64,000 nt of DNA, taken from positions 1,054,001-1,118,000 of the forward strand of contig NZ_JBDQQR010000001.1 of assembly GCF_039888675.1 (NCBI RefSeq), in the 5' to 3' direction. Under the pieces are notes generated by a model. The model worked only from the letters and a program-made list of their open reading frames with translations. It was not told where the DNA came from and did no database searches. Both the position numbers and the translations under genes were made by a program. The first letter of the stretch is position 1, and every line of letters begins with the position of its first letter. This document shows positions 1-64,000 of the stretch, piece by piece. The stretch comes from Mesorhizobium sp. CAU 1732 (GTDB lineage Bacteria; Pseudomonadota; Alphaproteobacteria; Rhizobiales; Rhizobiaceae).

Positions 1-1011
1 CTCAAGGAGGCGGTGACCCGCATCCGCGCCGAAGGCGTCAACAAGGTGCTGTTGCTGTCGCATGTCGGCTTCCCGCGCGATCAGGAAATTGCAGCGCAGG
101 TCGAGGGCATCTCCGCCATCATCGGCGGCCACAGCCACACGCTTCTGTCCAATACCGAAGAGGGCGCGCCTGCCTACGCGACGATGGTCGAGAACCCGGC
201 CGGCAAGGCCGTGCCGATCGTCCAGGCCGGTGCCTATTCGAAGCATCTCGGCGACCTGTCGCTGACCTTCGACGAAGACGGTTACGTGGCAGAGGCGACC
301 GGCGACACGCGCATTCTCGATGCCTCCATCGAGCCCGACGCCGAGATCGAGGCACGCATTGCCGAACTCGCCGGTCCGATCGAGACCATGAAGGCGACAG
401 AGGTCGGCGAGGTGGCGGCCCCGATCGACGGCAGCCGCGAAACCTGCCGCGCGCAGGAGTGTCAGATGGGCGTGCTCGTCACCGACGCTATCCTCGCGCG
501 CACGGCCGACCAGGGCGTCACCATCGCCATCCAGAACGGCGGCGGCCTGCGTGCCTCGATCGACCAGGGCATGGCGACCGTGGGCGACGTGCTGTCGGTG
601 CTGCCGTTCCAGAATACCCTTGCCACCATGAAGCTCAAGGGCGCCGACGTCGTCGGATCGCTCGAGGCGGCGGTGAACGACGTCGAGAACGGCGCGGGCA
701 AGTTCCCGCAGGTCGGCGGCCTGAAATACACGCTCGACATGAATGTCGCGCCGGACCAGGGCCGCGTGAAGGACGTGATGGTCAAGGAAGGCGAGGAGTG
801 GGTGCCGATCGACCCCGAAAAGGTCTACGGCGTCGGCACCAACGATTTCATGCGCAAGGGCGGCGACGGCTACGCTCTCTTCGCGTCGGGAGCAATCGAC
901 CCATACGATTATGGCCCCGGCATGGAAGAAATCGTCGCCGAATACCTTGCCAACAACGCACCGTACCAGCCCAAGCTCGACGACCGCATCACGGTGATCG
1001 CGAAGAACTGA
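1..1011 (+). CDS. 5'-nucleotidase / bifunctional metallophosphatase, C-terminal part (5' end outside window)
   Basis: The frame is open from base 1, so the gene begins upstream. The visible 336 residues carry the end of the calcineurin-like metallophosphatase domain (GGHSH metal-binding motif, near visible residues 42-46) followed by the 5'-nucleotidase C-terminal substrate-binding domain (NGGGLRASID near residue 180, then NTLATMKLKGADV). Members hydrolyse nucleoside 5'-monophosphates, UDP-sugars or 2',3'-cyclic nucleotides, usually in the periplasm. The signal peptide cannot be seen here. The gene ends just before a strong hairpin. The last 24 codons plus stop recur in diverged form at 3014-3088. 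Confidence 0.92.
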   Translation, partial: LKEAVTRIRAEGVNKVLLLSHVGFPRDQEIAAQVEGISAIIGGHSHTLLSNTEEGAPAYATMVENPAGKAVPIVQAGAYSKHLGDLSLTFDEDGYVAEATGDTRILDASIEPDAEIEARIAELAGPIETMKATEVGEVAAPIDGSRETCRAQECQMGVLVTDAILARTADQGVTIAIQNGGGLRASIDQGMATVGDVLSVLPFQNTLATMKLKGADVVGSLEAAVNDVENGAGKFPQVGGLKYTLDMNVAPDQGRVKDVMVKEGEEWVPIDPEKVYGVGTNDFMRKGGDGYALFASGAIDPYDYGPGMEEIVAEYLANNAPYQPKLDDRITVIAKN

Positions 1012-1030
1012 GGGGGCTCAGGTGAACATG

Positions 1031-1058
1031 AAGAAGCCGGCGGAGACGCCGGCTTCTT
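1031..1058. terminator. Bidirectional hairpin terminator between convergent genes
   Basis: A perfect 12-bp stem (AAGAAGCCGGCG against CGCCGGCTTCTT) closes a GAGA tetraloop. It lies between the nucleotidase stop at 1011 and the end of the convergent LysR gene at 1074. The A/T-rich stem ends give a short T tract in both directions, so it probably serves both transcripts. Confidence 0.85.
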
Positions 1059-1073
1059 CCCAGGCGATCGATT

Positions 1074-1982
1074 TTACGCTGCGGTCGAGGATGCGACGAT
1101 CATCTCCCGCAACCAGCGCAGCGCGGGGTCGCTCCGGCGTCTGTTGTGCGAAATCTGGCTGAAGGGAATGGTGGGAAGCTGGATCGGCGGTGGAACGACG
1201 ATCAGCCGCCCGTCGTCCAGGGAGGATTTCAGGCTGCTCCGCGCCACGGTCAAAACCAGATCGGTCCCCGGAATCGTCTTTGGCGCGACGCTCCAATGCG
1301 GCATGATCAACGCGACGTGCCGGGCATACCCCGCCGCATGGATCGCTTCATCGATTTCCGTTGCTGCCTCGCCGTGAACGGCCACCAGCGCGTGAGGGCG
1401 GGCGAGATAGTTGTCCAGGTCGATCGACTGCGCCGATGGGGCAAGTGTCGCCCGGTCGACCAGGCAGGCGTAGTCGTCGACGAACAGAAGCTCGCAAAGG
1501 ATTTGCTCGGGCCGTGATGGAAACACCCCCAGCGCCAGATCGATGTCCCCGTCCATGACCGAGGCGATCATGCCCTCGCGGCTCAGTTGCGTGACGGTGA
1601 GATCGATATCCGGCGCCGAGCGCCGAAGCTCATGCATCAGTTTTGGCAGGACGATTTCCGCGCCGTAATCGGACATCGCCAGCCTGAAACTATGGCGTGT
1701 GCGGCCGGGCTCGAAGCTGTCAGGCCCCAGCACGGTGCGGATCTGGGAAAGCGCTTCATCCAGTGGCCTGGATAGCTCCATGGCCCTTATGGTCGGCACC
1801 AGCCCGCCGCCCTGCCTGGTAAACAGCGGATCGTCGAGCAGGGCCCGCAGGCGCGCGAGCGCATGGCTCACCGCAGGCTGGCTCATATTCAGGCGCAGCG
1901 CCGTGCGCGACACATGCCGCTCCACCAGCAATGCATTGAGAATGACGAGCAGATTGAGATCGATACCGCGAAGATTATTCAT
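1074..1982 (-). CDS. LysR-family transcriptional regulator
   Basis: A 302-residue protein with the LysR N-terminal winged HTH (residues ~4-62: RGIDLNLLVILNALLVERHVSRTALRLNMSQPAVSHALARLR, given here only as the recognisable pattern) and a C-terminal substrate-binding-like effector domain. The reading frame stays open well upstream, but family alignment starts at MNNLRGIDL; ATG at 1991 (MHDMNN) is the alternative. No strong Shine-Dalgarno is visible for either. It is divergent from the small DMT transporter at 2074, so it most likely controls that transporter and the VOC gene. The effector is not predictable. Confidence 0.9.
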   Translation of the reverse strand: MNNLRGIDLNLLVILNALLVERHVSRTALRLNMSQPAVSHALARLRALLDDPLFTRQGGGLVPTIRAMELSRPLDEALSQIRTVLGPDSFEPGRTRHSFRLAMSDYGAEIVLPKLMHELRRSAPDIDLTVTQLSREGMIASVMDGDIDLALGVFPSRPEQILCELLFVDDYACLVDRATLAPSAQSIDLDNYLARPHALVAVHGEAATEIDEAIHAAGYARHVALIMPHWSVAPKTIPGTDLVLTVARSSLKSSLDDGRLIVVPPPIQLPTIPFSQISHNRRRSDPALRWLREMIVASSTAA

Positions 1983-2012
1983 GTCGTGCATATTATGAGG
2001 GAAAGGATGAAT

Positions 2013-2029
2013 TTCAAATAAGTCATTTG
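2013..2029. promoter_or_regulatory. Candidate LysR operator (dyad)
   Basis: CAAAT-AAGTC-ATTTG forms an interrupted dyad in the 91-bp divergent region between the LysR start and the transporter start. Spacing fits the T-N11-A type of LysR box. This is inferred from position and symmetry only. Confidence 0.4.
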
Positions 2030-2073
2030 GATAGCTAGGAAGGAGGCCAACACGTTTTAGAAAGGCCCTTCCA

Positions 2074-2547
2074 ATGCAATCTGTCACGTTTTTTGCGGCG
2101 CTGTTGGCCGGGGCGTTGGTGCCGTTGCAGGCCGGCGCCAACGCGGCCCTCGGCCGGGCCTTGGGGCATCCGCTCTGGGCCACGATGATCTCGCTGGCGG
2201 TAAGCGCCATCTGCGTCCTGCCGATCATGCTGGCGCTGCGGGTGTCAGGCCCGTCTTTCGCCGGCCTTGCAAGCCAGCCCAGATGGATATGGGTCGGCGG
2301 GGTCGTGGGCGTCATCTACATAACCGCCGCCCTGATGCTGGCGCCCAGATTGGGCGCTGCCGGGTTTATGACCGCCGTCATCGCGGGTCAGGTCCTTGCC
2401 TCGCTCGCCATCGACTATTTCGGCCTGGTGGGGTTCGAAGTCAGGTCGCTCACCATCCCGCGTCTCATTGGCGCTGCCGTTGTCGTCGCCGGGGTTCTTG
2501 TCATGCAAGCTCCGAGCCTGTGGCGGCTGGCCCAGCCCGGCGCGTAA
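2074..2547 (+). CDS. DMT-family transporter, YdcZ/DUF606 type
   Basis: A 157-residue very hydrophobic protein with about five membrane segments and conserved small-residue patterns (GALVPLQAGANAALGRALGHPLWA near the N-terminus is summarised here; AGFMTAVIAGQVLAS mid-protein). This matches the short DUF606 branch of the drug/metabolite transporter superfamily, whose members are about 140-150 residues and often act as pairs. Substrate is unknown. It is divergent from the LysR gene and 23 bp ahead of the VOC gene, so the two are probably co-transcribed. Confidence 0.85.
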   Translation: MQSVTFFAALLAGALVPLQAGANAALGRALGHPLWATMISLAVSAICVLPIMLALRVSGPSFAGLASQPRWIWVGGVVGVIYITAALMLAPRLGAAGFMTAVIAGQVLASLAIDYFGLVGFEVRSLTIPRLIGAAVVVAGVLVMQAPSLWRLAQPGA

Positions 2548-2570
2548 ATCTCACGGAAAGGAAAACCACC

Positions 2571-3011
2571 ATGAACAAGCCCGATCAGATGGCGGAAACC
2601 CGCTACACGCTTGGCGAAAACGCGGTGCCGGTACAGGTGCGCATCGCGAGGCCGACCGACAAGCTCGCGGATGTGATCGCCTTCTATCGCGATGGCCTCG
2701 GCCTGCCCGAACTCGCCCGCTTCAATGCCCATGCCGGCTATGACGGCATCATGCTTGGCCTGCCCGGAAAGGCCGTGCACCTTGAGTTCACCCAGCACGG
2801 CGCAGGCAGCCCTTGCCCCGCTCCCAGCCTCGACAACCTCATCGTCCTCTATGTCACGGACCCTGCTGCCTACGGCCGGCTGAACAGCCGCATGCAGCGG
2901 ATGGGTTATACGCCGGTCGACCCGGAAAACCCCTACTGGCTTGAGCGCAGCTTCACCTACGAGGACCCGGATGGCTGGCGCGTCGTCGTCTGTCGTGAAA
3001 CCGGAATATGA
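2571..3011 (+). CDS. VOC-family protein (glyoxalase/bleomycin-resistance fold)
   Basis: 146 residues, with the two beta-alpha-beta-beta-beta modules of the vicinal oxygen chelate superfamily. Visible motifs are VRIARPTDKLADVIAFYRDGLGLPEL at the start (conserved FYRDGLGL), a central HLEFT, and the C-terminal DPDGWRVVV. The start was chosen for the GGAAAGG ribosome site 10 bp upstream. The family includes glyoxalases, dioxygenases and resistance proteins; no catalytic role can be assigned. Its TGA overlaps the ATG that begins the nucleotidase remnant at 3008 (ATGA), so the module ends exactly at that junction. Confidence 0.9.
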   Translation: MNKPDQMAETRYTLGENAVPVQVRIARPTDKLADVIAFYRDGLGLPELARFNAHAGYDGIMLGLPGKAVHLEFTQHGAGSPCPAPSLDNLIVLYVTDPAAYGRLNSRMQRMGYTPVDPENPYWLERSFTYEDPDGWRVVVCRETGI

Positions 3012-3088
3012 ACGCCGAATACCTCGCCAGTAACGCGCCCTACCACCCCAGGCTGGAGGGGCGCGTCACGGCGATCAAGTCGAACTGA
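3008..3088 (+). pseudogene. Remnant of a second 5'-nucleotidase gene, last ~25 codons only
   Basis: The frame from 3014 to the TGA at 3086-3088 aligns without gaps to the last 24 codons plus stop of the nucleotidase gene at 937-1011. I count 15 of 24 residues identical and 58 of 75 bases identical (shared residues include AEYLA, NAPY and the terminal N). Many differences are synonymous, so both copies seem to have evolved as coding sequence before this one was cut. Downstream at about 3110-3136 lies a degraded equivalent of the hairpin found after the intact gene. There is no ribosome site, and it is unlikely to make a functional product. Confidence 0.78.
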
Positions 3089-3149
3089 GGTAGGCGCTCG
3101 GACGAGATAGAAAGCAGGCGGAAAAGCCGACTTTTTCATGCGTGAAGCC

Positions 3150-3704
3150 TTATGGGCCGCACTGCCAGCGCCCGCTTAGCGTGCTGCTTGCGCCGTCCGC
3201 CCGCTGGTATGTGAGGTCCGCCGGACGTGGGGGGGATTCACCGCCGCCGGACGCCGGCCCGGTAAGCGCGATCTCGATCGTCTTGCCTTGACCGGTGAAG
3301 GTGGGGTCGTCGGCGATCCCGTTGAAGCCGCCGGGCGCGGCGATGCGTTCCACGTAACCCGAAACCTTCACGACGCCCTGCGCCGGCTCGTCCGAAGCCA
3401 CGATGCCGGTGGCGAACAGGATGGGCGCACCGTCCCCCGTCGAGAAGCTGCATGCGAGTTCGCCGGAGAGCGCTGCACCCTCGATGTCGCCCTGTGTCAA
3501 CTCATCGAGCTGGATGTCCGAGCCATCGCCCCCGGCCGCCTCCCCGCTCGAGGCGGCTGGCGCGGTGCTCTCTTCGGTTGCGGGCTGTTCTGCCGCCGCC
3601 TTTTCCGCAGGCGAGCAGCCGGCCAGAAGCGCGACTGCAAACAGCGCACCGGCGACTGTGGTCGCAAGCCGAGTGGGCGGAAAGGCGGTCAGGTTTGTGA
3701 GCAT
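3150..3704 (-). CDS. Predicted lipoprotein of unknown function
   Basis: 184 residues. The N-terminus is a lipoprotein signal (charged start, hydrophobic stretch, lipobox LLAGC with Cys near residue 29), followed by an Ala/Glu/Ser-rich low-complexity linker and a globular C-terminal domain with two cysteines. The start at 3704 is supported by AAAGGA upstream; the longer open frame lacks a signal peptide in the right place. Probably exported and lipid-anchored. No family recognised. The C-terminal domain (SGELACSFSTGDG, TLSGRWQCGP) resembles small beta-rich envelope proteins. It shares orientation with the MFS gene 103 bp upstream. Confidence 0.85.
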   Translation of the reverse strand: MLTNLTAFPPTRLATTVAGALFAVALLAGCSPAEKAAAEQPATEESTAPAASSGEAAGGDGSDIQLDELTQGDIEGAALSGELACSFSTGDGAPILFATGIVASDEPAQGVVKVSGYVERIAAPGGFNGIADDPTFTGQGKTIEIALTGPASGGGESPPRPADLTYQRADGASSTLSGRWQCGP

Positions 3705-3807
3705 GCGTCGTCCTTTGAATTCCGGTCCATTTGGGCGGAGGGTGACGGTTAGCGTCCGAGTGGGGCACGGATGGGGCGGGTGTCGTTTCGCGGCAAGCGT
3801 TACACGA

Positions 3808-4998
3808 TCATTCAGCCGAGGCACGTTCCAGCCGGCGCGCCCAAAGCGCCGCGACAAGCGCAATCACCGCAGACGCCAGCATGACGAGCAGGAGGGCATG
3901 GCGTGCGTTCTGCTCCGTCAACAAAGCGCCTGCTATCGACGACATCGTCGCACCGCCGGCGACGGATATCGCGCCCGCCAGCCCGGCCGCACTGCCGATC
4001 AATTTGGGTCGAACCGAAATAGCGCCGGCATTCGCACTCGGCATGGTCAGACCGTTGGACACGCCAACGAACAGACAGGGCCCAAACAGAGCCAGAACGT
4101 GATCGACGCCTGCGAAATGCAGGCCCAAGCCCAACATAAGGCCGACACAGGCAATAACGCGCCCCGCGATCAACGTCGTCGTCAGAGGATACCGGCTCGC
4201 GAAGCGTCCGGACAGGAAACTTCCCAACATAAAGCCCGCGGTGATCGACCCCATGTAGAGGCCGAGCATCGCCGGAGAGAGGCCAAAGGCGGAGCTTGCG
4301 GCAAGAGGCGCACCAGTGAGAAAGACGTAGAACGCGCCGACCGAAAACGCCATGCACAGGGCATACGCCCAGAACCGCTTGGACCCGAGCAACTCGGGAT
4401 AGGCACGGAACTGTTCAGCTATCGTACCTGAAGGGGTTCGGTTCGTTTCGCGCAGATCGACCCAGCACAGGGCGAACACGCCGACACCGAATATGGTGAG
4501 GAACCAGAAGCTTGCCCGCCACCCGAAGGCCTCGTCAAGCAGACCACCCAGGCTCGGGCCAAGCATGGGAGCCACGGCCCACGCCATCGCCACATAGCCG
4601 ATCCTGCTGGCTGCCTCCTCCTTGCCGGTCGTATCGCGGATGACTGCGAGCGACACCGCATAGGTGGGCGCGATAGTGGCCTGGATCATTCTGCAGGCAA
4701 GAAAGGTCCAGACGTCCGGAGCAATGATGCATCCGATCGTGGCAACGACGAAAATGGCCAGGCCCCACAGAATAACGGGGCGCCTTCCGAACCTGTCCGA
4801 CAACGGCCCCATGACGATCTGAAGACATGCCGAAACAGCGGCATAGGCGGCCAGCGCGATACCGATCAAACCGTAATCCACACCGAAGTCTGCCGCCATG
4901 TTCGGCAGGGACGGAAGGAAGATGGTGATGGGCAGGATACCAAGCGCCGAGATCAAGATCAGCGTGGACAGGCGGGGAGCGTGCAGGGGTTGTTGCAT
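3808..4998 (-). CDS. MFS drug exporter, DHA1 Bcr/CflA family
   Basis: 396 residues with 12 predicted membrane helices. The MFS signature GPLSDRFGRRPVIL lies in the loop after helix 2, and motif C-like glycine/proline residues (APMLGPSLGGLL) lie in helix 5, typical of proton-coupled drug antiporters of the Bcr/CflA/CmlA branch. Members export bicyclomycin, phenicols, sulfonamides and related compounds. The chosen ATG (MQQPLH) has no obvious Shine-Dalgarno; an in-frame ATG at 5073 would extend the protein by 25 residues encoded through the leader hairpin. Expression is probably governed by the leader peptide and hairpins at 5003-5141. Confidence 0.92.
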   Translation of the reverse strand: MQQPLHAPRLSTLILISALGILPITIFLPSLPNMAADFGVDYGLIGIALAAYAAVSACLQIVMGPLSDRFGRRPVILWGLAIFVVATIGCIIAPDVWTFLACRMIQATIAPTYAVSLAVIRDTTGKEEAASRIGYVAMAWAVAPMLGPSLGGLLDEAFGWRASFWFLTIFGVGVFALCWVDLRETNRTPSGTIAEQFRAYPELLGSKRFWAYALCMAFSVGAFYVFLTGAPLAASSAFGLSPAMLGLYMGSITAGFMLGSFLSGRFASRYPLTTTLIAGRVIACVGLMLGLGLHFAGVDHVLALFGPCLFVGVSNGLTMPSANAGAISVRPKLIGSAAGLAGAISVAGGATMSSIAGALLTEQNARHALLLVMLASAVIALVAALWARRLERASAE

Positions 4999-5002
4999 GT
5001 CT

Positions 5003-5110
5003 GTTCGAGGCGCCGTTTCGGTGAAGCAGGATTTCAGGCAAAAAAAAAGCCCTCGAACGTGTCGGGGGCGCATGGAGCATCGGGCTGGTGCCGTCAGGGT
5101 GCCATGCGCC
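5003..5110 (-). promoter_or_regulatory. Leader with four mutually exclusive hairpin segments before the MFS exporter
   Basis: On the minus-strand RNA four complementary segments occur in order. Segment 1 (5102-5110, GGCGCATGG) lies inside the leader-peptide codons. Segment 2 (5062-5075, CCATGCGCC running into CCCGA) is an exact 9-bp complement of segment 1. Segment 3 (5049-5058, GTTCGAGGGC) pairs with the second half of segment 2. Segment 4 (5003-5010, CCTCGAAC) is an exact 8-bp complement of segment 3 and ends 4 nt before the MFS start codon. 1:2 with 3:4, versus 2:3 alone, is the architecture of ermC-type attenuators. Confidence 0.7.
5040..5069 (-). terminator. Terminator-like hairpin with nine-U tract in the MFS leader
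   Basis: Minus-strand arms GCCCCCGA and TCGAGGGC (one C-A mismatch) close a five-base loop and are followed at once by nine U residues (A run at 5040-5048). Standing 42 bp upstream of the MFS start, it could end transcription before the gene (attenuator). It could instead only be the 2:3 alternative pairing of a translational attenuator. Confidence 0.65.
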
Positions 5111-5141
5111 AGCTTTCTACGATGATGATGGATGCGAACAT
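5094..5141 (-). CDS. 15-codon leader peptide, putative drug-sensing ribosome-arrest peptide
   Basis: ATG at 5141 opens MFASIIIVESWRMAP and stops at 5094-5096; GAGAGAG lies about 8 nt upstream as ribosome site. The peptide has the same length as the ErmAL1 leader (MCTSIAVVEITLSHS, from memory) and the same geometry at its macrolide-dependent stall: Ser4-Ile5-x-x-Val8 in the tunnel with a Glu codon next in the A site. A ribosome paused at codon 8 would reach to about nucleotide 37-38 of the ORF, opening segment 1 (nucleotides 32-40). Short and unannotated in most pipelines. The reading is inference from motif and RNA context. Confidence 0.68.
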   Translation of the reverse strand: MFASIIIVESWRMAP

Positions 5142-5327
5142 CTTGAGCTCTCTCGGTAAACCTTAAAGCTAGTCTGCGCCGCGCAAGACCGTCAACGCCT
5201 TAATTCCCGGAAAACAGGCGTCGAACGAACCAAAGAGGCAGACGGAGCGGGATCGCGACCTCGCAGGATAGGGCGGGCTTCAAACTTCCATCTGTCGCGT
5301 GGTTCGCGGCTGCTGTAATCTTCCGCG

Positions 5328-6389
5328 ATGGGACTGCGCCAGACGATAAGGTTCTGCGCCTCTGCGGACGGCACCCGCATCGCCGTTGCCTCATGCGGCA
5401 AAGGCCCGGTGATCCTGCGCGCGGCGCACTGGCTGAGCCATGTCGACTACGATCTCGAAAGTCCGGTCTGGCGGCCATGGGTGGAGGCACTCTCGGCCCG
5501 CAATAGGTTCGTTCGCTACGACCCGCGCGGCTGTGGTCTGTCGGACCGCCACGCCACCGACCTGACGATCGATGCCTGGCACGCCGACCTCGCCGCCGTC
5601 GCGGCAACGATCGAGGAGCCGCGCTTCGTAATCCTTGGCCTCTCGCAGGGCGGCGCGCTCGGTATCGTGTTCGCGCTCATGCACCCGGAGCGCGTCTCGC
5701 ATCTCGTGCTCGTCAACGCCTACTGTCAGGGCGCGCGAACACGCGCGCAGAGCGACGCCGAACGGCTGGAAGCCGAGACGCTGGTCAATTTCATCCGCAT
5801 CGGATGGGGCCGCGACAATCCTGCGTTCTGCCGGTTTTTCACCAACCTCTTCATCCCGGACGGCACGCCGGAGCAGCATCTCTGGTGGGGTGATCTGGAA
5901 CGCGAGACAGCCACCGCAGACGTCGCGGCGGAGCTTCTGTCCAACATGCAGGGGATCGACGTGCTGGACCTCGCCGCGCAATTGAACGTGCCGACGCTGA
6001 TCATGCACTGCCGCGGCGACATGCGCGTGCCTTTCGACGAGGGCTGCAAGCTTGCGGCCGCCATTCCGGGCGCACGGTTCGTGCCTCTGGAGAGCAAGAA
6101 CCACGTCATCCTGCCCGACGAGCCTGCCTGGGCCGTCTTCCACGCGGAACTCGCGGCATTCCTTGGGCAGGACCTGCCCGCACAGCCGCCGCAGGCCGTC
6201 CGCGACGCCGGATTGACGCCTGCCGAGAGCGCGATCCTGGAACTCGTTGCCGAAGGGCTCGACAACCGCACGATCGCCGAAAAGCTTGGTAAGCACGAGA
6301 AGACCGTCCGAAACCAGTTGTCGGCGGTCTTTGAGAAACTTGGCGTCCACAGCCGCTCGCAGGCAATCGTCAAGTCGCTGTCCCGTTGA
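5328..6389 (+). CDS. Alpha/beta hydrolase fused to a C-terminal LuxR-type HTH
   Basis: 353 residues. Residues ~1-275 are an alpha/beta hydrolase with nucleophile elbow GLSQGG (Ser106), a likely acid at Asp231 (CRGDMRVP) and His259 (KNHVI). Residues ~290-353 are a complete LuxR/GerE HTH (LTPAESAILELVAEGLDNRTIAEKLGKHEKTVRNQLSAVFEKLGVHSRSQA, pattern only). The catalytic triad appears intact, so the protein may hydrolyse or bind a small ester/lactone and regulate transcription. The closest concept is a one-component sensor with an enzyme fold as receptor. It is a single gene, 154 bp ahead of a methyltransferase. Confidence 0.88.
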   Translation: MGLRQTIRFCASADGTRIAVASCGKGPVILRAAHWLSHVDYDLESPVWRPWVEALSARNRFVRYDPRGCGLSDRHATDLTIDAWHADLAAVAATIEEPRFVILGLSQGGALGIVFALMHPERVSHLVLVNAYCQGARTRAQSDAERLEAETLVNFIRIGWGRDNPAFCRFFTNLFIPDGTPEQHLWWGDLERETATADVAAELLSNMQGIDVLDLAAQLNVPTLIMHCRGDMRVPFDEGCKLAAAIPGARFVPLESKNHVILPDEPAWAVFHAELAAFLGQDLPAQPPQAVRDAGLTPAESAILELVAEGLDNRTIAEKLGKHEKTVRNQLSAVFEKLGVHSRSQAIVKSLSR

Positions 6390-6543
6390 GGCAACGCCGG
6401 CACTTCGGGACATCTGCCCTTGCTGACAGCCGGAATTTTCACGCGATGCGGGACAACCGCCTCATGGCAGCCGACGCGCGAAACGGCATCGTTTCGACTT
6501 CGGAGCGGCGCGAGGCCGTCCCGCAAATCGGGAGGAATCCGAC

Positions 6544-7593
6544 ATGACGCAGATCGATGAAACCAAACTGAACGAACTGGTGGGCCGCGTACTCGGCGAC
6601 CTTGGCGGCGCTTTCGGCGTGCCGCTGGTGCGTATCGGTGACAAGCTTGGCCTTTACGACACTCTCAAGAAGAACGGCCCCGCGACGGCCGAGGAACTGG
6701 CTGCCTCAACCGGGTGCGCACCGCGTTACGTGCGCGAATGGCTCTCGGCGCAGGCTGCCTCAGGCTATGTCAGGCACGAGAAGGGACGCTTTTCGCTGAC
6801 GCCGGAGCAGGCATACGTCTTCGCCGAGCCCGACAGCCCGGTCAACCTCATCGGCGCCTTCGACACCGCTGCCGCAATGGGCGAGAATCAGGCGAAGGTG
6901 CAGGCCGCGTTCAAGACGGGCAAGGGCGTTGCATGGGGCGAGCAGGCAGGCTGCATGTTCTGCGCGGTCGCGCGGCTTTTCAGGCCCGGCTACGTCAATG
7001 CGCTGGTACAGGAGTGGCTGCCGGCGCTCGATGGCGTGGTCGACAAACTGAAAGCAGGAGCGAAGGTCGCCGATGTCGGCTGCGGCCACGGCCTGTCGAC
7101 GATCCTGATGGCGCAGGCCTTCCCGAAATCCCGCTTCACCGGATACGATTTCCATCCGGCCTCGATTGCCGCCGCCACCGCGCATGCGCTTGCGCACGGA
7201 GTTGAGAACGTCGCCTTCGAAGTTGGACGGGCTCAGGATTTTCCCGGCCGCGGCTTCGACCTGATCACCTGCTTCGACTGCCTGCACGACATGGGCGATC
7301 CTCAGGCCGCTGCGGCACACGTCCGCAAGGCATTGAGTGATGGCGGCACCTGGATGGTGGTCGAGCCGATGGCCGGAAACACGCTGGAGGACAACATCAA
7401 CCCCGTCGGGCGGCTCTACTATTCGGCTTCGACGATGATCTGCGTGCCTACGTCGTTGGCGCAGGAAACGGGCCTCGCGCTCGGCGCACAGGCCGGAGAA
7501 GAGCGGCTTGCGGATGTGATCCGCTCCGGCGGCTTCAGGACGATCCGGCGGGCAGCACAAACGCCACTGAATATGGTTCTGGAGGCGACGTGA
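6544..7593 (+). CDS. Class I SAM-dependent methyltransferase with N-terminal winged-helix domain
   Basis: 349 residues. Residues ~1-100 resemble the winged-helix dimerisation domain of O-methyltransferases (TAEELAASTGCAPRYVREWL). Residues ~165-290 form a Rossmann fold with motif I VADVGCGHGLSTILMA and the following acidic strand FTGYDFHP. GGGAGGA precedes the ATG. This arrangement is seen in bacterial methyltransferases annotated after plant COMT-like or SmtA proteins; the substrate is unknown. It is in the same direction as the hydrolase-LuxR fusion and could be one of its targets (inference). Confidence 0.87.
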   Translation: MTQIDETKLNELVGRVLGDLGGAFGVPLVRIGDKLGLYDTLKKNGPATAEELAASTGCAPRYVREWLSAQAASGYVRHEKGRFSLTPEQAYVFAEPDSPVNLIGAFDTAAAMGENQAKVQAAFKTGKGVAWGEQAGCMFCAVARLFRPGYVNALVQEWLPALDGVVDKLKAGAKVADVGCGHGLSTILMAQAFPKSRFTGYDFHPASIAAATAHALAHGVENVAFEVGRAQDFPGRGFDLITCFDCLHDMGDPQAAAAHVRKALSDGGTWMVVEPMAGNTLEDNINPVGRLYYSASTMICVPTSLAQETGLALGAQAGEERLADVIRSGGFRTIRRAAQTPLNMVLEAT

Positions 7594-7703
7594 GCCGGTA
7601 TCGCGGCGGCGGAGGTGTTTATGGACTTCGCCGCTGCACCCCGTTCCCGCCGACAATCAGCGTGAGAAGAATGGCATCACGGAGCTGGCGTCGCCGCCCG
7701 CCC

Positions 7704-8084
7704 TCAAACCCGGCCCCCATCCGCCGCGTCATAAGCCTGCTGCGCTGCCACCACCGAGTCCATGTGGTCCTCGGCCCAGTGCGCCAGCGCGTCGACGGTT
7801 TCCGTCAGCGTGTGGCCGAGCGGGGTCAGCGCGTATTCGACGGTGACGGGAACCGTGGGAAACACCGCGCGTGAGATGATGCCGTCGCGCTCCAGTTTCT
7901 TGAGCGTCTGCGACAACACCTTTTGCGATATCCCCTTGATGTTGCGGCGAATGCTGTTGAACCGCACCGGCCCGTCCTTGAGTCCATTGAGGATCAGCAG
8001 TGCCCATTTGTCGGCGAGCCGGTCCAGCACCATGCGGGCGGGGCAGTGGTTTTCGAACACGTCGTAGATCGGTTGTGTCGTCAT
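7704..8084 (-). CDS. HxlR-family transcriptional regulator, QorR-like
   Basis: 126 residues forming the HxlR winged helix. The N-terminal Cys14 in NHCPARMVLDRLADKWALLIL matches the position of the redox-sensing cysteine in QorR/YodB/HypR-type members, and the wing GPVRFNSIRRNIKGISQKVLSQTLKKLERDG is typical. It is divergent from an NmrA-type oxidoreductase, the classical partner arrangement (as in ytfH/qorB), with palindromes in the 127-bp gap. Thiol oxidation by quinones or electrophiles probably releases it from DNA. Confidence 0.9.
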   Translation of the reverse strand: MTTQPIYDVFENHCPARMVLDRLADKWALLILNGLKDGPVRFNSIRRNIKGISQKVLSQTLKKLERDGIISRAVFPTVPVTVEYALTPLGHTLTETVDALAHWAEDHMDSVVAAQQAYDAADGGRV

Positions 8085-8100
8085 GGTTCGAGCTCCGGGC

Positions 8101-8118
8101 GGTTTCCTGCAGGAAACC
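8101..8118. promoter_or_regulatory. Perfect 18-bp palindrome before the HxlR gene
   Basis: GGTTTCCTG followed directly by its exact complement CAGGAAACC, 16 bp upstream of the HxlR start codon. It shares the TTTCC/GGAAA half-site with the palindrome at 8172-8192, suggesting both are bound by the HxlR protein and that this one mediates autoregulation. Confidence 0.6.
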
Positions 8119-8171
8119 AGATGAGCAAAAAGTGCTCTCTTTCACGATTTCCAGTCCGCATCTATGTATCA

Positions 8172-8192
8172 ATTGGAAAGATAGTTTCCAAT
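8172..8192. promoter_or_regulatory. HxlR operator candidate before the NmrA-like gene
   Basis: ATTGGAAA and TTTCCAAT form an exact 8-bp inverted repeat around GATAG, ending 19 bp before the oxidoreductase start. An overlapping dyad GTTTC-CAATA-GAAAC covers 8184-8198. Location between divergent regulator and target supports operator function. Confidence 0.6.
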
Positions 8193-8211
8193 AGAAACCA
8201 AGGAGCGGAAA

Positions 8212-9051
8212 ATGTCAAACAAGGTGCTCGTTCTGGGCGCAACCGGCACGGTCGGTCGCCCCGTCGTCAAGGAATTGCTCAAGCGCAGCGAAAAGGTGAA
8301 GGCTGCGTCACGGTCCGGCCAGCCGGTCGAGGGCGCGGAAGGCGTGGTGTTCGACTACGCGAAGCCCGAAACCTTCGCTTCGGCGTTCGACGGCGTCGAC
8401 CGCGCCTATGTGCTTCTGGCGTCGGGCTATGTGAACGCCAAGGAACTGCTGCTGCCGGTGATCGAGGCTGCCGCCAGCCGCAAGGTCAAGGTGGTGTTCC
8501 AGAGCGTGTTCGGCGTCGATGCCGACGATTCCATTCCCTATCGCCAGGTCGAGATCGCGCTGGAAAAGTTAGGCACGCCCTACGTGATCCTGCGGCCGAA
8601 TTGGTTCTCCGACAATTTTCAGACCTACTGGAAGGCCGGCATCGACCATGGCCAGATCGCCGTGCCGGCGGCCGAAGGTAAGTCCTCCTTCATCGACGCC
8701 CGCGACATCGCCGAAAGTGCCGTCGCCGCGCTGACGTCGAGCGCGTTCGACAACAAGGCGTTCAACCTCACCGGCCCGCAGGCGCATTCCTACGCCGAAG
8801 CAGCCGCGATCCTGTCCGAAGTGCTCGGCAAGCAGATCGGCTACACCGCAATGGAGGATGCGCCGTTCATCGAACTTCTGACGGGTGCAGGCGTGCCGGA
8901 AGACTACGCAACCTTCCTTACCTCGATCTTCTATCCGGTGCGCGAGGGCTGGACGGCGACCGTCACCCCCGACGTCGAGACGTTGACCGGCAAGGCCCCG
9001 CGTTCGCTGAAAACCTACGCGCAGGACAACCGCGCGCATCTCGCGGCGTGA
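8212..9051 (+). CDS. NmrA-like / QorB-type NAD(P)-binding oxidoreductase
   Basis: 279 residues. The N-terminus has the atypical-SDR dinucleotide motif VLVLGATGTVGRPVV; there is no Tyr-x3-Lys SDR active site, and the central YVILRPNWFSDN is characteristic of NmrA/quinone-oxidoreductase-2 proteins. Members reduce quinones or act as redox sensors. AAGGAGCGGAAA gives the ribosome site. Paired with the divergent HxlR regulator, it probably serves in the response to quinone or electrophile stress. Confidence 0.88.
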   Translation: MSNKVLVLGATGTVGRPVVKELLKRSEKVKAASRSGQPVEGAEGVVFDYAKPETFASAFDGVDRAYVLLASGYVNAKELLLPVIEAAASRKVKVVFQSVFGVDADDSIPYRQVEIALEKLGTPYVILRPNWFSDNFQTYWKAGIDHGQIAVPAAEGKSSFIDARDIAESAVAALTSSAFDNKAFNLTGPQAHSYAEAAAILSEVLGKQIGYTAMEDAPFIELLTGAGVPEDYATFLTSIFYPVREGWTATVTPDVETLTGKAPRSLKTYAQDNRAHLAA

Positions 9052-9062
9052 TGAAGCGTCTT

Positions 9063-9112
9063 CCTTCTCCCCGTTTACGGGGAGAAGGTGGCGGCAGCCG
9101 GATGAGGGGCAG
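9063..9112. repeat. Palindromic intergenic repeat, family 1, copy A
   Basis: Starts with the dyad CTTCTCCCCG-TTTA-CGGGGAGAAG, then a tail ending GGATGAGGGGCAGC. The same element occurs at 30597-30720 (head-to-head pair) and 33012-33070. It lies 12 bp after the NmrA-like stop and may act as a terminator between the convergent genes. Confidence 0.85.
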
Positions 9113-9151
9113 CACGACGACCCGAGATTACGTCGCGTCGGGTGCCGCGCC

Positions 9152-10057
9152 TTACGCCTTGCGCCGCGCTATCCGTTCCCGCCAGGCAATCGTCAGCGCG
9201 CCGGCAACGATGAGCGCAGCGCCGATTAGTCCGGCCAGCGTCGGCTGCTCGGCAAATACAAGGTAGTCGTACAGCCCGGCATAGATCAGCGTCGTGTAGA
9301 AGAACGGCATCACGAAGCTGGCGTCGCCACGCCTCAGCGCCTGGATGAACAGCGCCTGCACGCTCACCATCATGCAGCCGAGCGCCGCCAGCAGCAGCCA
9401 TTGCTCTTGCGTCGGCGTGCGCCACACGAACGATGCCGCTCCCATCGCCAGCACTGCGCCCATGGCGTTGTTGATAGCGAGGATGCGCAGCGGTGGCTCG
9501 CTGTCGGCAAGTTTCTTGATCAGGATCGCCTCGGCTCCCATGAACAAAGCCGCTATCAGCGCTACCAGCGCCACCGGCTGGAACGCATCCGTGCCGGGCT
9601 CGGTGAGGATCACAGCACCCGCAAACGCAATCGCTGCCGCCGCCCAGCGCCACGGTCCGACACGTTCGCCCAAAAGCGGGATCGACAGCATCATCGCCAC
9701 GATGGGGTTGAGGAAGGAGATCGCCGTCGCATCCGCCAGCCGCATCAGGCCGGATGCTGCAAACAGGCAAGACACGCCCGCCCAGCCGAACAGCACGCGC
9801 AGGATGTGGTTGCTCCACACCGCGCCTCTCAGCGACGGCCGGCTGATCGCGATCAGCGGCGTCAGCGCCAGCAGGGCGAACAGAAACCGTCCCGCCGAAA
9901 TCTGCAGCGGATGCAGCGCGTTTTCGCCCGCCGCCGGCCCCAGCATCTTGGCAATCAGCGTCGTGCCGGCCACCAGCGCGCAGGCCAGCAGCATCAGCAG
10001 CACCGAGACGACGACGTCGCGCGCGGAATAGACCCGCGACGCGGTACTTTGAACCAT
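9152..10057 (-). CDS. EamA-domain (DMT superfamily) exporter
   Basis: 301 residues, ten predicted membrane helices made of two EamA repeats (the first ending GLMRLADATAISFLNPIVAMMLSIPLLGERVGPWRW, the second with FVMPFFYTTLIYAGLYDYLVFAEQP; patterns only). The family exports amino acids, metabolites or drugs; the substrate is not predictable. Its ATG overlaps the stop of the upstream nitronate monooxygenase gene by one base (TAATG), so translation is probably coupled. Confidence 0.88.
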   Translation of the reverse strand: MVQSTASRVYSARDVVVSVLLMLLACALVAGTTLIAKMLGPAAGENALHPLQISAGRFLFALLALTPLIAISRPSLRGAVWSNHILRVLFGWAGVSCLFAASGLMRLADATAISFLNPIVAMMLSIPLLGERVGPWRWAAAAIAFAGAVILTEPGTDAFQPVALVALIAALFMGAEAILIKKLADSEPPLRILAINNAMGAVLAMGAASFVWRTPTQEQWLLLAALGCMMVSVQALFIQALRRGDASFVMPFFYTTLIYAGLYDYLVFAEQPTLAGLIGAALIVAGALTIAWRERIARRKA

Positions 10058-11007
10058 TAAGCGGCCAGCTTCCGTTTGGCCGCGTCATACTCGCCTGCGA
10101 GCCGCTCGACCAGATCGGCCGTGCTGACAACGGCATCGACCGCGCCGATCCCCTGTCCGCAACCCCAGATGTCCTTCCACGCCTTGGCAGCGTTGCCGAA
10201 ATCCATCTTCGACGGGTCGGATTCGGGCAGGGCGGCGGGGTCGAGGCCGGCGGCCGTCACCGAGCCCTTCAAATAGTTGCCGTGAACGCCGGTGAAGAGG
10301 TTGGAATAGACGATGTCGGCGGCCTTCGAGGAGACGATCATGTCCTTGTAGGCGTCGGTCGCGCGCGCTTCCGTGGTGGCGATGAAGGGCGAGCCGATAT
10401 AGGCCATGTCCGCGCCCATCGCCTGTGCCGCCAGCACCGCGCCGCCATTGGCAATCGCGCCCGACAGCAGAAGCGGCCCGTCGAACCACTGCCGGATTTC
10501 CTGGATCAGCGCAAACGGCGACAGCGTTCCGGCATGCCCGCCCGCGCCCGCCGCAACGGCGATCAACCCGTCCGCACCCTTTTCGACGGCCTTGCGCGCG
10601 TGGCGGTCGTGGATGATGTCATGCAGCACGATGCCGCCATAAGAATGCACGGCCTCGTTCACCTCCGGCACCGCGCCGAGCGAGGTGATGACGACCGGCA
10701 CCTTGTATTTCACGCACATCGCCAAATCGTGCTCCAGCCGCGGATTGGATTTGTGCACGATCTGGTTGACGGCAAAGGGCGCCGCCTTGCGGCCGGGATT
10801 CTTGGCGTCGTGGGCAGCGAGTTCCTCGGTCATCTGCGCCAGCCATTCGTCAAGCTGGGCCTCCGGCCGGGCATTCAGCGCCGGAAACGAACCGACGATG
10901 CCGGCCTTGCACTGTTCCAGCACCAGCGGCGGGTGGGAAATGATGAACATCGGCGATGCGACGACGGGAATACGCAGATTGGTTTTCAGAATGTCGGGCA
11001 GCGCCAT
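10057..11007 (-). CDS. Nitronate monooxygenase (2-nitropropane dioxygenase family)
   Basis: 316 residues with the FMN-dependent TIM-barrel of NMO: N-terminal PVVASPMFIISHPPLVLEQCKAGIVGSFPAL, phosphate-binding AAGAGGHAGTLSPFALI with catalytic-type His, and LSGAIANGGAVLAAQAMGADMAYIGSPFIAT (quoted as landmarks). The enzyme oxidises propionate-3-nitronate and similar toxic nitronates. GGAGG stands 8 bp before the ATG. An operator nearly identical to the one in front of the acyl-CoA dehydrogenase at 26283 lies 25 bp upstream, tying this operon to the MerR-controlled acyl-CoA catabolism genes. Confidence 0.92.
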   Translation of the reverse strand: MALPDILKTNLRIPVVASPMFIISHPPLVLEQCKAGIVGSFPALNARPEAQLDEWLAQMTEELAAHDAKNPGRKAAPFAVNQIVHKSNPRLEHDLAMCVKYKVPVVITSLGAVPEVNEAVHSYGGIVLHDIIHDRHARKAVEKGADGLIAVAAGAGGHAGTLSPFALIQEIRQWFDGPLLLSGAIANGGAVLAAQAMGADMAYIGSPFIATTEARATDAYKDMIVSSKAADIVYSNLFTGVHGNYLKGSVTAAGLDPAALPESDPSKMDFGNAAKAWKDIWGCGQGIGAVDAVVSTADLVERLAGEYDAAKRKLAA

Positions 11008-11031
11008 GAAACCTCCAACAGGGCAGAACGA

Positions 11032-11053
11032 TTGACGTTTTCGTAAACGTCAT
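11032..11053. promoter_or_regulatory. Operator shared with the acyl-CoA dehydrogenase locus (LiuR-type)
   Basis: Half-sites TTGACGTTT and AAACGTCA flank a 4-bp core; 19 of 22 positions equal the site at 26177-26198. It resembles the TTTACGTAAACG-type motif reported for MerR-family LiuR regulators of branched-chain and fatty acid catabolism. Confidence 0.72.
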
Positions 11054-11199
11054 TTTCTAGCAGATCGCAATGGCGCGGCAACTGCCGTCAGGCAATCCGC
11101 ACAGGCGGCCATGCGTCGACGGCAGCACTTCCGGCACTAAAAGCCCGGGCTAAACTCTTTGATGCGATTGATTGAATGGTCCGCTACGGCTAACGATGG

Positions 11200-12309
11200 G
11201 TGGAAGTCTGCGAATATACAGAGAGTTCTGGCTTGGACGCGATCGAGAAAGCGATACGCAACGCCTTTGAAAAGGGCGACCCGCGCGAGCGGGCCTTCCG
11301 CGAGAAGGTCTACCGGTCCGCGTTCGCCGCACTCGACAAGGCGCTTCAGGCAAATCCCAACGTCACGCAGGCGATCGCCGACCGCCGTCGCCAGGCGCTG
11401 TCGGCGCGCGTTTCAGAGATCGAATCGGAGTTTCTTCCCGCAGTCCCCGCCGCCGCGCCGGCCCCTGCGCCCCGTACTGCGGGAATGGGTGTCGAGCCTC
11501 CGGTCCGGGGCGAGGGGGGATATGCGCGTTCGCAAGCCGGATTCGAGCCGACGATCGACCCGAACGACCGCTATCGCGATCAGCAGCCGTCCGACGATTT
11601 CGACGATGAGATCGAGCCGCAAACCTATGCCGGCCCGCCTGTAGGGCGGCGGCGCGGCCGTAAATGGGCGCGCGTATTCGTCGCCGTCACGGTGCTGTCG
11701 GCAATCGTCATCGGCGCATGGTGGGCGATCGGCGGAGGGCTGTTCCGGTCCGCTGCAGAGCGTGACCAATCCGTTCCGAACCCGCCCCAGACCGTCGAGG
11801 AAGAGGATTACCAGCCGCAGCCCCCCGCGGCAGGCGAGCCACCTCGTATAGCGGGCGGCGCCGACAGCCTTGCCGGCTGGATCGCGGTGTTCGATCCCGC
11901 CGATCCGACGACGGTTGCCGCGCCGGGCGATTCGCGCGCCGAGGTGATGGACGACGACGGACGGCAGTTCATCCGGATCATCGGCGGTGCGTCCAGCGCG
12001 CCGATCCTGTTCGATGTGGGACAGGGCGTGCTTGAGCAGCTTGCGGGCCGCCGCGCTGTCTTCAACATCGTCGCCCGCGCCGAAGAGGGGCAGGGCACCC
12101 AGTTCTCGGTCGACTGCAATCTGGGCGAACTCGGCGATTGCGGCCGCAAGCGCTACGCCGCTGGCACGACGCAGGAAGAGTTCCTGTTCGAGATCACGCT
12201 GCCGAACACGAATCCCGGCGCAGGCGGCACGATCGCCATCAATCCGGATGTCGAAAACGGCGGCAAGGCGCTCGACATCTTCGCGATCCGGGTGTCGCCA
12301 GCGCAGTAA
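11200..12309 (+). CDS. Membrane-anchored protein of unknown function with C-terminal jelly-roll-like domain
   Basis: Up to 369 residues. A helical N-terminal part (LDAIEKAIRNAFEKGDPRERAFREKVYRSAF) is followed by a Pro/Asp-rich disordered linker, one transmembrane helix near residues 160-182 and a predicted beta-rich domain near 225-369 (DCNLGELGDCGRKRYA). The topology is cytoplasmic N-terminus and periplasmic C-terminus. The GTG at 11200 opens the frame; TTG at 11233, with GAGAG upstream, is at least as likely and would begin LDAIEK. Similar architectures are conserved hypothetical proteins of rhizobia. It is convergent with the DNA ligase gene, with no gap. Confidence 0.75.
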   Translation: MEVCEYTESSGLDAIEKAIRNAFEKGDPRERAFREKVYRSAFAALDKALQANPNVTQAIADRRRQALSARVSEIESEFLPAVPAAAPAPAPRTAGMGVEPPVRGEGGYARSQAGFEPTIDPNDRYRDQQPSDDFDDEIEPQTYAGPPVGRRRGRKWARVFVAVTVLSAIVIGAWWAIGGGLFRSAAERDQSVPNPPQTVEEEDYQPQPPAAGEPPRIAGGADSLAGWIAVFDPADPTTVAAPGDSRAEVMDDDGRQFIRIIGGASSAPILFDVGQGVLEQLAGRRAVFNIVARAEEGQGTQFSVDCNLGELGDCGRKRYAAGTTQEEFLFEITLPNTNPGAGGTIAINPDVENGGKALDIFAIRVSPAQ

Positions 12310-13911
12310 TCAGTCCAGCATTGCGGCCAGCGTATCCAGCCTGTCGGCTTCGGCCGGCGGCTTGTCCCAGCGCAGGCGCGAGATGCGCGGAAACCGCATC
12401 GCGACGCCGGATTTGTGCCGCGTCGAGCGATTGAGCCCCTCGAACGCCACTTCCAGAACCAGACCGTGCTGCGGTTCTGCGCGCACGGAGCGCACAGGCC
12501 CGAACCGGTCGATCGTGTTGTCGCGCACGAACTTGTCGATCTGGCGCAGCTCGTCATCCGTGAAGCCGAAATAGGCCTTGCCGACCGGCACCAGTTCCGG
12601 CGATTCCTCCGGGCCGGTCCAGACCCCGAACGTGTAGTCCGAATAGTAGCTCGACCGCTTGCCGTGACCGCGCTGCGCGTACATCAGCACTGCGTCGATG
12701 ATGTGCGGATCGCGCTTCCACTTGAACCACGGCCCCTTGGGACGGCCGGGTACGTAGACGGAATCGCGGCGCTTGAGCATCACGCCCTCGATGATCGGAT
12801 GCGGCGGAGTAAGGCGTAGCTGATTCAGATGATCCCAATCGTCGAACGGGACGAAAGGCGAGAGGTCGAACCGCGTTTCATCGAGCGAAGTCACGAACGT
12901 CTCGAGCCGCGTCCGCCGCTCGGCGAAGGGCAGGGCGCGCAGATCCACCTCGCCATCCTGCAGGAGATCGTAGCAGCGCACGAAGACAGGAAAGTCGCGC
13001 ATGGTCTTGGCCGAGACGGATTTTCGGTTCAGCCGCTGCTGGAGATCCGAGAAGGAGCCGACATGATCCGGCGGCTGGCCGACAAGGAGTTCTCCATCGA
13101 TCGCCCCGTCAAAATCCATCGTATCGAGAAGGTCGGGAAACGCACCGGATATGTCGTCGCCGGTGCGAGAATAGAGCCGGCGCAACGTGCCTTCGCACAC
13201 GGCCTGGACACGGATGCCATCCCATTTCCACTCGGCGACGTAGTCGGCCGGTTCGATGCGCGCCAGATCGTTGTCCTGCACCGGATTCGACAGCATCACC
13301 GGCCTGAACAAGGCGAGCGCGGTGCGTTCAGGCTTGCCGGTCTTGCCGTCGAGCCATGCGAACAGCGTTTCATAGGGCGGCTCCAGCCCGTGCCAGAGTT
13401 CCTCGACCTCATGCACGTCGACGCCGCCGAAATCGGCCAGCGCCTGCTTGGCGAGCCGCGCCGACACGCCGACGCGCAGGCCGCCGGTGACGAGCTTGAT
13501 GATGGCGAAACGCGATTCAGGTTCCAGCCTGTCGAGCAGGTCGGCGAGCACGCGCGGCGCGTCCGAACGGCTTGCGCCGTGAAGCTTCTCGACCGCGAAG
13601 GAGAGACTGATCGCCCGGTCGTTGGCGGGCGTTGCCGCATCGCTTTTCCAGACGAGCGAGATCGTCTCGGCGAGATCGCCGACATAGTCGTAGGAATAGG
13701 CGAAAAGCACCGGGTCCATCCGCTCGGCGATCAGGGCGCGCAGGAGCGCGGGCTTCACCGATGCGAATGAGAGGTTGCCGGTGATCGCCGCCAGTGCGAG
13801 CCCCCGGTCCGGATCGGGCGTCTCACGAAAATGATCGACCATCAGCTTCAGCTTCGCGTTGCGCGACGGCGTCAGGAGCAGGCGGTCCAGGAGTTCGGCG
13901 AAGCGTTTCAT
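12310..13911 (-). CDS. ATP-dependent DNA ligase of the ligase-associated DNA-damage operon
   Basis: 533 residues, matching the bacterial DNA_lig_bact family (about 530). The order is a DNA-binding helical domain (~1-200), a nucleotidyltransferase core with adenylylated Lys229 in EWKWDGIR, downstream motifs IDGELLVG (III) and EGVMLKRRDS (IV) and WFKWKRD (V), and an OB fold. The ATG at 13911 lies 31 nt after the exonuclease stop. Together with the exonuclease, helicase and PdeM this is the four-gene repair set. Its natural role is single-strand or end joining in DNA repair, not replication, which uses an NAD-dependent ligase. Confidence 0.93.
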   Translation of the reverse strand: MKRFAELLDRLLLTPSRNAKLKLMVDHFRETPDPDRGLALAAITGNLSFASVKPALLRALIAERMDPVLFAYSYDYVGDLAETISLVWKSDAATPANDRAISLSFAVEKLHGASRSDAPRVLADLLDRLEPESRFAIIKLVTGGLRVGVSARLAKQALADFGGVDVHEVEELWHGLEPPYETLFAWLDGKTGKPERTALALFRPVMLSNPVQDNDLARIEPADYVAEWKWDGIRVQAVCEGTLRRLYSRTGDDISGAFPDLLDTMDFDGAIDGELLVGQPPDHVGSFSDLQQRLNRKSVSAKTMRDFPVFVRCYDLLQDGEVDLRALPFAERRTRLETFVTSLDETRFDLSPFVPFDDWDHLNQLRLTPPHPIIEGVMLKRRDSVYVPGRPKGPWFKWKRDPHIIDAVLMYAQRGHGKRSSYYSDYTFGVWTGPEESPELVPVGKAYFGFTDDELRQIDKFVRDNTIDRFGPVRSVRAEPQHGLVLEVAFEGLNRSTRHKSGVAMRFPRISRLRWDKPPAEADRLDTLAAMLD

Positions 13912-13942
13912 GGCTTCGCCATTTGTTTTGACACGAGGCCCA

Positions 13943-14953
13943 TCACTCCGCCTCGTCTTCATAACCCACGAGGTGCAGCGGGCGGCCCTTGATGCCGTTG
14001 ATCTCGCACCACCGCACCAATGCTTCCTCGCGGCCATGCGTCACCCAGACTTCCGCTGCACCCGTCTGCGTGATGGTCTCGGTCAGCTCGTCCCAGTCGG
14101 AATGGTCCGACAGGATGATCGGCAGCTCCACGCCGCGCTGCTTCACGCGCTGGCGTATGCGCATCCAGCCTGACGCGAAGGCGGTGACGGGGTCGGGAAA
14201 ACGCCTCGCCCAGCGGTCCGCGAAGGCCGACGGCGGCCCGACCACGATCGCGCCGGCGAAGTCGGATTTGCCTGAGCGATCGACCGTCGCGGGTTCGATC
14301 TGCCCGAGATCGATGCCCTCGGACTGATAGTAATCGCAGAGCTTCGCCAGTGCCCCATGGATGTAGATCGGCCTGTCGTAGCCGGCGTCTCGGATCAGCC
14401 GGATCACGCGCTGCGCCTTCCCCAGCGCGTAGGCACCCACGAGATGCGCGCGTTCGGGAAACTGCGAGACGGATTTGAGAAGCCGGGCGATCTCGTCGGC
14501 GGCGGGAGGATGGCGGAAGACCGGCAGGCCGAATGTCGCCTCGGTGATGAAGATATCGCATGGCACGAGTTCGAACCCCGCGCAGGTGGGGTCGGCACTG
14601 CGCTTATAGTCGCCGGATGCGACGATGCGCAGGCCGCCATGCGTCACGCTGATCTGCGCGGAGCCGAGCACATGACCGGCCGGGTGGAAGCTCACCGTCA
14701 CGCCATTGATGTCGATCGTGTCGCCGATCGCGGCTTCCTGCGTCGAGCCGGCGAAATTGACGCCGTAGCGCAGCGCCATGATCTCGAGTGTCTGCCGTGT
14801 CGCCAGCACATGCGCGTGGCCTGACCGGGCGTGATCCGCATGTCCGTGCGTGATCAAAGCGCGACCGACGGGGCGCACCGGATCGATGTAGAAATCGCCT
14901 GGCGGGCAATAGAGTCCCTCGGGACGTGGATGGAGCAGGCTGTGGGCGTTCAT
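13943..14953 (-). CDS. Ligase-associated DNA exonuclease (metallo-beta-lactamase fold)
   Basis: 336 residues. HGHADH at residues 36-41 is the metallo-beta-lactamase zinc site, with further ligands HPAGHVLGSAQ, ASGDYKRSADP and SDHSDW, and a beta-CASP region as in SNM1/CPSF-like nucleases. MNAHSLLHPRPEGLYCPPGDFYIDP is the family's usual start; the frame is open further upstream across the divergent promoter. It precedes the ligase in the same operon and is divergent from the TPR methyltransferase at 15057. Confidence 0.92.
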   Translation of the reverse strand: MNAHSLLHPRPEGLYCPPGDFYIDPVRPVGRALITHGHADHARSGHAHVLATRQTLEIMALRYGVNFAGSTQEAAIGDTIDINGVTVSFHPAGHVLGSAQISVTHGGLRIVASGDYKRSADPTCAGFELVPCDIFITEATFGLPVFRHPPAADEIARLLKSVSQFPERAHLVGAYALGKAQRVIRLIRDAGYDRPIYIHGALAKLCDYYQSEGIDLGQIEPATVDRSGKSDFAGAIVVGPPSAFADRWARRFPDPVTAFASGWMRIRQRVKQRGVELPIILSDHSDWDELTETITQTGAAEVWVTHGREEALVRWCEINGIKGRPLHLVGYEDEAE

Positions 14954-15056
14954 GGCCCATGGAAGATAGGCATTCGACGGGCTCTGGAAAGGCCTTGCCA
15001 AGAGGCTCCTGACGGCGCATAGACCGCCGCCCGCGCCAAGCGGCATCCGGTGTCCC

Positions 15057-16028
15057 ATGAAGAAGCTGTTCCAGTCCTCTGGCGATCTCCTTGCCGATCG
15101 TCGTGCCGACTACGCCGAGATGCTCGCATCGTCGGATGATCACGCTGCGGCTGCCGATCTGATGCGCGATGCGCTCACGCTCGTGCCTGCCTGGAGCGCC
15201 GGCTGGTTCCGCATGGGCGAGATGCTGCATGCAGCGGGTCGCGTGGCGGAGGCGGCGGATGCCTGGCGCGAAGCGCTGCGGCTCGATCCATCAGACCGGC
15301 TGGGTGCCGCCCTTCAGCTCGAACTGGCAGGCACGATCAGCGTTGCGGGCGTGCCGTCGAGCGCGTTTGCCGAAACCTTGTTCGATCAGTATGCCGCGAC
15401 GTTCGATGCATCGCTCGTCGGACGCCTCTTGTATCGCGCGCCGCAGATGATGAGCGAGGCTATCGCGCGAACGGGCATCACCACTTTTGCGCATGCCGTC
15501 GATCTGGGTTGCGGCACCGGGCTGATGGGCGAGCGGCTTCGGGGCATCGCGAGCTATCTCGAAGGCTCGGACATCTCTAGCGGCATGCTCGCCAAAGCGC
15601 GCGACAAGGGCGTCTATGACCGGCTCGAACAGCGCGATCTCCTGACACTGGAAGCGTCGCCCACGAAGGTCGACCTTGTAACGGCTGCTGACGTCTTCAT
15701 CTATCTGGGTCGCCTGGAACGCATCATCGCGACCGTGTCGGACATGCTCGCTGCAGGTGGAGTCTTCGCTTTCACGGTCGAACGACATGACGGCCCGGAG
15801 CCGCTCATCTTGAGAGAATCCCGCCGCTACGCGCATTCGGAGCGCTATATTCGTGATCTGCTCGCAGCCAATGGTTTTGAGACGGCCGAGATCGGGACCG
15901 CCCAACTGCGCTGCGACCGAAACGCGGCCGTCGAGGGCCTGATCGTCGTGGCGAGGCGCGCGGGGGCGAATGCCACGGTCACGCCTCCGATTGTCTCCGA
16001 CGACATCGCCACGGTCGCCTTGCACTGA
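15057..16028 (+). CDS. TPR-containing SAM-dependent methyltransferase
   Basis: 323 residues. Residues ~15-90 carry two TPR-like helical pairs (AADLMRDALTLVPAWSAGWFRMGEMLHAAGR, AADAWREALRLDPSDR), followed by a class I methyltransferase with motif I HAVDLGCGTGLMGERL near residue 145. Such proteins are annotated as biotin-synthesis BioC-like or TPR methyltransferases; the target is unknown. It sits between the two halves of the DNA repair cluster and is followed by the helicase start 40 nt downstream, so it is probably in that plus-strand operon. Confidence 0.87.
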   Translation: MKKLFQSSGDLLADRRADYAEMLASSDDHAAAADLMRDALTLVPAWSAGWFRMGEMLHAAGRVAEAADAWREALRLDPSDRLGAALQLELAGTISVAGVPSSAFAETLFDQYAATFDASLVGRLLYRAPQMMSEAIARTGITTFAHAVDLGCGTGLMGERLRGIASYLEGSDISSGMLAKARDKGVYDRLEQRDLLTLEASPTKVDLVTAADVFIYLGRLERIIATVSDMLAAGGVFAFTVERHDGPEPLILRESRRYAHSERYIRDLLAANGFETAEIGTAQLRCDRNAAVEGLIVVARRAGANATVTPPIVSDDIATVALH

Positions 16029-16068
16029 TTTTCTTGGCGGCCGCACTTCAGCGCGCTACCTGTTGGCG

Positions 16069-18606
16069 GTGACGAAGCCCTTGCCCCCCGCTGATGACGC
16101 CGACGCGATCGCCCTGCCTGAGCGTTTCGCGCGCTGGTTTGCCGAGCGCAACTGGCAGCCCCGACCGCACCAGCTTGAGTTGCTTGCCAAGGCGAGAGCC
16201 GGAGCATCGGCGCTGCTGATCGCGCCCACCGGGGCCGGCAAGACGCTGGCCGGTTTCCTGCCGTCACTGACCGATCTCGCAGCGCGGCCGAAGCGCAAGG
16301 CGGGCGAGGCCTATCGCGGCGTCCACACGCTCTATATCTCGCCCTTGAAGGCGCTCGCGGTGGATATCGAGCGCAATCTTGGCCGACCGGTCGCCGAAAT
16401 GAAGCTCGACATCGCGATCGAGACGCGCACTGGCGACACGCCCTCGCACAAGCGGCAGCGCCAGAAATTCGTGCCTCCGGACATCCTTCTGACGACGCCG
16501 GAACAGCTCGCGCTGCTGCTCGCATCCAAGGACGCGGACAAATTCTTCGGATCGCTGCGCTACGTGGTGCTGGACGAGCTGCACTCGCTGGTCACGTCCA
16601 AGCGCGGGCATCTTCTGGCGTTGGGCATCGCGCGGCTGCGCCGCTTCGTGCCCGATCTCCAGACGATCGGCCTGTCGGCGACCGTTGCAGAGCCCGACGC
16701 GTTGCGCCGCTGGCTGGTGCCCCAGCAAGGAACAGAGCACCCGCCCGGCGCCATGTCCGACGTGATCACCGTCGAGGGTGGCGCGAAGCCGATCATCACC
16801 ATCCTCGACTCCGAGGAGCGCGTGCCGTGGTCGGGCCACTCGTCGCGCTATGCGATCAACGACATCTACGCCGCGATCCGCGATCACCGCACGACGCTGC
16901 TGTTCGTCAACACGCGCAGCCAGGCGGAATTCCTGTTCCAGGAATTGTGGCGCGCGAACGAGGATACGTTGCCGATTGCGCTGCATCACGGGTCGCTGGA
17001 CGTCGCCCAGCGCCGCCGCGTCGAGACCGCGATGGAAGCCAATGCGCTGCGTGCCGTGGTTGCCACCTCCACGCTCGATCTCGGCATCGACTGGGGGGAT
17101 GTCGATCTGGTGATCCATGTCGGCGCGCCGAAGGGCGCGAGCCGTCTCGCCCAGCGCATCGGCCGCTCCAATCACCGCATGGACGAGCCGAGCCGGGCGA
17201 TCCTCGTTCCCGCAAACCGCTTCGAGGTACTCGAGTGCCGCGCGGCACTCGACGCGAACTATGTCGGCGCGCAGGACACGCCGCCGCTTCTGGACGGCGC
17301 GCTCGACGTGCTTGCCCAGCACGTGATGGGCATGGCGTGCGCGGCGCCGTTCGATGCGGCGGAACTCCTGGCGGAGGTGAAGACCGCCGCACCCTATGCG
17401 CATCTCGACGACGAAACGTTCGCGCGGATCGTCGATTTCGTCGCGACCGGCGGCTACGCGCTCAAGAGCTACGAGCGTTTCGCCCGCATCCGCCAGACCA
17501 AGGAAGGCCTCTGGCGTGTCTCGCATCCGCGTTTCGCGCAGCAGTACCGCCTGAACATCGGCACGATCGTCGAATCGCCGGCGCTCAATGTGCGGATGAC
17601 GCGGCAGCGCGGGCGGGGCGGAAACGCGGCCGGCGGACCGGTTTTGGGTAAGATCGAGGAATATTTCCTGGAAACCCTGACGCCGGGCGACACCTTTCTC
17701 TTCGCTGGCAAGATCCTGCGCTTCGAGGGAATCCGCGAGAACGAGTGCTACGTCTCCAACGCGCCCGGACAGGATGCGAAAGTGCCGGTCTATGCCGGCG
17801 GCAAATTTCCGCTCTCGACCTATCTGGCGGCCGAGGTGCGGGCGATGCTGGCCGATCCGGAACGCTGGAACAGCCTGCCCGAGCAGGTAGCCGAATGGCT
17901 TTCCATACAAAAAGAGAAGTCGGTGCTGCCGAAGGCCGGCGACCTTCTCATCGAGACCTTTCCGCGCGGCAGCCGCTTCTACATGGTCGCCTATCCGTTC
18001 GAGGGCAGGCTCGCGCACCAGACGCTCGGCATGCTCCTGACACGCCGGCTGGAGCGGGCGGGCGGGCGACCGCTGGGCTTCGTGGCAACGGACTACGCGC
18101 TGGCGATCTGGGCGCACGCCGACATCGGCGCGCTTCACAAAAGCGGCAAACTGCCGTTCTCGGAACTCTTCGACGAGGACATGCTCGGCGACGATCTCGA
18201 CGCCTGGCTGGCCGAGAGCTGGCTTTTGAAACGTACCTTTCGTGCCTGCGCGGTGATCGCAGGCCTGATCGAGAAGCGGCATCCCGGGCAGGAGAAGACG
18301 GGACGGCAGATGACCGTGTCGGCCGACCTCATTTATGACGTTCTTCGCACGCACGACCCTGACCACATCCTGCTTCGCGCCACGCGGGCGGACGCTGCTG
18401 CGGGCCTTCTGGATGTCAGGAGGCTTGCCGACATGCTCTCGCGGATCAAAGGTCGAATCATGCATAAGGATCTGGAGCGCATTTCGCCGCTCGCCGTCCC
18501 GATCATGCTCGAAATCGGGAAGGAGCGGGTCAAGGGCGAGGCCGACGAGATGCTCCTGTCCGAAGCCGAAGACGACCTCGTCCACGAGGCCATGGGAGAC
18601 GAATGA
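16069..18606 (+). CDS. Ligase-associated DEXH-box helicase (Lhr-like)
   Basis: About 845 residues from the GTG at 16069. Motif I APTGAGKTLAGFLPSL, motif II DELH (VVLDELHSLV), motif III GLSATVAEP, motif IV LLFVNTRSQAEF, motif V ATSTLDLGIDWGDVDLVIHVGAPKG and motif VI RLAQRIGRSNHR define an SF2 helicase. The C-terminal ~350 residues are the winged-helix and DUF4439/Lhr-associated region. The protein is shorter than Lhr of E. coli, as in the ligase-associated branch. TTG at 16063 is an alternative start. The stop overlaps the PdeM start (ATGA), so the two are translationally coupled. Confidence 0.92.
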   Translation: MTKPLPPADDADAIALPERFARWFAERNWQPRPHQLELLAKARAGASALLIAPTGAGKTLAGFLPSLTDLAARPKRKAGEAYRGVHTLYISPLKALAVDIERNLGRPVAEMKLDIAIETRTGDTPSHKRQRQKFVPPDILLTTPEQLALLLASKDADKFFGSLRYVVLDELHSLVTSKRGHLLALGIARLRRFVPDLQTIGLSATVAEPDALRRWLVPQQGTEHPPGAMSDVITVEGGAKPIITILDSEERVPWSGHSSRYAINDIYAAIRDHRTTLLFVNTRSQAEFLFQELWRANEDTLPIALHHGSLDVAQRRRVETAMEANALRAVVATSTLDLGIDWGDVDLVIHVGAPKGASRLAQRIGRSNHRMDEPSRAILVPANRFEVLECRAALDANYVGAQDTPPLLDGALDVLAQHVMGMACAAPFDAAELLAEVKTAAPYAHLDDETFARIVDFVATGGYALKSYERFARIRQTKEGLWRVSHPRFAQQYRLNIGTIVESPALNVRMTRQRGRGGNAAGGPVLGKIEEYFLETLTPGDTFLFAGKILRFEGIRENECYVSNAPGQDAKVPVYAGGKFPLSTYLAAEVRAMLADPERWNSLPEQVAEWLSIQKEKSVLPKAGDLLIETFPRGSRFYMVAYPFEGRLAHQTLGMLLTRRLERAGGRPLGFVATDYALAIWAHADIGALHKSGKLPFSELFDEDMLGDDLDAWLAESWLLKRTFRACAVIAGLIEKRHPGQEKTGRQMTVSADLIYDVLRTHDPDHILLRATRADAAAGLLDVRRLADMLSRIKGRIMHKDLERISPLAVPIMLEIGKERVKGEADEMLLSEAEDDLVHEAMGDE

Positions 18607-19319
18607 ACGCAGTGACGGCCATGCCGAAGTCAAACACTGGCATGCGCAGGATCGCCATCGCGGGCGAGATCGCGATCTGCGATCCGCGCGGCGCGCTTTA
18701 TTTTCCCGATTTCGGCTTGCTCGCGGTCTCCGACCTGCATCTCGAGAAAGGCTCGTCCTTCGCGCGCCGCGGCCAGTTACTTCCACCCTATGACACCGGT
18801 GCGACGCTCGACCAGTTGTCGCGCGTGATCGAAACGCATGCGCCGCGCACGGTGCTCAGCCTTGGCGACAGCTTCCACGACGTCGGCGGTTCGCAGCGAA
18901 TGCCCGAGCCGTACCGCATCAAGCTCGCCGCCATGATGGGCGGACGGGAGTGGATCTGGGTGACGGGCAATCACGATCCCGATGCGCCGGTCGGCGTGTC
19001 GGGTACGGTCGCTGATGAAGTGGCGCTGGGCGCGCTTCGTTTCAGGCATGAACCCCTGAAAGGCGCAGCGGCAGGCGAAATCGCGGGGCACCTGCATCCC
19101 GGCGCGGTGATCGTGCAACGTGGCCGTTCGGTGCGCCGGCGCTGCTTCGCCACGGATGGGGAGCGCATGGTGATGCCGGCGTTCGGAGCCTATACCGGGA
19201 CGCTCAACGTGCTCGATCGTGCCTATCGCGGGCTGTTCAAATGGGAGAGCTTCTTTGCCCATATGCTCGGAACCGAGCGCGTCTACGCCTTTGCGCACCA
19301 CCGCTTGCGGGCCGGCTGA
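18603..19319 (+). CDS. pdeM: Ligase-associated metallophosphoesterase PdeM
   Basis: 238 residues with the full calcineurin-like metal-site series: DLHLEKG (residues 44-50), GDSFHD (88-93), GNHD (122-125) and GHLHPG (162-167). The LEKG after the first motif is the hallmark of the PdeM branch, a Mn-dependent phosphodiesterase/endonuclease encoded next to the Lhr-like helicase. It overlaps the helicase stop by four bases and closes the operon. Confidence 0.92.
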   Translation: MNAVTAMPKSNTGMRRIAIAGEIAICDPRGALYFPDFGLLAVSDLHLEKGSSFARRGQLLPPYDTGATLDQLSRVIETHAPRTVLSLGDSFHDVGGSQRMPEPYRIKLAAMMGGREWIWVTGNHDPDAPVGVSGTVADEVALGALRFRHEPLKGAAAGEIAGHLHPGAVIVQRGRSVRRRCFATDGERMVMPAFGAYTGTLNVLDRAYRGLFKWESFFAHMLGTERVYAFAHHRLRAG

Positions 19320-19329
19320 TCTCTCTCTC

Positions 19330-20133
19330 TTAATCCTTGCGGAATATCAGGCGGCCGAGCCATCCGGTCACGAAGGCGAGCGCCACGGCGGCGAGGCCGA
19401 ACAGGAAGCTGTTGTTCTGCGCGATCCTGAAAAGCCGCTCCTCGAAGCCCGCCTTGAGGATCGCCAGTTGCGCCGAGCTTTCCTTGATGAAGACGCCGTT
19501 CTTGAACAGGAACGCGCGCGCACGGTGGGTGCCGACCGGAACGTTGGGCGCCAGATGAAGCGTGGCGCGAAACAGGGATTGTGAGAGGAAGTTCACACCG
19601 CCGATGCGCTCGCTGTAGAGGCCCGTCGCCTTCTTTCGCTCACGCAGCGCAGCCGTGAACTCCGCCAGCGTCGCAGGCTCCTGGGCCTTGTTGAGCGGCG
19701 TCACCGTGAGGTTGTCCGCACCCAGCGCAAGCTGCTTGAAATTCTTCGGATTGGTTATGTCCTGCATCGAGCGTGTGGTGGCCACCGAGTAGGAAACCGG
19801 CACATTGACGAAGGTTTCTGACTCGGTGTTGACCCACATCCCCAGAATGCGGTTCTTCTTGCGGACCACGATCGGGCGCGGAGGCCCTTCCAGAACCACG
19901 ATCACATCATAGCGGCCCTGTCTGGTGACGAGCGGATCGGCATTCTCCAAAGCGCCGAAGATGGTGAGATCAGCGCCGGAGAAGTCGGCGGTAATCGAGA
20001 CGCGATCGGTGGATAGGCCGATCTGGATCGCCTCCGGATTGACGATTTCGGGCGCTTGCGCGCGGGCCTGTCCCATTGCGAGCATCAGGAACGCGGCGGC
20101 CAGGGTGGGGAGTGTGGATCTCGTAAGCTCCAT
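19330..20133 (-). CDS. TIGR02186-type membrane-anchored periplasmic protein
   Basis: 267 residues. A signal peptide (cleavage near GQARAQA) is followed by a beta-rich periplasmic domain (GLSTDRVSITADFSGADLTIFGALENAD; VVVLEGPP) and a single C-terminal membrane helix (FLFGLAAVALAFVTGWLGRLIFRKD). This matches a conserved family found beside TSUP permeases in alphaproteobacteria. It starts one base after the permease stop, so the two are co-translated and may form an anion export or uptake complex. Biochemical role unknown. Confidence 0.85.
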   Translation of the reverse strand: MELTRSTLPTLAAAFLMLAMGQARAQAPEIVNPEAIQIGLSTDRVSITADFSGADLTIFGALENADPLVTRQGRYDVIVVLEGPPRPIVVRKKNRILGMWVNTESETFVNVPVSYSVATTRSMQDITNPKNFKQLALGADNLTVTPLNKAQEPATLAEFTAALRERKKATGLYSERIGGVNFLSQSLFRATLHLAPNVPVGTHRARAFLFKNGVFIKESSAQLAILKAGFEERLFRIAQNNSFLFGLAAVALAFVTGWLGRLIFRKD

Positions 20134-20134
20134 C

Positions 20135-21058
20135 TCAAATCCCCGACAATGATGCCAGCGAGTAGAGCGAACTCGGCCGTACGAAGAGGTCGAAGGCGAG
20201 GCGAAGCGCAACCGCGAGCACGAGCAGCGCCAGAAGCGCGCGCAACTGTTCACCGCGAAGGCGCTGGCCTGCCTTTGCGCCGTATTGCGCGCCGGCAACG
20301 CCGCCGATCATCAAGAGGAAGGCGAGCACGATGTCGACCGTCTGGTTGGTGGTGGCATGGACGATCGTGGTGTAGGCGGCGGTGAAGATGATCTGAAACA
20401 GCGATGTCCCGACGACGACATTCGTCGGAACCTTGAGCAGGTAGACAAGCGCCGGAATCATGATGAAGCCGCCGCCGACGCCCATGATCGACGCCAAAAA
20501 GCCGATGATCGCACCGAGGCCGACCACGGGAATGACGCTGACGAACAGTTTGGACGCCCGGAACCGCACCTTCAGGGGCAGTTTGTGGATCCAGTTGTGT
20601 TGTCCGGGTTTGCGCAGCGACGAGGTCGCGCCGCCGGCATTGCGCCGGATCATACGCACGCTCTCCACCAGCATCAGGGCACCCACGGTGCCGAGCAACG
20701 CCACGTAGAGAAGCGAAATGAACAGATCGAGCTGGCCGACGGCGCGCAGCAGCGAAAACACGTAGACGCCGATCGTCGATCCGAAAATGCCGCCCACAAG
20801 CAGCACGGTACCGAGCTTGAAGTCGATCGTGCCCTTCTTGAGGTGCGACAACGCTCCCGAGACCGAGGATGCGACGACCTGGTTGGCGCCGGTGGCGACC
20901 GCGATGGCAGGCGGGATATTGTAGAAGATCAAAAGCGGCGTGATCAGGAAGCCGCCACCGACGCCGAACATGCCCGAGAGGAAGCCCACGGCAGCACCCA
21001 TGGCCAGAAGGACGACCATGTTGACAGACATTTCCGCGATCGGGAGATAGATGCCCAC
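20135..21058 (-). CDS. TSUP (TauE/SafE) family anion permease
   Basis: 307 residues, about eight membrane helices. The duplicated family signature appears twice: FLSGMFGVGGGFLITPLLI near residue 25 and FLASIMGVGGGFIMIPALV in the second half. Members move sulfite, sulfoacetate, taurine-derived anions or other organosulfur anions. The frame opens with GTG at 21058; an internal ATG (MSVNMVVLL) is possible. It forms an operon with the TIGR02186-type gene. Regulation is not visible. Confidence 0.9.
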   Translation of the reverse strand: MGIYLPIAEMSVNMVVLLAMGAAVGFLSGMFGVGGGFLITPLLIFYNIPPAIAVATGANQVVASSVSGALSHLKKGTIDFKLGTVLLVGGIFGSTIGVYVFSLLRAVGQLDLFISLLYVALLGTVGALMLVESVRMIRRNAGGATSSLRKPGQHNWIHKLPLKVRFRASKLFVSVIPVVGLGAIIGFLASIMGVGGGFIMIPALVYLLKVPTNVVVGTSLFQIIFTAAYTTIVHATTNQTVDIVLAFLLMIGGVAGAQYGAKAGQRLRGEQLRALLALLVLAVALRLAFDLFVRPSSLYSLASLSGI

Positions 21059-21233
21059 CCGTCAAACTCGACTGCTTGCGCCTGATCCTGGAACCATTCC
21101 TGTAGCGAGGCGGATCAGGAAGTAGTTCGTTCTTGCGCCGACAATGGGGCGAAGTCAAACCATGCGGCCGGGAAACAGCCGTAAAATGCAGGCGATTGCA
21201 GGCATTTGCGTCGAGCGAGCCGGCGCAGGGCTC

Positions 21234-24200
21234 TCAGCGTCGTGCCAGCAGCGCCTTGACTACCGGTTCGTCGATCTCGCCTGTCGGCGCCATGCCGTTG
21301 TCCTTCTGGAATGCGGCGAGCGCTGCCTTGGTCTTTCCGCCCATCATGCCGTCCTCCGCACCGGCGCTGTAGCCGTTCTTGTTGAGGATGATCTGGACGT
21401 TGCGGACAGCCTGCTTCATGTCGACGCTCGCCGTCGTGTCCGTGCTTTCTCTCCAGCTATCCGGGATCTCGACCGCGTTGGCTTCTTCGTTGACCGGCTT
21501 CGCGCGCCAGAGTTCGGCAGCGGCGCGGGCATTTTCCAATTGCTCGGGACGGAGTTCCCTGGCGATCTCGTCACGCTTCTGCGCGGCGTCCTTGTCGCCC
21601 GCCTGGGCGACGACGGCGAACCACTTATAGGCGTTCTCCAGGTTCTGGGGCATGCCGACGCCCTTGGCGGCGAGAATGCCGAGATTGAACTGGCTATCCC
21701 TCACGCCGAGCTCGGCTGCCTGCTGAAACCAGCGAGCGGCCGATTCATTGTCCGTCGTGCCATCGGCACCCATTGCGAAGAGCACGGCGAGGTTGTGCAT
21801 GGCGCTCGCATTGCCCTGCGCGGCGGCAAGCTGGTACCAGGTCTTCGCCTTGGCGATGTCGCGCGTGACGCCGATGCCCTTCTCGTAGAGATTGCCGATG
21901 CGGTATTGGGAGGGCGCGAGGCCGTGATCGGCCGCCTTTGCGTACCACTCCGCGGCTTTCGCCATGTCCAGGGTAACGCCCTGAGCCTCGGCATAACGAT
22001 TGCCGATCTCGTAGAGCGCCTTCGGATCGCCCTCGGCCGCAGCTTCGCGCAGAATGACCGGGCCGGCCTCCAGCGGTATCGCGGCAAGGGCAGCCTCGCT
22101 GGTTTCCGGAGCGAGATCGGCCGCAGGCTCGAGCGGATCGGCTGGCGTCTCGAGCGCCGCGATCTCAACCGGTGCGGTCGGCAGAGGCGCTGCCGCGTCG
22201 AGCCAGTCGGTCGTGACGTCTTCGGCCTTCGCAGGCGCGGTGGTCAGCGATGACCTGGCGGTCGCGGGCGGAGCGGCAGCGGCGGTGATCGGCGTCGCGT
22301 CGAGCTCGTTGATCGTGGTCTCGGCGGTGGCGGTTTCGATCGAGTTGGCAGTTGGCAACTGCCTCGCTTCCGCGACCAGCGATGGGCCTTCCGCAGGGGC
22401 TTCGGCAACGTTCGAACCGCCGTTGAACGACTTGCCCACCTGCAATGCGGCCAGTGCCATCAAGATCGCGGCCACGCCCATCAGGACCGGCTTGCGTCGC
22501 GATTTGAGGAGGCCGCCGAGGCTGAAGCCCGAAGCCTTCGATTTCGCGGCGGGACTGCGCTTCATCATCTCGGCTTCGGCCGCTGCCGCCTGCGCCGCGC
22601 GCCGGGCTGCCGCGATGAAGTCCGACTTGGCCGTTTCCGAACCCTGCTCGCGCGCGGGCTGGCCACGTTCGTCGCGCACGCGTCGCATGATGGCGTTGAG
22701 GTCGGGCGCGCCCGAACCCGGTTCGAGCGGCTGGTTGAGCGCATGCATGTCGAGCGGAGGATCGACATCGACGGAGGGCGCCAGCGGCTCGCTGGCCGTC
22801 TCAGGCGTCAATGCCTCCTGGGCCTTCTGCTTCGTCCTGGGGTGCTTCGCCTTGCGCGCCGTCAGCGCCTTGGTGATCCCACCGAGCATTGAGCGGCGAC
22901 CACCGGCATCTTCGACGCCGGACGCTTCCGCGTCGCTGCGGATCGCTTCGGCGGCCGCGGCGGCGGCCGCGGCGGCAGGTGTGCGGATGCCTGTGCGTTC
23001 GATCGCGGTGTCGTCAAGCAGGCCTTCGGGCATCGAGGCAAGCGGAAGCGCTTCGACCATCGGCTCAAGAGACGGTGTCTGGGCGACGCCAAGAAGCGTT
23101 TCGCGCGGCGCGACGGTTGCGGGATGGCGTGGCGCCAAGGCGGCGGTTTCCACGGCGCCGATCCGATCGACGATCTTGAGAAGCGTGTCGTGGATCGCCT
23201 CGAACGTCTTGGCGTTGCGGTCGTCGGACTTGCGCGTCAGCCCTTCGAGGGACTTCAGGTCTTCGACCAGACCGGCGACGAGTGCGCCGTCTCGGTCGGA
23301 GCCCGCGAAGCTGCGTACCGCTTCCTCGGCCGCATGGCGGGCGGCCTCGAGAACGTCCTGCCGTCCCGCCGCGATCGACTCTTCGATCTTCTCGAGACGG
23401 GGATTGATGATCGCGGCATCCATGGCACTGCGCGACGGCTGCGAGATATGTGCCGTCAGGTCCGCGATCTGCGCCTCGAGGCTGCGGATCAGGTTCGGGT
23501 CGACCCCGCTGCTCCGGGTCGATGTCTCCAGCCGATCGGAAATGGTGTCGAGACGCGCCTCCAGATCGCGCATGGCGCGATCGTCGCCGGCTGGCGCGAC
23601 CTGTCGTTCCAGTCTCGCGGCAAGTTCGGCGAAGCGCGCGTCCATGGCTTCGAGCAGATGATCGTCCTGTCGCGCGGACGGCGTTTCGTGCTCGGCGATA
23701 CGGAGCGTAATTTCCTGAAGACGGCGTTCGAGATCCACGAACAGGGTTTGTCCCTGAACGAGCGCGTCCGAGTGGCGCTGTTCGAGCATGTCGGAGAGGG
23801 TCGCGAAACGGCTGTCGAGACCGCTCAGCGCACCGTCGAGGTCCGGCATGGCCGGTCCCTGGTCGAGCTTGCGGACGATCGTCTCCAACTGTCCTGCCAG
23901 AAGGCCGATCGCCTGCTCGGGCATCTCAACGCGATGCGCGATGTCCTCGACGCGATGCGACAGGGCCGCAAGCTGCGAGGCAAGGCCGTGGGCAGGGTTC
24001 TCTTCGACCACCTCGCCAAGCTGGCGCGCCAGCGACGAGATGCGGGCCTCGATGCGCTCGAAGGGCTCGGGGTCGTAGGTCGCGGGCAGGGCAGCCGATT
24101 TGGAGGCTGCGACCGCGCGCGAAATTTCGTCGAGGCGCATTTCGATTGCGTCGAGCGCTTCCGGCCCGACGCGATCCTGATGATGCGCGAACTGATCGAC

Positions 24201-24947
24201 GCTGGATGCGAGGATCTTCATCTTGTCTTCGAGCGAGCGCAGCGCAACCGAGGTCGGAAGCGTGTTCACCGCATCGCTGATCTGTTCGAGCCGTGCCGTC
24301 AGGGTCGCGAGTGCCGCGTCCGGCGTGCCGCCGTGTTGAGTGTTCGAAACCTGGCTGGCGATATCGCTCCAGCGACGGTCGAGTTCTTCCCAACGGCGAT
24401 CGTAGGACTGGACGGTCTCCTCACGCGCAAGCTTGCCGAGCGCGGCCTTCACCTGCTCCATTTCGAGGCGCAGGAGATTGATCTGCCGATCGTCGCTCTG
24501 CTGCGACAGCTTGTGGATCATCGCCGAAAGCCGCTCGAACTCGACGCCGAGTTCGGCTGCGTGGCTGGCAGGAGCGGAATTGCGCATTGCGCCCTCGATC
24601 TCGGTCTTCAGGACGTCGAACTCCTCGCGCAGGCCCGACCCCATCTGGTGGCGCAGTTCGGCGCGCAGAGCGCTCAGTTCGGCGGCCACGCCCGACGGAA
24701 TGGCGGGAGACGCTTCGCGGGGCGCTGTACGTGGCGCGTAGCCATGGGCCGGAGCCTCGTAGGGCGCCGTTTCGCCCGCGAGCCGGCGCGCTGCGTTTTC
24801 CATGCGGTAGTCGCCACGGCCCTCATAGGTCCGGCTGATGCGGCTTTCGAGCTCCTCCAGTGTGTTGCTGAGCTGTTCGAGCGAGGTGCTCGGCCTGCGC
24901 CGACGGCCGGCATTCATCGAATCGAGATAGGATTGTCTATTGGTCAT
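21234..24947 (-). CDS. podJ: PodJ-type polar localization protein (coiled coil, TM, Sel1 repeats, peptidoglycan-binding domain)
   Basis: 1,237 residues, close to the length of rhizobial PodJ. Residues ~20-620 are a long coiled coil rich in LEARL/LEQ heptads. A nine-Ala run sits near residue 660, followed by basic and disordered regions. A single membrane helix lies near 815-838 (VLMGVAAILMALAALQVG). About four Sel1-like TPR repeats (ALYEIGNRYAEAQGVTLDMAKAAEWYAKAA type) cover ~960-1110, and a peptidoglycan_binding_1 domain covers ~1175-1235. In Caulobacter and Agrobacterium PodJ marks a cell pole and recruits growth or development factors. The long coiled coil faces the cytoplasm, the Sel1/PG part the periplasm. 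Confidence 0.92.
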   Translation of the reverse strand: MTNRQSYLDSMNAGRRRRPSTSLEQLSNTLEELESRISRTYEGRGDYRMENAARRLAGETAPYEAPAHGYAPRTAPREASPAIPSGVAAELSALRAELRHQMGSGLREEFDVLKTEIEGAMRNSAPASHAAELGVEFERLSAMIHKLSQQSDDRQINLLRLEMEQVKAALGKLAREETVQSYDRRWEELDRRWSDIASQVSNTQHGGTPDAALATLTARLEQISDAVNTLPTSVALRSLEDKMKILASSVDQFAHHQDRVGPEALDAIEMRLDEISRAVAASKSAALPATYDPEPFERIEARISSLARQLGEVVEENPAHGLASQLAALSHRVEDIAHRVEMPEQAIGLLAGQLETIVRKLDQGPAMPDLDGALSGLDSRFATLSDMLEQRHSDALVQGQTLFVDLERRLQEITLRIAEHETPSARQDDHLLEAMDARFAELAARLERQVAPAGDDRAMRDLEARLDTISDRLETSTRSSGVDPNLIRSLEAQIADLTAHISQPSRSAMDAAIINPRLEKIEESIAAGRQDVLEAARHAAEEAVRSFAGSDRDGALVAGLVEDLKSLEGLTRKSDDRNAKTFEAIHDTLLKIVDRIGAVETAALAPRHPATVAPRETLLGVAQTPSLEPMVEALPLASMPEGLLDDTAIERTGIRTPAAAAAAAAAEAIRSDAEASGVEDAGGRRSMLGGITKALTARKAKHPRTKQKAQEALTPETASEPLAPSVDVDPPLDMHALNQPLEPGSGAPDLNAIMRRVRDERGQPAREQGSETAKSDFIAAARRAAQAAAAEAEMMKRSPAAKSKASGFSLGGLLKSRRKPVLMGVAAILMALAALQVGKSFNGGSNVAEAPAEGPSLVAEARQLPTANSIETATAETTINELDATPITAAAAPPATARSSLTTAPAKAEDVTTDWLDAAAPLPTAPVEIAALETPADPLEPAADLAPETSEAALAAIPLEAGPVILREAAAEGDPKALYEIGNRYAEAQGVTLDMAKAAEWYAKAADHGLAPSQYRIGNLYEKGIGVTRDIAKAKTWYQLAAAQGNASAMHNLAVLFAMGADGTTDNESAARWFQQAAELGVRDSQFNLGILAAKGVGMPQNLENAYKWFAVVAQAGDKDAAQKRDEIARELRPEQLENARAAAELWRAKPVNEEANAVEIPDSWRESTDTTASVDMKQAVRNVQIILNKNGYSAGAEDGMMGGKTKAALAAFQKDNGMAPTGEIDEPVVKALLARR

Positions 24948-25363
24948 CGAAACGTCCGCTGCCGCCTAGCTGGCCGGAAACGCCGGCACACTCCTCGCCT
25001 CATTGCAGGGATGCACCTTGATGCGCCGCCGCAAGGATTGGCGATGCATGCTCTCGGGTCATGTCCCTCTGGAAGAACCGTGAGCAACGAACGACAGGAT
25101 AGTCACGGGACACCGTCACGCGCACAATTCCCCAGACGTGGTAAACAAGTCGTTAACCAGTCTTAAAAGGTTCCGCCGCTGCCCCTGCGTCAGGATTTCG
25201 CACTTGCGAGACGTCAGGCGCACGACTATATGCCCGCCAGACATCGGGACCGCCTATCGGCCCGCACACAATCACGATTCAAACCTGATCGGACGCCCTT
25301 CGCCCCAATGGCTTCCAATCGCCGTTCCCGCATTGCCGGAGCGTGTTTACGGGGAAATGCGAA
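24948..25363. promoter_or_regulatory. Divergent podJ / MerR intergenic region (416 bp)
   Basis: No convincing gene here. Position 25153-25166 reads TTAACCAGTCTTAA, i.e. two TTAA halves separated by six bases, one short of the canonical CtrA spacing, preceded by another TTAA-like GTTAAC context. A GATTC (GANTC) site lies near 25278. These are plausible cell-cycle inputs into podJ but neither is decisive. Confidence 0.35.
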
Positions 25364-25810
25364 ATGATGAACATGATGCCGGCCAGCGAAAGCATGGCCA
25401 ATGCAACGGAACTTTCGGACGGTTACATCCGTATCGGCGATATGGCCAAGCAGTTCGACGTGACGTTGCGCACGTTGCGCTTTTACGAAGACAAGGGCTT
25501 GCTCAATCCGAAGCGTGAAGGCAACACCCGCCTTTACACCCATCGCGACGTGACGCGCCTCAAGCTGATCCTGCTCGGCCGCAAGGTCGGTTTCTCGCTT
25601 CGCGAGGTCAAGCATGTGATGGATCTCTACGATCCCAACGGCTCGAACGTGAAGCAGCTTCGCACCGTTCTCGACAAGTCGGAGCGTCAGCTCGTCCGCC
25701 TGGAAAAGCAGCGCACCGCTCTCGACGAGGCAATCGAGGAACTGAAGGGCGCAATGCATAGCTGGCGCTCGACACTCCTCTCGCGGCAGGAACTGGCCAA
25801 GTCGGCCTGA
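25364..25810 (+). CDS. MerR-family regulator of acyl-CoA catabolism (LiuR-like)
   Basis: 148 residues. The MerR HTH spans ~20-90 (YIRIGDMAKQFDVTLRTLRFYEDKGLLNPKREGNTRLYTHRDVTRL, landmark only), followed by a dimerisation coiled coil (ERQLVRLEKQRTALDEAIEEL). No metal-binding cysteines follow, so it is not a metal sensor. ATG at 25364 has GGGGAAA upstream. It precedes acyl-CoA dehydrogenase genes, as LiuR does in alphaproteobacteria, and is the best candidate to bind the sites at 26177-26198 and 11032-11053. The ligand is probably an acyl-CoA (inference). Confidence 0.85.
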   Translation: MMNMMPASESMANATELSDGYIRIGDMAKQFDVTLRTLRFYEDKGLLNPKREGNTRLYTHRDVTRLKLILLGRKVGFSLREVKHVMDLYDPNGSNVKQLRTVLDKSERQLVRLEKQRTALDEAIEELKGAMHSWRSTLLSRQELAKSA

Positions 25811-25889
25811 CGCGTTTCATCGTCTTATCGACCGAACGTCTGAAGACGACACGCTGTCGTCTTCGGGTCTCTCGCGCTATCGTCGCCGC

Positions 25890-26180
25890 ATGACGATGAT
25901 CGATCGCACCTCGTCGGACAAATCCGCAGGCAGGCGGCGCATGCCGCTTGCGAGCACGATCGCGTTTCTCGCGGTTGCCGCCGTGACCTGCCTTGCCTGG
26001 TACGTCTCCGACACCCGCTGTGCCTTCGGCTTCGGAGGCTTCCAGTGCGCCGGTTTGCCTTCAAGCGCCGGTGGGCTGCTGTTCGGCTGGACCGTCCTTT
26101 CCCTTCTTCTCCTGCCGCTGACATTGGGCATCGCAATCTGGCGATGGCTGTCGTGGTTTTGGGCCTATCGAAAAAATTGA
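25890..26180 (+). CDS. Small two-helix membrane protein of unknown function
   Basis: 96 residues with two strong membrane helices (STIAFLAVAAVTCLAWYV and LLFGWTVLSLLLLPLTLGIAIW). Between them is a short loop with two cysteines (TRCAFGFGGFQC) likely to lie in the periplasm and able to form a disulfide. No domain recognised. It stands between the MerR gene and the operator of the acyl-CoA dehydrogenase operon; its stop overlaps the first bases of that operator. Confidence 0.7.
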   Translation: MTMIDRTSSDKSAGRRRMPLASTIAFLAVAAVTCLAWYVSDTRCAFGFGGFQCAGLPSSAGGLLFGWTVLSLLLLPLTLGIAIWRWLSWFWAYRKN

Positions 26181-26198
26181 CGTTTACGCAAACGTCAA
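26177..26198. promoter_or_regulatory. LiuR-type operator before the acyl-CoA dehydrogenase operon
   Basis: TTGACGTTT and AAACGTCAA form inverted arms around a 4-bp core (one mismatch overall). Located 85 bp upstream of the acyl-CoA dehydrogenase start. Nearly identical to 11032-11053. Confidence 0.75.
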
Positions 26199-26282
26199 TA
26201 TTTGATACGAAGCATCTCATCCTGGTATTTTGGCGGGTCGCACCCGCTTGTCGACGTTTCACCCGACTTCTGGAGGACCTTC

Positions 26283-28073
26283 ATGCCGACTTACAAGGCA
26301 CCCGTCGCCGATACGCTTTTCGTGCTCAATGACGTGCTCGGTTACGAGCGGTATTCGAACCTTCCCGGCTTCTCGGACGCAGCACCAGATGTGCTGGAAG
26401 CGATCCTCGAGGAGGCCGCCAAGGTCGCCGAAAACGTCATGCACCCGCTCAACCGCGTCGGCGACGAAGAGGGCTGCACCCGCCACGCCGACGGCTCGGT
26501 GACGACGCCCAAGGGTTTCAAGGAAGGCTACGACCAGTATCGCGAAGGCGGCTGGATGAGCCTCGCGATCCCGACGGAGTTCGGCGGGCAGGGCCTTCCC
26601 TACACGGTTCACTCCGCCGTCGGCGAATATATGTCGTCCGCCAACATGGCGCTGATGATGTATCCGGGCCTGACCCAGGGCGCGATTGCCGCGATCCTCG
26701 AACACGGCTCCGACGAGCAGAAGCAGACCTACGTGCCGAAGATGGCCGAAGGCGTGTGGACCGGCACCATGAACCTGACCGAACCGCATTGCGGCACCGA
26801 TCTGGGCCTGCTGCGCACCAAGGCGGTCCCCACCGGCACCGGTTCTTACAAAATCTCCGGCCAGAAGATCTTCATCTCCGCTGGCGAACACGACATGGCC
26901 GAGAACATCATCCATCTGGTGCTCGCCCGCATCGAGGGCGCGCCGGAAGGCGTCAAGGGCATTTCGCTGTTCATCGTGCCGAAGCTCAAGCTCGACGATG
27001 CCGGCAACCCCGGTGAGAAAAACGGCGTGTCCTGCGGTTCCATCGAAGAGAAGATGGGCATCCACGGCAATTCCACCTGCGTCATGAACTATGACGAGGC
27101 CGAGGGCTTCCTGATCGGCGCGGAGAACGGCGGCCTCAAGGCCATGTTCGTGATGATGAACGAAGCCCGCCTCGGCGTCGGCATGCAGGGTCTCTCCATC
27201 GGCGAGATCGCCTATCAGAACGCCGTGATCTACGCCAAGGAGCGCATTCAGGGCCGCTCGATTGCCGGCGTGAAAGCGCCTGAAAAGAAGGCCGACCCGA
27301 TCATCGTCCACCCGGACATTCGCCGCAACCTGATGAACATGAAGGCGTTCAACGAGGCCGGCCGTGCGCTGGTGCTGTGGACCGCGCTCAAGTCCGACGT
27401 CGCCCACCGCTCCGGCGACGACGCCGACCGTCAGGCAGCCGACGATCACCTCGGCCTGATGACGCCGATCATCAAGGGCGTGCTCACCGACAAGGGTTTC
27501 GAGCATGCCGTGATGGCGCAGCAGGTCTTCGGCGGCCACGGCTATATCGAAGAGCACGGCATGAGCCAGTTCGTGCGCGATGCCCGCATCGCCATGATCT
27601 ACGAGGGTGCCAACGGCATCCAGGCGCTCGATCTCGTCGGCCGCAAGCTCGGCCTCAACGGTGGCCGCGCCGTGCAGGCGTTCTTCAAGGAAGTCGGCGA
27701 TTTCTGCGAGGAAAACCGCGCCAATGAGCAGATGGCGCCGTTCACCAAGGCGCTCAAGAAGGGCCTCAACGACCTTCAGGCTGCCACCATGTGGCTGATG
27801 CAGAACGCGATGGCCAAGCCCGACAATGCCGGCGCCGCGTCCACCGATTACCTGCATCTGTTCGGCCTCGTCGCGCTCGGCTTCATGTGGGCGCGCATGG
27901 CCAAGGTTTCGCAGGAAAAGCTCGCCGAAGGTGCAGCGTCGCCTATCTACCAGTCCAAGCTGGTCACGGCGCGCTACTTCATGGAGCGCGTCATGCCCGA
28001 GACCGGCGCGCACCTCGCCCGCCTTTCCGCCGGTGCGGATTCCATGATGGCCCTTGCGGAGGATGCCTTCTAG
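26283..28073 (+). CDS. Acyl-CoA dehydrogenase, long form (DmdC-like, ~600 residues)
   Basis: 596 residues, about 200 longer than classical acyl-CoA dehydrogenases. An N-terminal extension ([24 protein letters not shown]), then the FAD-binding core ([61 protein letters not shown]) and a C-terminal helical domain. This is the layout of 3-methylmercaptopropionyl-CoA dehydrogenase DmdC and FadE-like enzymes. GGAGG precedes the ATG. It oxidises an acyl-CoA to the 2-enoyl-CoA; chain length or substrate cannot be fixed from sequence. First gene of the beta-oxidation locus. Confidence 0.92.
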
Positions 28074-28091
28074 GGGTTATCCCCGTTATGG

Positions 28092-28111
28092 TCTGTTCAA
28101 GCTTGAACAGA
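28092..28111. promoter_or_regulatory. Perfect 20-bp palindrome between two acyl-CoA dehydrogenase genes
   Basis: TCTGTTCAAG is followed directly by its exact complement CTTGAACAGA, in the 70-bp gap 33 bp before the next start codon. A small GGGG-TTAT-CCCC hairpin sits at 28073-28084. There is no U tract, so an operator or an mRNA-processing hairpin is more likely than a terminator. Confidence 0.55.
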
Positions 28112-28143
28112 TGTCCCGCATTGTGAGCCGAAAGGAAATCCTC

Positions 28144-29316
28144 GTGACGACGCAACCGGCAAATGTCCTCAACCTCCCCAAGCCCGCTTGGGCGGACGAG
28201 GAAGTCGGCATGCTCTACGATATGGCGACGCGCTTCCTCGAAACCGAGATCGCGCCGCGTTACGAGGAATTCGAGAAAGCCGAGATATTCGACCGCGAAA
28301 GCTGGAAGAAGGCTGGCGAGAACGGCCTTCTCTGCGCCTCCATCCCGGAAGAATATGGCGGCTCGGGCGGCACGTTTGCCCATGAAAGCGCGATCATCGA
28401 GGCGATCAGCCATGTCGGCGTCGACGGCTTCGGCATCGCGCTTCACAACTCCATCGTCGCGCCCTACATCCTTCACTATGGCTCGGAAGAGCAGAAGCAG
28501 AAGTGGCTGCCGAAGATGGCCACCGGCGAGTTGATCGGCGCCATCGCCATGACGGAGCCGGGTGCCGGCTCCGATCTCCAGGGCGTCAAGACGCGCGCGG
28601 AGAAGGACGGCAACCAGTACCGCATCAACGGCTCCAAGACCTTCATCACCAACGGCCAGCTCGCCAATCTCGTCATCGTCGTCACCAAGACCGACCCGGC
28701 TGCGGGCGCGAAAGGCACGTCGCTGATCGTGGTCGAGACCGATGAGGTCGAAGGCTTCCAGCGTGGCCGCAACCTCGACAAGATCGGCCTCATGTCCAAC
28801 GACACCTCCGAGCTGTTCTTCAACGACGTGCGCGTGCCGACCTCCAACCTGCTCGGCACCGACGAAGGGCAGGGCTTCGTCCAGCTCATGCAGCAGCTCC
28901 CGCAGGAGCGTCTGCAGATCGGCACCACCGCGATCTCGATGATCGAGCGCGCGCTGGCGTTGACTATCGACTACGTTAAGGAGCGCAAGGCGTTCGGCAA
29001 GGCGGTCATTGACTTCCAGAACACCCAGTTCAAGCTGGCCGAGCTCAAGACCGAAGCCACCATTGGCCGCGTGTTCTACAACGATTGCGTCGCGCGCCAT
29101 ATCGCCGGCGGTCTTGATCCTGTCACGGCTTCGATGGCCAAATACTGGTTGTCGGATTTGCAGGGCAAGATCATGGACGAATGCCTCCAGCTTCACGGCG
29201 GCTATGGCTACATGAACGAATACCCCATCGCGCGCATGTGGCGTGACGCCCGCGTCCAGCGCATCTACGGTGGCACCAACGAGATCATGAAACTGCTCAT
29301 CGCGCGCAGCCTGTAA
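28144..29316 (+). CDS. Acyl-CoA dehydrogenase, classical tetrameric type
   Basis: 390 residues. Signatures AMTEPGAGSDLQGVKT and QLHGGYGYMNEYPIARMWRDARVQRIYGGTNEIMKLLIAR are classic; the Glu of the family's catalytic base position appears within the C-terminal helical domain region of YGGTNEI (LCAD/IVD differ in location). The GTG at 28144 was preferred because AAGGAAA lies 7 bp upstream; an ATG at 28111 sits at the edge of the palindrome. It works with the thiolase and hydratase/dehydrogenase that follow. Confidence 0.92.
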   Translation: MTTQPANVLNLPKPAWADEEVGMLYDMATRFLETEIAPRYEEFEKAEIFDRESWKKAGENGLLCASIPEEYGGSGGTFAHESAIIEAISHVGVDGFGIALHNSIVAPYILHYGSEEQKQKWLPKMATGELIGAIAMTEPGAGSDLQGVKTRAEKDGNQYRINGSKTFITNGQLANLVIVVTKTDPAAGAKGTSLIVVETDEVEGFQRGRNLDKIGLMSNDTSELFFNDVRVPTSNLLGTDEGQGFVQLMQQLPQERLQIGTTAISMIERALALTIDYVKERKAFGKAVIDFQNTQFKLAELKTEATIGRVFYNDCVARHIAGGLDPVTASMAKYWLSDLQGKIMDECLQLHGGYGYMNEYPIARMWRDARVQRIYGGTNEIMKLLIARSL

Positions 29317-29379
29317 ACGAATGAGAGGCCTCGCGTCCGGCAACCCGGAGCGAGCAACCCAATCGAAAGGGAGAAACAA

Positions 29380-30588
29380 ATGTCTGACGCTTATGTCTAT
29401 GACGCCGTGCGCACCCCGCGCGGCCGCGGCAAGAAGGATGGCTCGCTGCACGAGGTGCCGGCTGTGCGTCTCGGCGCAAAGGTTCTGGAAGCCGTGCGCG
29501 ACCGCAACGGGCTTGACACGTCGCAGGTCGATGACATCATTTTCGGCTGCGTCGATCCGGTCGGCGAAGCTGGCTCGGTGATCCCGCGCTCGTCGGCCTT
29601 CGAGGCCGGCTACGACAACAAGGCGCCCGGCATCCAGCTCTCGCGTTTCTGCGCCAGCGGACTCGACGCCATCAACCTCGGCGCGGCCAAGATCGCCGGC
29701 GGCTCCGACGATATCGTCATCGCCGGCGGCGTCGAGTCGATGTCGCGCGTTGGCATGGGCATGTCAGGCGGGGCGTGGTTCATGGACCCCTCGGTCGGCC
29801 TTCCCGGCTATTTCGTGCCGCAGGGCGTCTCCGCCGACCTGATCGCCACCAAATACGGCTTCTCGCGCGATGACGTCGACGCCTATTCGGTCGAAAGCCA
29901 GAAGCGCGCCGCCAAGGCGTGGGAAAAGGGCTACTTCAAGAAGTCGGTCGTGCCGGTCAAGGATCAGAACGGCCTGACCATTCTCGACCGTGACGAGCAC
30001 ATGCGCCCGTCCACCGACATGCAGTCGCTGGCCTCGCTCAACCCGTCCTTCGTCATGCCCGGCGAGATGGGCGGCTTCAACGCCGTCGCCATCCAGCGCC
30101 ACCCGGAAGTCGAGGCCATCAACCACGTCCACCATGCCGGCAATTCGTCCGGCATCGTCGATGGTGCAGCCGCCGTGCTGCTCGGCTCCAAGAAGGCCGG
30201 CAAGACGCTCGGCCTCAAGCCGCGCGCCCGCATCCGCGCCTTCACCAACATCGGCTCCGAGCCTGCAATCATGCTGACCGGCCCGGTCGACGTGACCGAG
30301 AAGCTGCTCGAAAAGGCCAAGATGAAGCTGTCGGACATCGACCTGTTCGAGCTCAACGAAGCGTTCGCCTCGGTGGTGCTGCGCTACATGCAGGCGTTCG
30401 ACATTCCGCACGACAAGATCAACGTCAACGGCGGCGCAATCGCCATGGGCCACCCGCTGGGTGCCACCGGCGCAATCATCTTCGGCACGGTTCTCGATGA
30501 GCTCGAGCGCCGCAACCTGAACACCGCTCTGGTCACGCTGTGCATCGGCGCGGGCATGGGCACCGCGACGATCATCGAACGCGTTTAG
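29380..30588 (+). CDS. fadA: Acetyl-CoA C-acyltransferase (thiolase)
   Basis: 402 residues. The nucleophile Cys91 lies in [10 protein letters not shown], the general base His358 in [14 protein letters not shown], and the second Cys388 in LCIGAGMG, giving a complete thiolase triad. It cleaves 3-ketoacyl-CoA to acetyl-CoA and a shortened acyl-CoA, the last beta-oxidation step. GAAAGGGAG precedes the ATG. The downstream partner fadJ is separated by a double palindromic repeat. Confidence 0.93.
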
Positions 30589-30596
30589 CACGTCTT

Positions 30597-30720
30597 CCTT
30601 CTCCCCGTTCACGGGGAGAAGGTGCCCGAAGGGCGGATGAGGGGCAGAGCCAGCGTTCCAAGGTTCGCGCCGCCCCTCACCTGCCTACCGGCATCCTCTC
30701 CCCGTAAACGGGGAGAAGAA
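30597..30720. repeat. Palindromic intergenic repeat, family 1, copy B (two head-to-head units)
   Basis: The left unit starts CCTTCTCCCCG-TTCA-CGGGGAGAAGG and runs through GGATGAGGGGCAG; the right unit (about 30668-30719) is the same element in opposite orientation, ending in CTCTCCCCG-TAAA-CGGGGAGAAG. It fills most of the gap between the thiolase and fadJ genes and could form a long hairpin in mRNA that reduces read-through or protects the upstream message. Confidence 0.88.
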
Positions 30721-30779
30721 ATCAGCTTCACCGTCGCGTTCACTCGCTGACGAAACCGTTTTCAAGGAGGACTTCTCCA

Positions 30780-32996
30780 ATGGCTGACTACAAAAACTTC
30801 ACGGTTGAAACCGATTCCGACGGCATCGCGCTCGTCACATGGGACATGAAGGACAAGTCGATGAACGTCTTCACCGAAGAGGTGATGGACGAACTCGACA
30901 AGATCATCGATCATGTCGCCTCGAGCGAAAGCGTCAAGGGCGCGGTCATCACCTCCGGCAAGGAGACCTTCTCCGGCGGTGCCGACCTTACCATGCTCCA
31001 GAAGATGCTCAGCGACTTCGCCAAGGAGCAGGCCAAGGACGAGAACAAGGCGATCCAGCTTCTGTTCGACAATGCCGGCCGCATGAGCCAGCTTTTCCGC
31101 AAGCTCGAAACCTGCGGCAAGCCATGGGTTTCCGCGATCAACGGCACCTGCATGGGTGGCGCATTCGAGATGTCGCTGGCCTGCCATGGCCGCATCGCCG
31201 CTGATAGCGACAAGGTCAAGATGGCCCTGCCGGAAGTCAAGGTCGGCATCTTCCCCGGCGCTGGCGGCACGCAGCGCGTTCCCCGCCTGACGGATCCGCA
31301 GTCGGCGCTCCAGATGCTCACCTCTGGCCAGAACCTGTCGCCGAAGAAGGCGAAGCAGATGGGGCTGATCCACGACGTGGTCGAGCCGTCCAAGCTGATC
31401 GACGCCGCGAAGGCGATGATCGCCGCCGGCCTCAAGCCGGTCCAGCCCTGGGACGAGAAGGGCTTCAAGCTGCCCGGCGGTCCCGTTTACTCGGCAGCCG
31501 GTGCAAACCTGTGGCCGCCGGCAATCGCCATCCTGCGCCGCGAAACCTACGGTAACTATCCCGGTGCCGCCGCGATCCTGAAATGCGCTTACGAGGGCCT
31601 GCTGGTTCCGTTCGACACGGCCCTTCGCATCGAGCAGCGCTACTTCGCGCAGATCATGCGTTCCACCGAAGCGCGCATGATGATCCGCTCGCTCTTCGTG
31701 TCCTTGCAGGAACTCAACAAGGGCGCGCGTCGTCCCGAAGGTGTCCCCGAAACCAAGTTCAAGAAGATCGGCGTTCTCGGTGCGGGCTTCATGGGCGCGG
31801 GCATCGCCTACGTCACCGCCAAGGCCGGCATCCCGGTCGTCCTGCTCGACCGCGACCTGCCATCCGCTGAAAAGGGCAAGGCCCATTCGGCCGGTCTGGT
31901 CGATGGCGCGATCAAGAAGGGCCGCGCCACCGAAGCCGAGAAGGAACAGCTTCTGTCCCTGATCACGCCGACCGTCGACTACAAGGACCTCGACGGCTGC
32001 GATCTGGTGATCGAAGCCGTGTTCGAGGATTCCGAGGTCAAGAAGGGCGCGACCGAGCAGACCGAAGCGGTCATCGCCAAGGATGCCATCTTCGCCTCCA
32101 ACACTTCGACAATCCCGATCTCGGCGCTGGCCAAGGCCTCGAAGCGTCCGGCCAACTTCATCGGCATTCACTTCTTCTCGCCGGTCGACAAGATGATGCT
32201 GGTCGAGATCATTCTCGGCAAGAAGACCGAGGACAAGGCGATCGCCACCGCCATCGATTACGTTCGCGCGATCAAGAAGACGCCGATCGTCGTCAACGAC
32301 ACTCGCGGTTTCTACGTCAACCGCTGCGTGCTGCGTTACATGGCGGAAGCGTTCCAGATGCTCATCGAGGGCGTTCCGCCGGCGATGATCGAGAACGCGG
32401 CCAAGATGGCCGGCATGCCGGTCGGCCCGCTGGCGCTTACCGACGAGACTGCCATCGACCTCGCGCAGAAGATCATGAAGCAGACCATTCGCGATCTCGG
32501 CGAGAAGGCCGTTGACCCGGAGCAGTTCAAGCTCATCAACACGATGGTCGATACCCATGGCCGTTTTGGCCGCAAGAACGGCAAGGGCTTCTACGACTAT
32601 CCGGAAAAGCCGGCCAAGAAGCATCTGTGGCCTGAGCTCAAGACGCTCTACCCGCAGCAGGACGCTGACAAGATCGACGTCGAGGAGCTCAAGCAGCGCT
32701 TCCTCGTCACCATCGCTCTCGAAGCTGCCCGCGTCATGGAAGAGGGCATCGTCACCGATCCGCGCGAAGCGGACGTCGGCTCGATCCTCGCCTTCGGCTT
32801 CGCGCCCTACACGGGTGGGGCCTTGTCTTACATCGACGGCATGGGGGTGGATAAGTTCCTGAAGCTTTCGAAGACCCTCCAGAAGAAATACGGCGCCCAG
32901 TTCAAGGCACCGAAACTTCTGGCCGACATGGCCGGCAAGGGCGAAACGTTCTACGACCGTTTCAACCCCTATCCGAAGGCCAAAAAGGCCGCCTAA
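30780..32996 (+). CDS. fadJ: Bifunctional enoyl-CoA hydratase / 3-hydroxyacyl-CoA dehydrogenase
   Basis: 738 residues. The N-terminal crotonase domain (~1-300) has the oxyanion residues in SGGADLTML and NGTCMGGAFEMSLACH, with glutamates in PEVKVGIFPGAGGTQRVPR. The C-terminal dehydrogenase starts at ~325 with the NAD motif IGVLGAGFMGAGIAYVTA, catalytic His in GIHFFSPVDKMMLVE and the Asn/Gly-rich NGKGFYDYP. AAGGAGG lies 8 bp before the ATG. It carries out steps two and three of beta-oxidation. Confidence 0.94.
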   Translation: MADYKNFTVETDSDGIALVTWDMKDKSMNVFTEEVMDELDKIIDHVASSESVKGAVITSGKETFSGGADLTMLQKMLSDFAKEQAKDENKAIQLLFDNAGRMSQLFRKLETCGKPWVSAINGTCMGGAFEMSLACHGRIAADSDKVKMALPEVKVGIFPGAGGTQRVPRLTDPQSALQMLTSGQNLSPKKAKQMGLIHDVVEPSKLIDAAKAMIAAGLKPVQPWDEKGFKLPGGPVYSAAGANLWPPAIAILRRETYGNYPGAAAILKCAYEGLLVPFDTALRIEQRYFAQIMRSTEARMMIRSLFVSLQELNKGARRPEGVPETKFKKIGVLGAGFMGAGIAYVTAKAGIPVVLLDRDLPSAEKGKAHSAGLVDGAIKKGRATEAEKEQLLSLITPTVDYKDLDGCDLVIEAVFEDSEVKKGATEQTEAVIAKDAIFASNTSTIPISALAKASKRPANFIGIHFFSPVDKMMLVEIILGKKTEDKAIATAIDYVRAIKKTPIVVNDTRGFYVNRCVLRYMAEAFQMLIEGVPPAMIENAAKMAGMPVGPLALTDETAIDLAQKIMKQTIRDLGEKAVDPEQFKLINTMVDTHGRFGRKNGKGFYDYPEKPAKKHLWPELKTLYPQQDADKIDVEELKQRFLVTIALEAARVMEEGIVTDPREADVGSILAFGFAPYTGGALSYIDGMGVDKFLKLSKTLQKKYGAQFKAPKLLADMAGKGETFYDRFNPYPKAKKAA

Positions 32997-33011
32997 AAAG
33001 ATACCCCCTTT

Positions 33012-33070
33012 CCCTTCTCCCCGTTTACGGGGAGAAGGTACCCGAAGGGCGGATGAGGGGCAGCGCGAAC
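33012..33070. repeat. Palindromic intergenic repeat, family 1, copy C
   Basis: CCTTCTCCCCG-TTTA-CGGGGAGAAGG, then CCCGAAGGGC and GGATGAGGGGCAG, 15 bp after the fadJ stop. The rest of the 303-bp gap (33071-33299) is comparatively A/T-rich and shows no ORF, RNA or clear operator; it presumably holds the promoter of the thioesterase gene. Confidence 0.86.
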
Positions 33071-33299
33071 GCTACCCAAATGGAGCGGAAGCGGTTCGAA
33101 CTTTCGAAAAGTGTCGTCGTTTTGCTTCCGTCCAACCTCTGTTGATAAATTCGCGGGCGCTGAGAGCCTGCGTCCCGGTAAAGCATTGTTCCTGAAATGG
33201 AATTTCGTTGCATTTCGGCAGAAAGCAGTATTTCTATCCACGCTCTGCAATGCCGTATGCGACCGTAATAGCCGATAAAAACCAAGGAGTTGGCGCGCG

Positions 33300-33845
33300 A
33301 TGTATGTCTGGGGCCGCCTTGCCAGAATGATGCTGACGGCGAAGTCGCGCGGTCGCTACCACATGGGCGATGAAAGCCGTTTGAGCTTCCGTTGCCTCCC
33401 AACCGACATCGATTCCAACCTCCATCTCAACAATGCCCGCTACATGATGCTGGCCGATGTCGGCCGCATCGACATCTTCTACCGCGCCGGCCTCATCGCC
33501 CTTGCCCGCAAGAACCGCTGGGCTCCGATGATGGGCGGCCTGCAGGCGGTTTATGCCCGCGAAATCAAGCTGTGGAAGCGTTTCGAGGTGGTGTCCACCG
33601 TCGAGACCTGGGAGGATACGCAGGTCATCGGTCGCCATCGTTTCGTGCTGGAAGACGGTCGAACCGCCGCTCTGGTGATGACGACGGCAGGCGTTTACGA
33701 TTTCAGGAGCAGGGCTTTCATCAAGATTGACGATCTCGTTTCCCAGCTTGGAGCCGACGCGAAACCACGCCCGCCAAGCGACGAGGAACGCATCTTCATG
33801 AACTCGCACACCGGCCTGCGCGCCCTTGCCAAGAATATGAAATAA
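33300..33845 (+). CDS. Thioesterase family protein (hotdog fold, 4HBT/Them6-like)
   Basis: 181 residues. The hotdog signature RCLPTDIDSNLHLNNARYMMLADVGRIDIFYRAG contains the DxD..N..YL-like substrate loop of acyl-CoA thioesterases. The 42-residue N-terminal lead (MYVWGRLARMMLTAKSR) is basic and amphipathic and may attach to membrane, as in Them6-like members. AAGGAG lies 12 bp upstream. Probably hydrolyses acyl-CoA; it follows the beta-oxidation cluster and could release trapped CoA. Confidence 0.86.
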   Translation: MYVWGRLARMMLTAKSRGRYHMGDESRLSFRCLPTDIDSNLHLNNARYMMLADVGRIDIFYRAGLIALARKNRWAPMMGGLQAVYAREIKLWKRFEVVSTVETWEDTQVIGRHRFVLEDGRTAALVMTTAGVYDFRSRAFIKIDDLVSQLGADAKPRPPSDEERIFMNSHTGLRALAKNMK

Positions 33846-33866
33846 TTGAGCTTTTCGGAGGATTTC

Positions 33867-34484
33867 ATGGCTAAAGTCATCGACTACTATTTCATCTGCT
33901 CGTCGCCATTCGCCTACCTCGGGCATCCGGCTTTCCACGATCTGGCGGCAAAACACGGCGCTGAAATCCGCTATAAGCCGATCGCCATCTTTGGTGTGTG
34001 GGAGAAATCAGGCTCCGTTCCTCTCGGTCAAAGAACCCCGGTCCGCCAGCGTTATCGCCGCATCGAATTGCAGCGCATCGCCGACATTCGCGGCCTTCCG
34101 CTCAATCTCGAGCCGAAGTTTTTCCCGGTCGATTCCTCGCTCGCCGACCGCTGCGCAGCCGTGCTTGTGGAGCAGGGAAAGGACCCGTCCGGCTACCTCT
34201 GGCACGCGCATCAGGGCGTGTGGACCAACGAGGAAAACATCGCTGACGCTGACCAGCTTGCGATCTGGCTTACCGCCGAAGGCCATGATGCTCAGGCTGT
34301 TCTTGCGGCGGCACAGGAGTCGCAAGCAGCAGCAATCATTGCGAAAAATACGCAGGAAGCGACCGAGGTCGATGCCATCGGCGCGCCGGTTTATGTGCTG
34401 AATGGCGAGCCCTTTTGGGGGCAGGACCGGCTCGACTATCTCGATCACGCTTTGTCGACGGGACGCGCGCCGTTCCGCGCCTGA
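33867..34484 (+). CDS. 2-hydroxychromene-2-carboxylate isomerase family (DsbA-fold, kappa-class GST-like)
   Basis: 205 residues. IDYYFICSSPFAYLGHPAFHDLA is the active-site region of the HCCA isomerase/kappa GST family, with a serine in the position that activates glutathione. The C-terminal IGAPVYVLNGEPFWGQDRLDYLDHAL is the matching glutathione-binding end. GGAGG precedes the ATG, 21 bp after the thioesterase stop, so the two are probably co-transcribed. The substrate need not be a chromene; an aromatic or unsaturated-CoA-related isomerisation is possible. Confidence 0.9.
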   Translation: MAKVIDYYFICSSPFAYLGHPAFHDLAAKHGAEIRYKPIAIFGVWEKSGSVPLGQRTPVRQRYRRIELQRIADIRGLPLNLEPKFFPVDSSLADRCAAVLVEQGKDPSGYLWHAHQGVWTNEENIADADQLAIWLTAEGHDAQAVLAAAQESQAAAIIAKNTQEATEVDAIGAPVYVLNGEPFWGQDRLDYLDHALSTGRAPFRA

Positions 34485-34610
34485 GCATCATTTGCCTGTC
34501 GAAACACCGCAACGCGGGAGAAACTGTCCGATGTGACTGGACAGATTTCGCCCGTGCGATTAGCTAGGTCTGCAAGGTATTTTTTCCTGTGTTTCGGAAG
34601 GGAGCCGCTG

Positions 34611-35255
34611 ATGCTCTCGCATGAACGGGTATGGGCCGCGATCGACGCGCTTGCTGCGCGACACTCCCTGTCGGCATCCGGTCTCGCAAAGCGGGCCGGC
34701 CTGGATTCCACTGCTTTTAACAAATCGAAGCGCCTCTCCGCCGATGGGAGGCCGCGTTGGCCCTCGACTGAATCGCTCTCCAAGATCATGGAGGCGACGG
34801 GCGCGTCGCTCAACGAGATGATCGGCCTGATCGAAGAGCGATCGATTGTCATAACAACAACGCAGCGGCGGGGATCGGTGCCTCTGCTCGGGTTTGCGCA
34901 GGCTGGCGCGGGCGGCTTTTTTGACGATGCAGGCTTCCCTGTCGGGCAGGGCTGGGAGGAAGTGGAACTTCCCGCAGGGGCCAGCGAGGGCGCCTATGCC
35001 TTGCAGGTTCAGGGCGATTCCATGCTGCCGCTTTACCGCGATGGCGACATCTTGATCGTGGAGCCCGGCGCGCGCGTTCAGAAGGGCGATCGCGTCGTAG
35101 TGAAGACGAGCGCAGGCGAGGTCATGGCAAAGATCCTTGCCGGTCGGAGCAGCAAGGCGATCGAACTCGTCTCGCTCAATCCTGCCCACGCGGATCGCAG
35201 CATTCCGGCCATCGAGATCGAATGGATGGCGCGGATCGTCTGGGCGAGCCAGTAG
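34611..35255 (+). CDS. S24-family repressor-like regulator (HTH plus LexA-type peptidase domain)
   Basis: 214 residues. An N-terminal HTH (SASGLAKRAGLDSTAFNKSKR) and a C-terminal S24 domain with Ser137 (QGDSMLPLYRDGD) and Lys165 (KGDRVVVKTSAGE) as the dyad. An Ala-Gly pair at residues 98-99, ahead of the domain, is a possible self-cleavage site. GGAAGGGAG lies before the ATG at 34611. No phage genes surround it, so it is probably a resident stress regulator rather than a prophage repressor. It ends 8 bp before the nuclease-like gene. Confidence 0.88.
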   Translation: MLSHERVWAAIDALAARHSLSASGLAKRAGLDSTAFNKSKRLSADGRPRWPSTESLSKIMEATGASLNEMIGLIEERSIVITTTQRRGSVPLLGFAQAGAGGFFDDAGFPVGQGWEEVELPAGASEGAYALQVQGDSMLPLYRDGDILIVEPGARVQKGDRVVVKTSAGEVMAKILAGRSSKAIELVSLNPAHADRSIPAIEIEWMARIVWASQ

Positions 35256-35263
35256 GCGCGGCG

Positions 35264-36052
35264 ATGCGACCGCTCCCGATAGTCGTGGCGATTACCGGTC
35301 TGGCTGTGGTTGTCCTTTCCGGGCCTGCGCTGCGTGGCCACTTTACTCCGGAGGGGCAACTGGCTGTGTCACCCGTGCCTGATGTGGCGGTCGCTCCCGC
35401 CGCCCAGACCCCTGTCGCGCCGCCCGCCGTTGAAACCGCGCCTGCGCTGAGGCGCTCGATGCCGCGCCCCGTTGCGCCCGATGTGGTGGCCGCGCCGCCA
35501 ATCCCGACCGACACGCTCGAGCGCGTCGATGCGCGCGAGCCGTTGGGCGACAAGGGGCGTGCGCTCAGTCCAGCCGATCTTCCCCCGGCGGAGACGATTT
35601 TGCGCCGCCCGGTGGTCAGCGCTGCGGGAACGTTCACCGCGCAGGGCCATACCGTCGCGCTTGCCGGCATCGATATCACCGACGCCGGCCAGATGTGCGG
35701 CGAGGGAACCACGCAGTGGCCGTGCGGCATCCATGCAAGGACCGCGTTTCGCAACTATCTGCGTGGACGCGCGATGACATGTGTCGTGCCAGCCGTGCCT
35801 GGAAGCGAGGTCGTCGTCGTCGATTGCAAGCTCGGCACGCAGAACCCTGCCGAATGGCTGGTCACGCAGGGCTGGGCACGCGCCGTGGCCGGTGGACCTT
35901 ACGCCGAAGCGGGGGCGGCGGCACAATCCGCCCACCGGGGTCTCTTCGGGCAAGCGCCGACCGCAACACCGGCGCTGACCATCACCGTTCCCGAAAGCGC
36001 GGAACCGCCGATTTCGGGCATCGGCGTGCCGCTGGGCGGCTCAGGCGGCTAG
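35264..36052 (+). CDS. Thermonuclease-family (SNase-like) exported protein
   Basis: 262 residues. An N-terminal signal/anchor ([17 protein letters not shown]) leads into a 70-residue Pro/Ala-rich linker and a C-terminal ~140-residue SNase-like OB domain ([51 protein letters not shown]). The family's key arginines and acids are only partly recognisable, so nuclease activity is doubtful. ATG at 35264 is 8 bp after the S24 gene. Its 3' end overlaps lysK by 12 bp (convergent). Confidence 0.82.
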
Positions 36053-37699
36053 TTCGCCCGAAAGCGCTTTGGCGATCAGCGCGCGCGTGTTGTCGATCCC
36101 GTAAAGCGCGGCAAACGAACCGAAGCGCGGACCGCGTTCCTGGCCGATCAGCACCTGATAGATCATCTGGAAGAACGCGACGGAGACGCCGGGGCCACCT
36201 TCGGGGCTCTTCTTGTTGTGATCCTGATAGCGCTCGATGCCGCGCGCGACGTCGAGCGCGGCGTTCTGGATCGTCTCGCCATCGGAACCCGCCGGCAGCG
36301 CGCCGAGCTTGTCGGACAGTGCCTTGAGTGCCGCTGCTTCCACCTCGTCGGCGGCGCGGAACACCTTGGTCGGCTTCACGAAATCGTCGAAGTAACGAAT
36401 GGCGTAGCCGACGAGGCGGTCGAGCTCGGGGTGGGTTTCCGGCGTCACGCCATCGGCATGGCGCGAGATGAAGCCCCACAGAACAGACTTGTCATGCGCG
36501 TTAGACGCACTGACCAGATTGAGCAGCAGCGCGAACGACACCGGAAGTTCGATCACAGGCGGATGGCCGCTGTGAATGTGATAGACCGGGTTGCCCAGCC
36601 GCTCCTTCCAGTCCTGGCGCTGGTATGCGGCGAGGAACTGGTAATACTCGTCCACGGCGCGCGGGATCACGTCGAAATAGAGCTTCTTTGCCGTGCGCGG
36701 CTTCTGGAACATGTAGAGCGCAAGGCTTTCCGTCGGCGCGTAGGTCAGCCACTCGTCGATGGTGATTCCATTGCCCTTCGACTTGGAAATCTTCTCGCCC
36801 TTGTCGTCGAGGAAGAGTTCGTAGACGTAATGCTCCGGCGCGCGGCCGCCGAGCGCCTCGCAGATGCGGTCGTAGACGCCCATGTTCGGGCCGTGATCCT
36901 TGCCGAACATTTCGAAATCCACGCCGAGGGCTGCCCAGCGCGCGCCGAAATCCGGCTTCCATTGAAGCTTCACGTTTCCGCCCGTTACCGGCAGCGTGAT
37001 CTCCTCGCCGTCCTCGTCGTCGAATGTGATCGTCGCGTTTTCAGCGTCGACCTTCTTCATCGGTACGTAGAGAACCCGGCCGGTCTTTTGCGAGATCGGC
37101 AGGAAGGGCGAGTAGGTCGCGCGGCGCTCTTCGCCGAGCGTCGGCAGCATGATGTCCATGATGGCGTCGTACCGTTCCGCCACGCGCTTCAGGATCGCGT
37201 CGAACTTGCCGGACTTGTAATAGTCGCTGGCGCTGGCGAACTCGTAGTCGAAGCCGAACGTGTCGAGGAACCGGCGCAGCATCGCATTGTTGTGATGGCC
37301 GAAGCTCTCGTAATCGCCACCGAACGGGTTCGGCACGACGGTGAGCGGCTTGTGCAGGTGCGGCTCGAGGAACGAGCGATCCGGCACATTGTCCGGGATT
37401 TTGCGCATTCCGTCCATGTCGTCGGAGAAGCACAAGAGGCGCGTCGGCACCTGGCCTTCGGTCAGAATGTGGAAGGCATGGCGCACCATCGTCGTGCGCG
37501 CGACCTCGCCGAACGTGCCGATATGAGGCAGGCCGGACGGGCCATAGCCGGTCTCGAACAGGATGGCTTCCGGCCAGTCCTTACCCTCGTACCGTTTGAT
37601 GATCTTGCGCGCCTCCTCGAACGGCCACGCTTTGCTCTCTTTCGCAGCCGTCACGATTTCGGGCGTGATGATCAGCGAATTCGATCGCACATGGGTCAT
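36041..37699 (-). CDS. lysK: Lysyl-tRNA synthetase, class I
   Basis: 552 residues. HIGH-like PHIG at 58-61 ([15 protein letters not shown]) and KMSKS-like KISKSKGNG near residue 290 identify the class I enzyme, which is the normal LysRS in many alphaproteobacteria and in archaea. It charges tRNA-Lys. It is a stand-alone gene, divergent from terB. Confidence 0.95.
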
Positions 37700-37858
37700 G
37701 GTTGCGTCCTGTGAGGTTCGCGGGGCCTTTTCGCCGGCGCGCGCAACGTCTAAGCGGGCGCATTGTGCGCGTCAATTGCGGAGCGGATTTTTCGTTGCGA
37801 TGGGTCGATGCCGTCCCTACTTTCGATCAAACGAATGAGCGACTGGAGAACGAAGACG

Positions 37859-38269
37859 ATGACGAAGCCGTCCGAGCAGGAGGCCCTGATCTACCTTATG
37901 GTGATCATGTCCGCGTCCGACCGCAACATGCGCGATTCCGAACTGGCGCGCATCGGCGCGATCATACGCACGCTTCCTGTCTTCACGGGCTTCGACCAGG
38001 CGCGGACGCTGGATGTCGCACGGCAATGCCAGCGCCTGCTTCAGGATGAGGGCGGCTTCGAAGGTGTGCTTTCGGCGATCAGGGAAGCCCTTTCGATCGA
38101 ACTGCGCGAAACCGCCTACGCGCTTGCCGTCGATGTGGCGGCGGTCGATCTGTCGGTCGGCGCCGAAGAGACGCGCATACTCGATCTCGTAAAGGATCGC
38201 TTCAAGCTCGATCCTCTGGCCGTCGCGGCGATCGAGCGCGCGGCAAGCATCAGGCACCGCATCGGTTGA
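37859..38269 (+). CDS. TerB-domain protein
   Basis: 136 residues, all-helical; EALIYLMVIMSASDRNMRDSELARIGAII and VAAVDLSVGAEETRILDLVKDRFKLDP are the two repeated halves of a TerB domain, each with acidic metal-binding residues (SASDRNMRDSE, AAVDLSVGAEE). No other ter genes are nearby, so tellurite resistance is not implied; stand-alone TerB proteins are thought to sense or bind metal at membranes. GGAGA precedes the ATG. It overlaps a possible TTG start of the next gene. Confidence 0.85.
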   Translation: MTKPSEQEALIYLMVIMSASDRNMRDSELARIGAIIRTLPVFTGFDQARTLDVARQCQRLLQDEGGFEGVLSAIREALSIELRETAYALAVDVAAVDLSVGAEETRILDLVKDRFKLDPLAVAAIERAASIRHRIG

Positions 38270-38283
38270 CAGACAACGAAGCC

Positions 38284-39078
38284 ATGGTCCGACTGGTCGC
38301 CTTTCTCGCGATCTTCGGAAGCATGGCGGCGTTCGAACTCTGGTCGCCGCGTCTGGAGCGGGCCGAGATGGCCGGCGCCATGAAGACGCGCCGCTGGTTC
38401 ACCAACCTGTCGATGGTGGTCGTGTCCTCCATCTTGCTGCGCATCGTCTTTCCCGCAGCCGCTGTCGGCGCCGCGCTATGGGCGCAGGCGAATGGCTGGG
38501 GTCTGTTCAACCGTGTCGACGTGCCGCCGATCGCAACCGGCATCATGGCCTTCGTCATCCTCGATTTCGCCGTCTGGTTGGAACACGTCGCCAGCCACAA
38601 GATCCCGATCCTGTGGCGGATCCATCGCACGCACCATGCCGATACCGGTTTCGATCTGACGACCGGGCTGCGCTTCCATCCGCTCGAGATCGTGCTCTCG
38701 ATGGTCTGGAAGGCCGGCATCGTCGTAGCGCTCGGAGCGCCGGTTGCAGCCGTGCTGGTGTTCGAGATCGTGCTGAACGGGATGTCGATGTTTAATCACT
38801 CGAACGCCCGCCTGCCGCTCGGTTTCGACCGTGTGCTGCGCCGTTTCGTCGTCACACCCGACATGCATCGCGTGCACCATTCGACGATCCATCGCGAGAC
38901 GGATTCGAACTACGGCTTCAACCTGCCGATCTGGGATCGCCTGTTCCGCACCTATCGCGACCAGCCGGAGAAGGGGCATGACGGGATGGATATCGGCCTC
39001 ACGCAATGGCGCGATGCCGCGCCGTCCCGCCTCGGCTGGGCGCTCATGCTGCCGTTTAGACGGCCACCCGGTCAGTAG
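38284..39078 (+). CDS. Sterol desaturase / fatty acid hydroxylase family membrane protein
   Basis: 264 residues, four membrane segments and the di-iron histidine clusters EHVASH, HRTHHAD, NHSN and HRVHHSTIHRETDSNYG. This is the fatty-acid-hydroxylase superfamily (carotenoid, sterol or lipid hydroxylases/desaturases). A TTG at 38266 overlapping the terB stop would add six residues. It is probably co-transcribed with terB. Substrate unknown. Confidence 0.88.
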   Translation: MVRLVAFLAIFGSMAAFELWSPRLERAEMAGAMKTRRWFTNLSMVVVSSILLRIVFPAAAVGAALWAQANGWGLFNRVDVPPIATGIMAFVILDFAVWLEHVASHKIPILWRIHRTHHADTGFDLTTGLRFHPLEIVLSMVWKAGIVVALGAPVAAVLVFEIVLNGMSMFNHSNARLPLGFDRVLRRFVVTPDMHRVHHSTIHRETDSNYGFNLPIWDRLFRTYRDQPEKGHDGMDIGLTQWRDAAPSRLGWALMLPFRRPPGQ

Positions 39079-39929
39079 AAGCTGACGGGAAAATACTTCA
39101 GGTAGAGTTCGGCGAAGGTCCCCTTCACATTGATCTCGCGCAGGGCGTAGTCGAAGGCCTGTGCGAGAACAGCGTCGTCGTGCTTGACCGCGATTGCGAG
39201 GCCCGCGCCGAGAAATTCCGGCGCGATATAGGGCCCGCCGACGAAGCGGCAACAATTGTTCGAGCCCGATCCCGCCAGCCAGAACGACAGCCGCATCCCG
39301 TCGCCGAACGCGCCGTCGATCTTGCCGTCGCGCAAATCCCGATAGAGCCAGTCCAGACGCGAATAAGTCACCGGCCTCGCTGCGGGGAAGTAACTTCTCA
39401 GCATCGCTTCATGTGCGGAACCTGCAAGGATGCCGATGCGCTTTTCGGTGAGAGCCTTGTGCATCGGCTCACTGAGTGTCGAGGCGCGCGGGACGACAAA
39501 ACGGGCCGGGAAGCGAAGGTAGGGCCGCGAAAAAGTGTAGCGCTCGCGTGCCGCCGCACTGATCGCGGTTCCGGTGATGAGTGCTTCGCCGTCTCCGGAA
39601 TCCATCGCGGCGTCCAGCTCGCCCCACGGAAGCCCCTGGATCTGGCATCGCGCGACGATATCCAGTTCGCGGCAGATTGCGCGCGCGAGTTCGATGTGGA
39701 AGCCGGTCAGCCGACCTTCGGAATCCAGAAAGTTGAAGGGGGGAAAATCGATCGTCGTCAGGAACCGAACGCGCTCGACGGCGGAGAGGTCCGGTTTCGG
39801 CAACCGCTCCTTGTCGTCCCAATAGTTCGGGATCGCGGGTTCGGCCGCTGCCGCCTGTCCCGCCAATGACACGGTGAGCAGGAGCAGAAAAAGACCGATT
39901 GCTTTCAACGTTCCCATCACGTGCGGCAT
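39072..39929 (-). CDS. Periplasmic solute-binding protein, family 3 (amino-acid type)
   Basis: 285 residues with a signal peptide (IGLFLLLLTVSLAGQAAAAE) and the bilobed SBP_bac_3 fold (VRFLTTIDFPPFNFLDSEGRLTGFHIELARAICRELD). Ligand-binding landmarks (F-P-P-F, RLTGF-x-I-E-L) are retained. No permease or ATPase genes are adjacent, so it is an orphan binding protein or sensor component. The 3' end overlaps the desaturase gene by 7 bp. Start could be ATG 39917. Confidence 0.9.
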   Translation of the reverse strand: MPHVMGTLKAIGLFLLLLTVSLAGQAAAAEPAIPNYWDDKERLPKPDLSAVERVRFLTTIDFPPFNFLDSEGRLTGFHIELARAICRELDIVARCQIQGLPWGELDAAMDSGDGEALITGTAISAAARERYTFSRPYLRFPARFVVPRASTLSEPMHKALTEKRIGILAGSAHEAMLRSYFPAARPVTYSRLDWLYRDLRDGKIDGAFGDGMRLSFWLAGSGSNNCCRFVGGPYIAPEFLGAGLAIAVKHDDAVLAQAFDYALREINVKGTFAELYLKYFPVSFY

Positions 39930-40326
39930 GCCTCGCGGATCACATCGGCAGGGTTGTCGTCTGGCCGGGCAGCGCTGTCAATCAGCCAGAAATCGCCCAG
40001 CGTGCGCGATGTCGAACAACAGCTCCGGCAACGTAGAGTACAGAAAGATATGGGTTAACCAATCGTTAAAGAATCACGTTGCGGAAACCGTAGATTGTGC
40101 ATACGTTTCAACCGGCGGTGGGGGGTATGCGTATGGTGTCAGCTTTCAGTGATGGAAGTCATGCGTTCTATTGGACGGCTAAGGACGGGGGCCGCAATAG
40201 GATCGCTTTGACGGCGATCATTTCATCCGTCGGCAAGTATAGTCGTGATCAGCGCGCTGTTTCTAGTCGTGATTTGGGGGAACCCGTGCCGCGTGCCTCC
40301 GGCTCCTGCCAGGCGGGTCGCTGACG
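39930..40326. other. 397-bp intergenic region before the glycosyltransferase gene
   Basis: No convincing gene. The first part is the divergent promoter region of the solute-binding protein; 40040-40090 is locally A/T-rich and holds the CtrA-type box listed separately and a GAATC site at 40071-40075. The remaining ~230 bp upstream of the glycosyltransferase start could be a long 5' leader. Short open frames here lack ribosome sites. Confidence 0.5.
40055..40069. promoter_or_regulatory. CtrA-type binding site (TTAA-N7-TTAA)
   Basis: TTAA-CCAATCG-TTAA matches the full CtrA consensus spacing exactly, including the preferred CC after the first half. It lies between the divergent solute-binding-protein and glycosyltransferase genes, 258 bp before the latter. 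A GANTC site follows two bases later. Confidence 0.6.
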
Positions 40327-42423
40327 ATGGCGCTGCTCGAGCCCGGCTATGAGCCGGACACTTCGCCCCGATCCGTTCCCTCCCTTCTGACACTTCGTCG
40401 ACCGGAATTCCGCGCCCCGACAGGCGACGATCGGCATGAAAGCCATCCGGTAAGACGAAGCACTGGCCGCGATCTGCGGGCTTCCCCTCATCAAGGGGGC
40501 AAGGTCGTTCCGTTCGCACGTGCGTCTGCCCGACTCCGCCTGGACGAGGAGCTTCGCGAATGGCAGCCTGTGCTTGCCAGCCTCCAGATCGATGGAGAGG
40601 TGATGCAGCGTATCGTCCGGCGCGCCGTCGCGAACGACACGTCGTTGCTGCGCGAGCTTCTCGCCGCCGGCGTCGCCGACGAGGCCGGAATATTCCGCGC
40701 AATCGCTGCTCACGTCGGACTGGAGTTTCTGGAAACGATCGATCCGGATCGCATCGTGATGCGGGAGCGAGATCGGCTTCTGGCGCTGAAGCGTGGCGGG
40801 GGCGCCCGGATCGTCAAGATCGATCAGGGCGATGGCACGTTCGTCTTCGCCCAGGGCAACCGCGATCTGGACCTTGTAAATCTTCGCAGGCTGACAGCAG
40901 GACGAAACGCGCGTGAGCGGATGAAGATCGTCGCCCCGCAGACGTTACGCAGGGCGCTGATCTCGCTGTCGGAGGACAGCCTTCTGCGCGGCGCACAGAA
41001 TGCCCTGTTCGTAGACCGAACGGACTTTTCGGCGCGGCTGGTGATGAATGGCTGGCAGGGGGTGTTTGTCGGCACGGTTGGGCTCGGGGTTCCCGTGGCG
41101 TTGGCACTGGCATTCCAGTCGACGCTGATCGCCTTGAATGTGGTCGCGGTGACTGCATTCCTGGCCTGCGTTCTGATACGCGTGATGGCGCTCGGCTCTG
41201 CATCGCCTATCCGCAAACGCGACCTGCCTCAGGTCGATCCGGCCGTCTTGCCCACCTATTCGGTGCTGGTCGCGCTGTATCGCGAAAGCGCGGTGGTTCC
41301 GGAACTTCTGGTGGCGCTTGGCAAGCTGCAATGGCCGCGCAGCAAGCTCGAAATCAAGCTCGTATGCGAAGAGGACGACCACGAGACCCTTGCGGCGCTG
41401 CGGGCGCACGCGCTGCGCCCCTATGTCGAGATCATCGAAGTGCCGGCCGGCTCGCCGCGCACCAAGCCGAAGGCCCTGGCCTACGCGTTGCCGCTGTGCA
41501 CCGGCGAGTTCGTCACGCTGTTCGATGCCGAGGATCGTCCTCACCCGCAGCAATTGCTGGAAGCCTGGCAGCGCTTCGATGCGGAGGACGAGGATCTCGC
41601 CTGCCTTCAGGCTCCGCTTGTCGTCACCAATGGCGGCTCGAGCGAGATGTCGCGCATGTTCGCGTTCGAATATGCAGGGCTGTTCCGGGCACTCCTGCCG
41701 TGGCTCGCGTCGTGGAACCTGATGATGCCGCTTGGCGGCACCTCCAATCATTTCCGGCGGGATGCGCTCGTCAAGGCCGGCGGGTGGGACCCCTACAACG
41801 TGACCGAAGATGCTGACCTTGGGCTGCGGCTCAAGCGGCTCGGCTATCGCTGCGGCGTCCTCGATCTGCCGACGCTAGAGGATGCGCCGGAGACCCTGAA
41901 AGTCTGGCTGCCGCAGCGTGTCCGATGGTTCAAGGGCTGGGCGCAGACCTGGCTGGTACACATGCGCGACCCCGTCGCGCTGTATCGGGACCTGGGTTTC
42001 GCATCATTCGTCGTCACCCAGATTCTCGTGTTCGGCATGCTGGTCTCGGCGCTGCTCCACCCGGTCTTCTTCCTGACGATCGCCTACATCGCCGTAAAAA
42101 TGATGTTCGTGGGGGCGGTCGGCACCCTTGAGGTGATCATGCTTGCTTTGGGGTCGCTGAACATTCTTTGCGGATACGCTGCCTTCATCGCGATCGGCGC
42201 GCTGACCTTGTCGCTGCGCGAAAAGCCATGGCTCGCTACGATCATCGTGCGCACGCCGCTTCACTGGCTGCTTCTGTCGCTCGCCGCCTGGATGGCGCTG
42301 TGGGAGATGAAGCAGCGACCGCATCACTGGAACAAAACCCCGCACAAGCCGACCCGCCAGTTCCGCAGGCAGGCGAAAGCGGTGGTCAATGCTAGCCGAG
42401 CGCCGTCGCTTCATCTCCGATGA
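40327..42423 (+). CDS. Glycosyltransferase family 2, membrane-bound, with MshEN/T2SSE_N-like N-domain
   Basis: 698 residues. Residues ~80-190 resemble the N-terminal domain of type II secretion ATPases ([38 protein letters not shown]), as in NfrB-type transferases. Then two membrane helices (~235-285), a GT-2 catalytic domain with DAED (DxD, ~401) and QxxRW at 530-534 (QRVRWFKGW), and C-terminal membrane helices. This is the processive/polysaccharide-export class of BcsA-like enzymes. The CtrA box upstream suggests cell-cycle control. Its 3' end overlaps ppk2 by 32 bp. Confidence 0.88.
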
Positions 42424-43288
42424 TCTGCCGGTCCTGTTCGCCTATGATCGACAGATCCCGGCCCTTATAGGGAATCGACAGGAGCAGATGCCGGATGGCG
42501 GCGAGGCGCGACCTGCGTTTGTCGTTGGCGCGCAGGACCGTCCACGGCGCGTGTTCGGTGTGAGTGCGCTCAAACATGATGTCGAGCATCTTGGTGTAGT
42601 CGTTCCACTTGGCGACGCCGGCGATATCGATCGGCGAGAATTTCCAGTTCTTCAACGGGCTGTGGCGTCGGTCATGGAACCGGGCAAGCTGCGTTTCCTG
42701 GCCGATGCTGAGCCAGAATTTGAACAGGTGAATGCCGTCGGCGACGATCCCCTTCTCGAAGTTGGGTACCTCCTCAAGAAACTGCTCGTGCTGCTGCGGC
42801 GTGCAGAAGCCCATGACCGGCTCGACGCCGGCGCGGTTGTACCAGGACCGGTCGAACGTCACGAATTCGCCGGCTGTCGGGAAGTGGGTGACATAGCGTT
42901 GGAAATACCATTGGCCACGCTCTGTCTCGGTGGGCTTGGTCAGCGCCACGTTGCGGGCCGTTCGCGGGTTCATGTATTCGCGCGTCACGAAGATGGTTCC
43001 GCCCTTGCCGGCGGCGTCGCGCCCCTCGAAGAGAACCATGACGCGTTCGCCGGATGCCTGCAGCCAGGACTGCATCTTCACGAGTTCGATCTGGAGTGCT
43101 TCCAGCGTCCTCTCATATTCCTTCTTCGGCATCTTCTCGTCGTAGGGGTATCCGCCGGCGGTCAGCTCATTTTTGGTGACCCATTCCGGTAGTTCGGGCG
43201 CGTCGATGTCGAAGACGCGCTTCTTGCCATCGATCTTGAGCTTGATCGGCTCTGCCGGATCCACGAACGTCGCTGACTTGCTGCCCAT
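42392..43288 (-). CDS. ppk2: Polyphosphate kinase 2
   Basis: 298 residues. Walker [13 protein letters not shown] at 87-98, Walker B region [18 protein letters not shown] and the lid [18 protein letters not shown] are those of class I PPK2, which makes NTP from polyphosphate and NDP. The chosen ATG (MGSKSATFV) has AGGAA upstream; the frame is open much further over the divergent phoR gene. Located 94 bp from and divergent to phoR, linking polyphosphate to phosphate sensing. Confidence 0.94.
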
Positions 43289-43382
43289 TGAGATATTCCT
43301 GTGACCTTGTGAAACCATGCTATTTGGTGACCGACGAACGGTCCAGTGGGCTGAGATGGATACGGTGAATGCGAGGACAAGA

Positions 43383-44657
43383 ATGGCAGAGCAGAGCGGT
43401 GGATCGTCCAGCCAGCGTCGCGCCGGGATTGCGCGTGCGCGCCTGAAAGGCATGCGCTGGGTAATCGCCGCCGCCGCGATCGCCATCCTCGTCGTGAACC
43501 AGCTCGCAGGCGGTAACATTCTGGTCGCCGTCGTTGCGATCCTGTTCGTGGCGGGAGTTGCGATCGCCATTCCCGGGCGACCGCTGACGCGACGCAGCGA
43601 CGGCCAGGCGGCGACGATCCGCGACGCCGATGTGGATGCGCTCTCCGGGCGTGAACTCGCCGCCGCCGTTCCTGATCCGATCATCGTGTTCGACAAGCAC
43701 GGGTCCGCGCTCTACGCGAACCCCGCCGCCACGACGGCCTTCGGCCTCATTCCGGAAGGCACGCTGCTGCAATTGAAGTTCCGCGCGCCGGAGATGCAGC
43801 AGCTCATCGACGGCGTTCTGAAGAACCGTCGTGCTGGCGCGATCGACTATGCCGAGCGCGTACCGATCGAGCGCGCCTTCCGCGTCGCCGTCCTGCCGGT
43901 CGGACAGAATTCCGGATTGTTCCTGATCCTCTTCAAGGACCAGAGTGAATCGCGCCGGATCGACCGGATGCGCGCCGATTTCATCGCCAATGCCAGCCAC
44001 GAACTGCGCACGCCGCTGGCCTCGATTGCCGGATTTATCGAGACGCTGCGTGGACCCGCGCGAAACGACGAAAAGGCGCGCGAAAACTTCCTCCAGATCA
44101 TGCACACGCAGACGTCGCGCATGGCGCGTCTCATCGACGACCTGCTCTCCTTGTCGCGTATCGAGATGAAGCCCTATCTGCGATCGGACGAGAAGATCGA
44201 TATCGGCGAGACGGTGGCGGGTGTGGTCGAGTCCCTCGGCCACATGGCGCGCGACAGCGGCGTCGTGGTGGCGTTCGCTCGACCGGATCATCCAGTGCTG
44301 GCGCCCGGCAGCCGGGACGAACTCATCCAGGTCTTCGAAAACCTGCTCGAAAACGCCTGCAAATACGGCGCGTCTGGCGGCCGCGTCGATATCTCGATTG
44401 CCGAGACCCGTTCCGGACCGAATCCGGAGGTTGCCGTCACCATACGCGATCACGGGCCGGGCATTGCCGAGGAGCACATTCCCCGCATCACCGAACGCTT
44501 CTACCGTGTCGATGTCGAGACCAGTCGCAGCCAGAAGGGCACCGGGCTCGGACTTGCCATCGTGAAGCACATCCTGACCCGCCACGAGGCGCGCCTCACC
44601 GTGCGGTCGAAGCTGGGCGACGGCGCCGCGTTCACCGTCCACTTGCCGTCGCAATAG
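43383..44657 (+). CDS. phoR: Phosphate-regulon sensor histidine kinase PhoR
   Basis: 424 residues from ATG 43383 (GAGGAC upstream; ATG 43317 and 43356 also in frame). Two membrane helices lie near 25-70. A PAS domain covers ~85-195 ([21 protein letters not shown]). HisKA has the phosphoacceptor His206 in [16 protein letters not shown], then HATPase_c boxes [16 protein letters not shown] and GTGLGLAIV. It senses phosphate status through the Pst complex and PhoU in other bacteria. phoU follows 81 bp downstream, without pst genes. Confidence 0.92.
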
Positions 44658-44738
44658 GCCCCAGGCGCTTTCTTTTTCCTGTCATCTGCCTAATTTAGGG
44701 TCTGGATTCGAGGATTCGCCTCGCACGGTCAGGCCATC

Positions 44739-45467
44739 ATGCAAACGCAACACATCGTACGTGCCTATGACGAGGAACTTGCGTCGCTGGGCAACCGGAT
44801 CGCCGCGATGGGCGGCCACGCAGAGCGCATGGTCGAGCAGTCGGTTGCGGCCCTGGTCAATTCCGACCTGTCGCTTGCCCGCAAGGTGATCGCCGACGAC
44901 CACGTCCTCGACGAGGGTCAGCGCTGGGTCGATGATCAGGCGATCCTGCTCATCGCCAAGCGGCAGCCCATGGCGGACGATCTTCGCGAGATCGTCGGCA
45001 CGATCCGCATTTCCGCGGACCTCGAGCGGGTTGGTGATCTGGGCAAGAACATCGCCAAGCGTGTCGTTGCGGTGGCCGATACGCGCCAGCCCATCAGGCT
45101 TTTCCGGGGGATCGAGGCGCTCGCGACGCTCGCTCTGACGCAGCTCAAGCAGGTGCTCGACGTCTATGCGTCGCGGTCGGTGGGCGCGATCGGGTTCATG
45201 CGTGACCGCGACGAGGAAATCGACGCGATGTACACGTCGCTCTTCCGCGAGCTTCTGACCTATATGATGGAAGATCCGCGTAACATCACGCCGTGCACGC
45301 ATCTGCTGTTCTGCGCCAAGAACATCGAGCGGATCGGTGATCACGCGACCAATATCGCGGAAACCATCTACTACGTGGCAACCGGCGAGCAGCTTCCGCT
45401 GGAGCGGCCCAAGGAAGACAAGAGCCACCACGTGGTGGTGCTGGAGAACGCCAGCAAAGCGCTTTAG
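44739..45467 (+). CDS. phoU: Phosphate-specific transport regulator PhoU
   Basis: 242 residues, all helical, two PhoU repeats. Metal-binding motifs: DLERVGDLGKNIAKR in the first repeat and NIERIGDHATNIAETIYY in the second. PhoU bridges PstB and PhoR to hold the kinase in phosphatase mode and limits phosphate uptake. A single CTGTCAT, half of a Pho box, lies at 44679-44685 in the phoR-phoU gap. No pstSCAB before it and no phoB after it. Confidence 0.93.
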   Translation: MQTQHIVRAYDEELASLGNRIAAMGGHAERMVEQSVAALVNSDLSLARKVIADDHVLDEGQRWVDDQAILLIAKRQPMADDLREIVGTIRISADLERVGDLGKNIAKRVVAVADTRQPIRLFRGIEALATLALTQLKQVLDVYASRSVGAIGFMRDRDEEIDAMYTSLFRELLTYMMEDPRNITPCTHLLFCAKNIERIGDHATNIAETIYYVATGEQLPLERPKEDKSHHVVVLENASKAL

Positions 45468-45583
45468 GCGACGCACAAGCTCGCTGGTCTGCCCTCGCAA
45501 CTGCGACAGCAGACAAATAGAGGCATGAAACGGGAGCGCTCCACGCCTTGAATTCAAACCATTGAGTGTACGCCGATCTCAGG

Positions 45584-46090
45584 TCAGCGCGCGCGGCGGC
45601 GCTCCGAAACCGGCTGATAGGCGACCTTGCTGTGGTAGCCGCAATAGGGTCCGTTTTCGCCGGCTTCGTTGCCGCAGAAATTGAATTCCTCGCTGAGCGG
45701 GTCGCCGTTCGGCCACTTGCAGGTGCGCTCGGTGAGCTGGATCAGCGTCAGCTTGCGCGAGATCGGGATCACGACGTTCTCCTGCGGACGCATCACCTGC
45801 CGTGCGATCGGCTCCGCGTCGAATTGGGTGGCCAGCGCGTTTGCACCGACAGTCATCGTGACGGGACGCGTCGGGCGGACCGTCGCCTTGACGGTTGTGG
45901 TCGTCACCGTCTTCTTTACCCGCGGCTGAGCGGACGAGGTGCGGCCGCGCGCCGACAATTTCAGACGGTGAACCTTGCCGATGACGGCGTTGCGGCTGAC
46001 GCCGCCGAGTTGCGTCGCGATCTGGCTCGCGCTCAGTCCTTCGGACCACAGCTTCTTGAGCATCTCAACACGTTCGTCGGTCCAGTTCAT
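45584..46090 (-). CDS. gcrA: Cell-cycle transcriptional regulator GcrA
   Basis: 168 residues. The N-terminal HTH MNWTDERVEMLKKLWSEGLSASQIATQLGGVSRNAVIGKVHRLKL, given as landmark, is almost invariant in GcrA proteins. A basic T/V/K-rich linker and the C-terminal zinc-like CKWP...FCGN...YCGYH domain follow and bind sigma70 RNA polymerase. CAGGAG precedes the ATG. GcrA activates promoters with CcrM-methylated GANTC sites. Five GANTC sequences are clustered just upstream of this gene. Confidence 0.95.
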   Translation of the reverse strand: MNWTDERVEMLKKLWSEGLSASQIATQLGGVSRNAVIGKVHRLKLSARGRTSSAQPRVKKTVTTTTVKATVRPTRPVTMTVGANALATQFDAEPIARQVMRPQENVVIPISRKLTLIQLTERTCKWPNGDPLSEEFNFCGNEAGENGPYCGYHSKVAYQPVSERRRAR

Positions 46091-46363
46091 GGCGACAGGC
46101 TCCTGCTTAAAGCGTGCGCGGAATCCGAATCCTTCTTCGCCCGGCCCTTGCCGGTGCGACACCACATCTGCTGGGGTGATTAGATCCGCCGCACGAAATC
46201 TAGTTATTTCTTGGCCTCAAACTACAGTATCGGCTGACTCGGTGACAAGAGTCCGGGCCTGCTGGCGAATCGGATTTCTCGGTTTTCCCCAACTTGGCTG
46301 CGAGCCACGTCAAGATTTCCTCTGTCAGCTTCGGCCGCGGGAGACCGAAAAGGGACGTTTCAA

Positions 46364-46392
46364 TTGACACAAGTGCCCCGACAGCCGATATA
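46364..46392 (+). promoter_or_regulatory. Sigma70-type promoter, toward argD
   Basis: TTGACA (46364-46369) and GATATA (46387-46392) with exact 17-bp spacing, giving a start near 46400. The predicted transcript enters the terminator hairpin almost at once. Confidence 0.5.
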
Positions 46393-46403
46393 GTTCGGCA
46401 TCC

Positions 46404-46426
46404 GCCGCCCTTTGGGCGGCTTTTTT
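46404..46426 (+). terminator. Intrinsic terminator in the argD leader
   Basis: Perfect 7-bp stem GCCGCCC/GGGCGGC with TTT loop followed by six T. Located 77 bp before the argD start on the same strand. It either ends a short RNA from upstream or attenuates argD-argF; if transcription starts at 46364-46392, only about 25 nt would precede termination. Confidence 0.75.
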
Positions 46427-46502
46427 GATTTGCCGCGCGGCCTGAGGCACTTGACCGACGGCCTCGCACGAAATGCGATTGAGGCTGTCGGAGACACATA
46501 TA

Positions 46503-47702
46503 ATGAGCGGTTCGGCGCTTTACGAGACCTTCGCCCGCGCACCCCTGGCATTCGACCGGGGTGAGGGAAGCTGGCTGGTGACGGAGAGCGGCGAGCGATA
46601 TCTCGATTTCGCCGGCGGTATCGCGGTCAATTCGCTGGGCCACAGCCATCCACATCTTGTGGCAGCGCTCACCGAACAGGCCGCGAAGCTCTGGCATGTC
46701 TCCAATCTCTATGAAATCCCCGGCCAGAGCCGTCTCGGCGACCGCCTGGTCGAAAATACGTTTGCCGACAAGGTCTTTTTCACGAATTCCGGCGCCGAAG
46801 CGCTGGAATGCGCCATCAAGACCGCGCGCCGGTTTCAGTATGTGAACGGCCATCCAGAGCGCTATCGCATCGTGACCTTCGAGGGCGCCTTCCATGGCCG
46901 GACCCTTGCGACGATCGCGGCCGGCGGCCAGCCGAAATATCTGGAGGGCTTCGGCCCCAAGGTCGAAGGCTTCGACCAGGTCGCGTTCGGCGATCTGGAA
47001 GCCGCCGAGAAGGCGATTGGACCGGAAACAGCCGGCATCCTGATCGAGCCCGTTCAGGGCGAGGGCGGAATCCGCCTTCTGCCTGCGCAGTTCCTGCAGA
47101 AACTACGCCAGCTTTGCGATGATCACGGCCTCCTGCTGATCTTCGATGAAGTCCAGTCGGGCGTTGGCCGTACCGGCAAGTTCTTCGCGCATGAATGGTC
47201 GGGCATCACGCCCGACATCATGGCGATCGCCAAGGGCATCGGGGGCGGCTTCCCTGTCGGCGCCTGCCTTGCGACGGACCATGCGGCGATGGGGATGACG
47301 CCCGGCGTGCATGGCACCACCTTTGGCGGAAACCCGCTCGCCATGGCTGTGGGCAACGCCGTGCTCGACGTCGTGCTCGAAGATGGCTTCCTTCAGTCGG
47401 TGAGCGACAAGGCGTTGGCTGCAAAGCAGGCTCTGGCCTCCGTCGTCGACGAATTTCCGGAGATCTTCGAGGAAGTGCGCGGCACGGGGCTGATGCTGGG
47501 CCTCAAGTGCAAGGTGCCGAACACGGCCGTCAACGCAGCGCTGCGCGACCAACATTTCCTGGCCGTTCCCGCAGGCGACAACGTCGTCCGCCTTCTGCCG
47601 CCTCTGACGGTCAGCGAAGAGGAAATCCGCGAAGGCGTTGAGCGCATCAGGGCCGCGGCCGCCACACTCAGCCAGTCGAACGGCAAGGGAAGTGCATCAT
47701 GA
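46503..47702 (+). CDS. argD: Acetylornithine aminotransferase
   Basis: 399 residues. PLP-binding Lys244 in [15 protein letters not shown], the pyridine-nitrogen Asp in [16 protein letters not shown], and the [15 protein letters not shown] loop are class III aminotransferase hallmarks of ArgD. It converts N-acetylglutamate semialdehyde to N-acetylornithine and may also act in lysine synthesis. GGAGA is 8 bp before the ATG. The stop overlaps the argF start (ATGA), giving translational coupling. Confidence 0.93.
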
Positions 47703-48616
47703 AGGCTCCGTTCCGGCATTTTACCGATCTGTCCAAGGTTTCGGCCGCTGAACTGCGTACGATCCTCGATGACGCGCGGGCGCGCAAGCACCGCCTGAAC
47801 TCCGGCGCGCGGGAACGTCCGCTCGACGGCAAGGTTCTGGCGATGATCTTCGAGAAACCCTCGACCCGCACCCGTGTCTCCTTCGATGTCGGCATGCGCC
47901 AGCTCGGCGGCGAGACGATCATGCTCACGGGCACCGAAATGCAGCTCGGCCGCTCCGAGACGATCGCGGATACCGCCAAGGTCCTGTCACGCTACGTCGA
48001 CGCCATCATGATCCGCACGACGTCGCATGACCGACTGGTCGAGCTGACGCAGCATGCCACCGTCCCCGTCATCAACGGGCTGACCGACGACACGCATCCC
48101 TGCCAGATCATGGCCGACGTGATGACCTACGAGGAGCATCGCGGGCCGGTGAAGGACAAGCTCTTCGCCTGGACGGGCGACGGCAACAACGTGCTGCATT
48201 CGCTGATGGAAGCGTCGGCGCGCTTCGATTTCAGGCTCAACATCGCCGTGCCGGAAGGCAGCGAGCCGGCACAGGAATTCATCGATTGGTCGGGCAAGAA
48301 TGGCGGCCGCGTCGCCATCATGCGATCGGCCGAAGACGCTGTGGCGGATGCGGACTGCATCGTCACCGACACCTGGGTTTCGATGGGGCAGGAGCATCGC
48401 GCGCGCGGCCATAACGTTTTCACGCCCTATCAGGTCAACGAGGATCTGATGGCGCGCGCGAAGCCGGACGCGCTCTTCATGCATTGCCTGCCTGCGCATC
48501 GCGGCGAAGAGGTCACCGACGCGGTCATCGACGGTCCCAACTCGGTCGTCTTCGACGAGGCGGAGAACCGCCTGCATGCGCAGAAGGCCGTCATCGCGTG
48601 GTGTTTCGGCGCTTGA
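47699..48616 (+). CDS. argF: Ornithine carbamoyltransferase
   Basis: 305 residues. Carbamoyl-phosphate site [14 protein letters not shown], ornithine-side [14 protein letters not shown] and [15 protein letters not shown] are diagnostic. It makes citrulline from ornithine and carbamoyl phosphate. Overlaps argD by four bases. Operon argD-argF, followed 122 bp later by hslO, is the usual rhizobial order. Confidence 0.94.
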
Positions 48617-48738
48617 TGCGGGCGGGTCGCGGCACTATCTACCGCGTTCACCCCGAAACCTCGCGCACGGATTGATTTTGCGCCTGCGTTCGCGATGCTG
48701 TCGAAGCATCGCAGATGCGCCATGACAGGAATTGCCAA

Positions 48739-49728
48739 GTGGCTGATACGGAAAGACAACTCGGCGAATTCGGCTTCGCCGGCGACGATCACGTCGTTCC
48801 CTTCGAGGTCTCCGCGCTCGATGCGCGCGGCCGCATCGTTCAACTGGGCCCGGTCCTGGACGCGATCCTCGCGCGCCATGACTATCCCGAGCCCGTTGCC
48901 CAGCTTCTGGCAGAGGCAATGGCGCTCACGGTGCTCCTTGGAACGTCGCTGAAATTCGAAGGCAAGTTCATCCTCCAGACGCGGTCCGACGGACCGGTCG
49001 ATATGCTCGTCGCGGATTTCTCCACACCGCATTCCCTGCGCGCCTACGCGCGGTTCGATCCCGAACGTCTCCAGGCGGCGGTCGATGAAGGCCGCGCATC
49101 CCCGACAGATCTTCTGGGCGCCGGCGTGCTGGCGCTGACCATCGACCAGGGCACATACATGCAGCGTTATCAGGGCATCGTGCAGCTTGACGGCACGTCA
49201 CTGGAGGACGCGGCACGGACCTATTTCCGCCAGTCCGAGCAGATTCCAACGGAAGTGCGGCTGTCGGTCGCGCGCCAGGTCGTGCGCGGTCCCGCTGGCG
49301 CCGAGACCCATTGGCGCGCCGGCGGATTGCTTGCGCAGTTCCTGCCTCAGGCTCCCGATCGGTTGCGCCTGCCCGATCTTCCGGGCGGCGACGGTGATGA
49401 CGGTGACGCGCCCGATCCGACTGACGATTCCTGGACCGAGGTGCAGGCTCTGCTCGGCACCGTCGAGGCGGACGAACTGCTCGACCCGACCGTCGGTTCG
49501 GAACGGCTTCTCTATCGCCTGTTCCACGAGCGCGGCGTGCGCGTCTTCGAGGGCCGCGAGGTTCTCGACGATTGCTCCTGCTCGCGCGAGAAGATCAGGT
49601 CGGTTCTGGAGAGCTTTACGGCCGAGGAGATCGCCGAGAGCACCGAGGATGGCTCGATCGGCGTGTCATGCGAGTTCTGCTCGAAGCACTACACGTTCGA
49701 CCCGGCCGGGTTCGGCCCTTCCGAATAA
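48739..49728 (+). CDS. hslO: Hsp33 redox-regulated chaperone
   Basis: 329 residues. N-terminal core domain (FEVSALDARGRIVQLGPVLDAILARHDYP) and C-terminal zinc site CSC...CEFC (DDCSCSREKIRSVL; SCEFCSKHY), the oxidation switch of Hsp33. The GTG at 48739 with AGGA upstream begins MADTERQLGEFGF, the rhizobial start. An acidic insertion GGDGDDGDAPDPTDD before the linker is variable in the family. It holds unfolding proteins during oxidative heat stress. Confidence 0.93.
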   Translation: MADTERQLGEFGFAGDDHVVPFEVSALDARGRIVQLGPVLDAILARHDYPEPVAQLLAEAMALTVLLGTSLKFEGKFILQTRSDGPVDMLVADFSTPHSLRAYARFDPERLQAAVDEGRASPTDLLGAGVLALTIDQGTYMQRYQGIVQLDGTSLEDAARTYFRQSEQIPTEVRLSVARQVVRGPAGAETHWRAGGLLAQFLPQAPDRLRLPDLPGGDGDDGDAPDPTDDSWTEVQALLGTVEADELLDPTVGSERLLYRLFHERGVRVFEGREVLDDCSCSREKIRSVLESFTAEEIAESTEDGSIGVSCEFCSKHYTFDPAGFGPSE

Positions 49729-49756
49729 TCCGTCGCGGCCTTGATCCCAACGTGCT

Positions 49757-49792
49757 CCCGTCGCAAGCTTGGCTTGTAACCAAAGCGACGGG
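49757..49792 (+). promoter_or_regulatory. Hairpin that encloses the ribosome site of the MliC-like gene
   Basis: CCCGTCGC (49757-49764) pairs exactly with GCGACGGG (49785-49792), with TTGG/CCAA inside. The Shine-Dalgarno of the next gene (GGGAG, 49790-49794) lies in the 3' arm, so the folded form should hide it. It could also serve as terminator for hslO, but no U tract follows. Confidence 0.55.
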
Positions 49793-49801
49793 AGAATGCG
49801 C

Positions 49802-50155
49802 ATGCGCGCCTGGCTGCTATCCATTGCCTTTTTGATAACCGGGCTGTCTGGCGCATTCGCCGTCGAGCTCACAATCACCGTGCCCGGCGATGCCCCTCTC
49901 GAACAGACTGATGTCACCTATAATTGTGATGGTCGCGATCTGGGGGTAACGTACATCAACGCGGGAACTGTCTCGCTGGTCACCTTTGAAATAGGCGGCG
50001 AAGCTGTCGTGGCGTCCAACGTAATTGCCGCTTCCGGCGCGAGATATGCGGGTGGGCAATATGTATGGTGGACGAAGGGTGACGAGGCGCAGCTTTTTGA
50101 TGCTACGCTTGGAGAGGATGCAAAAGCGATTCTGTCTTGCACCGCCAAGGATTGA
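49802..50155 (+). CDS. MliC-like (C-type lysozyme inhibitor fold) exported protein
   Basis: 117 residues. Signal peptide WLLSIAFLITGLSGAFA, then a small beta-barrel. The pattern VTYNCDGRDLGVTYINAG...YVWWTKGDEAQLFDATLG...LSCTAKD matches MliC/PliC proteins, including the two cysteines. These protect peptidoglycan from host lysozyme. ATG 49802 is spaced correctly from GGGAG; ATG 49796 is too close. Translation may depend on opening the upstream hairpin. Confidence 0.78.
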   Translation: MRAWLLSIAFLITGLSGAFAVELTITVPGDAPLEQTDVTYNCDGRDLGVTYINAGTVSLVTFEIGGEAVVASNVIAASGARYAGGQYVWWTKGDEAQLFDATLGEDAKAILSCTAKD

Positions 50156-50272
50156 ACATAATCACCAGCAGCGTATACGGTGATGGTTAATGACGGAGTA
50201 AGGGCTTTGTGAACGCGATGCTGCAAGGATCGCGGAAGGCTTGGGCGGCGGGCCTCGAATGAACGGATCAAG

Positions 50273-50434
50273 ATGACAATCAAGCTCATCGTCATAGCGC
50301 TCGTCGCCGCCAGTTTCGGATGGGGCTTTTCAGCACTCGTCGAGCACAAGGACCAGACCATGCGGCCCGAAAACGCTCGTATGGCCTGTCAGGACTGGGA
50401 TGGAGACGGCTGCGGGCAGATGTTCGAACGCTGA
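50273..50434 (+). CDS. 53-residue single-pass protein with EF-hand-like DxDxDG motif
   Basis: Open frame MTIKLIVIALVAASFGWGF... ending ...DWDGDGCGQMFER. One N-terminal membrane or signal helix, then a short periplasmic tail with QDWDGDGCGQMF, an Excalibur/EF-hand-like calcium loop core flanked by two cysteines. AGGAT-like purines lie upstream but the ribosome site is weak. Too small for family assignment; support comes from the plausible topology. Confidence 0.45.
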   Translation: MTIKLIVIALVAASFGWGFSALVEHKDQTMRPENARMACQDWDGDGCGQMFER

Positions 50435-50564
50435 CCGTTCGGATCCCCTCCCACGCGGAGGGGGCATGATAACCGTGATGATTGCCCTGACGCGACACGC
50501 TTAATGAATAGTCAATGCATCCCGTGCACAATGGCGCATTGGGGCAGGGTAAAGAGCCGATTGC

Positions 50565-50831
50565 ATGCCGGACAGTATTCCGACACGCGCCGAGATGCGC
50601 GAAGAAACGGCCCAGGCGGTCTGCGAGATCGCGATCTGTCTGGCGCAGGCAATTCATGAACTCAATCCAGACGCCCACCGCCGCATGAATTTCACGGCTG
50701 GAAAGGCGTATAACCGCCTTCTCGGCGAGCGACGCGAACTCGCTGCCGATATCCTCTATCGCTTCGGTCGCGCATTGATGGACCCGGAACTGTTTCCCGA
50801 GGCCGATACCATGTCCGACGAGGACAATTAG
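50565..50831 (+). CDS. Conserved hypothetical small helical protein
   Basis: 88 residues, soluble and helical (REETAQAVCEIAICLAQAIHELNPDAHRRMNFTAGKAYNRLLGERRELAADILYRFGRALMD as landmark). No catalytic motif or known domain recognised. The stop overlaps that of the convergent gene by four bases. Confidence 0.65.
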   Translation: MPDSIPTRAEMREETAQAVCEIAICLAQAIHELNPDAHRRMNFTAGKAYNRLLGERRELAADILYRFGRALMDPELFPEADTMSDEDN

Positions 50832-51073
50832 TCCTCATCCTCCTGCGTTTCGGACGCACAGCCTGTCGGCTCGACACGCTTCTGCGTATCGCCGTCGACA
50901 TAAACCCACCAGCCGGCATCCGCTTCCTCCCATTCTCCGCCGCCCGCGCGAAGCCGGTCGAGCGAGCGAAACTGGGCGATGGACTCATTCTCCTGTCCAT
51001 CGGCGTCCGTCCAGTAGACGGTGACCTTGCTGCCGTTGCGCGGGGCTGTCGAAATGGGTTGTCTGTCGGCCAT
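50828..51073 (-). CDS. Conserved hypothetical small acidic protein
   Basis: 81 residues from ATG 51073, which has a strong AGGAGGG ribosome site. The pattern RQPISTAPRNGSKVTVYWTDADGQENESIAQFRSL...EWEEADAGWWVYVDGDTQKRVEPTGC resembles small DUF551-like proteins of phages and proteobacteria that start 'ISTAPRNG..V'. Function unknown. Confidence 0.75.
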   Translation of the reverse strand: MADRQPISTAPRNGSKVTVYWTDADGQENESIAQFRSLDRLRAGGGEWEEADAGWWVYVDGDTQKRVEPTGCASETQEDED

Positions 51074-51161
51074 CTGTCCCTCCTGAGATAGGTCCCACAT
51101 AAACTCGCCGGGAACCATCGCGTTCCAGCCGTGTTGCAGCAGGGACAAACCATGGAGTTCG

Positions 51162-51302
51162 ATGATGAGACTGTTGCTTATGGCGCTTGGCGCATGGGTC
51201 GCCTACCGGGTGGCGGAAGAAAACCAGCTCTTTGATCGTCCCACATTGTTGCCGGCTCCCGGCTCGCGGCGTCGAGCGCCTGCTTCACGGAAGCGCTCCT
51301 GA
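51162..51302 (+). CDS. Possible 46-residue membrane protein
   Basis: Open frame MMRLLLMALGAWVAYRVAEENQLFDRP... with one N-terminal hydrophobic helix and a basic C-terminus (SRRRAPASRKRS). GGAG lies about 7 bp upstream. It fits between the minus-strand genes at 50828-51073 and 51319-51711. Evidence is only ORF, ribosome site and topology. Confidence 0.4.
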   Translation: MMRLLLMALGAWVAYRVAEENQLFDRPTLLPAPGSRRRAPASRKRS

Positions 51303-51318
51303 CCAGCCCTGCGGCTGC

Positions 51319-51711
51319 TCAGTTGACCGAGCGGGCCTGATCGGGCAGGTCGAGCGAGAATGCCGGAATATCGACGTCGAAAAACGCGCCGTCGGAATCC
51401 CGCATCGTATAGACCCCCACCATCAAGCCGGAGGGCGTCCGGAGCGGGCATCCCGACGTGTATTGGTAGCTGTCGCCCGGCTGAAGCTCCGGCTGTTCCC
51501 CGACGACGCCCGGCCCGCGCACCTCTTCGACGCGCCCCAGCCCGTCCGTGATGCGCCAGTAGCGCGACACGAGCTGGACGGGCTCATGCGAATTGTTCGC
51601 GATCGTGACGCGATAGCCCCAAACAAAGCGGCTCTCCTCCGGTTCGGAGCGGTCGGCCAGGTAGAACGGCTCCACCTCAACCTCGATACTGCGCGTCGTC
51701 GTGCGATACAT
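51319..51711 (-). CDS. apaG: ApaG-domain protein
   Basis: 130 residues. The fibronectin-like ApaG fold: [71 protein letters not shown] and [15 protein letters not shown] are diagnostic. Role linked in other bacteria to cobalt/magnesium efflux phenotypes and to nucleotide binding; exact biochemical role unclear. It stands alone, divergent from the phosphatidyltransferase. Confidence 0.93.
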
Positions 51712-51894
51712 GTGAATTGCTCTGCGTTCGGTCGCCGTCGCGCGAAGGCGCGGACGTCATCTTGCGCCGACAGTGTGTGGTGTAACCGCGATCGGTCAAG
51801 TTGCATGTCGCAAATGTGACTGACCCAGCGGCAGGGCAGGGTGCAATCCGAACGATACGGTTCTATAGCAACTGGCACGGTCTCTGGAGGCACC

Positions 51895-52500
51895 ATGTTT
51901 GACGGCTGGGCGAGGAAACGCCTCGATCCGACGCTGGATCGGATTGCGGTCCGACTATCGCGTGCCCGCATCGGCGCGAACACCATCACCCTCAGTGCCT
52001 GCGCGATCGGCCTCGCCGCCGCCGCGGCGATTGCCTTCGAACAGTATCTTGTGGGCTTGGCTTTGCTCCTGGTCAGCCGGCTGGGCGACGGGCTCGACGG
52101 AGCCGTCGCCAGGATCGATGGCAAGACGGACCTCGGCGGTTATCTCGACATCGTCCTCGACTTCGTCTTCTACGGAGCGATCCCGATCGGGTTCGTGATA
52201 GCCGACCCGTCCGCCAATGCGGTCGCGGGCGCCGTGCTCGTCTTCTCGTTCTACGTCAACGGATCGAGCTTCCTCGCCTATGCGGTAATGGCCGAGAAGC
52301 GCGGACTGGAAACCGGGGCGAGGGGACAGAAATCGCTGTTCTTCACGACAGGGCTGGCTGAAGCGACGGAGACGATAGTCTTCTTCGTCGCGTTCTGCCT
52401 TGTGCCCGCGTGGTTCCCGGCGCTGGCGTATGTGTTCGCAGCCCTATGCTTCTACACAGCCCTGTCGCGTATCGTGCTCGCTGCCCGGATGTTCGGCTGA
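51895..52500 (+). CDS. CDP-alcohol phosphatidyltransferase family protein
   Basis: 201 residues, about six membrane helices. DGLDGAVARIDGKTDLGGYLDIVLD matches the motif D-G-x2-A-R-x8-G-x3-D-x3-D exactly, so the active site is complete. Transfers a phosphoalcohol from CDP-diacylglycerol or a similar donor in phospholipid synthesis; the acceptor cannot be told. GGAGG precedes the ATG. Convergent with metZ. Confidence 0.9.
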   Translation: MFDGWARKRLDPTLDRIAVRLSRARIGANTITLSACAIGLAAAAAIAFEQYLVGLALLLVSRLGDGLDGAVARIDGKTDLGGYLDIVLDFVFYGAIPIGFVIADPSANAVAGAVLVFSFYVNGSSFLAYAVMAEKRGLETGARGQKSLFFTTGLAEATETIVFFVAFCLVPAWFPALAYVFAALCFYTALSRIVLAARMFG

Positions 52501-52504
52501 GACC

Positions 52505-53695
52505 TCAGGCCTTTTCGAGCGCGCGGTCGATGTCGCCGATCAGGTCGTCCGCATCTTCCAGTCCGATCGAGATGCGCAGCGTCCCGCCGTCGATGCCGAG
52601 TTCGGCACGCGCATCGTCCGACAGGTTCTTGTGGGTGGTCGTGGCGGGATGCGTGATCAGGGACTTCGCGTCGCCCAGATTGTTCGAGATCTTCACGATC
52701 TCCAATTCGTTGGAGAACCGGAACGCGGCGTTCTTGCCGCCCTTGAGCTCGAAGCAGATCAGGGTCGATCCGCCCGTCATCTGGCGCGCGATGATGTCGG
52801 CCTGCGGGTGGTCGTTGCGGCCGGGATAGATGACGCGTCCGACCGCTGGATGGCACGCCAGATGTCCCGCGATGCGCCCTGCGCTCTCAGTCTGCTGCTT
52901 CACGCGGATCGGCAGGGTCTCCAGGCCCTTGAGGAGCGTCCACGCGTTGAACGGCGAGAGCGACGGACCCGTGTGGCGGAAATAGTCGTGCAAATTCTCG
53001 TCGATCCACTTCTTGTCCGAGAGGATCACGCCGCCCAGACACCGGCCCTGGCCGTCGATGTGCTTGGTGGCCGAATAGACGACGACATGCGCGCCGAGTT
53101 CCAGTGGCTTTTGCTGCAACGGCGTCGCGAACACGTTGTCCACCACGACGCGCGCGCCGATCGAATTCGCGATTTTCGCAACCGCCGCGATGTCGATGAC
53201 CTCGAGCGTCGGATTTGTCGGGCTTTCGAGGAAGAAGAGCTTGGTGTTCGGGCGAACGGCCTTTTCCCACTCCTCCATCTTCGTGCCGTCCACGAGCGTG
53301 GTCTCGATTCCGTATTTAGGCATGAGGGTCTCGACCACCCAGCGGCAGGATCCGAACAAGGCGCGTGCGGCGATGACGTGGTCGCCGGCCTTGACGCTGC
53401 AAAGGAGAGCGGCCGAAACCGCTGCCATGCCCGATGCGGTGGCGCGAGCATCTTCGGCGCCTTCGAGCGCACACATGCGCTTTTCGAACATGTCGACGGT
53501 GGGGTTCGCGTAGCGCGAATAGATGAAGCCCTGCGTCTCTCCCTTGAAGCGGGCTTCGGCGGCCTCCGCCGTCTCGTAGACGAAGCCCTGCGTCAGATAC
53601 ATGGCCTCCGACGTCTCGCCAAACTGTGACCTGAGCGTGCCGCCATGAACCATCGCGGTCGCGGGCTTCCAGTTCCGGGTCGTCTCGTTCGTCAT
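52505..53695 (-). CDS. metZ: O-succinylhomoserine sulfhydrylase
   Basis: 396 residues. Cys/Met-metabolism PLP enzyme: the PLP Lys lies in YSATKHIDGQGRCLGG, with SRYANPTVDMFEKRMCALEGAEDARATASGMAAV and SLGDAKSLITHPATTTH (NLGDAKSLITHPA) landmarks. It makes homocysteine from O-succinylhomoserine and sulfide. ATG 53695 is preferred over 53701 because GAGG is then correctly spaced. Controlled by the SAM-II riboswitch upstream. Confidence 0.92.
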   Translation of the reverse strand: MTNETTRNWKPATAMVHGGTLRSQFGETSEAMYLTQGFVYETAEAAEARFKGETQGFIYSRYANPTVDMFEKRMCALEGAEDARATASGMAAVSAALLCSVKAGDHVIAARALFGSCRWVVETLMPKYGIETTLVDGTKMEEWEKAVRPNTKLFFLESPTNPTLEVIDIAAVAKIANSIGARVVVDNVFATPLQQKPLELGAHVVVYSATKHIDGQGRCLGGVILSDKKWIDENLHDYFRHTGPSLSPFNAWTLLKGLETLPIRVKQQTESAGRIAGHLACHPAVGRVIYPGRNDHPQADIIARQMTGGSTLICFELKGGKNAAFRFSNELEIVKISNNLGDAKSLITHPATTTHKNLSDDARAELGIDGGTLRISIGLEDADDLIGDIDRALEKA

Positions 53696-53712
53696 GGTCA
53701 TGCCTCAAAAAC

Positions 53713-53748
53713 AAAAAAAACCGGCCGCGAAAGTCGCATGCCGGTTTT
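53713..53748 (-). terminator. Riboswitch-associated intrinsic terminator before metZ
   Basis: On the minus strand AAAACCGGC and GCCGGTTTT close an inner GCGA-CTT-TCGC hairpin, followed by a run of eight U (A run 53713-53720). It lies between the SAM-II aptamer and the metZ start, so SAM binding probably favours termination. Confidence 0.82.
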
Positions 53749-53756
53749 CACCACGG

Positions 53757-53812
53757 CCCTTTAGCGACTTGTTTAACGTGGCTGCAAGCCGACCGGCCAA
53801 ATCACCACGGGA
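53757..53812 (-). ncRNA. SAM-II (metA-type) riboswitch
   Basis: Read on the minus strand, CCGTGGTGATTT begins the P1 stem, the second arm is GCAGCCACG, and the conserved pseudoknot tail ACGTTAAACAAG...GCTAAAG follows. This is the compact SAM-II pseudoknot known upstream of met genes in alphaproteobacteria. It precedes metZ and a terminator, giving SAM feedback on methionine synthesis. Confidence 0.88.
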
Positions 53813-53882
53813 TAAAGGTGCTATATTCTCACACCCGCCTTGCGTCAATCGCCGCGCTCATTAAACCTCGCCGGCATTTCGA

Positions 53883-53927
53883 GCATATCGCCCAAAAGTG
53901 GGAACCGGTTTTGGGAGAACGATATGC
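53883..53927. repeat. Palindromic intergenic repeat, family 2 (rhizobial type)
   Basis: GCATATCG-CCCAAAA pairs exactly with TTTTGGG...CGATATGC around GTGGGAACCGG. This mosaic-like palindrome with the CCCAAAAGTGGGAACCGG core is common between genes in Rhizobiales. Here it ends five bases before the start codon of the deaminase gene. Confidence 0.75.
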
Positions 53928-53931
53928 GTCA

Positions 53932-55050
53932 ATGCAAAGGCGGGAAGCGATTTTGCGCGCGACAGGCATATTACCCGATCGCGATATTGCGGGTCTCTTC
54001 GAGGCCAAAGCGCTGGTGTCCACTGGCGCGCTCGATGACGACCAGATTCAGCCCGCAAGCCTCGACCTGAGGCTGGGGAAGACGGCGTATCGTGTCCGCG
54101 CGAGCTTCTTGCCCGGCCCTGCCAACACGGTCGCTGACAAGCTCGACCGGCTCAAGCTGCATGAAATCGACCTCTCCGCAGGCGCGGTGCTGGAGACGGG
54201 ATGCGTCTACATCGTGCCGCTTCAGGAAACGCTCGCGCTGCCTGACGACGTCTCCGCCTCGGCAAACCCGAAGAGTTCGACCGGTCGTCTCGACATCTTC
54301 ACGCGCGTCATGGCCGATCGCACGCAGGAGTTCGACAAGATCCCTGCCGGCTATCAAGGGCCACTGTGGATCGAAGTCAGCCCACGCACCTTTCCGATCG
54401 TCGTGCGTGCCGGTTCGCGGCTGTCGCAGATACGGTTCCGGAAGGGCAACGCACTCCTGACTGAACCCGAACTGCACGGCGTGCACGAGCGCTCCACCTT
54501 GGTGGCTGCGGAAAACCCCAATATTTCCGGCGGCGGGATAGCCCTGTCGATCGACCTGAACGGCAACGCAGATGGCCTCATCGGCTACCGCGGCAAGCAT
54601 CACACCGCGGTCGTCGATGTCGACAAGCGCGGCGCGCACGATCTCCACGATTTCTGGGAGCCGCTGCACGCGCGCGGCAAGGGCGAGCTGATCCTCGACC
54701 CGGACGAGTTCTACATCCTCGTCTCACGCGAGGCGGTCCACGTGCCGCCGGACTTCGCAGCAGAGATGACGCCGTTCGACCCGCTCGTCGGCGAGTTTCG
54801 CGTCCACTATGCCGGTTTCTTCGATCCGGGCTTCGGGCACACGTCGGCAGGTGGCACCGGAAGCCGCGCCGTTCTGGAGGTGCGAAGCCACGAGGTGCCG
54901 TTCATCCTGGAGCACGGCCAGATCGTCGGCCGGCTCGTCTACGAGCACATGCTGGGACGCCCCGACAAGCTCTACGGGCTGGATCTGAAATCGAACTATC
55001 AGGCGCAGGGCCTGAAGCTTTCCAAGCATTTCCGCGCGCCTGACGCTTAA
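53932..55050 (+). CDS. dcd: 2'-deoxycytidine 5'-triphosphate deaminase, double-length form
   Basis: 372 residues, about twice the usual 190 of dCTP deaminase, with two dUTPase-like beta domains. The first half has QIQPASLDLRLGKTAYRVRASFLPG and SSTGRLDIFTRVMADRTQEFDKIPAGYQGPLWIEVSPRTFPIVV; the second repeats the pattern near SSRAVLEVRSHEVPFILEHGQIVGRLVYEHM. This long version is the standard one in rhizobia. The frame is open upstream through the palindromic repeat; GGGAGA inside the repeat would be its ribosome site. Confidence 0.88.
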   Translation: MQRREAILRATGILPDRDIAGLFEAKALVSTGALDDDQIQPASLDLRLGKTAYRVRASFLPGPANTVADKLDRLKLHEIDLSAGAVLETGCVYIVPLQETLALPDDVSASANPKSSTGRLDIFTRVMADRTQEFDKIPAGYQGPLWIEVSPRTFPIVVRAGSRLSQIRFRKGNALLTEPELHGVHERSTLVAAENPNISGGGIALSIDLNGNADGLIGYRGKHHTAVVDVDKRGAHDLHDFWEPLHARGKGELILDPDEFYILVSREAVHVPPDFAAEMTPFDPLVGEFRVHYAGFFDPGFGHTSAGGTGSRAVLEVRSHEVPFILEHGQIVGRLVYEHMLGRPDKLYGLDLKSNYQAQGLKLSKHFRAPDA

Positions 55051-55832
55051 AGCGCGTTCCCTTTCAGCGACCGAACCTCTTCCCGCAGCGCCCTGATCTC
55101 CGACAGGATGGCCTCCTGGTCGTCGCGTATATCCGCGCGCTCGGCGCTTTCGTCGGCATCGTGCTGCTCCTGCATCGCCGACACGATGATGCCGATGAAG
55201 AGGTTCAGAACGGCAAAGGACGTCAGCACGATGAAGGGCAGGAAGAAGAGCCACGCATAGGGGTGGACGTCGAGCATGGGCCGCACCGTGCCGGTCGACC
55301 AACTGTCCATCGTCATGATTTCGAAAAGCGTATAGGCTGAACTGCCGAGCGTGCCGAACGTCTCCGGGAACGTCGTACCGAACAGCTTGGTCGCCATCAC
55401 GGCGAAGACATAGAAGACCAGCGAGAGCAGAAGCACGATCGATCCCATGCCCGGCAGTGCGGCCACAAGGCCGCTGACGACGCGCCGCAGCGACGGTACG
55501 ATGCTGATCAGCCTGAGAATGCGCAGGATACGCAGCGCACGCAGAACCGAGAGGCTGCCGGTCGCAGGAATGAGCGCGACCGCGACGACGAAGAAATCGA
55601 ACACACGCCACGGGTCGCGAAAGAACGTCGACCGATAAACGAGAACGCGTGCAACGAGTTCGAGCACGAAGACGGAGAGGATCGCCCGGTCGAGGGCCGT
55701 CAGGAGCGCACCATAGCGCGTCATTATGGTGCTCGACGTCTCCAACCCAAGCGTGATCGCGTTCATCACGATGAGCACGGTGATGACTGCCTCGAAACGG
55801 CGGGATTCAATGAGCGATTTAAGTGCGGCCAC
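55047..55832 (-). CDS. Bacterial voltage-gated cation channel (NaChBac/BacNav family)
   Basis: 261 residues, six membrane helices. S4 voltage sensor RALRILRILRLI near 98-109 with Arg every third residue. Pore helix and selectivity filter FEIMTMDSWSTG near 170-181: TMDSWS replaces the usual TLESWS, so the ring residue is Asp176 instead of Glu. S6 is followed by a C-terminal coiled coil (SEIRALREEVRSLKGNAL). Four subunits should form the channel. Sodium is likely, but filter substitutions can alter selectivity. Confidence 0.9.
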   Translation of the reverse strand: MAALKSLIESRRFEAVITVLIVMNAITLGLETSSTIMTRYGALLTALDRAILSVFVLELVARVLVYRSTFFRDPWRVFDFFVVAVALIPATGSLSVLRALRILRILRLISIVPSLRRVVSGLVAALPGMGSIVLLLSLVFYVFAVMATKLFGTTFPETFGTLGSSAYTLFEIMTMDSWSTGTVRPMLDVHPYAWLFFLPFIVLTSFAVLNLFIGIIVSAMQEQHDADESAERADIRDDQEAILSEIRALREEVRSLKGNAL

Positions 55833-55966
55833 AGCTTGGTTCCGGGGTGGATTCGGTGGTCAACACCTGCCGGTAGCAGCGCGTCGCGTCAAGCGAGCTC
55901 GAAGGTGGAGGCGGGAATTTATCCAGCTTGACGCGCGGCCCCTGATGGCTGACTAATGCCGACGCT

Positions 55967-56040
55967 GCGGGTGTAGCTCAATGGCAGAGCAGAAGCTTCC
56001 CAAGCTTACGACGAGGGTTCGATTCCCTTCACCCGCTCCA
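55967..56040 (+). tRNA. tRNA-Gly (anticodon CCC)
   Basis: Acceptor stem GCGGGTG/CACCCGC, D arm GCTC...GAGC, anticodon loop TTCCCAA giving anticodon CCC, T arm AGGGTTCGATTCCCT, and encoded CCA at 56038-56040. Standard 74-base form. No integrase gene or duplicated 3' end follows, so it is not a visible insertion site here. Confidence 0.95.
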
Positions 56041-56295
56041 GCGTCAACCCAGATTACGTCGGATTCAATGACTGCCCGTCGCGCTTTTAACGCGCGCCTG
56101 CGTACGCTTTTCAAAGCGAATTATGGATTTTCATGCTCCGAAGTCGCGTCAGCGCGCCATGCCGTCCCGGCAAGGCAGATTTGCTATCATTGTTTTGTGA
56201 TCAGGATGAGTGCCAAAGCCAATGGAACACTTTGCGCTGGCGACGATTAGTACAGCACTTGCCAATGCAAGGCAGATTTCAAAAGGAGATTTTCC

Positions 56296-56685
56296 ATGAA
56301 AACGAAGCTCATTGTTGCACTCGCACTTTCGCTTGGAATGGGTAGCGCCGCGTTTGCCCAGACCGTGAATTCCACGACAGGTGAAGTCAACGTCGAGACG
56401 CCTGCCGGCTGGCAGGGCCCAATCGGCGATGCTTTCTACAGCGACATGGAAGCCGGGACCCTGCGTTCGCAGGAAGAGATGACGGCAAACTGGGCCAACC
56501 TCACCACCGAGCAGCAGACTCAGGTGAAGACGGATTGCGACGCCATGGCTGCTGGTCCGCAGACCGAAACAAAGACGGGTGATGTCGCGACTGCTGAAAC
56601 AACCGACGACAACCCGACCGCCAGCACGAACGCCGAGGCTGCCAATGGCATGTCCGACATCTGCGACATGGTTGGCTCCATGTAA
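56296..56685 (+). CDS. Secreted protein of unknown function
   Basis: 129 residues with a clear Sec signal peptide (MKTKLIVALALSLGMGSAAFAQ, cleavage after AFA). The mature part is acidic, Thr/Glu-rich and low in complexity at the C-terminal half, with two cysteines (TDCDAM and SDICDM). AAGGAG lies 8 bp upstream. No family recognised; a small envelope or secreted protein of rhizobia. Confidence 0.78.
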   Translation: MKTKLIVALALSLGMGSAAFAQTVNSTTGEVNVETPAGWQGPIGDAFYSDMEAGTLRSQEEMTANWANLTTEQQTQVKTDCDAMAAGPQTETKTGDVATAETTDDNPTASTNAEAANGMSDICDMVGSM

Positions 56686-56859
56686 TCCTGCTTAAGGATT
56701 AGACCTCCAGTCATGGTTGCGGGCGCGATGGCATTTGCTGTCGCGCCCGAGCCATGTCCGGCACAGGCCGCATGTTGCATTCTGCGCGGTCCCGATCTTG
56801 AAGACGCCACGCTCCGCGCGTATCTGCGGTGCGTCGGATGAGCCGGCAGGAGAATTCGA

Positions 56860-57123
56860 ATGTCCGCGATCAACCGGTTCCTCGGCGACAGCCCGCTGCG
56901 CGTTGTCGTCAAGCTGATCGTGGTGTCGTTTCTGGTTGGCATCGTGATGGCGACGTTCGGCTGGTCGCCATGGGACGTCTATTACGGTGTTCAGGACTTC
57001 TTCGTTGGCATCTGGAACCTCGGCTTTGATGCGCTCTATCGCTTCTGGGGCTACTTGCTCCTCGGCGCGGCGATCGTCATCCCGGCTTTCATCATCCTCA
57101 GGATTCTGAGTTACAGGCGTTAG
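56860..57123 (+). CDS. DUF6460-type small membrane protein
   Basis: 87 residues with two membrane helices (VVVKLIVVSFLVGIVMATFGW and YLLLGAAIVIPAFIILRIL) joined by an aromatic loop. The pattern INRFLGDSPLRVVVKLIVVSFLVGIVM is that of the DUF6460 family of alphaproteobacteria. CAGGAG is the ribosome site. Function unknown. Its 3' end overlaps the HDAC-like gene. Confidence 0.8.
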   Translation: MSAINRFLGDSPLRVVVKLIVVSFLVGIVMATFGWSPWDVYYGVQDFFVGIWNLGFDALYRFWGYLLLGAAIVIPAFIILRILSYRR

Positions 57124-58016
57124 ATGAAGGCGATCGCCGCCTCGAACAGGATGGCATGCCTGTCTGCGAGCGCGTCGATGTCTTTTGAATAGCCGCCCCC
57201 GATCACGCCGCACAACGGGATGCCACGCGTGTGGAAATAGGAGACTACGGCCTCGTCCCGGCGCCGAAGCCCGTCTTTCGTAAGCGACAGGCGGCCGAGC
57301 TTGTCGTCGGCGTGAGGATCGACGCCCGCATTGTAGAAGACAAGCTCAGGCCGGGCATATCGCTCCAACTCGGGCAATAGGTCGTTCAGGCGGGTGACAT
57401 AGTCGTCGTCTTCAACGCCATCCGGCAAGCCGATGTCGAGATCGGATTGCGCCTTTCGGACGGGATAGTTCTTCTCCGCATGCATCGAGAACGTGAAGGC
57501 GCGAGCTTCTCCCTGGAGGATTTCCGCCGTTCCGTCGCCCTGATGGACATCGAGATCGACCACGAGAATGCGTGACACGGTGCCGTCCGCAAGAAGGTTC
57601 GCGCTGGCTACGGCGACGTCGTTGAAGGTGCAGAAGCCGGCACCTTGCGTCCGCCGGGCGTGATGGCTCCCGCCGGCCGTGTTGCAGGCGATGCCGTGCG
57701 ACAGGGCCAGTCTGGCAGCAAGCATCGTTCCTGCGGTGGCGAGCTGCGCGCGCCGTGAAACACGCTCGTCAACCGGAAAGCCGATCTCCCGCTCTATCGC
57801 TTTCGGAACCGTGCAGGCGATGACCTGGGCGACATAATCGTCATCGTGCGCCCTGCCGATCATGGCCGCGCTGGGCAGGTCCGGGACATGGAGATTGTCC
57901 GCCAGCCCGCGCTCCCGAAGCACTTCGAACAGCCGTGCATATTTGCTCATCGGAAACCGATGGTCCGATGGGAAGCGCGCGTCGTAGTCGGGGTGGTGGA
58001 CGATCGGAAGCTGCAT
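57120..58016 (-). CDS. Histone-deacetylase-family (acetoin-utilisation/AcuC-like) amidohydrolase
   Basis: 298 residues. Zinc-dependent HDAC fold: the active-site pairs AGGSHHARR and DLDVHQGDGT and the ligand Asp in FYNAGVDPHADDKLG are retained. Bacterial relatives deacetylate acetylated polyamines or proteins. It starts 9 bp after the pyrD stop, so it belongs to the DUF952-pyrD operon. Confidence 0.9.
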   Translation of the reverse strand: MQLPIVHHPDYDARFPSDHRFPMSKYARLFEVLRERGLADNLHVPDLPSAAMIGRAHDDDYVAQVIACTVPKAIEREIGFPVDERVSRRAQLATAGTMLAARLALSHGIACNTAGGSHHARRTQGAGFCTFNDVAVASANLLADGTVSRILVVDLDVHQGDGTAEILQGEARAFTFSMHAEKNYPVRKAQSDLDIGLPDGVEDDDYVTRLNDLLPELERYARPELVFYNAGVDPHADDKLGRLSLTKDGLRRRDEAVVSYFHTRGIPLCGVIGGGYSKDIDALADRHAILFEAAIAFI

Positions 58017-58025
58017 CTCGGACTT

Positions 58026-59114
58026 TCAGATGGCCACCGATTCCCACTTGGCCAGTGCGGTGTCGCGCAATTCGGATATCGAGTTCAGGCTTTCGCGCTT
58101 CACCAGTTCGGAAAGGCCACGAACGATGCGGCCGGGCAGAGCGGGGCCCGCGTAGATCATGCCGGTGTAGAGCTGGACGAGGTCAGCGCCGGCGCGGATC
58201 TTGTTAGCAGCCGTGTCGGCGGAATCGACCCCCCCGACGCCGATGATCGCGATATCCGGCCCGACCCGCCGCCGCATCCGGGCGAGTACGGCCGTCGATC
58301 GGGCAAACAGCGGTCCACCCGAAACTCCGCCGGCCTCGCGCGCATTCGCGCTTGCGAGCCCGTCACGCGACAGGGTGGTGTTGGACACGATCAAGCCCTC
58401 GATGCGCTTGTCGAGAACTTCGGCAGCGATGTCATCGAGCTCCGGTTCGGTAAGATCGGGCGCGATCTTCAGGAAGATCGGCGTACGCCTGCCTTCGCCG
58501 GCGTGTTGCGCATCGCGCGCCGTCGCGACCGCAGAAAGCAACTCGCCCAGGCTTTCTCGGCTTTGCAGGTTGCGCAGGCCCGGCGTGTTCGGCGACGACA
58601 CGTTCACGGTCAGATACGAGGCAATCGCGGCAAAGCGCTCGACGCCGAGGCGATAGTCGGCGATGCGGTCCGCGCTGTCCTTGTTCGCGCCGATGTTGAC
58701 GCCCACGATCCCTGCTTTTCCGGAACGCGACTGCATGCGGGTCAGGCAGCGCTCGTGCCCTTCATTGTTGAAGCCGAGGCGGTTGATCACAGCGCCATCT
58801 TCCGTCAGGCGGAAAATACGTGGCTTGGGGTTGCCCGGCTGCGGGAGTGGCGTGACCGTACCGACTTCGGCAAAGCCAAAGCCGAGGCCCAGAAGCGCGT
58901 CGGGCACCTCGCCGTTCTTGTCGTAGCCGGCGGCCATTCCCAGCGGGTTCGGAAATGCCAGCCCTGCGACCGTGACGGCGAGGCGTGGGTCGGCGGGTGC
59001 CGTCCGGCACACCGGGATCCCCGTCTTGAGCGCGGCGATCGACATGCCATGCGCCGTTTCGGGATCGAACGCGAAGAGCAGCTTCTGGCCGAGCCGGTCG
59101 AGGCCGGGGATCAT
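58026..59114 (-). CDS. pyrD: Dihydroorotate dehydrogenase (quinone), class 2
   Basis: 362 residues. The N-terminal membrane-associating helix (MIPGLDRLGQKLLFAFDPETAHGMSIAAL), catalytic Ser in VNVSSPNTPGLRNLQ, and the FMN phosphate site IIGVGGVDSADTAANKIRAGADLVQLYTGMIY are class 2 features. It oxidises dihydroorotate with quinone in pyrimidine synthesis at the inner membrane. Its ATG overlaps the stop of the DUF952 gene (ATGA). Confidence 0.94.
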   Translation of the reverse strand: MIPGLDRLGQKLLFAFDPETAHGMSIAALKTGIPVCRTAPADPRLAVTVAGLAFPNPLGMAAGYDKNGEVPDALLGLGFGFAEVGTVTPLPQPGNPKPRIFRLTEDGAVINRLGFNNEGHERCLTRMQSRSGKAGIVGVNIGANKDSADRIADYRLGVERFAAIASYLTVNVSSPNTPGLRNLQSRESLGELLSAVATARDAQHAGEGRRTPIFLKIAPDLTEPELDDIAAEVLDKRIEGLIVSNTTLSRDGLASANAREAGGVSGGPLFARSTAVLARMRRRVGPDIAIIGVGGVDSADTAANKIRAGADLVQLYTGMIYAGPALPGRIVRGLSELVKRESLNSISELRDTALAKWESVAI

Positions 59115-59458
59115 GCGCCAAAATCCGGAAAGCTGTGAGCGCCATTGTCGCCGATCGGCAACGGTTTTGCCCAGACGACCGCGCCGAGGGCGAGATCGCC
59201 ATAAAGATGCGGGAAAAGTGCGCCGCCGCGCGACACCTCGTAGCGCAACGCTTCGCCGAGGGCATCTTCGTCGATGGCGACCAGAAGCAGGCCGCGCTGG
59301 CCTGCGAAGTGCTTGGCCGCGGTTTCCCGCGCCTGTTCGGCGGTCGAAAAATGGATGAACCCGTCGGCGATGTCGACCGGGGCACCGGTGAAGATGCCCT
59401 TGCGTTCGGCCTCGCGCCACAAATCCTGTGGGACGATCTTGTAGATGAGGTTGGTCAT
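59111..59458 (-). CDS. DUF952 family protein
   Basis: 115 residues. LIYKIVPQDLWREAERKGIFTGAPVDIADGFIHFSTAEQARETAAKHFAG and FPHLYGDLALGAVVWAKPLPI are the DUF952 signature (conserved GFIHFS and HLYG). Function unknown. It is the first gene of the operon with pyrD and the HDAC-like gene, translationally coupled to pyrD. Confidence 0.92.
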   Translation of the reverse strand: MTNLIYKIVPQDLWREAERKGIFTGAPVDIADGFIHFSTAEQARETAAKHFAGQRGLLLVAIDEDALGEALRYEVSRGGALFPHLYGDLALGAVVWAKPLPIGDNGAHSFPDFGA

Positions 59459-59597
59459 GCAAAGCGCTATAAGCGCAAAGGACACGCATGAAAAGCAGCG
59501 CGCTCGCGGCGGCACGTCTTGTCCTCAATTTGGGGGCAAATCGCATTTCCGGCACAAATGCGGAGCCTAGTCGAGATCTGTTTCCAAGGAGGGTCCA

Positions 59598-60020
59598 ATG
59601 AGCGACAGACGCATCTACGCCATCGCAGGGTTGGCGGTTCTGATCGGTTCGCCATCGATGGCGCAGGACACCGAGCGCTACCAGATCGAGCGCACCGAGG
59701 ATGGCTATGTCCGGCTCGACACGACCACCGGCAAGATGACGCTGTGCAGGGAGCGCGCCGAGCAACTTGTCTGCACCGTGGCTGCCGAGGAGCGCGCGGC
59801 CTACGATCGCGACATCGACGCGCTCCAGGATCGCGTCGACACGCTCGAAGATCGGATTTCGGCTCTCGAGGACGGTCGGCCCGCCGCCGGCCTGCCGGAC
59901 GACAAGGAGTTCGAGCGCACCATGGGCTACATGGAGCAGTTCATGCGCCGCTTCATGGGCATCGCCAAGGATCTGGAGCGCGATTTCGGTTCCGAGCCGG
60001 CCGACCCCGATCGGACGTGA
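59598..60020 (+). CDS. Exported coiled-coil protein of unknown function
   Basis: 140 residues. Signal peptide ending SPSMAQ, a short beta segment with two cysteines (MTLCRERAEQLVCTVAAEE), then a coiled coil (RDIDALQDRVDTLEDRISALEDG). AAGGAGGG lies 8 bp before the ATG. A family of similar length is widespread in rhizobia. Role unknown; probably periplasmic and oligomeric. Confidence 0.8.
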   Translation: MSDRRIYAIAGLAVLIGSPSMAQDTERYQIERTEDGYVRLDTTTGKMTLCRERAEQLVCTVAAEERAAYDRDIDALQDRVDTLEDRISALEDGRPAAGLPDDKEFERTMGYMEQFMRRFMGIAKDLERDFGSEPADPDRT

Positions 60021-60031
60021 TCGGGGGAAAA

Positions 60032-60430
60032 CTACCGGGGGATGGACTGGAACCCCTGTAGTTCCATGCCGGCGGCCAGCATCAGCGCAGAAATGACGAA
60101 GAGAGCACAAGAGACAGCGAACGCGATCCTTGCGGCCTGTCCGTAGACTTCCCGAAGGACCGCAGCGTAGCGCTTGACGGCCTCCGGCTCGCGTGGGCGC
60201 GTTCGCTCATCGAGATAGATCCAGACTTCGGTATTGCGCGGTTTTTGCCGAAGCACGTAGTGTGCCTTCAGGATCAGGATGCCCGCCATCATGAGCGTCA
60301 GGATCGCGCCGCAGCGAAACGCAGCCGGCGGATCGTAGGCGAACGCAAACATGGTGCAGCCGATGCCAAGCGTGCCGAACATGACTGCGCGCGCCACGCA
60401 CATCACAGCGACCTTGCGAACCATCTCCAT
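60032..60430 (-). CDS. Membrane protein of unknown function
   Basis: 132 residues, three or four membrane helices (VMFGTLGIGCTMFAFAY, CGAILTLMMAGILILKAHYVL, AARIAFAVSCALFVISALMLA). The start at 60430 (MEMVRKVAV) has GGAG 9 bp upstream; ATG 60454 would add eight residues but lacks a site. No family recognised. Confidence 0.75.
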   Translation of the reverse strand: MEMVRKVAVMCVARAVMFGTLGIGCTMFAFAYDPPAAFRCGAILTLMMAGILILKAHYVLRQKPRNTEVWIYLDERTRPREPEAVKRYAAVLREVYGQAARIAFAVSCALFVISALMLAAGMELQGFQSIPR

Positions 60431-60643
60431 GCTGGAACTCCGCAGACGGCCCATTGTCTGTCATGAGCACAGGTCGCGGCAAGTAACTTTCCGGAGAGAC
60501 CGAGAAGTTGCCGCTGGCCGCAGGACTTACGCGCGCGGCAGGCAATGCCCGCCATCATGCTTGCATTGCGCCGACAGGCCCGCATAATCCCCACGCACCG
60601 ACAGCCGAGGGGGGATGCCGGCGCTGGAACTCGGGAGGTTCTC

Positions 60644-61303
60644 TTGCGGCCAGGCTTCACATTCGTCGTTGCGGACGATCATCCGCTCTTCCGCGGCGCG
60701 CTCAAGCAGACGCTCGAAAGCATGGGCGAAGGCAGTCTGGTGCTGGAGGCTGGCGACTTCGAAAGCGTGAAGGTCCTCATCGCCCGCAATTCTGACGCCG
60801 ACCTGATCCTGTTGGATCTGACGATGCCCGGCGCAAGTGGTCTTTCAGGCCTTGTGGCGCTGCGTGGCATCGAGCCGATGGTGCCGATCATCGTCGTCTC
60901 GGCTCATGATGATCCCGTAACTATCAGGCGCGCGATCGAGCTGGGCGCATCGGGGTTCGTCTCGAAATCCGCCAGCATGGAAGAGATCAGGCAGTCCGTT
61001 CAGACTGTTCTGGATGGCGGTGTCGTCGCTCCCGAAGGCATCGAACTGGGAGAGGAGGGCGATCCTGAAATCTCCGATCTCATCGGGCGTATCCAGACGC
61101 TGACGCCGCAGCAGACACGCGTTCTGGGCATGCTCGCGGAGGGGCTTCTGAACAAACAGATCGCCTACGAGCTGAACGTCTCCGAAGCCACGATCAAGGC
61201 GCATGTTTCGGCTGTGTTGCAGAAGCTCGACGTCGACAGCCGCACGCAGGCCGTCATCAAGCTCGGCCGCATCTCCATGGATGCGGTGCAAGGCGCGGCC
61301 TGA
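60644..61303 (+). CDS. NarL/LuxR-family response regulator (CrbR/ErdR-like)
   Basis: 219 residues from a TTG start with GGGAGG 7 bp upstream. The receiver domain has acidic pocket DD at 11-12, phospho-Asp58 in LILLDLTMPG, and Lys in GFVSKSASM. The LuxR HTH (LTPQQTRVLGMLAEGLLNKQIAYELNVSEATIKAHVSAVLQKLDVDSRTQA) fills the C-terminus. Convergent with the SSS-type hybrid kinase, 5 bp apart, the arrangement of the CrbS/CrbR and MxtR/ErdR pairs that activate acetate use. Confidence 0.9.
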   Translation: MRPGFTFVVADDHPLFRGALKQTLESMGEGSLVLEAGDFESVKVLIARNSDADLILLDLTMPGASGLSGLVALRGIEPMVPIIVVSAHDDPVTIRRAIELGASGFVSKSASMEEIRQSVQTVLDGGVVAPEGIELGEEGDPEISDLIGRIQTLTPQQTRVLGMLAEGLLNKQIAYELNVSEATIKAHVSAVLQKLDVDSRTQAVIKLGRISMDAVQGAA

Positions 61304-61308
61304 CGATC

Positions 61309-64000
61309 CTATTCCGCAGCCGAGAGAAGCTTGCGATAGCGCGTCAGAAGCGTCCGCAGATTGGCAGGCTTCACAGGCTTGTTGATCACCATCACGTCGA
61401 GATCCGCCGCTGCCGTCCGCATTTCGTTCGAACGGTCGGCCGTCACAAGAATTGCGGGAACGTCGGCACTCCAGCGGTCACGCAATGCCAGGATCACATC
61501 GAGCCCGTTTTCGCCGTCGAGGTGATAGTCGGCGAGGATCACATCGGGCTTCGTATCGAACGTGCCCGCCGGCTGGTCGCGCAGTCCGGCCGCGGTCGTG
61601 ACCCGACATCGCCATCCTTCCAGCAGAAGCCGCATGCCTTCGAGGATGCGTGGATCGTTGTCGATGCAAAGCACCGAGACGCCGTCGAGCATGACGTTGC
61701 GCCGAACGACTGAGCGCACCTCGCTGACGAGTTGCAATTCTGCCGCTTCCACCCTCGGCAGGATCACGGAAAAGCGCGTGCCGCGTCCCTTGTTGGATTG
61801 AAGCTGGATTTCCAGCCGAAGCACCCGTGCGATGCGGTCCACGATGGAAAGGCCCAATCCAAGTCCCTGCGCTTCGCGCGCGCCTTCTTCAAGCCGGGTG
61901 AATTCACGAAACACGGTATTGAGCTTGTCTTCCTCGATGCCGATGCCGGTATCCCATATCTGCAGTTCCACAAGCTCGCCCCGTCGGCGAACACCAACCA
62001 GAACGCGCCCGCTACGCGTGTATTTGATCGCGTTGGACACGAGGTTCTGCACGAGGCGCCGAAAAAGATTTCGGTCGGTGTTCACCGCTATGGTCGACGG
62101 CATGATACGAAGCTCGAGCTTCTTTTCCGCCGCAAGCGGCTGGAAATCCGTTTCGATCTGGCGCAGCAAACCGTCAAGCTTGAAGACGCTATCGGCCGGT
62201 TGCATGGCGCCCGTATCCAGGCGTGAAATATCCAGCACCGCGCCGAGGATGGTCTCGACGGATTCGAGCGAGGATTCGATGTTGCCGACCGCATCGCCGA
62301 CCTTGCTTTTGCCAACCGTTTCCAACAGTGCCGAGCAATAGAGCCGTGCGGCGTTGAGCGGCTGGAGGATGTCGTGTCCGGCAGCCGCGAGGAACCGCGT
62401 CTTGCCGAGATTGGCTTCCTCCGCCAGCATCTGTGCGAGCGCCAGTTCTTCGTTGACGCGGGTCAGTTCGGACGTCCGGTTTTCGACGCGATGCTCCAGC
62501 GTTTCGTTGACGCGCTTGAGCGCGATATCCGCCTGCACCCGGGCGGTGATGTCGGTGTAGGTCGCAACGATCCCGCCGTCCGGCATCGGGTTCGTGCGCA
62601 GTTCGATGATGCGGCCGCTGCGCTTGAGTTCGATCGACCATACCTCGCCGAACCACGTCATGCGGTTGAGTGTCTCGGTTTCCGAGCCCGCCGGAATGTC
62701 TCCCCGATCGGCAAGGAAACGAAGCACCCGGTGCAGCGACACACCCACCTGGCCCATCTCGCCGGGCAGGTCGAAGAGCGCGCGGAATTGCCGATTCCAG
62801 CAGGTGAGGCCGAAGTCGCGGTCGAACACCGTGACGCCTTCCTCCATCTGGTCGAGCGCCGTCTGGAGAAGATCTCGGTTCTGCTGAAGCGCCTCTGTCG
62901 CGTCATCGAGAAGGCGAAGAGTGCCGCGCGGGTTGCGGTCATTGCGCTGGAAGAGCAGCGACAGAATGAGCCGCGCCGAGGACGACCCCACGGCACTGGT
63001 CAGCAACTGCTCCGAAAAGCGGATCACCGACATGCTGGCAAGCTCGCTGCCGCCGATCTTCCGGCCTTCCTTTGCCTCGAAACTCTGGAACGAGCGTTCC
63101 GTCCGCTCCACCCCGAGATAGCGCGCGATCGTGTCCTTCAGATCGTTGACCGTGACCGCGGTTCGAAACCTGCGCAGGCTGGGCATCGGGTTCGTGTCGC
63201 GCGGCACGAAGAATGCCGCTTGAATGCGTTCGAGCGGTACGGAAGCACGCGACAGCGAACCGAGGATGAAGAAAAGCGTGTTGACCGACAGGCTCCACAG
63301 GACACCGTGGTTCAGCGGTTCGGCGACCGTGCCGAACAGCGCTTGCGGGCGCAGCGCCTGCAATCCGAAAAGTCCTGACGTCAGAAGCTGCGTGTCGGGC
63401 GGCGCAAGCGACGGAAACAGAAGCGTGTAAGCCCACACCGTAATGCCGGTCGCCATTCCGAGCAGGGCTCCGCGCCCGTTTGCGCCGCGCCAGATAAGAC
63501 CGCCGATCAGAGACGGAGCAAATTGCGCGACGGCCGCGAACGAGATCAGCCCGATCGATGCCAGTCGCGTGTTGGTGGTCGTTTCACGATAGTAGAGGAA
63601 GGCCGCAAACAGGATGATGAAGATCGATGCGCGACGGACGTTCAGGATGATCTTCGACCAATCCTCCCTGTCCGGCGAATCCGGCCGGAGCAGGCGGCGC
63701 ATCGCGAGCGGAATGACGAGGTCGTTCGAGATCATGATCGAAAGCGCTACGCTCGCAACGATCACCATCGCGGTCGCGGCCGACAGGCCGCCGATGAAAG
63801 CGAAGAGCGCCAGCGCATTCTGCCCGTAGTGAAGCGGTAGCGAAACGACGTAGAGGTCCGAGTTCGAATCCGGTCCCAGAACCGTGACGCCCGCGAACGC
63901 GATCGGGATGACGAAGAGGTTGATCGCGACGAGGTAGAGCGGGAACATCCAGCTTGCCTTGCGCAACTCCTCTTCCGATCGGTTCTCGACGACCGTCACG
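61309..64000 (-). CDS. Sodium/solute symporter-histidine kinase-receiver hybrid (CrbS/MxtR-like), N-terminus outside window
   Basis: 897 visible residues; the start lies beyond 64000. Order: the last ~9 helices of a sodium:solute symporter (SSS) domain, PAS (LDQMEEGVTVFDRDFGLTCWNRQFRALFDLP), coiled coil (LKRVNETLEHRVENRTSELTRVNEEL), HisKA with phospho-His in FLAAAGHDILQPLNAARL, HATPase_c (NLVSNAIKYT, DTGIGI, GLGLGLSIV) and a C-terminal receiver with phospho-Asp in DVILADYHLDGENG. Such kinases couple transport of or response to acetate-like solutes with regulation through the partner LuxR protein. Confidence 0.92.
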   Translation of the reverse strand, partial: VTVVENRSEEELRKASWMFPLYLVAINLFVIPIAFAGVTVLGPDSNSDLYVVSLPLHYGQNALALFAFIGGLSAATAMVIVASVALSIMISNDLVIPLAMRRLLRPDSPDREDWSKIILNVRRASIFIILFAAFLYYRETTTNTRLASIGLISFAAVAQFAPSLIGGLIWRGANGRGALLGMATGITVWAYTLLFPSLAPPDTQLLTSGLFGLQALRPQALFGTVAEPLNHGVLWSLSVNTLFFILGSLSRASVPLERIQAAFFVPRDTNPMPSLRRFRTAVTVNDLKDTIARYLGVERTERSFQSFEAKEGRKIGGSELASMSVIRFSEQLLTSAVGSSSARLILSLLFQRNDRNPRGTLRLLDDATEALQQNRDLLQTALDQMEEGVTVFDRDFGLTCWNRQFRALFDLPGEMGQVGVSLHRVLRFLADRGDIPAGSETETLNRMTWFGEVWSIELKRSGRIIELRTNPMPDGGIVATYTDITARVQADIALKRVNETLEHRVENRTSELTRVNEELALAQMLAEEANLGKTRFLAAAGHDILQPLNAARLYCSALLETVGKSKVGDAVGNIESSLESVETILGAVLDISRLDTGAMQPADSVFKLDGLLRQIETDFQPLAAEKKLELRIMPSTIAVNTDRNLFRRLVQNLVSNAIKYTRSGRVLVGVRRRGELVELQIWDTGIGIEEDKLNTVFREFTRLEEGAREAQGLGLGLSIVDRIARVLRLEIQLQSNKGRGTRFSVILPRVEAAELQLVSEVRSVVRRNVMLDGVSVLCIDNDPRILEGMRLLLEGWRCRVTTAAGLRDQPAGTFDTKPDVILADYHLDGENGLDVILALRDRWSADVPAILVTADRSNEMRTAAADLDVMVINKPVKPANLRTLLTRYRKLLSAAE

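Follow-up and report, generated by a model that had tools for sequence, protein, structure and literature searches.

We analysed a window of 64,000 nucleotides from Mesorhizobium sp. CAU 1732 (contig NZ_JBDQQR010000001.1, positions 1,054,001 to 1,118,000), and the features described here lie on its minus strand. The gene at positions 4998-3808 (ATG at 4998-4996) encodes an MFS transporter of 396 aa. Its assignment to the Bcr/CflA family, already made when only the sequence itself had been read (hereafter the sequence-only reading), was borne out by a score of 219.7 bits against TIGR00710 (cut-off 200.9); PF07690 also matches, and among chains of solved structure multidrug resistance protein D (2gfp) comes closest in sequence. 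Further upstream, a likely promoter could be read from the sequence, comprising the -35 element TTGACG (5195-5190), an 18-nt spacer and the -10 element TAGCTT (5171-5166); simple consensus scans of the window called no promoter and no terminator here. The promoter-like site is followed by a purine-rich ribosome site, GAGAGAG (5154-5148), and by a leader ORF of 15 codons encoding MFASIIIVESWRMAP, which extends from the ATG at 5141-5139 to the TGA at 5096-5094. In leaders of Kiloniellaceae and Burkholderia, AGGAG occurs in the region of the ribosome site. Within the ORF, the putative control codons ATC ATC ATC GTA (Ile5 to Ile7 and Val8; 5129-5118) keep the register to the stem that Ile/Leu/Val codons have in ilv leaders. 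The divergent gene at 5328-6389 on the plus strand encodes an alpha/beta hydrolase fused to a LuxR-type HTH (PF00561 and PF00196).

Four segments with alternative pairings follow. Segment 1 (GGCGCATGG, 5110-5102) lies inside the leader ORF and is the 5' arm of a nested hairpin, the 3' arm of which is segment 2 (CCATGCGCC, 5075-5067); the two pair exactly over 9 bp. Segment 3 (GTTCGAGG, 5058-5051) pairs exactly over 8 bp with segment 4 (CCTCGAAC, 5010-5003), which ends 4 nt before the MFS start codon and is probably without function. Segments 2 and 3 can pair as GCCC/GGGC plus CGA/UCG with one C-A mismatch between, and together with the nine T at 5048-5040 this gives the shape of an intrinsic terminator, GCCCCCGA-CACGT-TCGAGGGC, at 5069-5040. 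The final three bases of segment 2 (5069-5067) double as the foot of the terminator stem. The ORF with its ribosome site, the pairings 1:2, 3:4 and 2:3, the U tract and the 4-nt gap are thus all present as the sequence-only reading had described them. The folding energy of the leader was compared with that of 200 shuffled sequences, 67 of which folded equally well (z -0.47); since the fold is no stabler than that of shuffled sequence, comparison across species is the sole arbiter of these structures. An ATG at 5073, inside segment 2, opens the MFS reading frame through the terminator (ORF 3808-5073), so a longer MFS protein could arise from read-through transcripts; the same in-frame ATG occurs in the relative L072.

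Among 51 MFS loci from named genomes, 37 have the leader ORF, the stem and the terminator directly upstream. They include loci of Devosia, Roseibium, Paramesorhizobium, Mesorhizobium, Nisaea, Pelagibacterium and Rhizobium, as well as of Kiloniellaceae, Paraburkholderia and Burkholderia. The other 14 have no intact leader directly upstream: at L103 the structure is kept and the ORF altered, at L088 the leader lies about 1.4 kb further upstream with other DNA between it and the MFS gene, L076 has a degenerate remnant, three (L083, L112 and L075) have TPP riboswitches, and eight have neither a leader nor a TPP riboswitch in the stretch searched. The arrangement at a further locus, L194, resembles that at L088, with the MFS gene absent from the stretch examined. 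Four Comamonadaceae orthologs (L105, L107, L109 and L114), in which the leader is absent, have in common an upstream motif of about CTCCTGTTG..ACCCG, recognised by eye. The leaders occur in two forms, type A, the form of the window, with CCATGCGCCCCCGA, and a C8-like type B; in type A the hairpin and the terminator have three bases in common, and in type B the terminator is separate. Both forms occur inside one clade of 18 close MFS relatives, most forks of which lack resolution (the window of type A and L118 of type B are 81% identical). L074 and L080 are identical to L009/L119, and both carry leaders. The window-type MFS gene is accessory, being found in 6 of 297 genomes of the family at E<=1e-120.

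Cross-species comparison indicates that the ORF, the 1:2 stem and the terminator go beyond chance. For 17 type A leaders, 90.2% of the cells of the 1:2 stem and 97.1% of those of the terminator are paired, and all 17 have a T-run of at least 5. Compensating base pairs, which would speak for the hairpins, were found for only one of the two forms. The 1:2 stem of type A has no changes on both sides, and the type A stems, though paired, are too uniform for covariation. The type B outer stem is paired in 100% of the cells of 15 rows (14 MFS leaders and the ilv leader of the window's own genome), and the type B nested hairpin and terminator covary, with 6 pairs and 19 cells altered on both sides, values reached by 8 of 500 shuffles for pairs and by none of 500 for cells, relatedness being uncorrected. 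The promoter position is also partly kept. The motif TTGAC lies 53-60 nt before the leader ATG in 10 of 24 distinct type A leaders (54 nt in the window) and is absent from the 60 nt upstream of 13 Burkholderia leaders and of L079, also of type A. In all 15 type B leaders it lies 36-37 nt before the ATG, a spacing that puts the transcript start probably at the leader ATG; this suggests leaderless leader-peptide transcripts in type B, e.g. in L118, L066 and L101.

The leader of the window has a recognisable kinship with an RNA family in Rfam. RF02502 (Atu_C8), filed there as a Rhizobiales sRNA, matches positions 5142-5033 across the whole model with 30.5 bits (E 3.8e-4), which falls short of the curated gathering cut-off of 50 bits; the type B leader L125, the MFS of which is 50% identical to that of the window, exceeds this cut-off with 107.9 bits. 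At E<=0.01 the family was detected in 290 of 297 genomes of the bacterial family and in none of 14 controls, and translated copies encode leader peptides of the form MKNxxVILVVGRRMGRMV. The genome of the window (G000) itself harbours a full-score copy (L116, C1:3229174-3229055), with MNTTIILVVGRRMGKAV as its peptide and ilvI and ilvH immediately downstream; the window leader ORF aligns in frame with this ilvI leader. Out of 30 RF02502 loci, three (L035, L036 and L038) were read downstream and have acetolactate synthase as the next gene, and 11 further copies, from genomes with two matches, are followed by acetolactate synthase in 10 cases and by the MFS in one (L125). Since the copies read downstream sit before acetolactate synthase or before a window-type MFS, we consider Atu_C8 to be the ilvIH attenuator, and the 'sRNA' as originally seen was probably the terminated ilvIH leader. 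This is in line with excerpts of two papers, one with an 'ilvIH cis regulatory' entry for S. meliloti (PMC2573895), the other describing attenuation of the Caulobacter ilv leader via tandem Ile and Val codons (PMC4117421). In part of the genomes of the family, acetolactate synthase is encoded a second time, behind a separate C8-like leader (L123, L126 and L128); at L128/L134 this second gene looks shortened.

The kinship was also found in the reverse direction, with a covariance model, R1, built from 17 type A MFS leaders. On 46 chosen sources R1 recognised, at E<=0.1, 13 of 16 type B leaders and all four ilv leaders supplied. At E<=1e-6 it matched 16 of 385 genomes in the class, 12 times before a window-type MFS and four times before acetolactate synthase; the latter four leaders, all from family f74 of other alphaproteobacteria, are MHRLVVIVGKWRMGR, MTGVVVILGNTRMGR, MKILVVVVGTTRMGR and MNNVVLIVGKQRMGR. 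Matches in the order (9 of 397 genomes) all lie upstream of a window-type MFS. The genus of one Burkholderia genome gave matches in 34 of 61 genomes, and at 28 of 30 loci from that genus the leader is followed by the MFS (as a long match at 27 and as a partial one at L191), three of these 28 being already in the earlier set of MFS loci; L194 and L204 have no MFS downstream within the stretch examined. For five Burkholderia/Paraburkholderia genomes the MFS leader is the sole R1 match. The model overlooks some type B and ilv leaders; for instance, G313, which contains L074, yielded no second match, and the counterpart of G313, G002, has an RF02502 copy. A missing R1 match, including those in the five genomes, therefore does not mean a missing ilv leader.

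To describe the leader peptides, we collapsed identical ORFs and took the Arg codon at the foot of the stem as the origin for counting residues; L160, L161 (MFS leaders) and L129 (an ilv leader) have no such anchor and are omitted, and in L091 and L098 the stem codon is off by two codons. Branched-chain residues occupy positions -7 to -3 in 56, 71, 78, 89 and 60% of 45 MFS leaders, respectively, with Val at -5, -4 and -3 in 64, 82 and 58%. Among 34 ilv leaders, Ile/Leu at -6 and -5 followed by Val at -4 and -3 is almost universal. The window leader is on the Ile side, with Ile at -7 to -5, Val at -4 and Glu at -3, and some leaders (L081, L103, L157, L175 and L177) have few branched-chain codons. 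The codon GTA makes up 48 of 134 Val codons (36%) in 37 distinct leaders versus 64 of 1,235 (5.2%) in the MFS genes from 49 leader loci (p 1.5e-27, relatedness uncorrected); the MFS gene of the window uses it for none of its 27 Val codons. This strong bias towards a rare codon fits tRNA sensing better than arrest by a peptide and a drug.

Taken as read from the sequence, the order of elements is a promoter-like site, an Ile/Val leader ORF, a nested hairpin starting in the 3' part of the ORF, a terminator and the MFS gene. We consider it likely, judging from the comparisons above, that the leader controls the exporter gene through ribosome-dependent attenuation of transcription, in the manner of the ilvIH (branched-chain amino acid) attenuators. 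The sequence-only reading was correct in proposing a leader peptide with alternative hairpins before the MFS gene, a real regulatory leader kept in relatives, and the transcription attenuator that it had left as an alternative is supported by the conservation of the terminator and by the ilvIH homology. With ample charged tRNA(Ile) and tRNA(Val), the ribosome would reach the stop codon of the leader and cover segment 1, the terminator would form and transcription would stop. When charged tRNA(Ile) or tRNA(Val) is scarce, the ribosome would stall with Ile5, Ile6 or Ile7 in the A site and leave segment 1 free; the nested hairpin would then form and deprive the terminator stem of the three bases of its foot, and RNA polymerase would continue into the MFS gene. 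The pump is thus probably turned on by scarce charged isoleucine or valine tRNA and not directly by an antibiotic.

The geometry of this scheme was followed by folding the leaders with a placed ribosome, the footprint of which was assumed to reach 15 nt past the first P-site base. By this model segment 1 is fully uncovered when Ile5, Ile6 or Ile7 is in the A site, partly covered from Val8 onward and fully covered at the stop codon. The terminator probability in the window is 0.12 without a ribosome, 0.49, 0.72 and 0.55 with the A site at Ile5 to Ile7, respectively, and 0.82-0.83 from Val8 through the stop; by these values a shortage of Ile or Val should raise, and full translation lower, transcription of the MFS gene. 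Equilibrium folding of 13 leaders showed a clear ribosome-dependent switch in the window only and a weak one in L077, L084 and L089. The expected pattern was missing in nine of the 13 (L009, L072, L118, L066, L010, L108 and three ilv leaders), in which the terminator stays high or fluctuates. Without a ribosome, the probability is 0.02 in L084, 0.50 in L089 and 0.82-1.00 in L009, L072, L077 and the analysed type B and ilv leaders. The hairpin and the terminator of type B are separate from each other, and a search for another antiterminator there yielded no well-conserved candidate; the best one, a match of 4 bp, occurs in 12 of 15 rows. Because switching is weak in most other leaders and the search in type B gave no well-conserved antiterminator, we infer the antitermination step from homology and geometry.

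The sequence-only reading had preferred a translational switch of the ermC/ErmAL1 kind, in which a macrolide-bound ribosome halts at Val8 and exposes the MFS start, which would otherwise be hidden by the 3:4 hairpin. Like those systems, the window has a short leader peptide, a hydrophobic Ile/Val stretch and a gene of a drug-pump family; it differs from them in that the terminator is the likely switch, and neither Glu9 nor the start-codon hairpin is conserved. The leader ORF and the Ile/Val run are indeed kept among relatives, which upholds the expected peptide conservation in part, but in the two nearest type A relatives, MSASVIIVGRSRMVP (L072) and MRAVIFIVGSVRMVA (L009), Glu9 is replaced by Gly, and Ser4 is retained in L072 only. 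The window's 3:4 pairing is absent from all 18 relatives tested. Of 300 shuffles, 3 did as well. Two of the relatives can pair this stretch differently, L086 over 8 bases in another part of the arm (equalled in 2 of 300 shuffles) and L087 over 7 bases, CGTTCGG (16 of 300). We regard the window's 3:4 pairing as most likely fortuitous. A ribosome with Val8 in the P site, moreover, would overlap segment 1 by 6 of its 9 nt, with the terminator favoured, so that a stall at codon 8 would promote termination. Together with the homology to ilv leaders, these findings led us to reject erm-type arrest, which we regard as extremely unlikely; drugs may still induce the MFS gene by a route other than peptide arrest.

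One such route would be a general attenuator of translation stress, in which ribosomes are kept off the leader or halted early, the nested hairpin forms and polymerase reads through, so that ribosome-targeting antibiotics would induce the gene with no sequence-specific arrest. This is possible, though clearly less probable than the ilvIH-type attenuator: the ribosome-free terminator is improbable in the window and L084 and intermediate in L089, yet it persists in L009, L072, L077, type B and ilv leaders, and such a mechanism alone needs neither an Ile/Val run in fixed register nor a GTA bias. Precedents are given in an excerpt of PMC7298713, which mentions attenuation of resistance genes by translation inhibition through uORFs in Gram-positive bacteria and a part of the trp leader peptide of S. 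meliloti in multiresistance. The same excerpt reports trans roles for peTrpL, and RF02502 is filed as an sRNA, both of which would suit a terminated leader RNA or peptide acting in trans (cf. rnTrpL/peTrpL), with attenuation secondary. Across genera, however, the leader stays beside acetolactate synthase or the window-type MFS, and the conservation of the peptide is mostly that of the Ile/Val run and the residues coded in the stem, and we hold this very unlikely. That the leader is a leftover, copied from an ilv operon and without its sensing role, is suggested by the degenerate or displaced leaders of L076, L088 and L103 and by the accessory nature of the MFS gene; it seems quite unlikely to us, since leaders from two classes, before MFS genes of about 45-80% identity, still have the register, the GTA bias and the terminator in common.

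The ilvIH-type attenuator of the window thus resembles the ilvIH/ilvBN attenuators of alphaproteobacteria (RF02502; excerpts of PMC2573895 and PMC4117421) in the length of the ORF, the register, the tandem Ile/Val codons, the terminator between ORF and gene and a GCGCATGG..CCATGCGC hairpin, and type B MFS leaders also have a similar promoter distance. It differs in that an MFS transporter and not acetolactate synthase or another branched-chain biosynthesis gene lies downstream, and in the type A overlap of three bases between hairpin and terminator; the MFS leaders as a set, moreover, shift from Ile/Leu plus Val to Val with GTA, the window having Ile-Ile-Ile-Val. We therefore say that the system works like an ilvIH attenuator with a different target. 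With attenuators of the trp type, such as rnTrpL/peTrpL of S. meliloti, it has in common ribosome-dependent transcription attenuation and a leader peptide of fewer than 20 aa, but amino acid, target gene and RNA structure differ, and peTrpL is connected with efflux in trans (excerpt of PMC7298713). Among the titles and abstract openings retrieved from the open-access literature, none gave an account of an ilv-type attenuator before such an MFS exporter. Transporters under tRNA or metabolite control are also found with T-boxes and TPP riboswitches; there an RNA aptamer senses, whereas in the MFS leader the translating ribosome does.

The regulation gives some hints on what the transporter may move. 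A TPP riboswitch lies directly upstream of three MFS orthologs (L083 2300-2416, L112 2306-2422 and L120 1232-1347), and another, in L075 (939-1051), heads an apparent operon of an LLM-type oxidoreductase (by eye) followed by the MFS. Acetolactate synthase requires TPP; one and the same stress could therefore be sensed through the Ile/Val supply and through TPP. We know of no substrate linked to branched-chain amino acids for the window-type MFS clade; our foremost guess at its cargo is a compound connected with acetolactate synthase and the TPP cofactor of that enzyme, e.g. one that inhibits branched-chain synthesis or is related to thiamine. Thiamine uptake is a lead only: thiC occurs in 11 of 24 MFS-bearing genomes with no pattern (and no background rate for comparison) and is absent in G000, G002 and G003, and of 57 genomes searched in the genus of the TPP-type MFS, one has a close ortholog of it. 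Inspection by eye of the MFS neighbourhoods at part of the loci revealed no common partner gene. At the Kiloniellaceae locus L084 (3658-5262, minus strand), an acetolactate-synthase-like TPP enzyme (by eye) is convergent with the MFS gene.

Amino-acid attenuators are the textbook control of biosynthesis operons, and here one form of the ilv attenuator has been transferred, with retuned codons, to a gene of a drug-pump family. That an ilv-type attenuator on an exporter is kept across alpha- and betaproteobacteria is a surprising wiring, and its identity as an ilvIH attenuator explains the Rfam 'sRNA' Atu_C8. More speculatively, and with considerable doubt on our part, the exporter's substrates could be natural inhibitors of the supply or use of branched-chain amino acids, which would make the attenuator an indirect antibiotic sensor that reads starvation. 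If this is true, the candidates would be acetolactate-synthase inhibitors, thiamine antagonists that starve the TPP enzyme, and inhibitors of isoleucyl- or valyl-tRNA synthetase, and the TPP riboswitch of the sister orthologs would read the same stress at another point. The type of attenuator thus hints, in a way that experiments can check, at what an uncharacterised Bcr/CflA clade transports.
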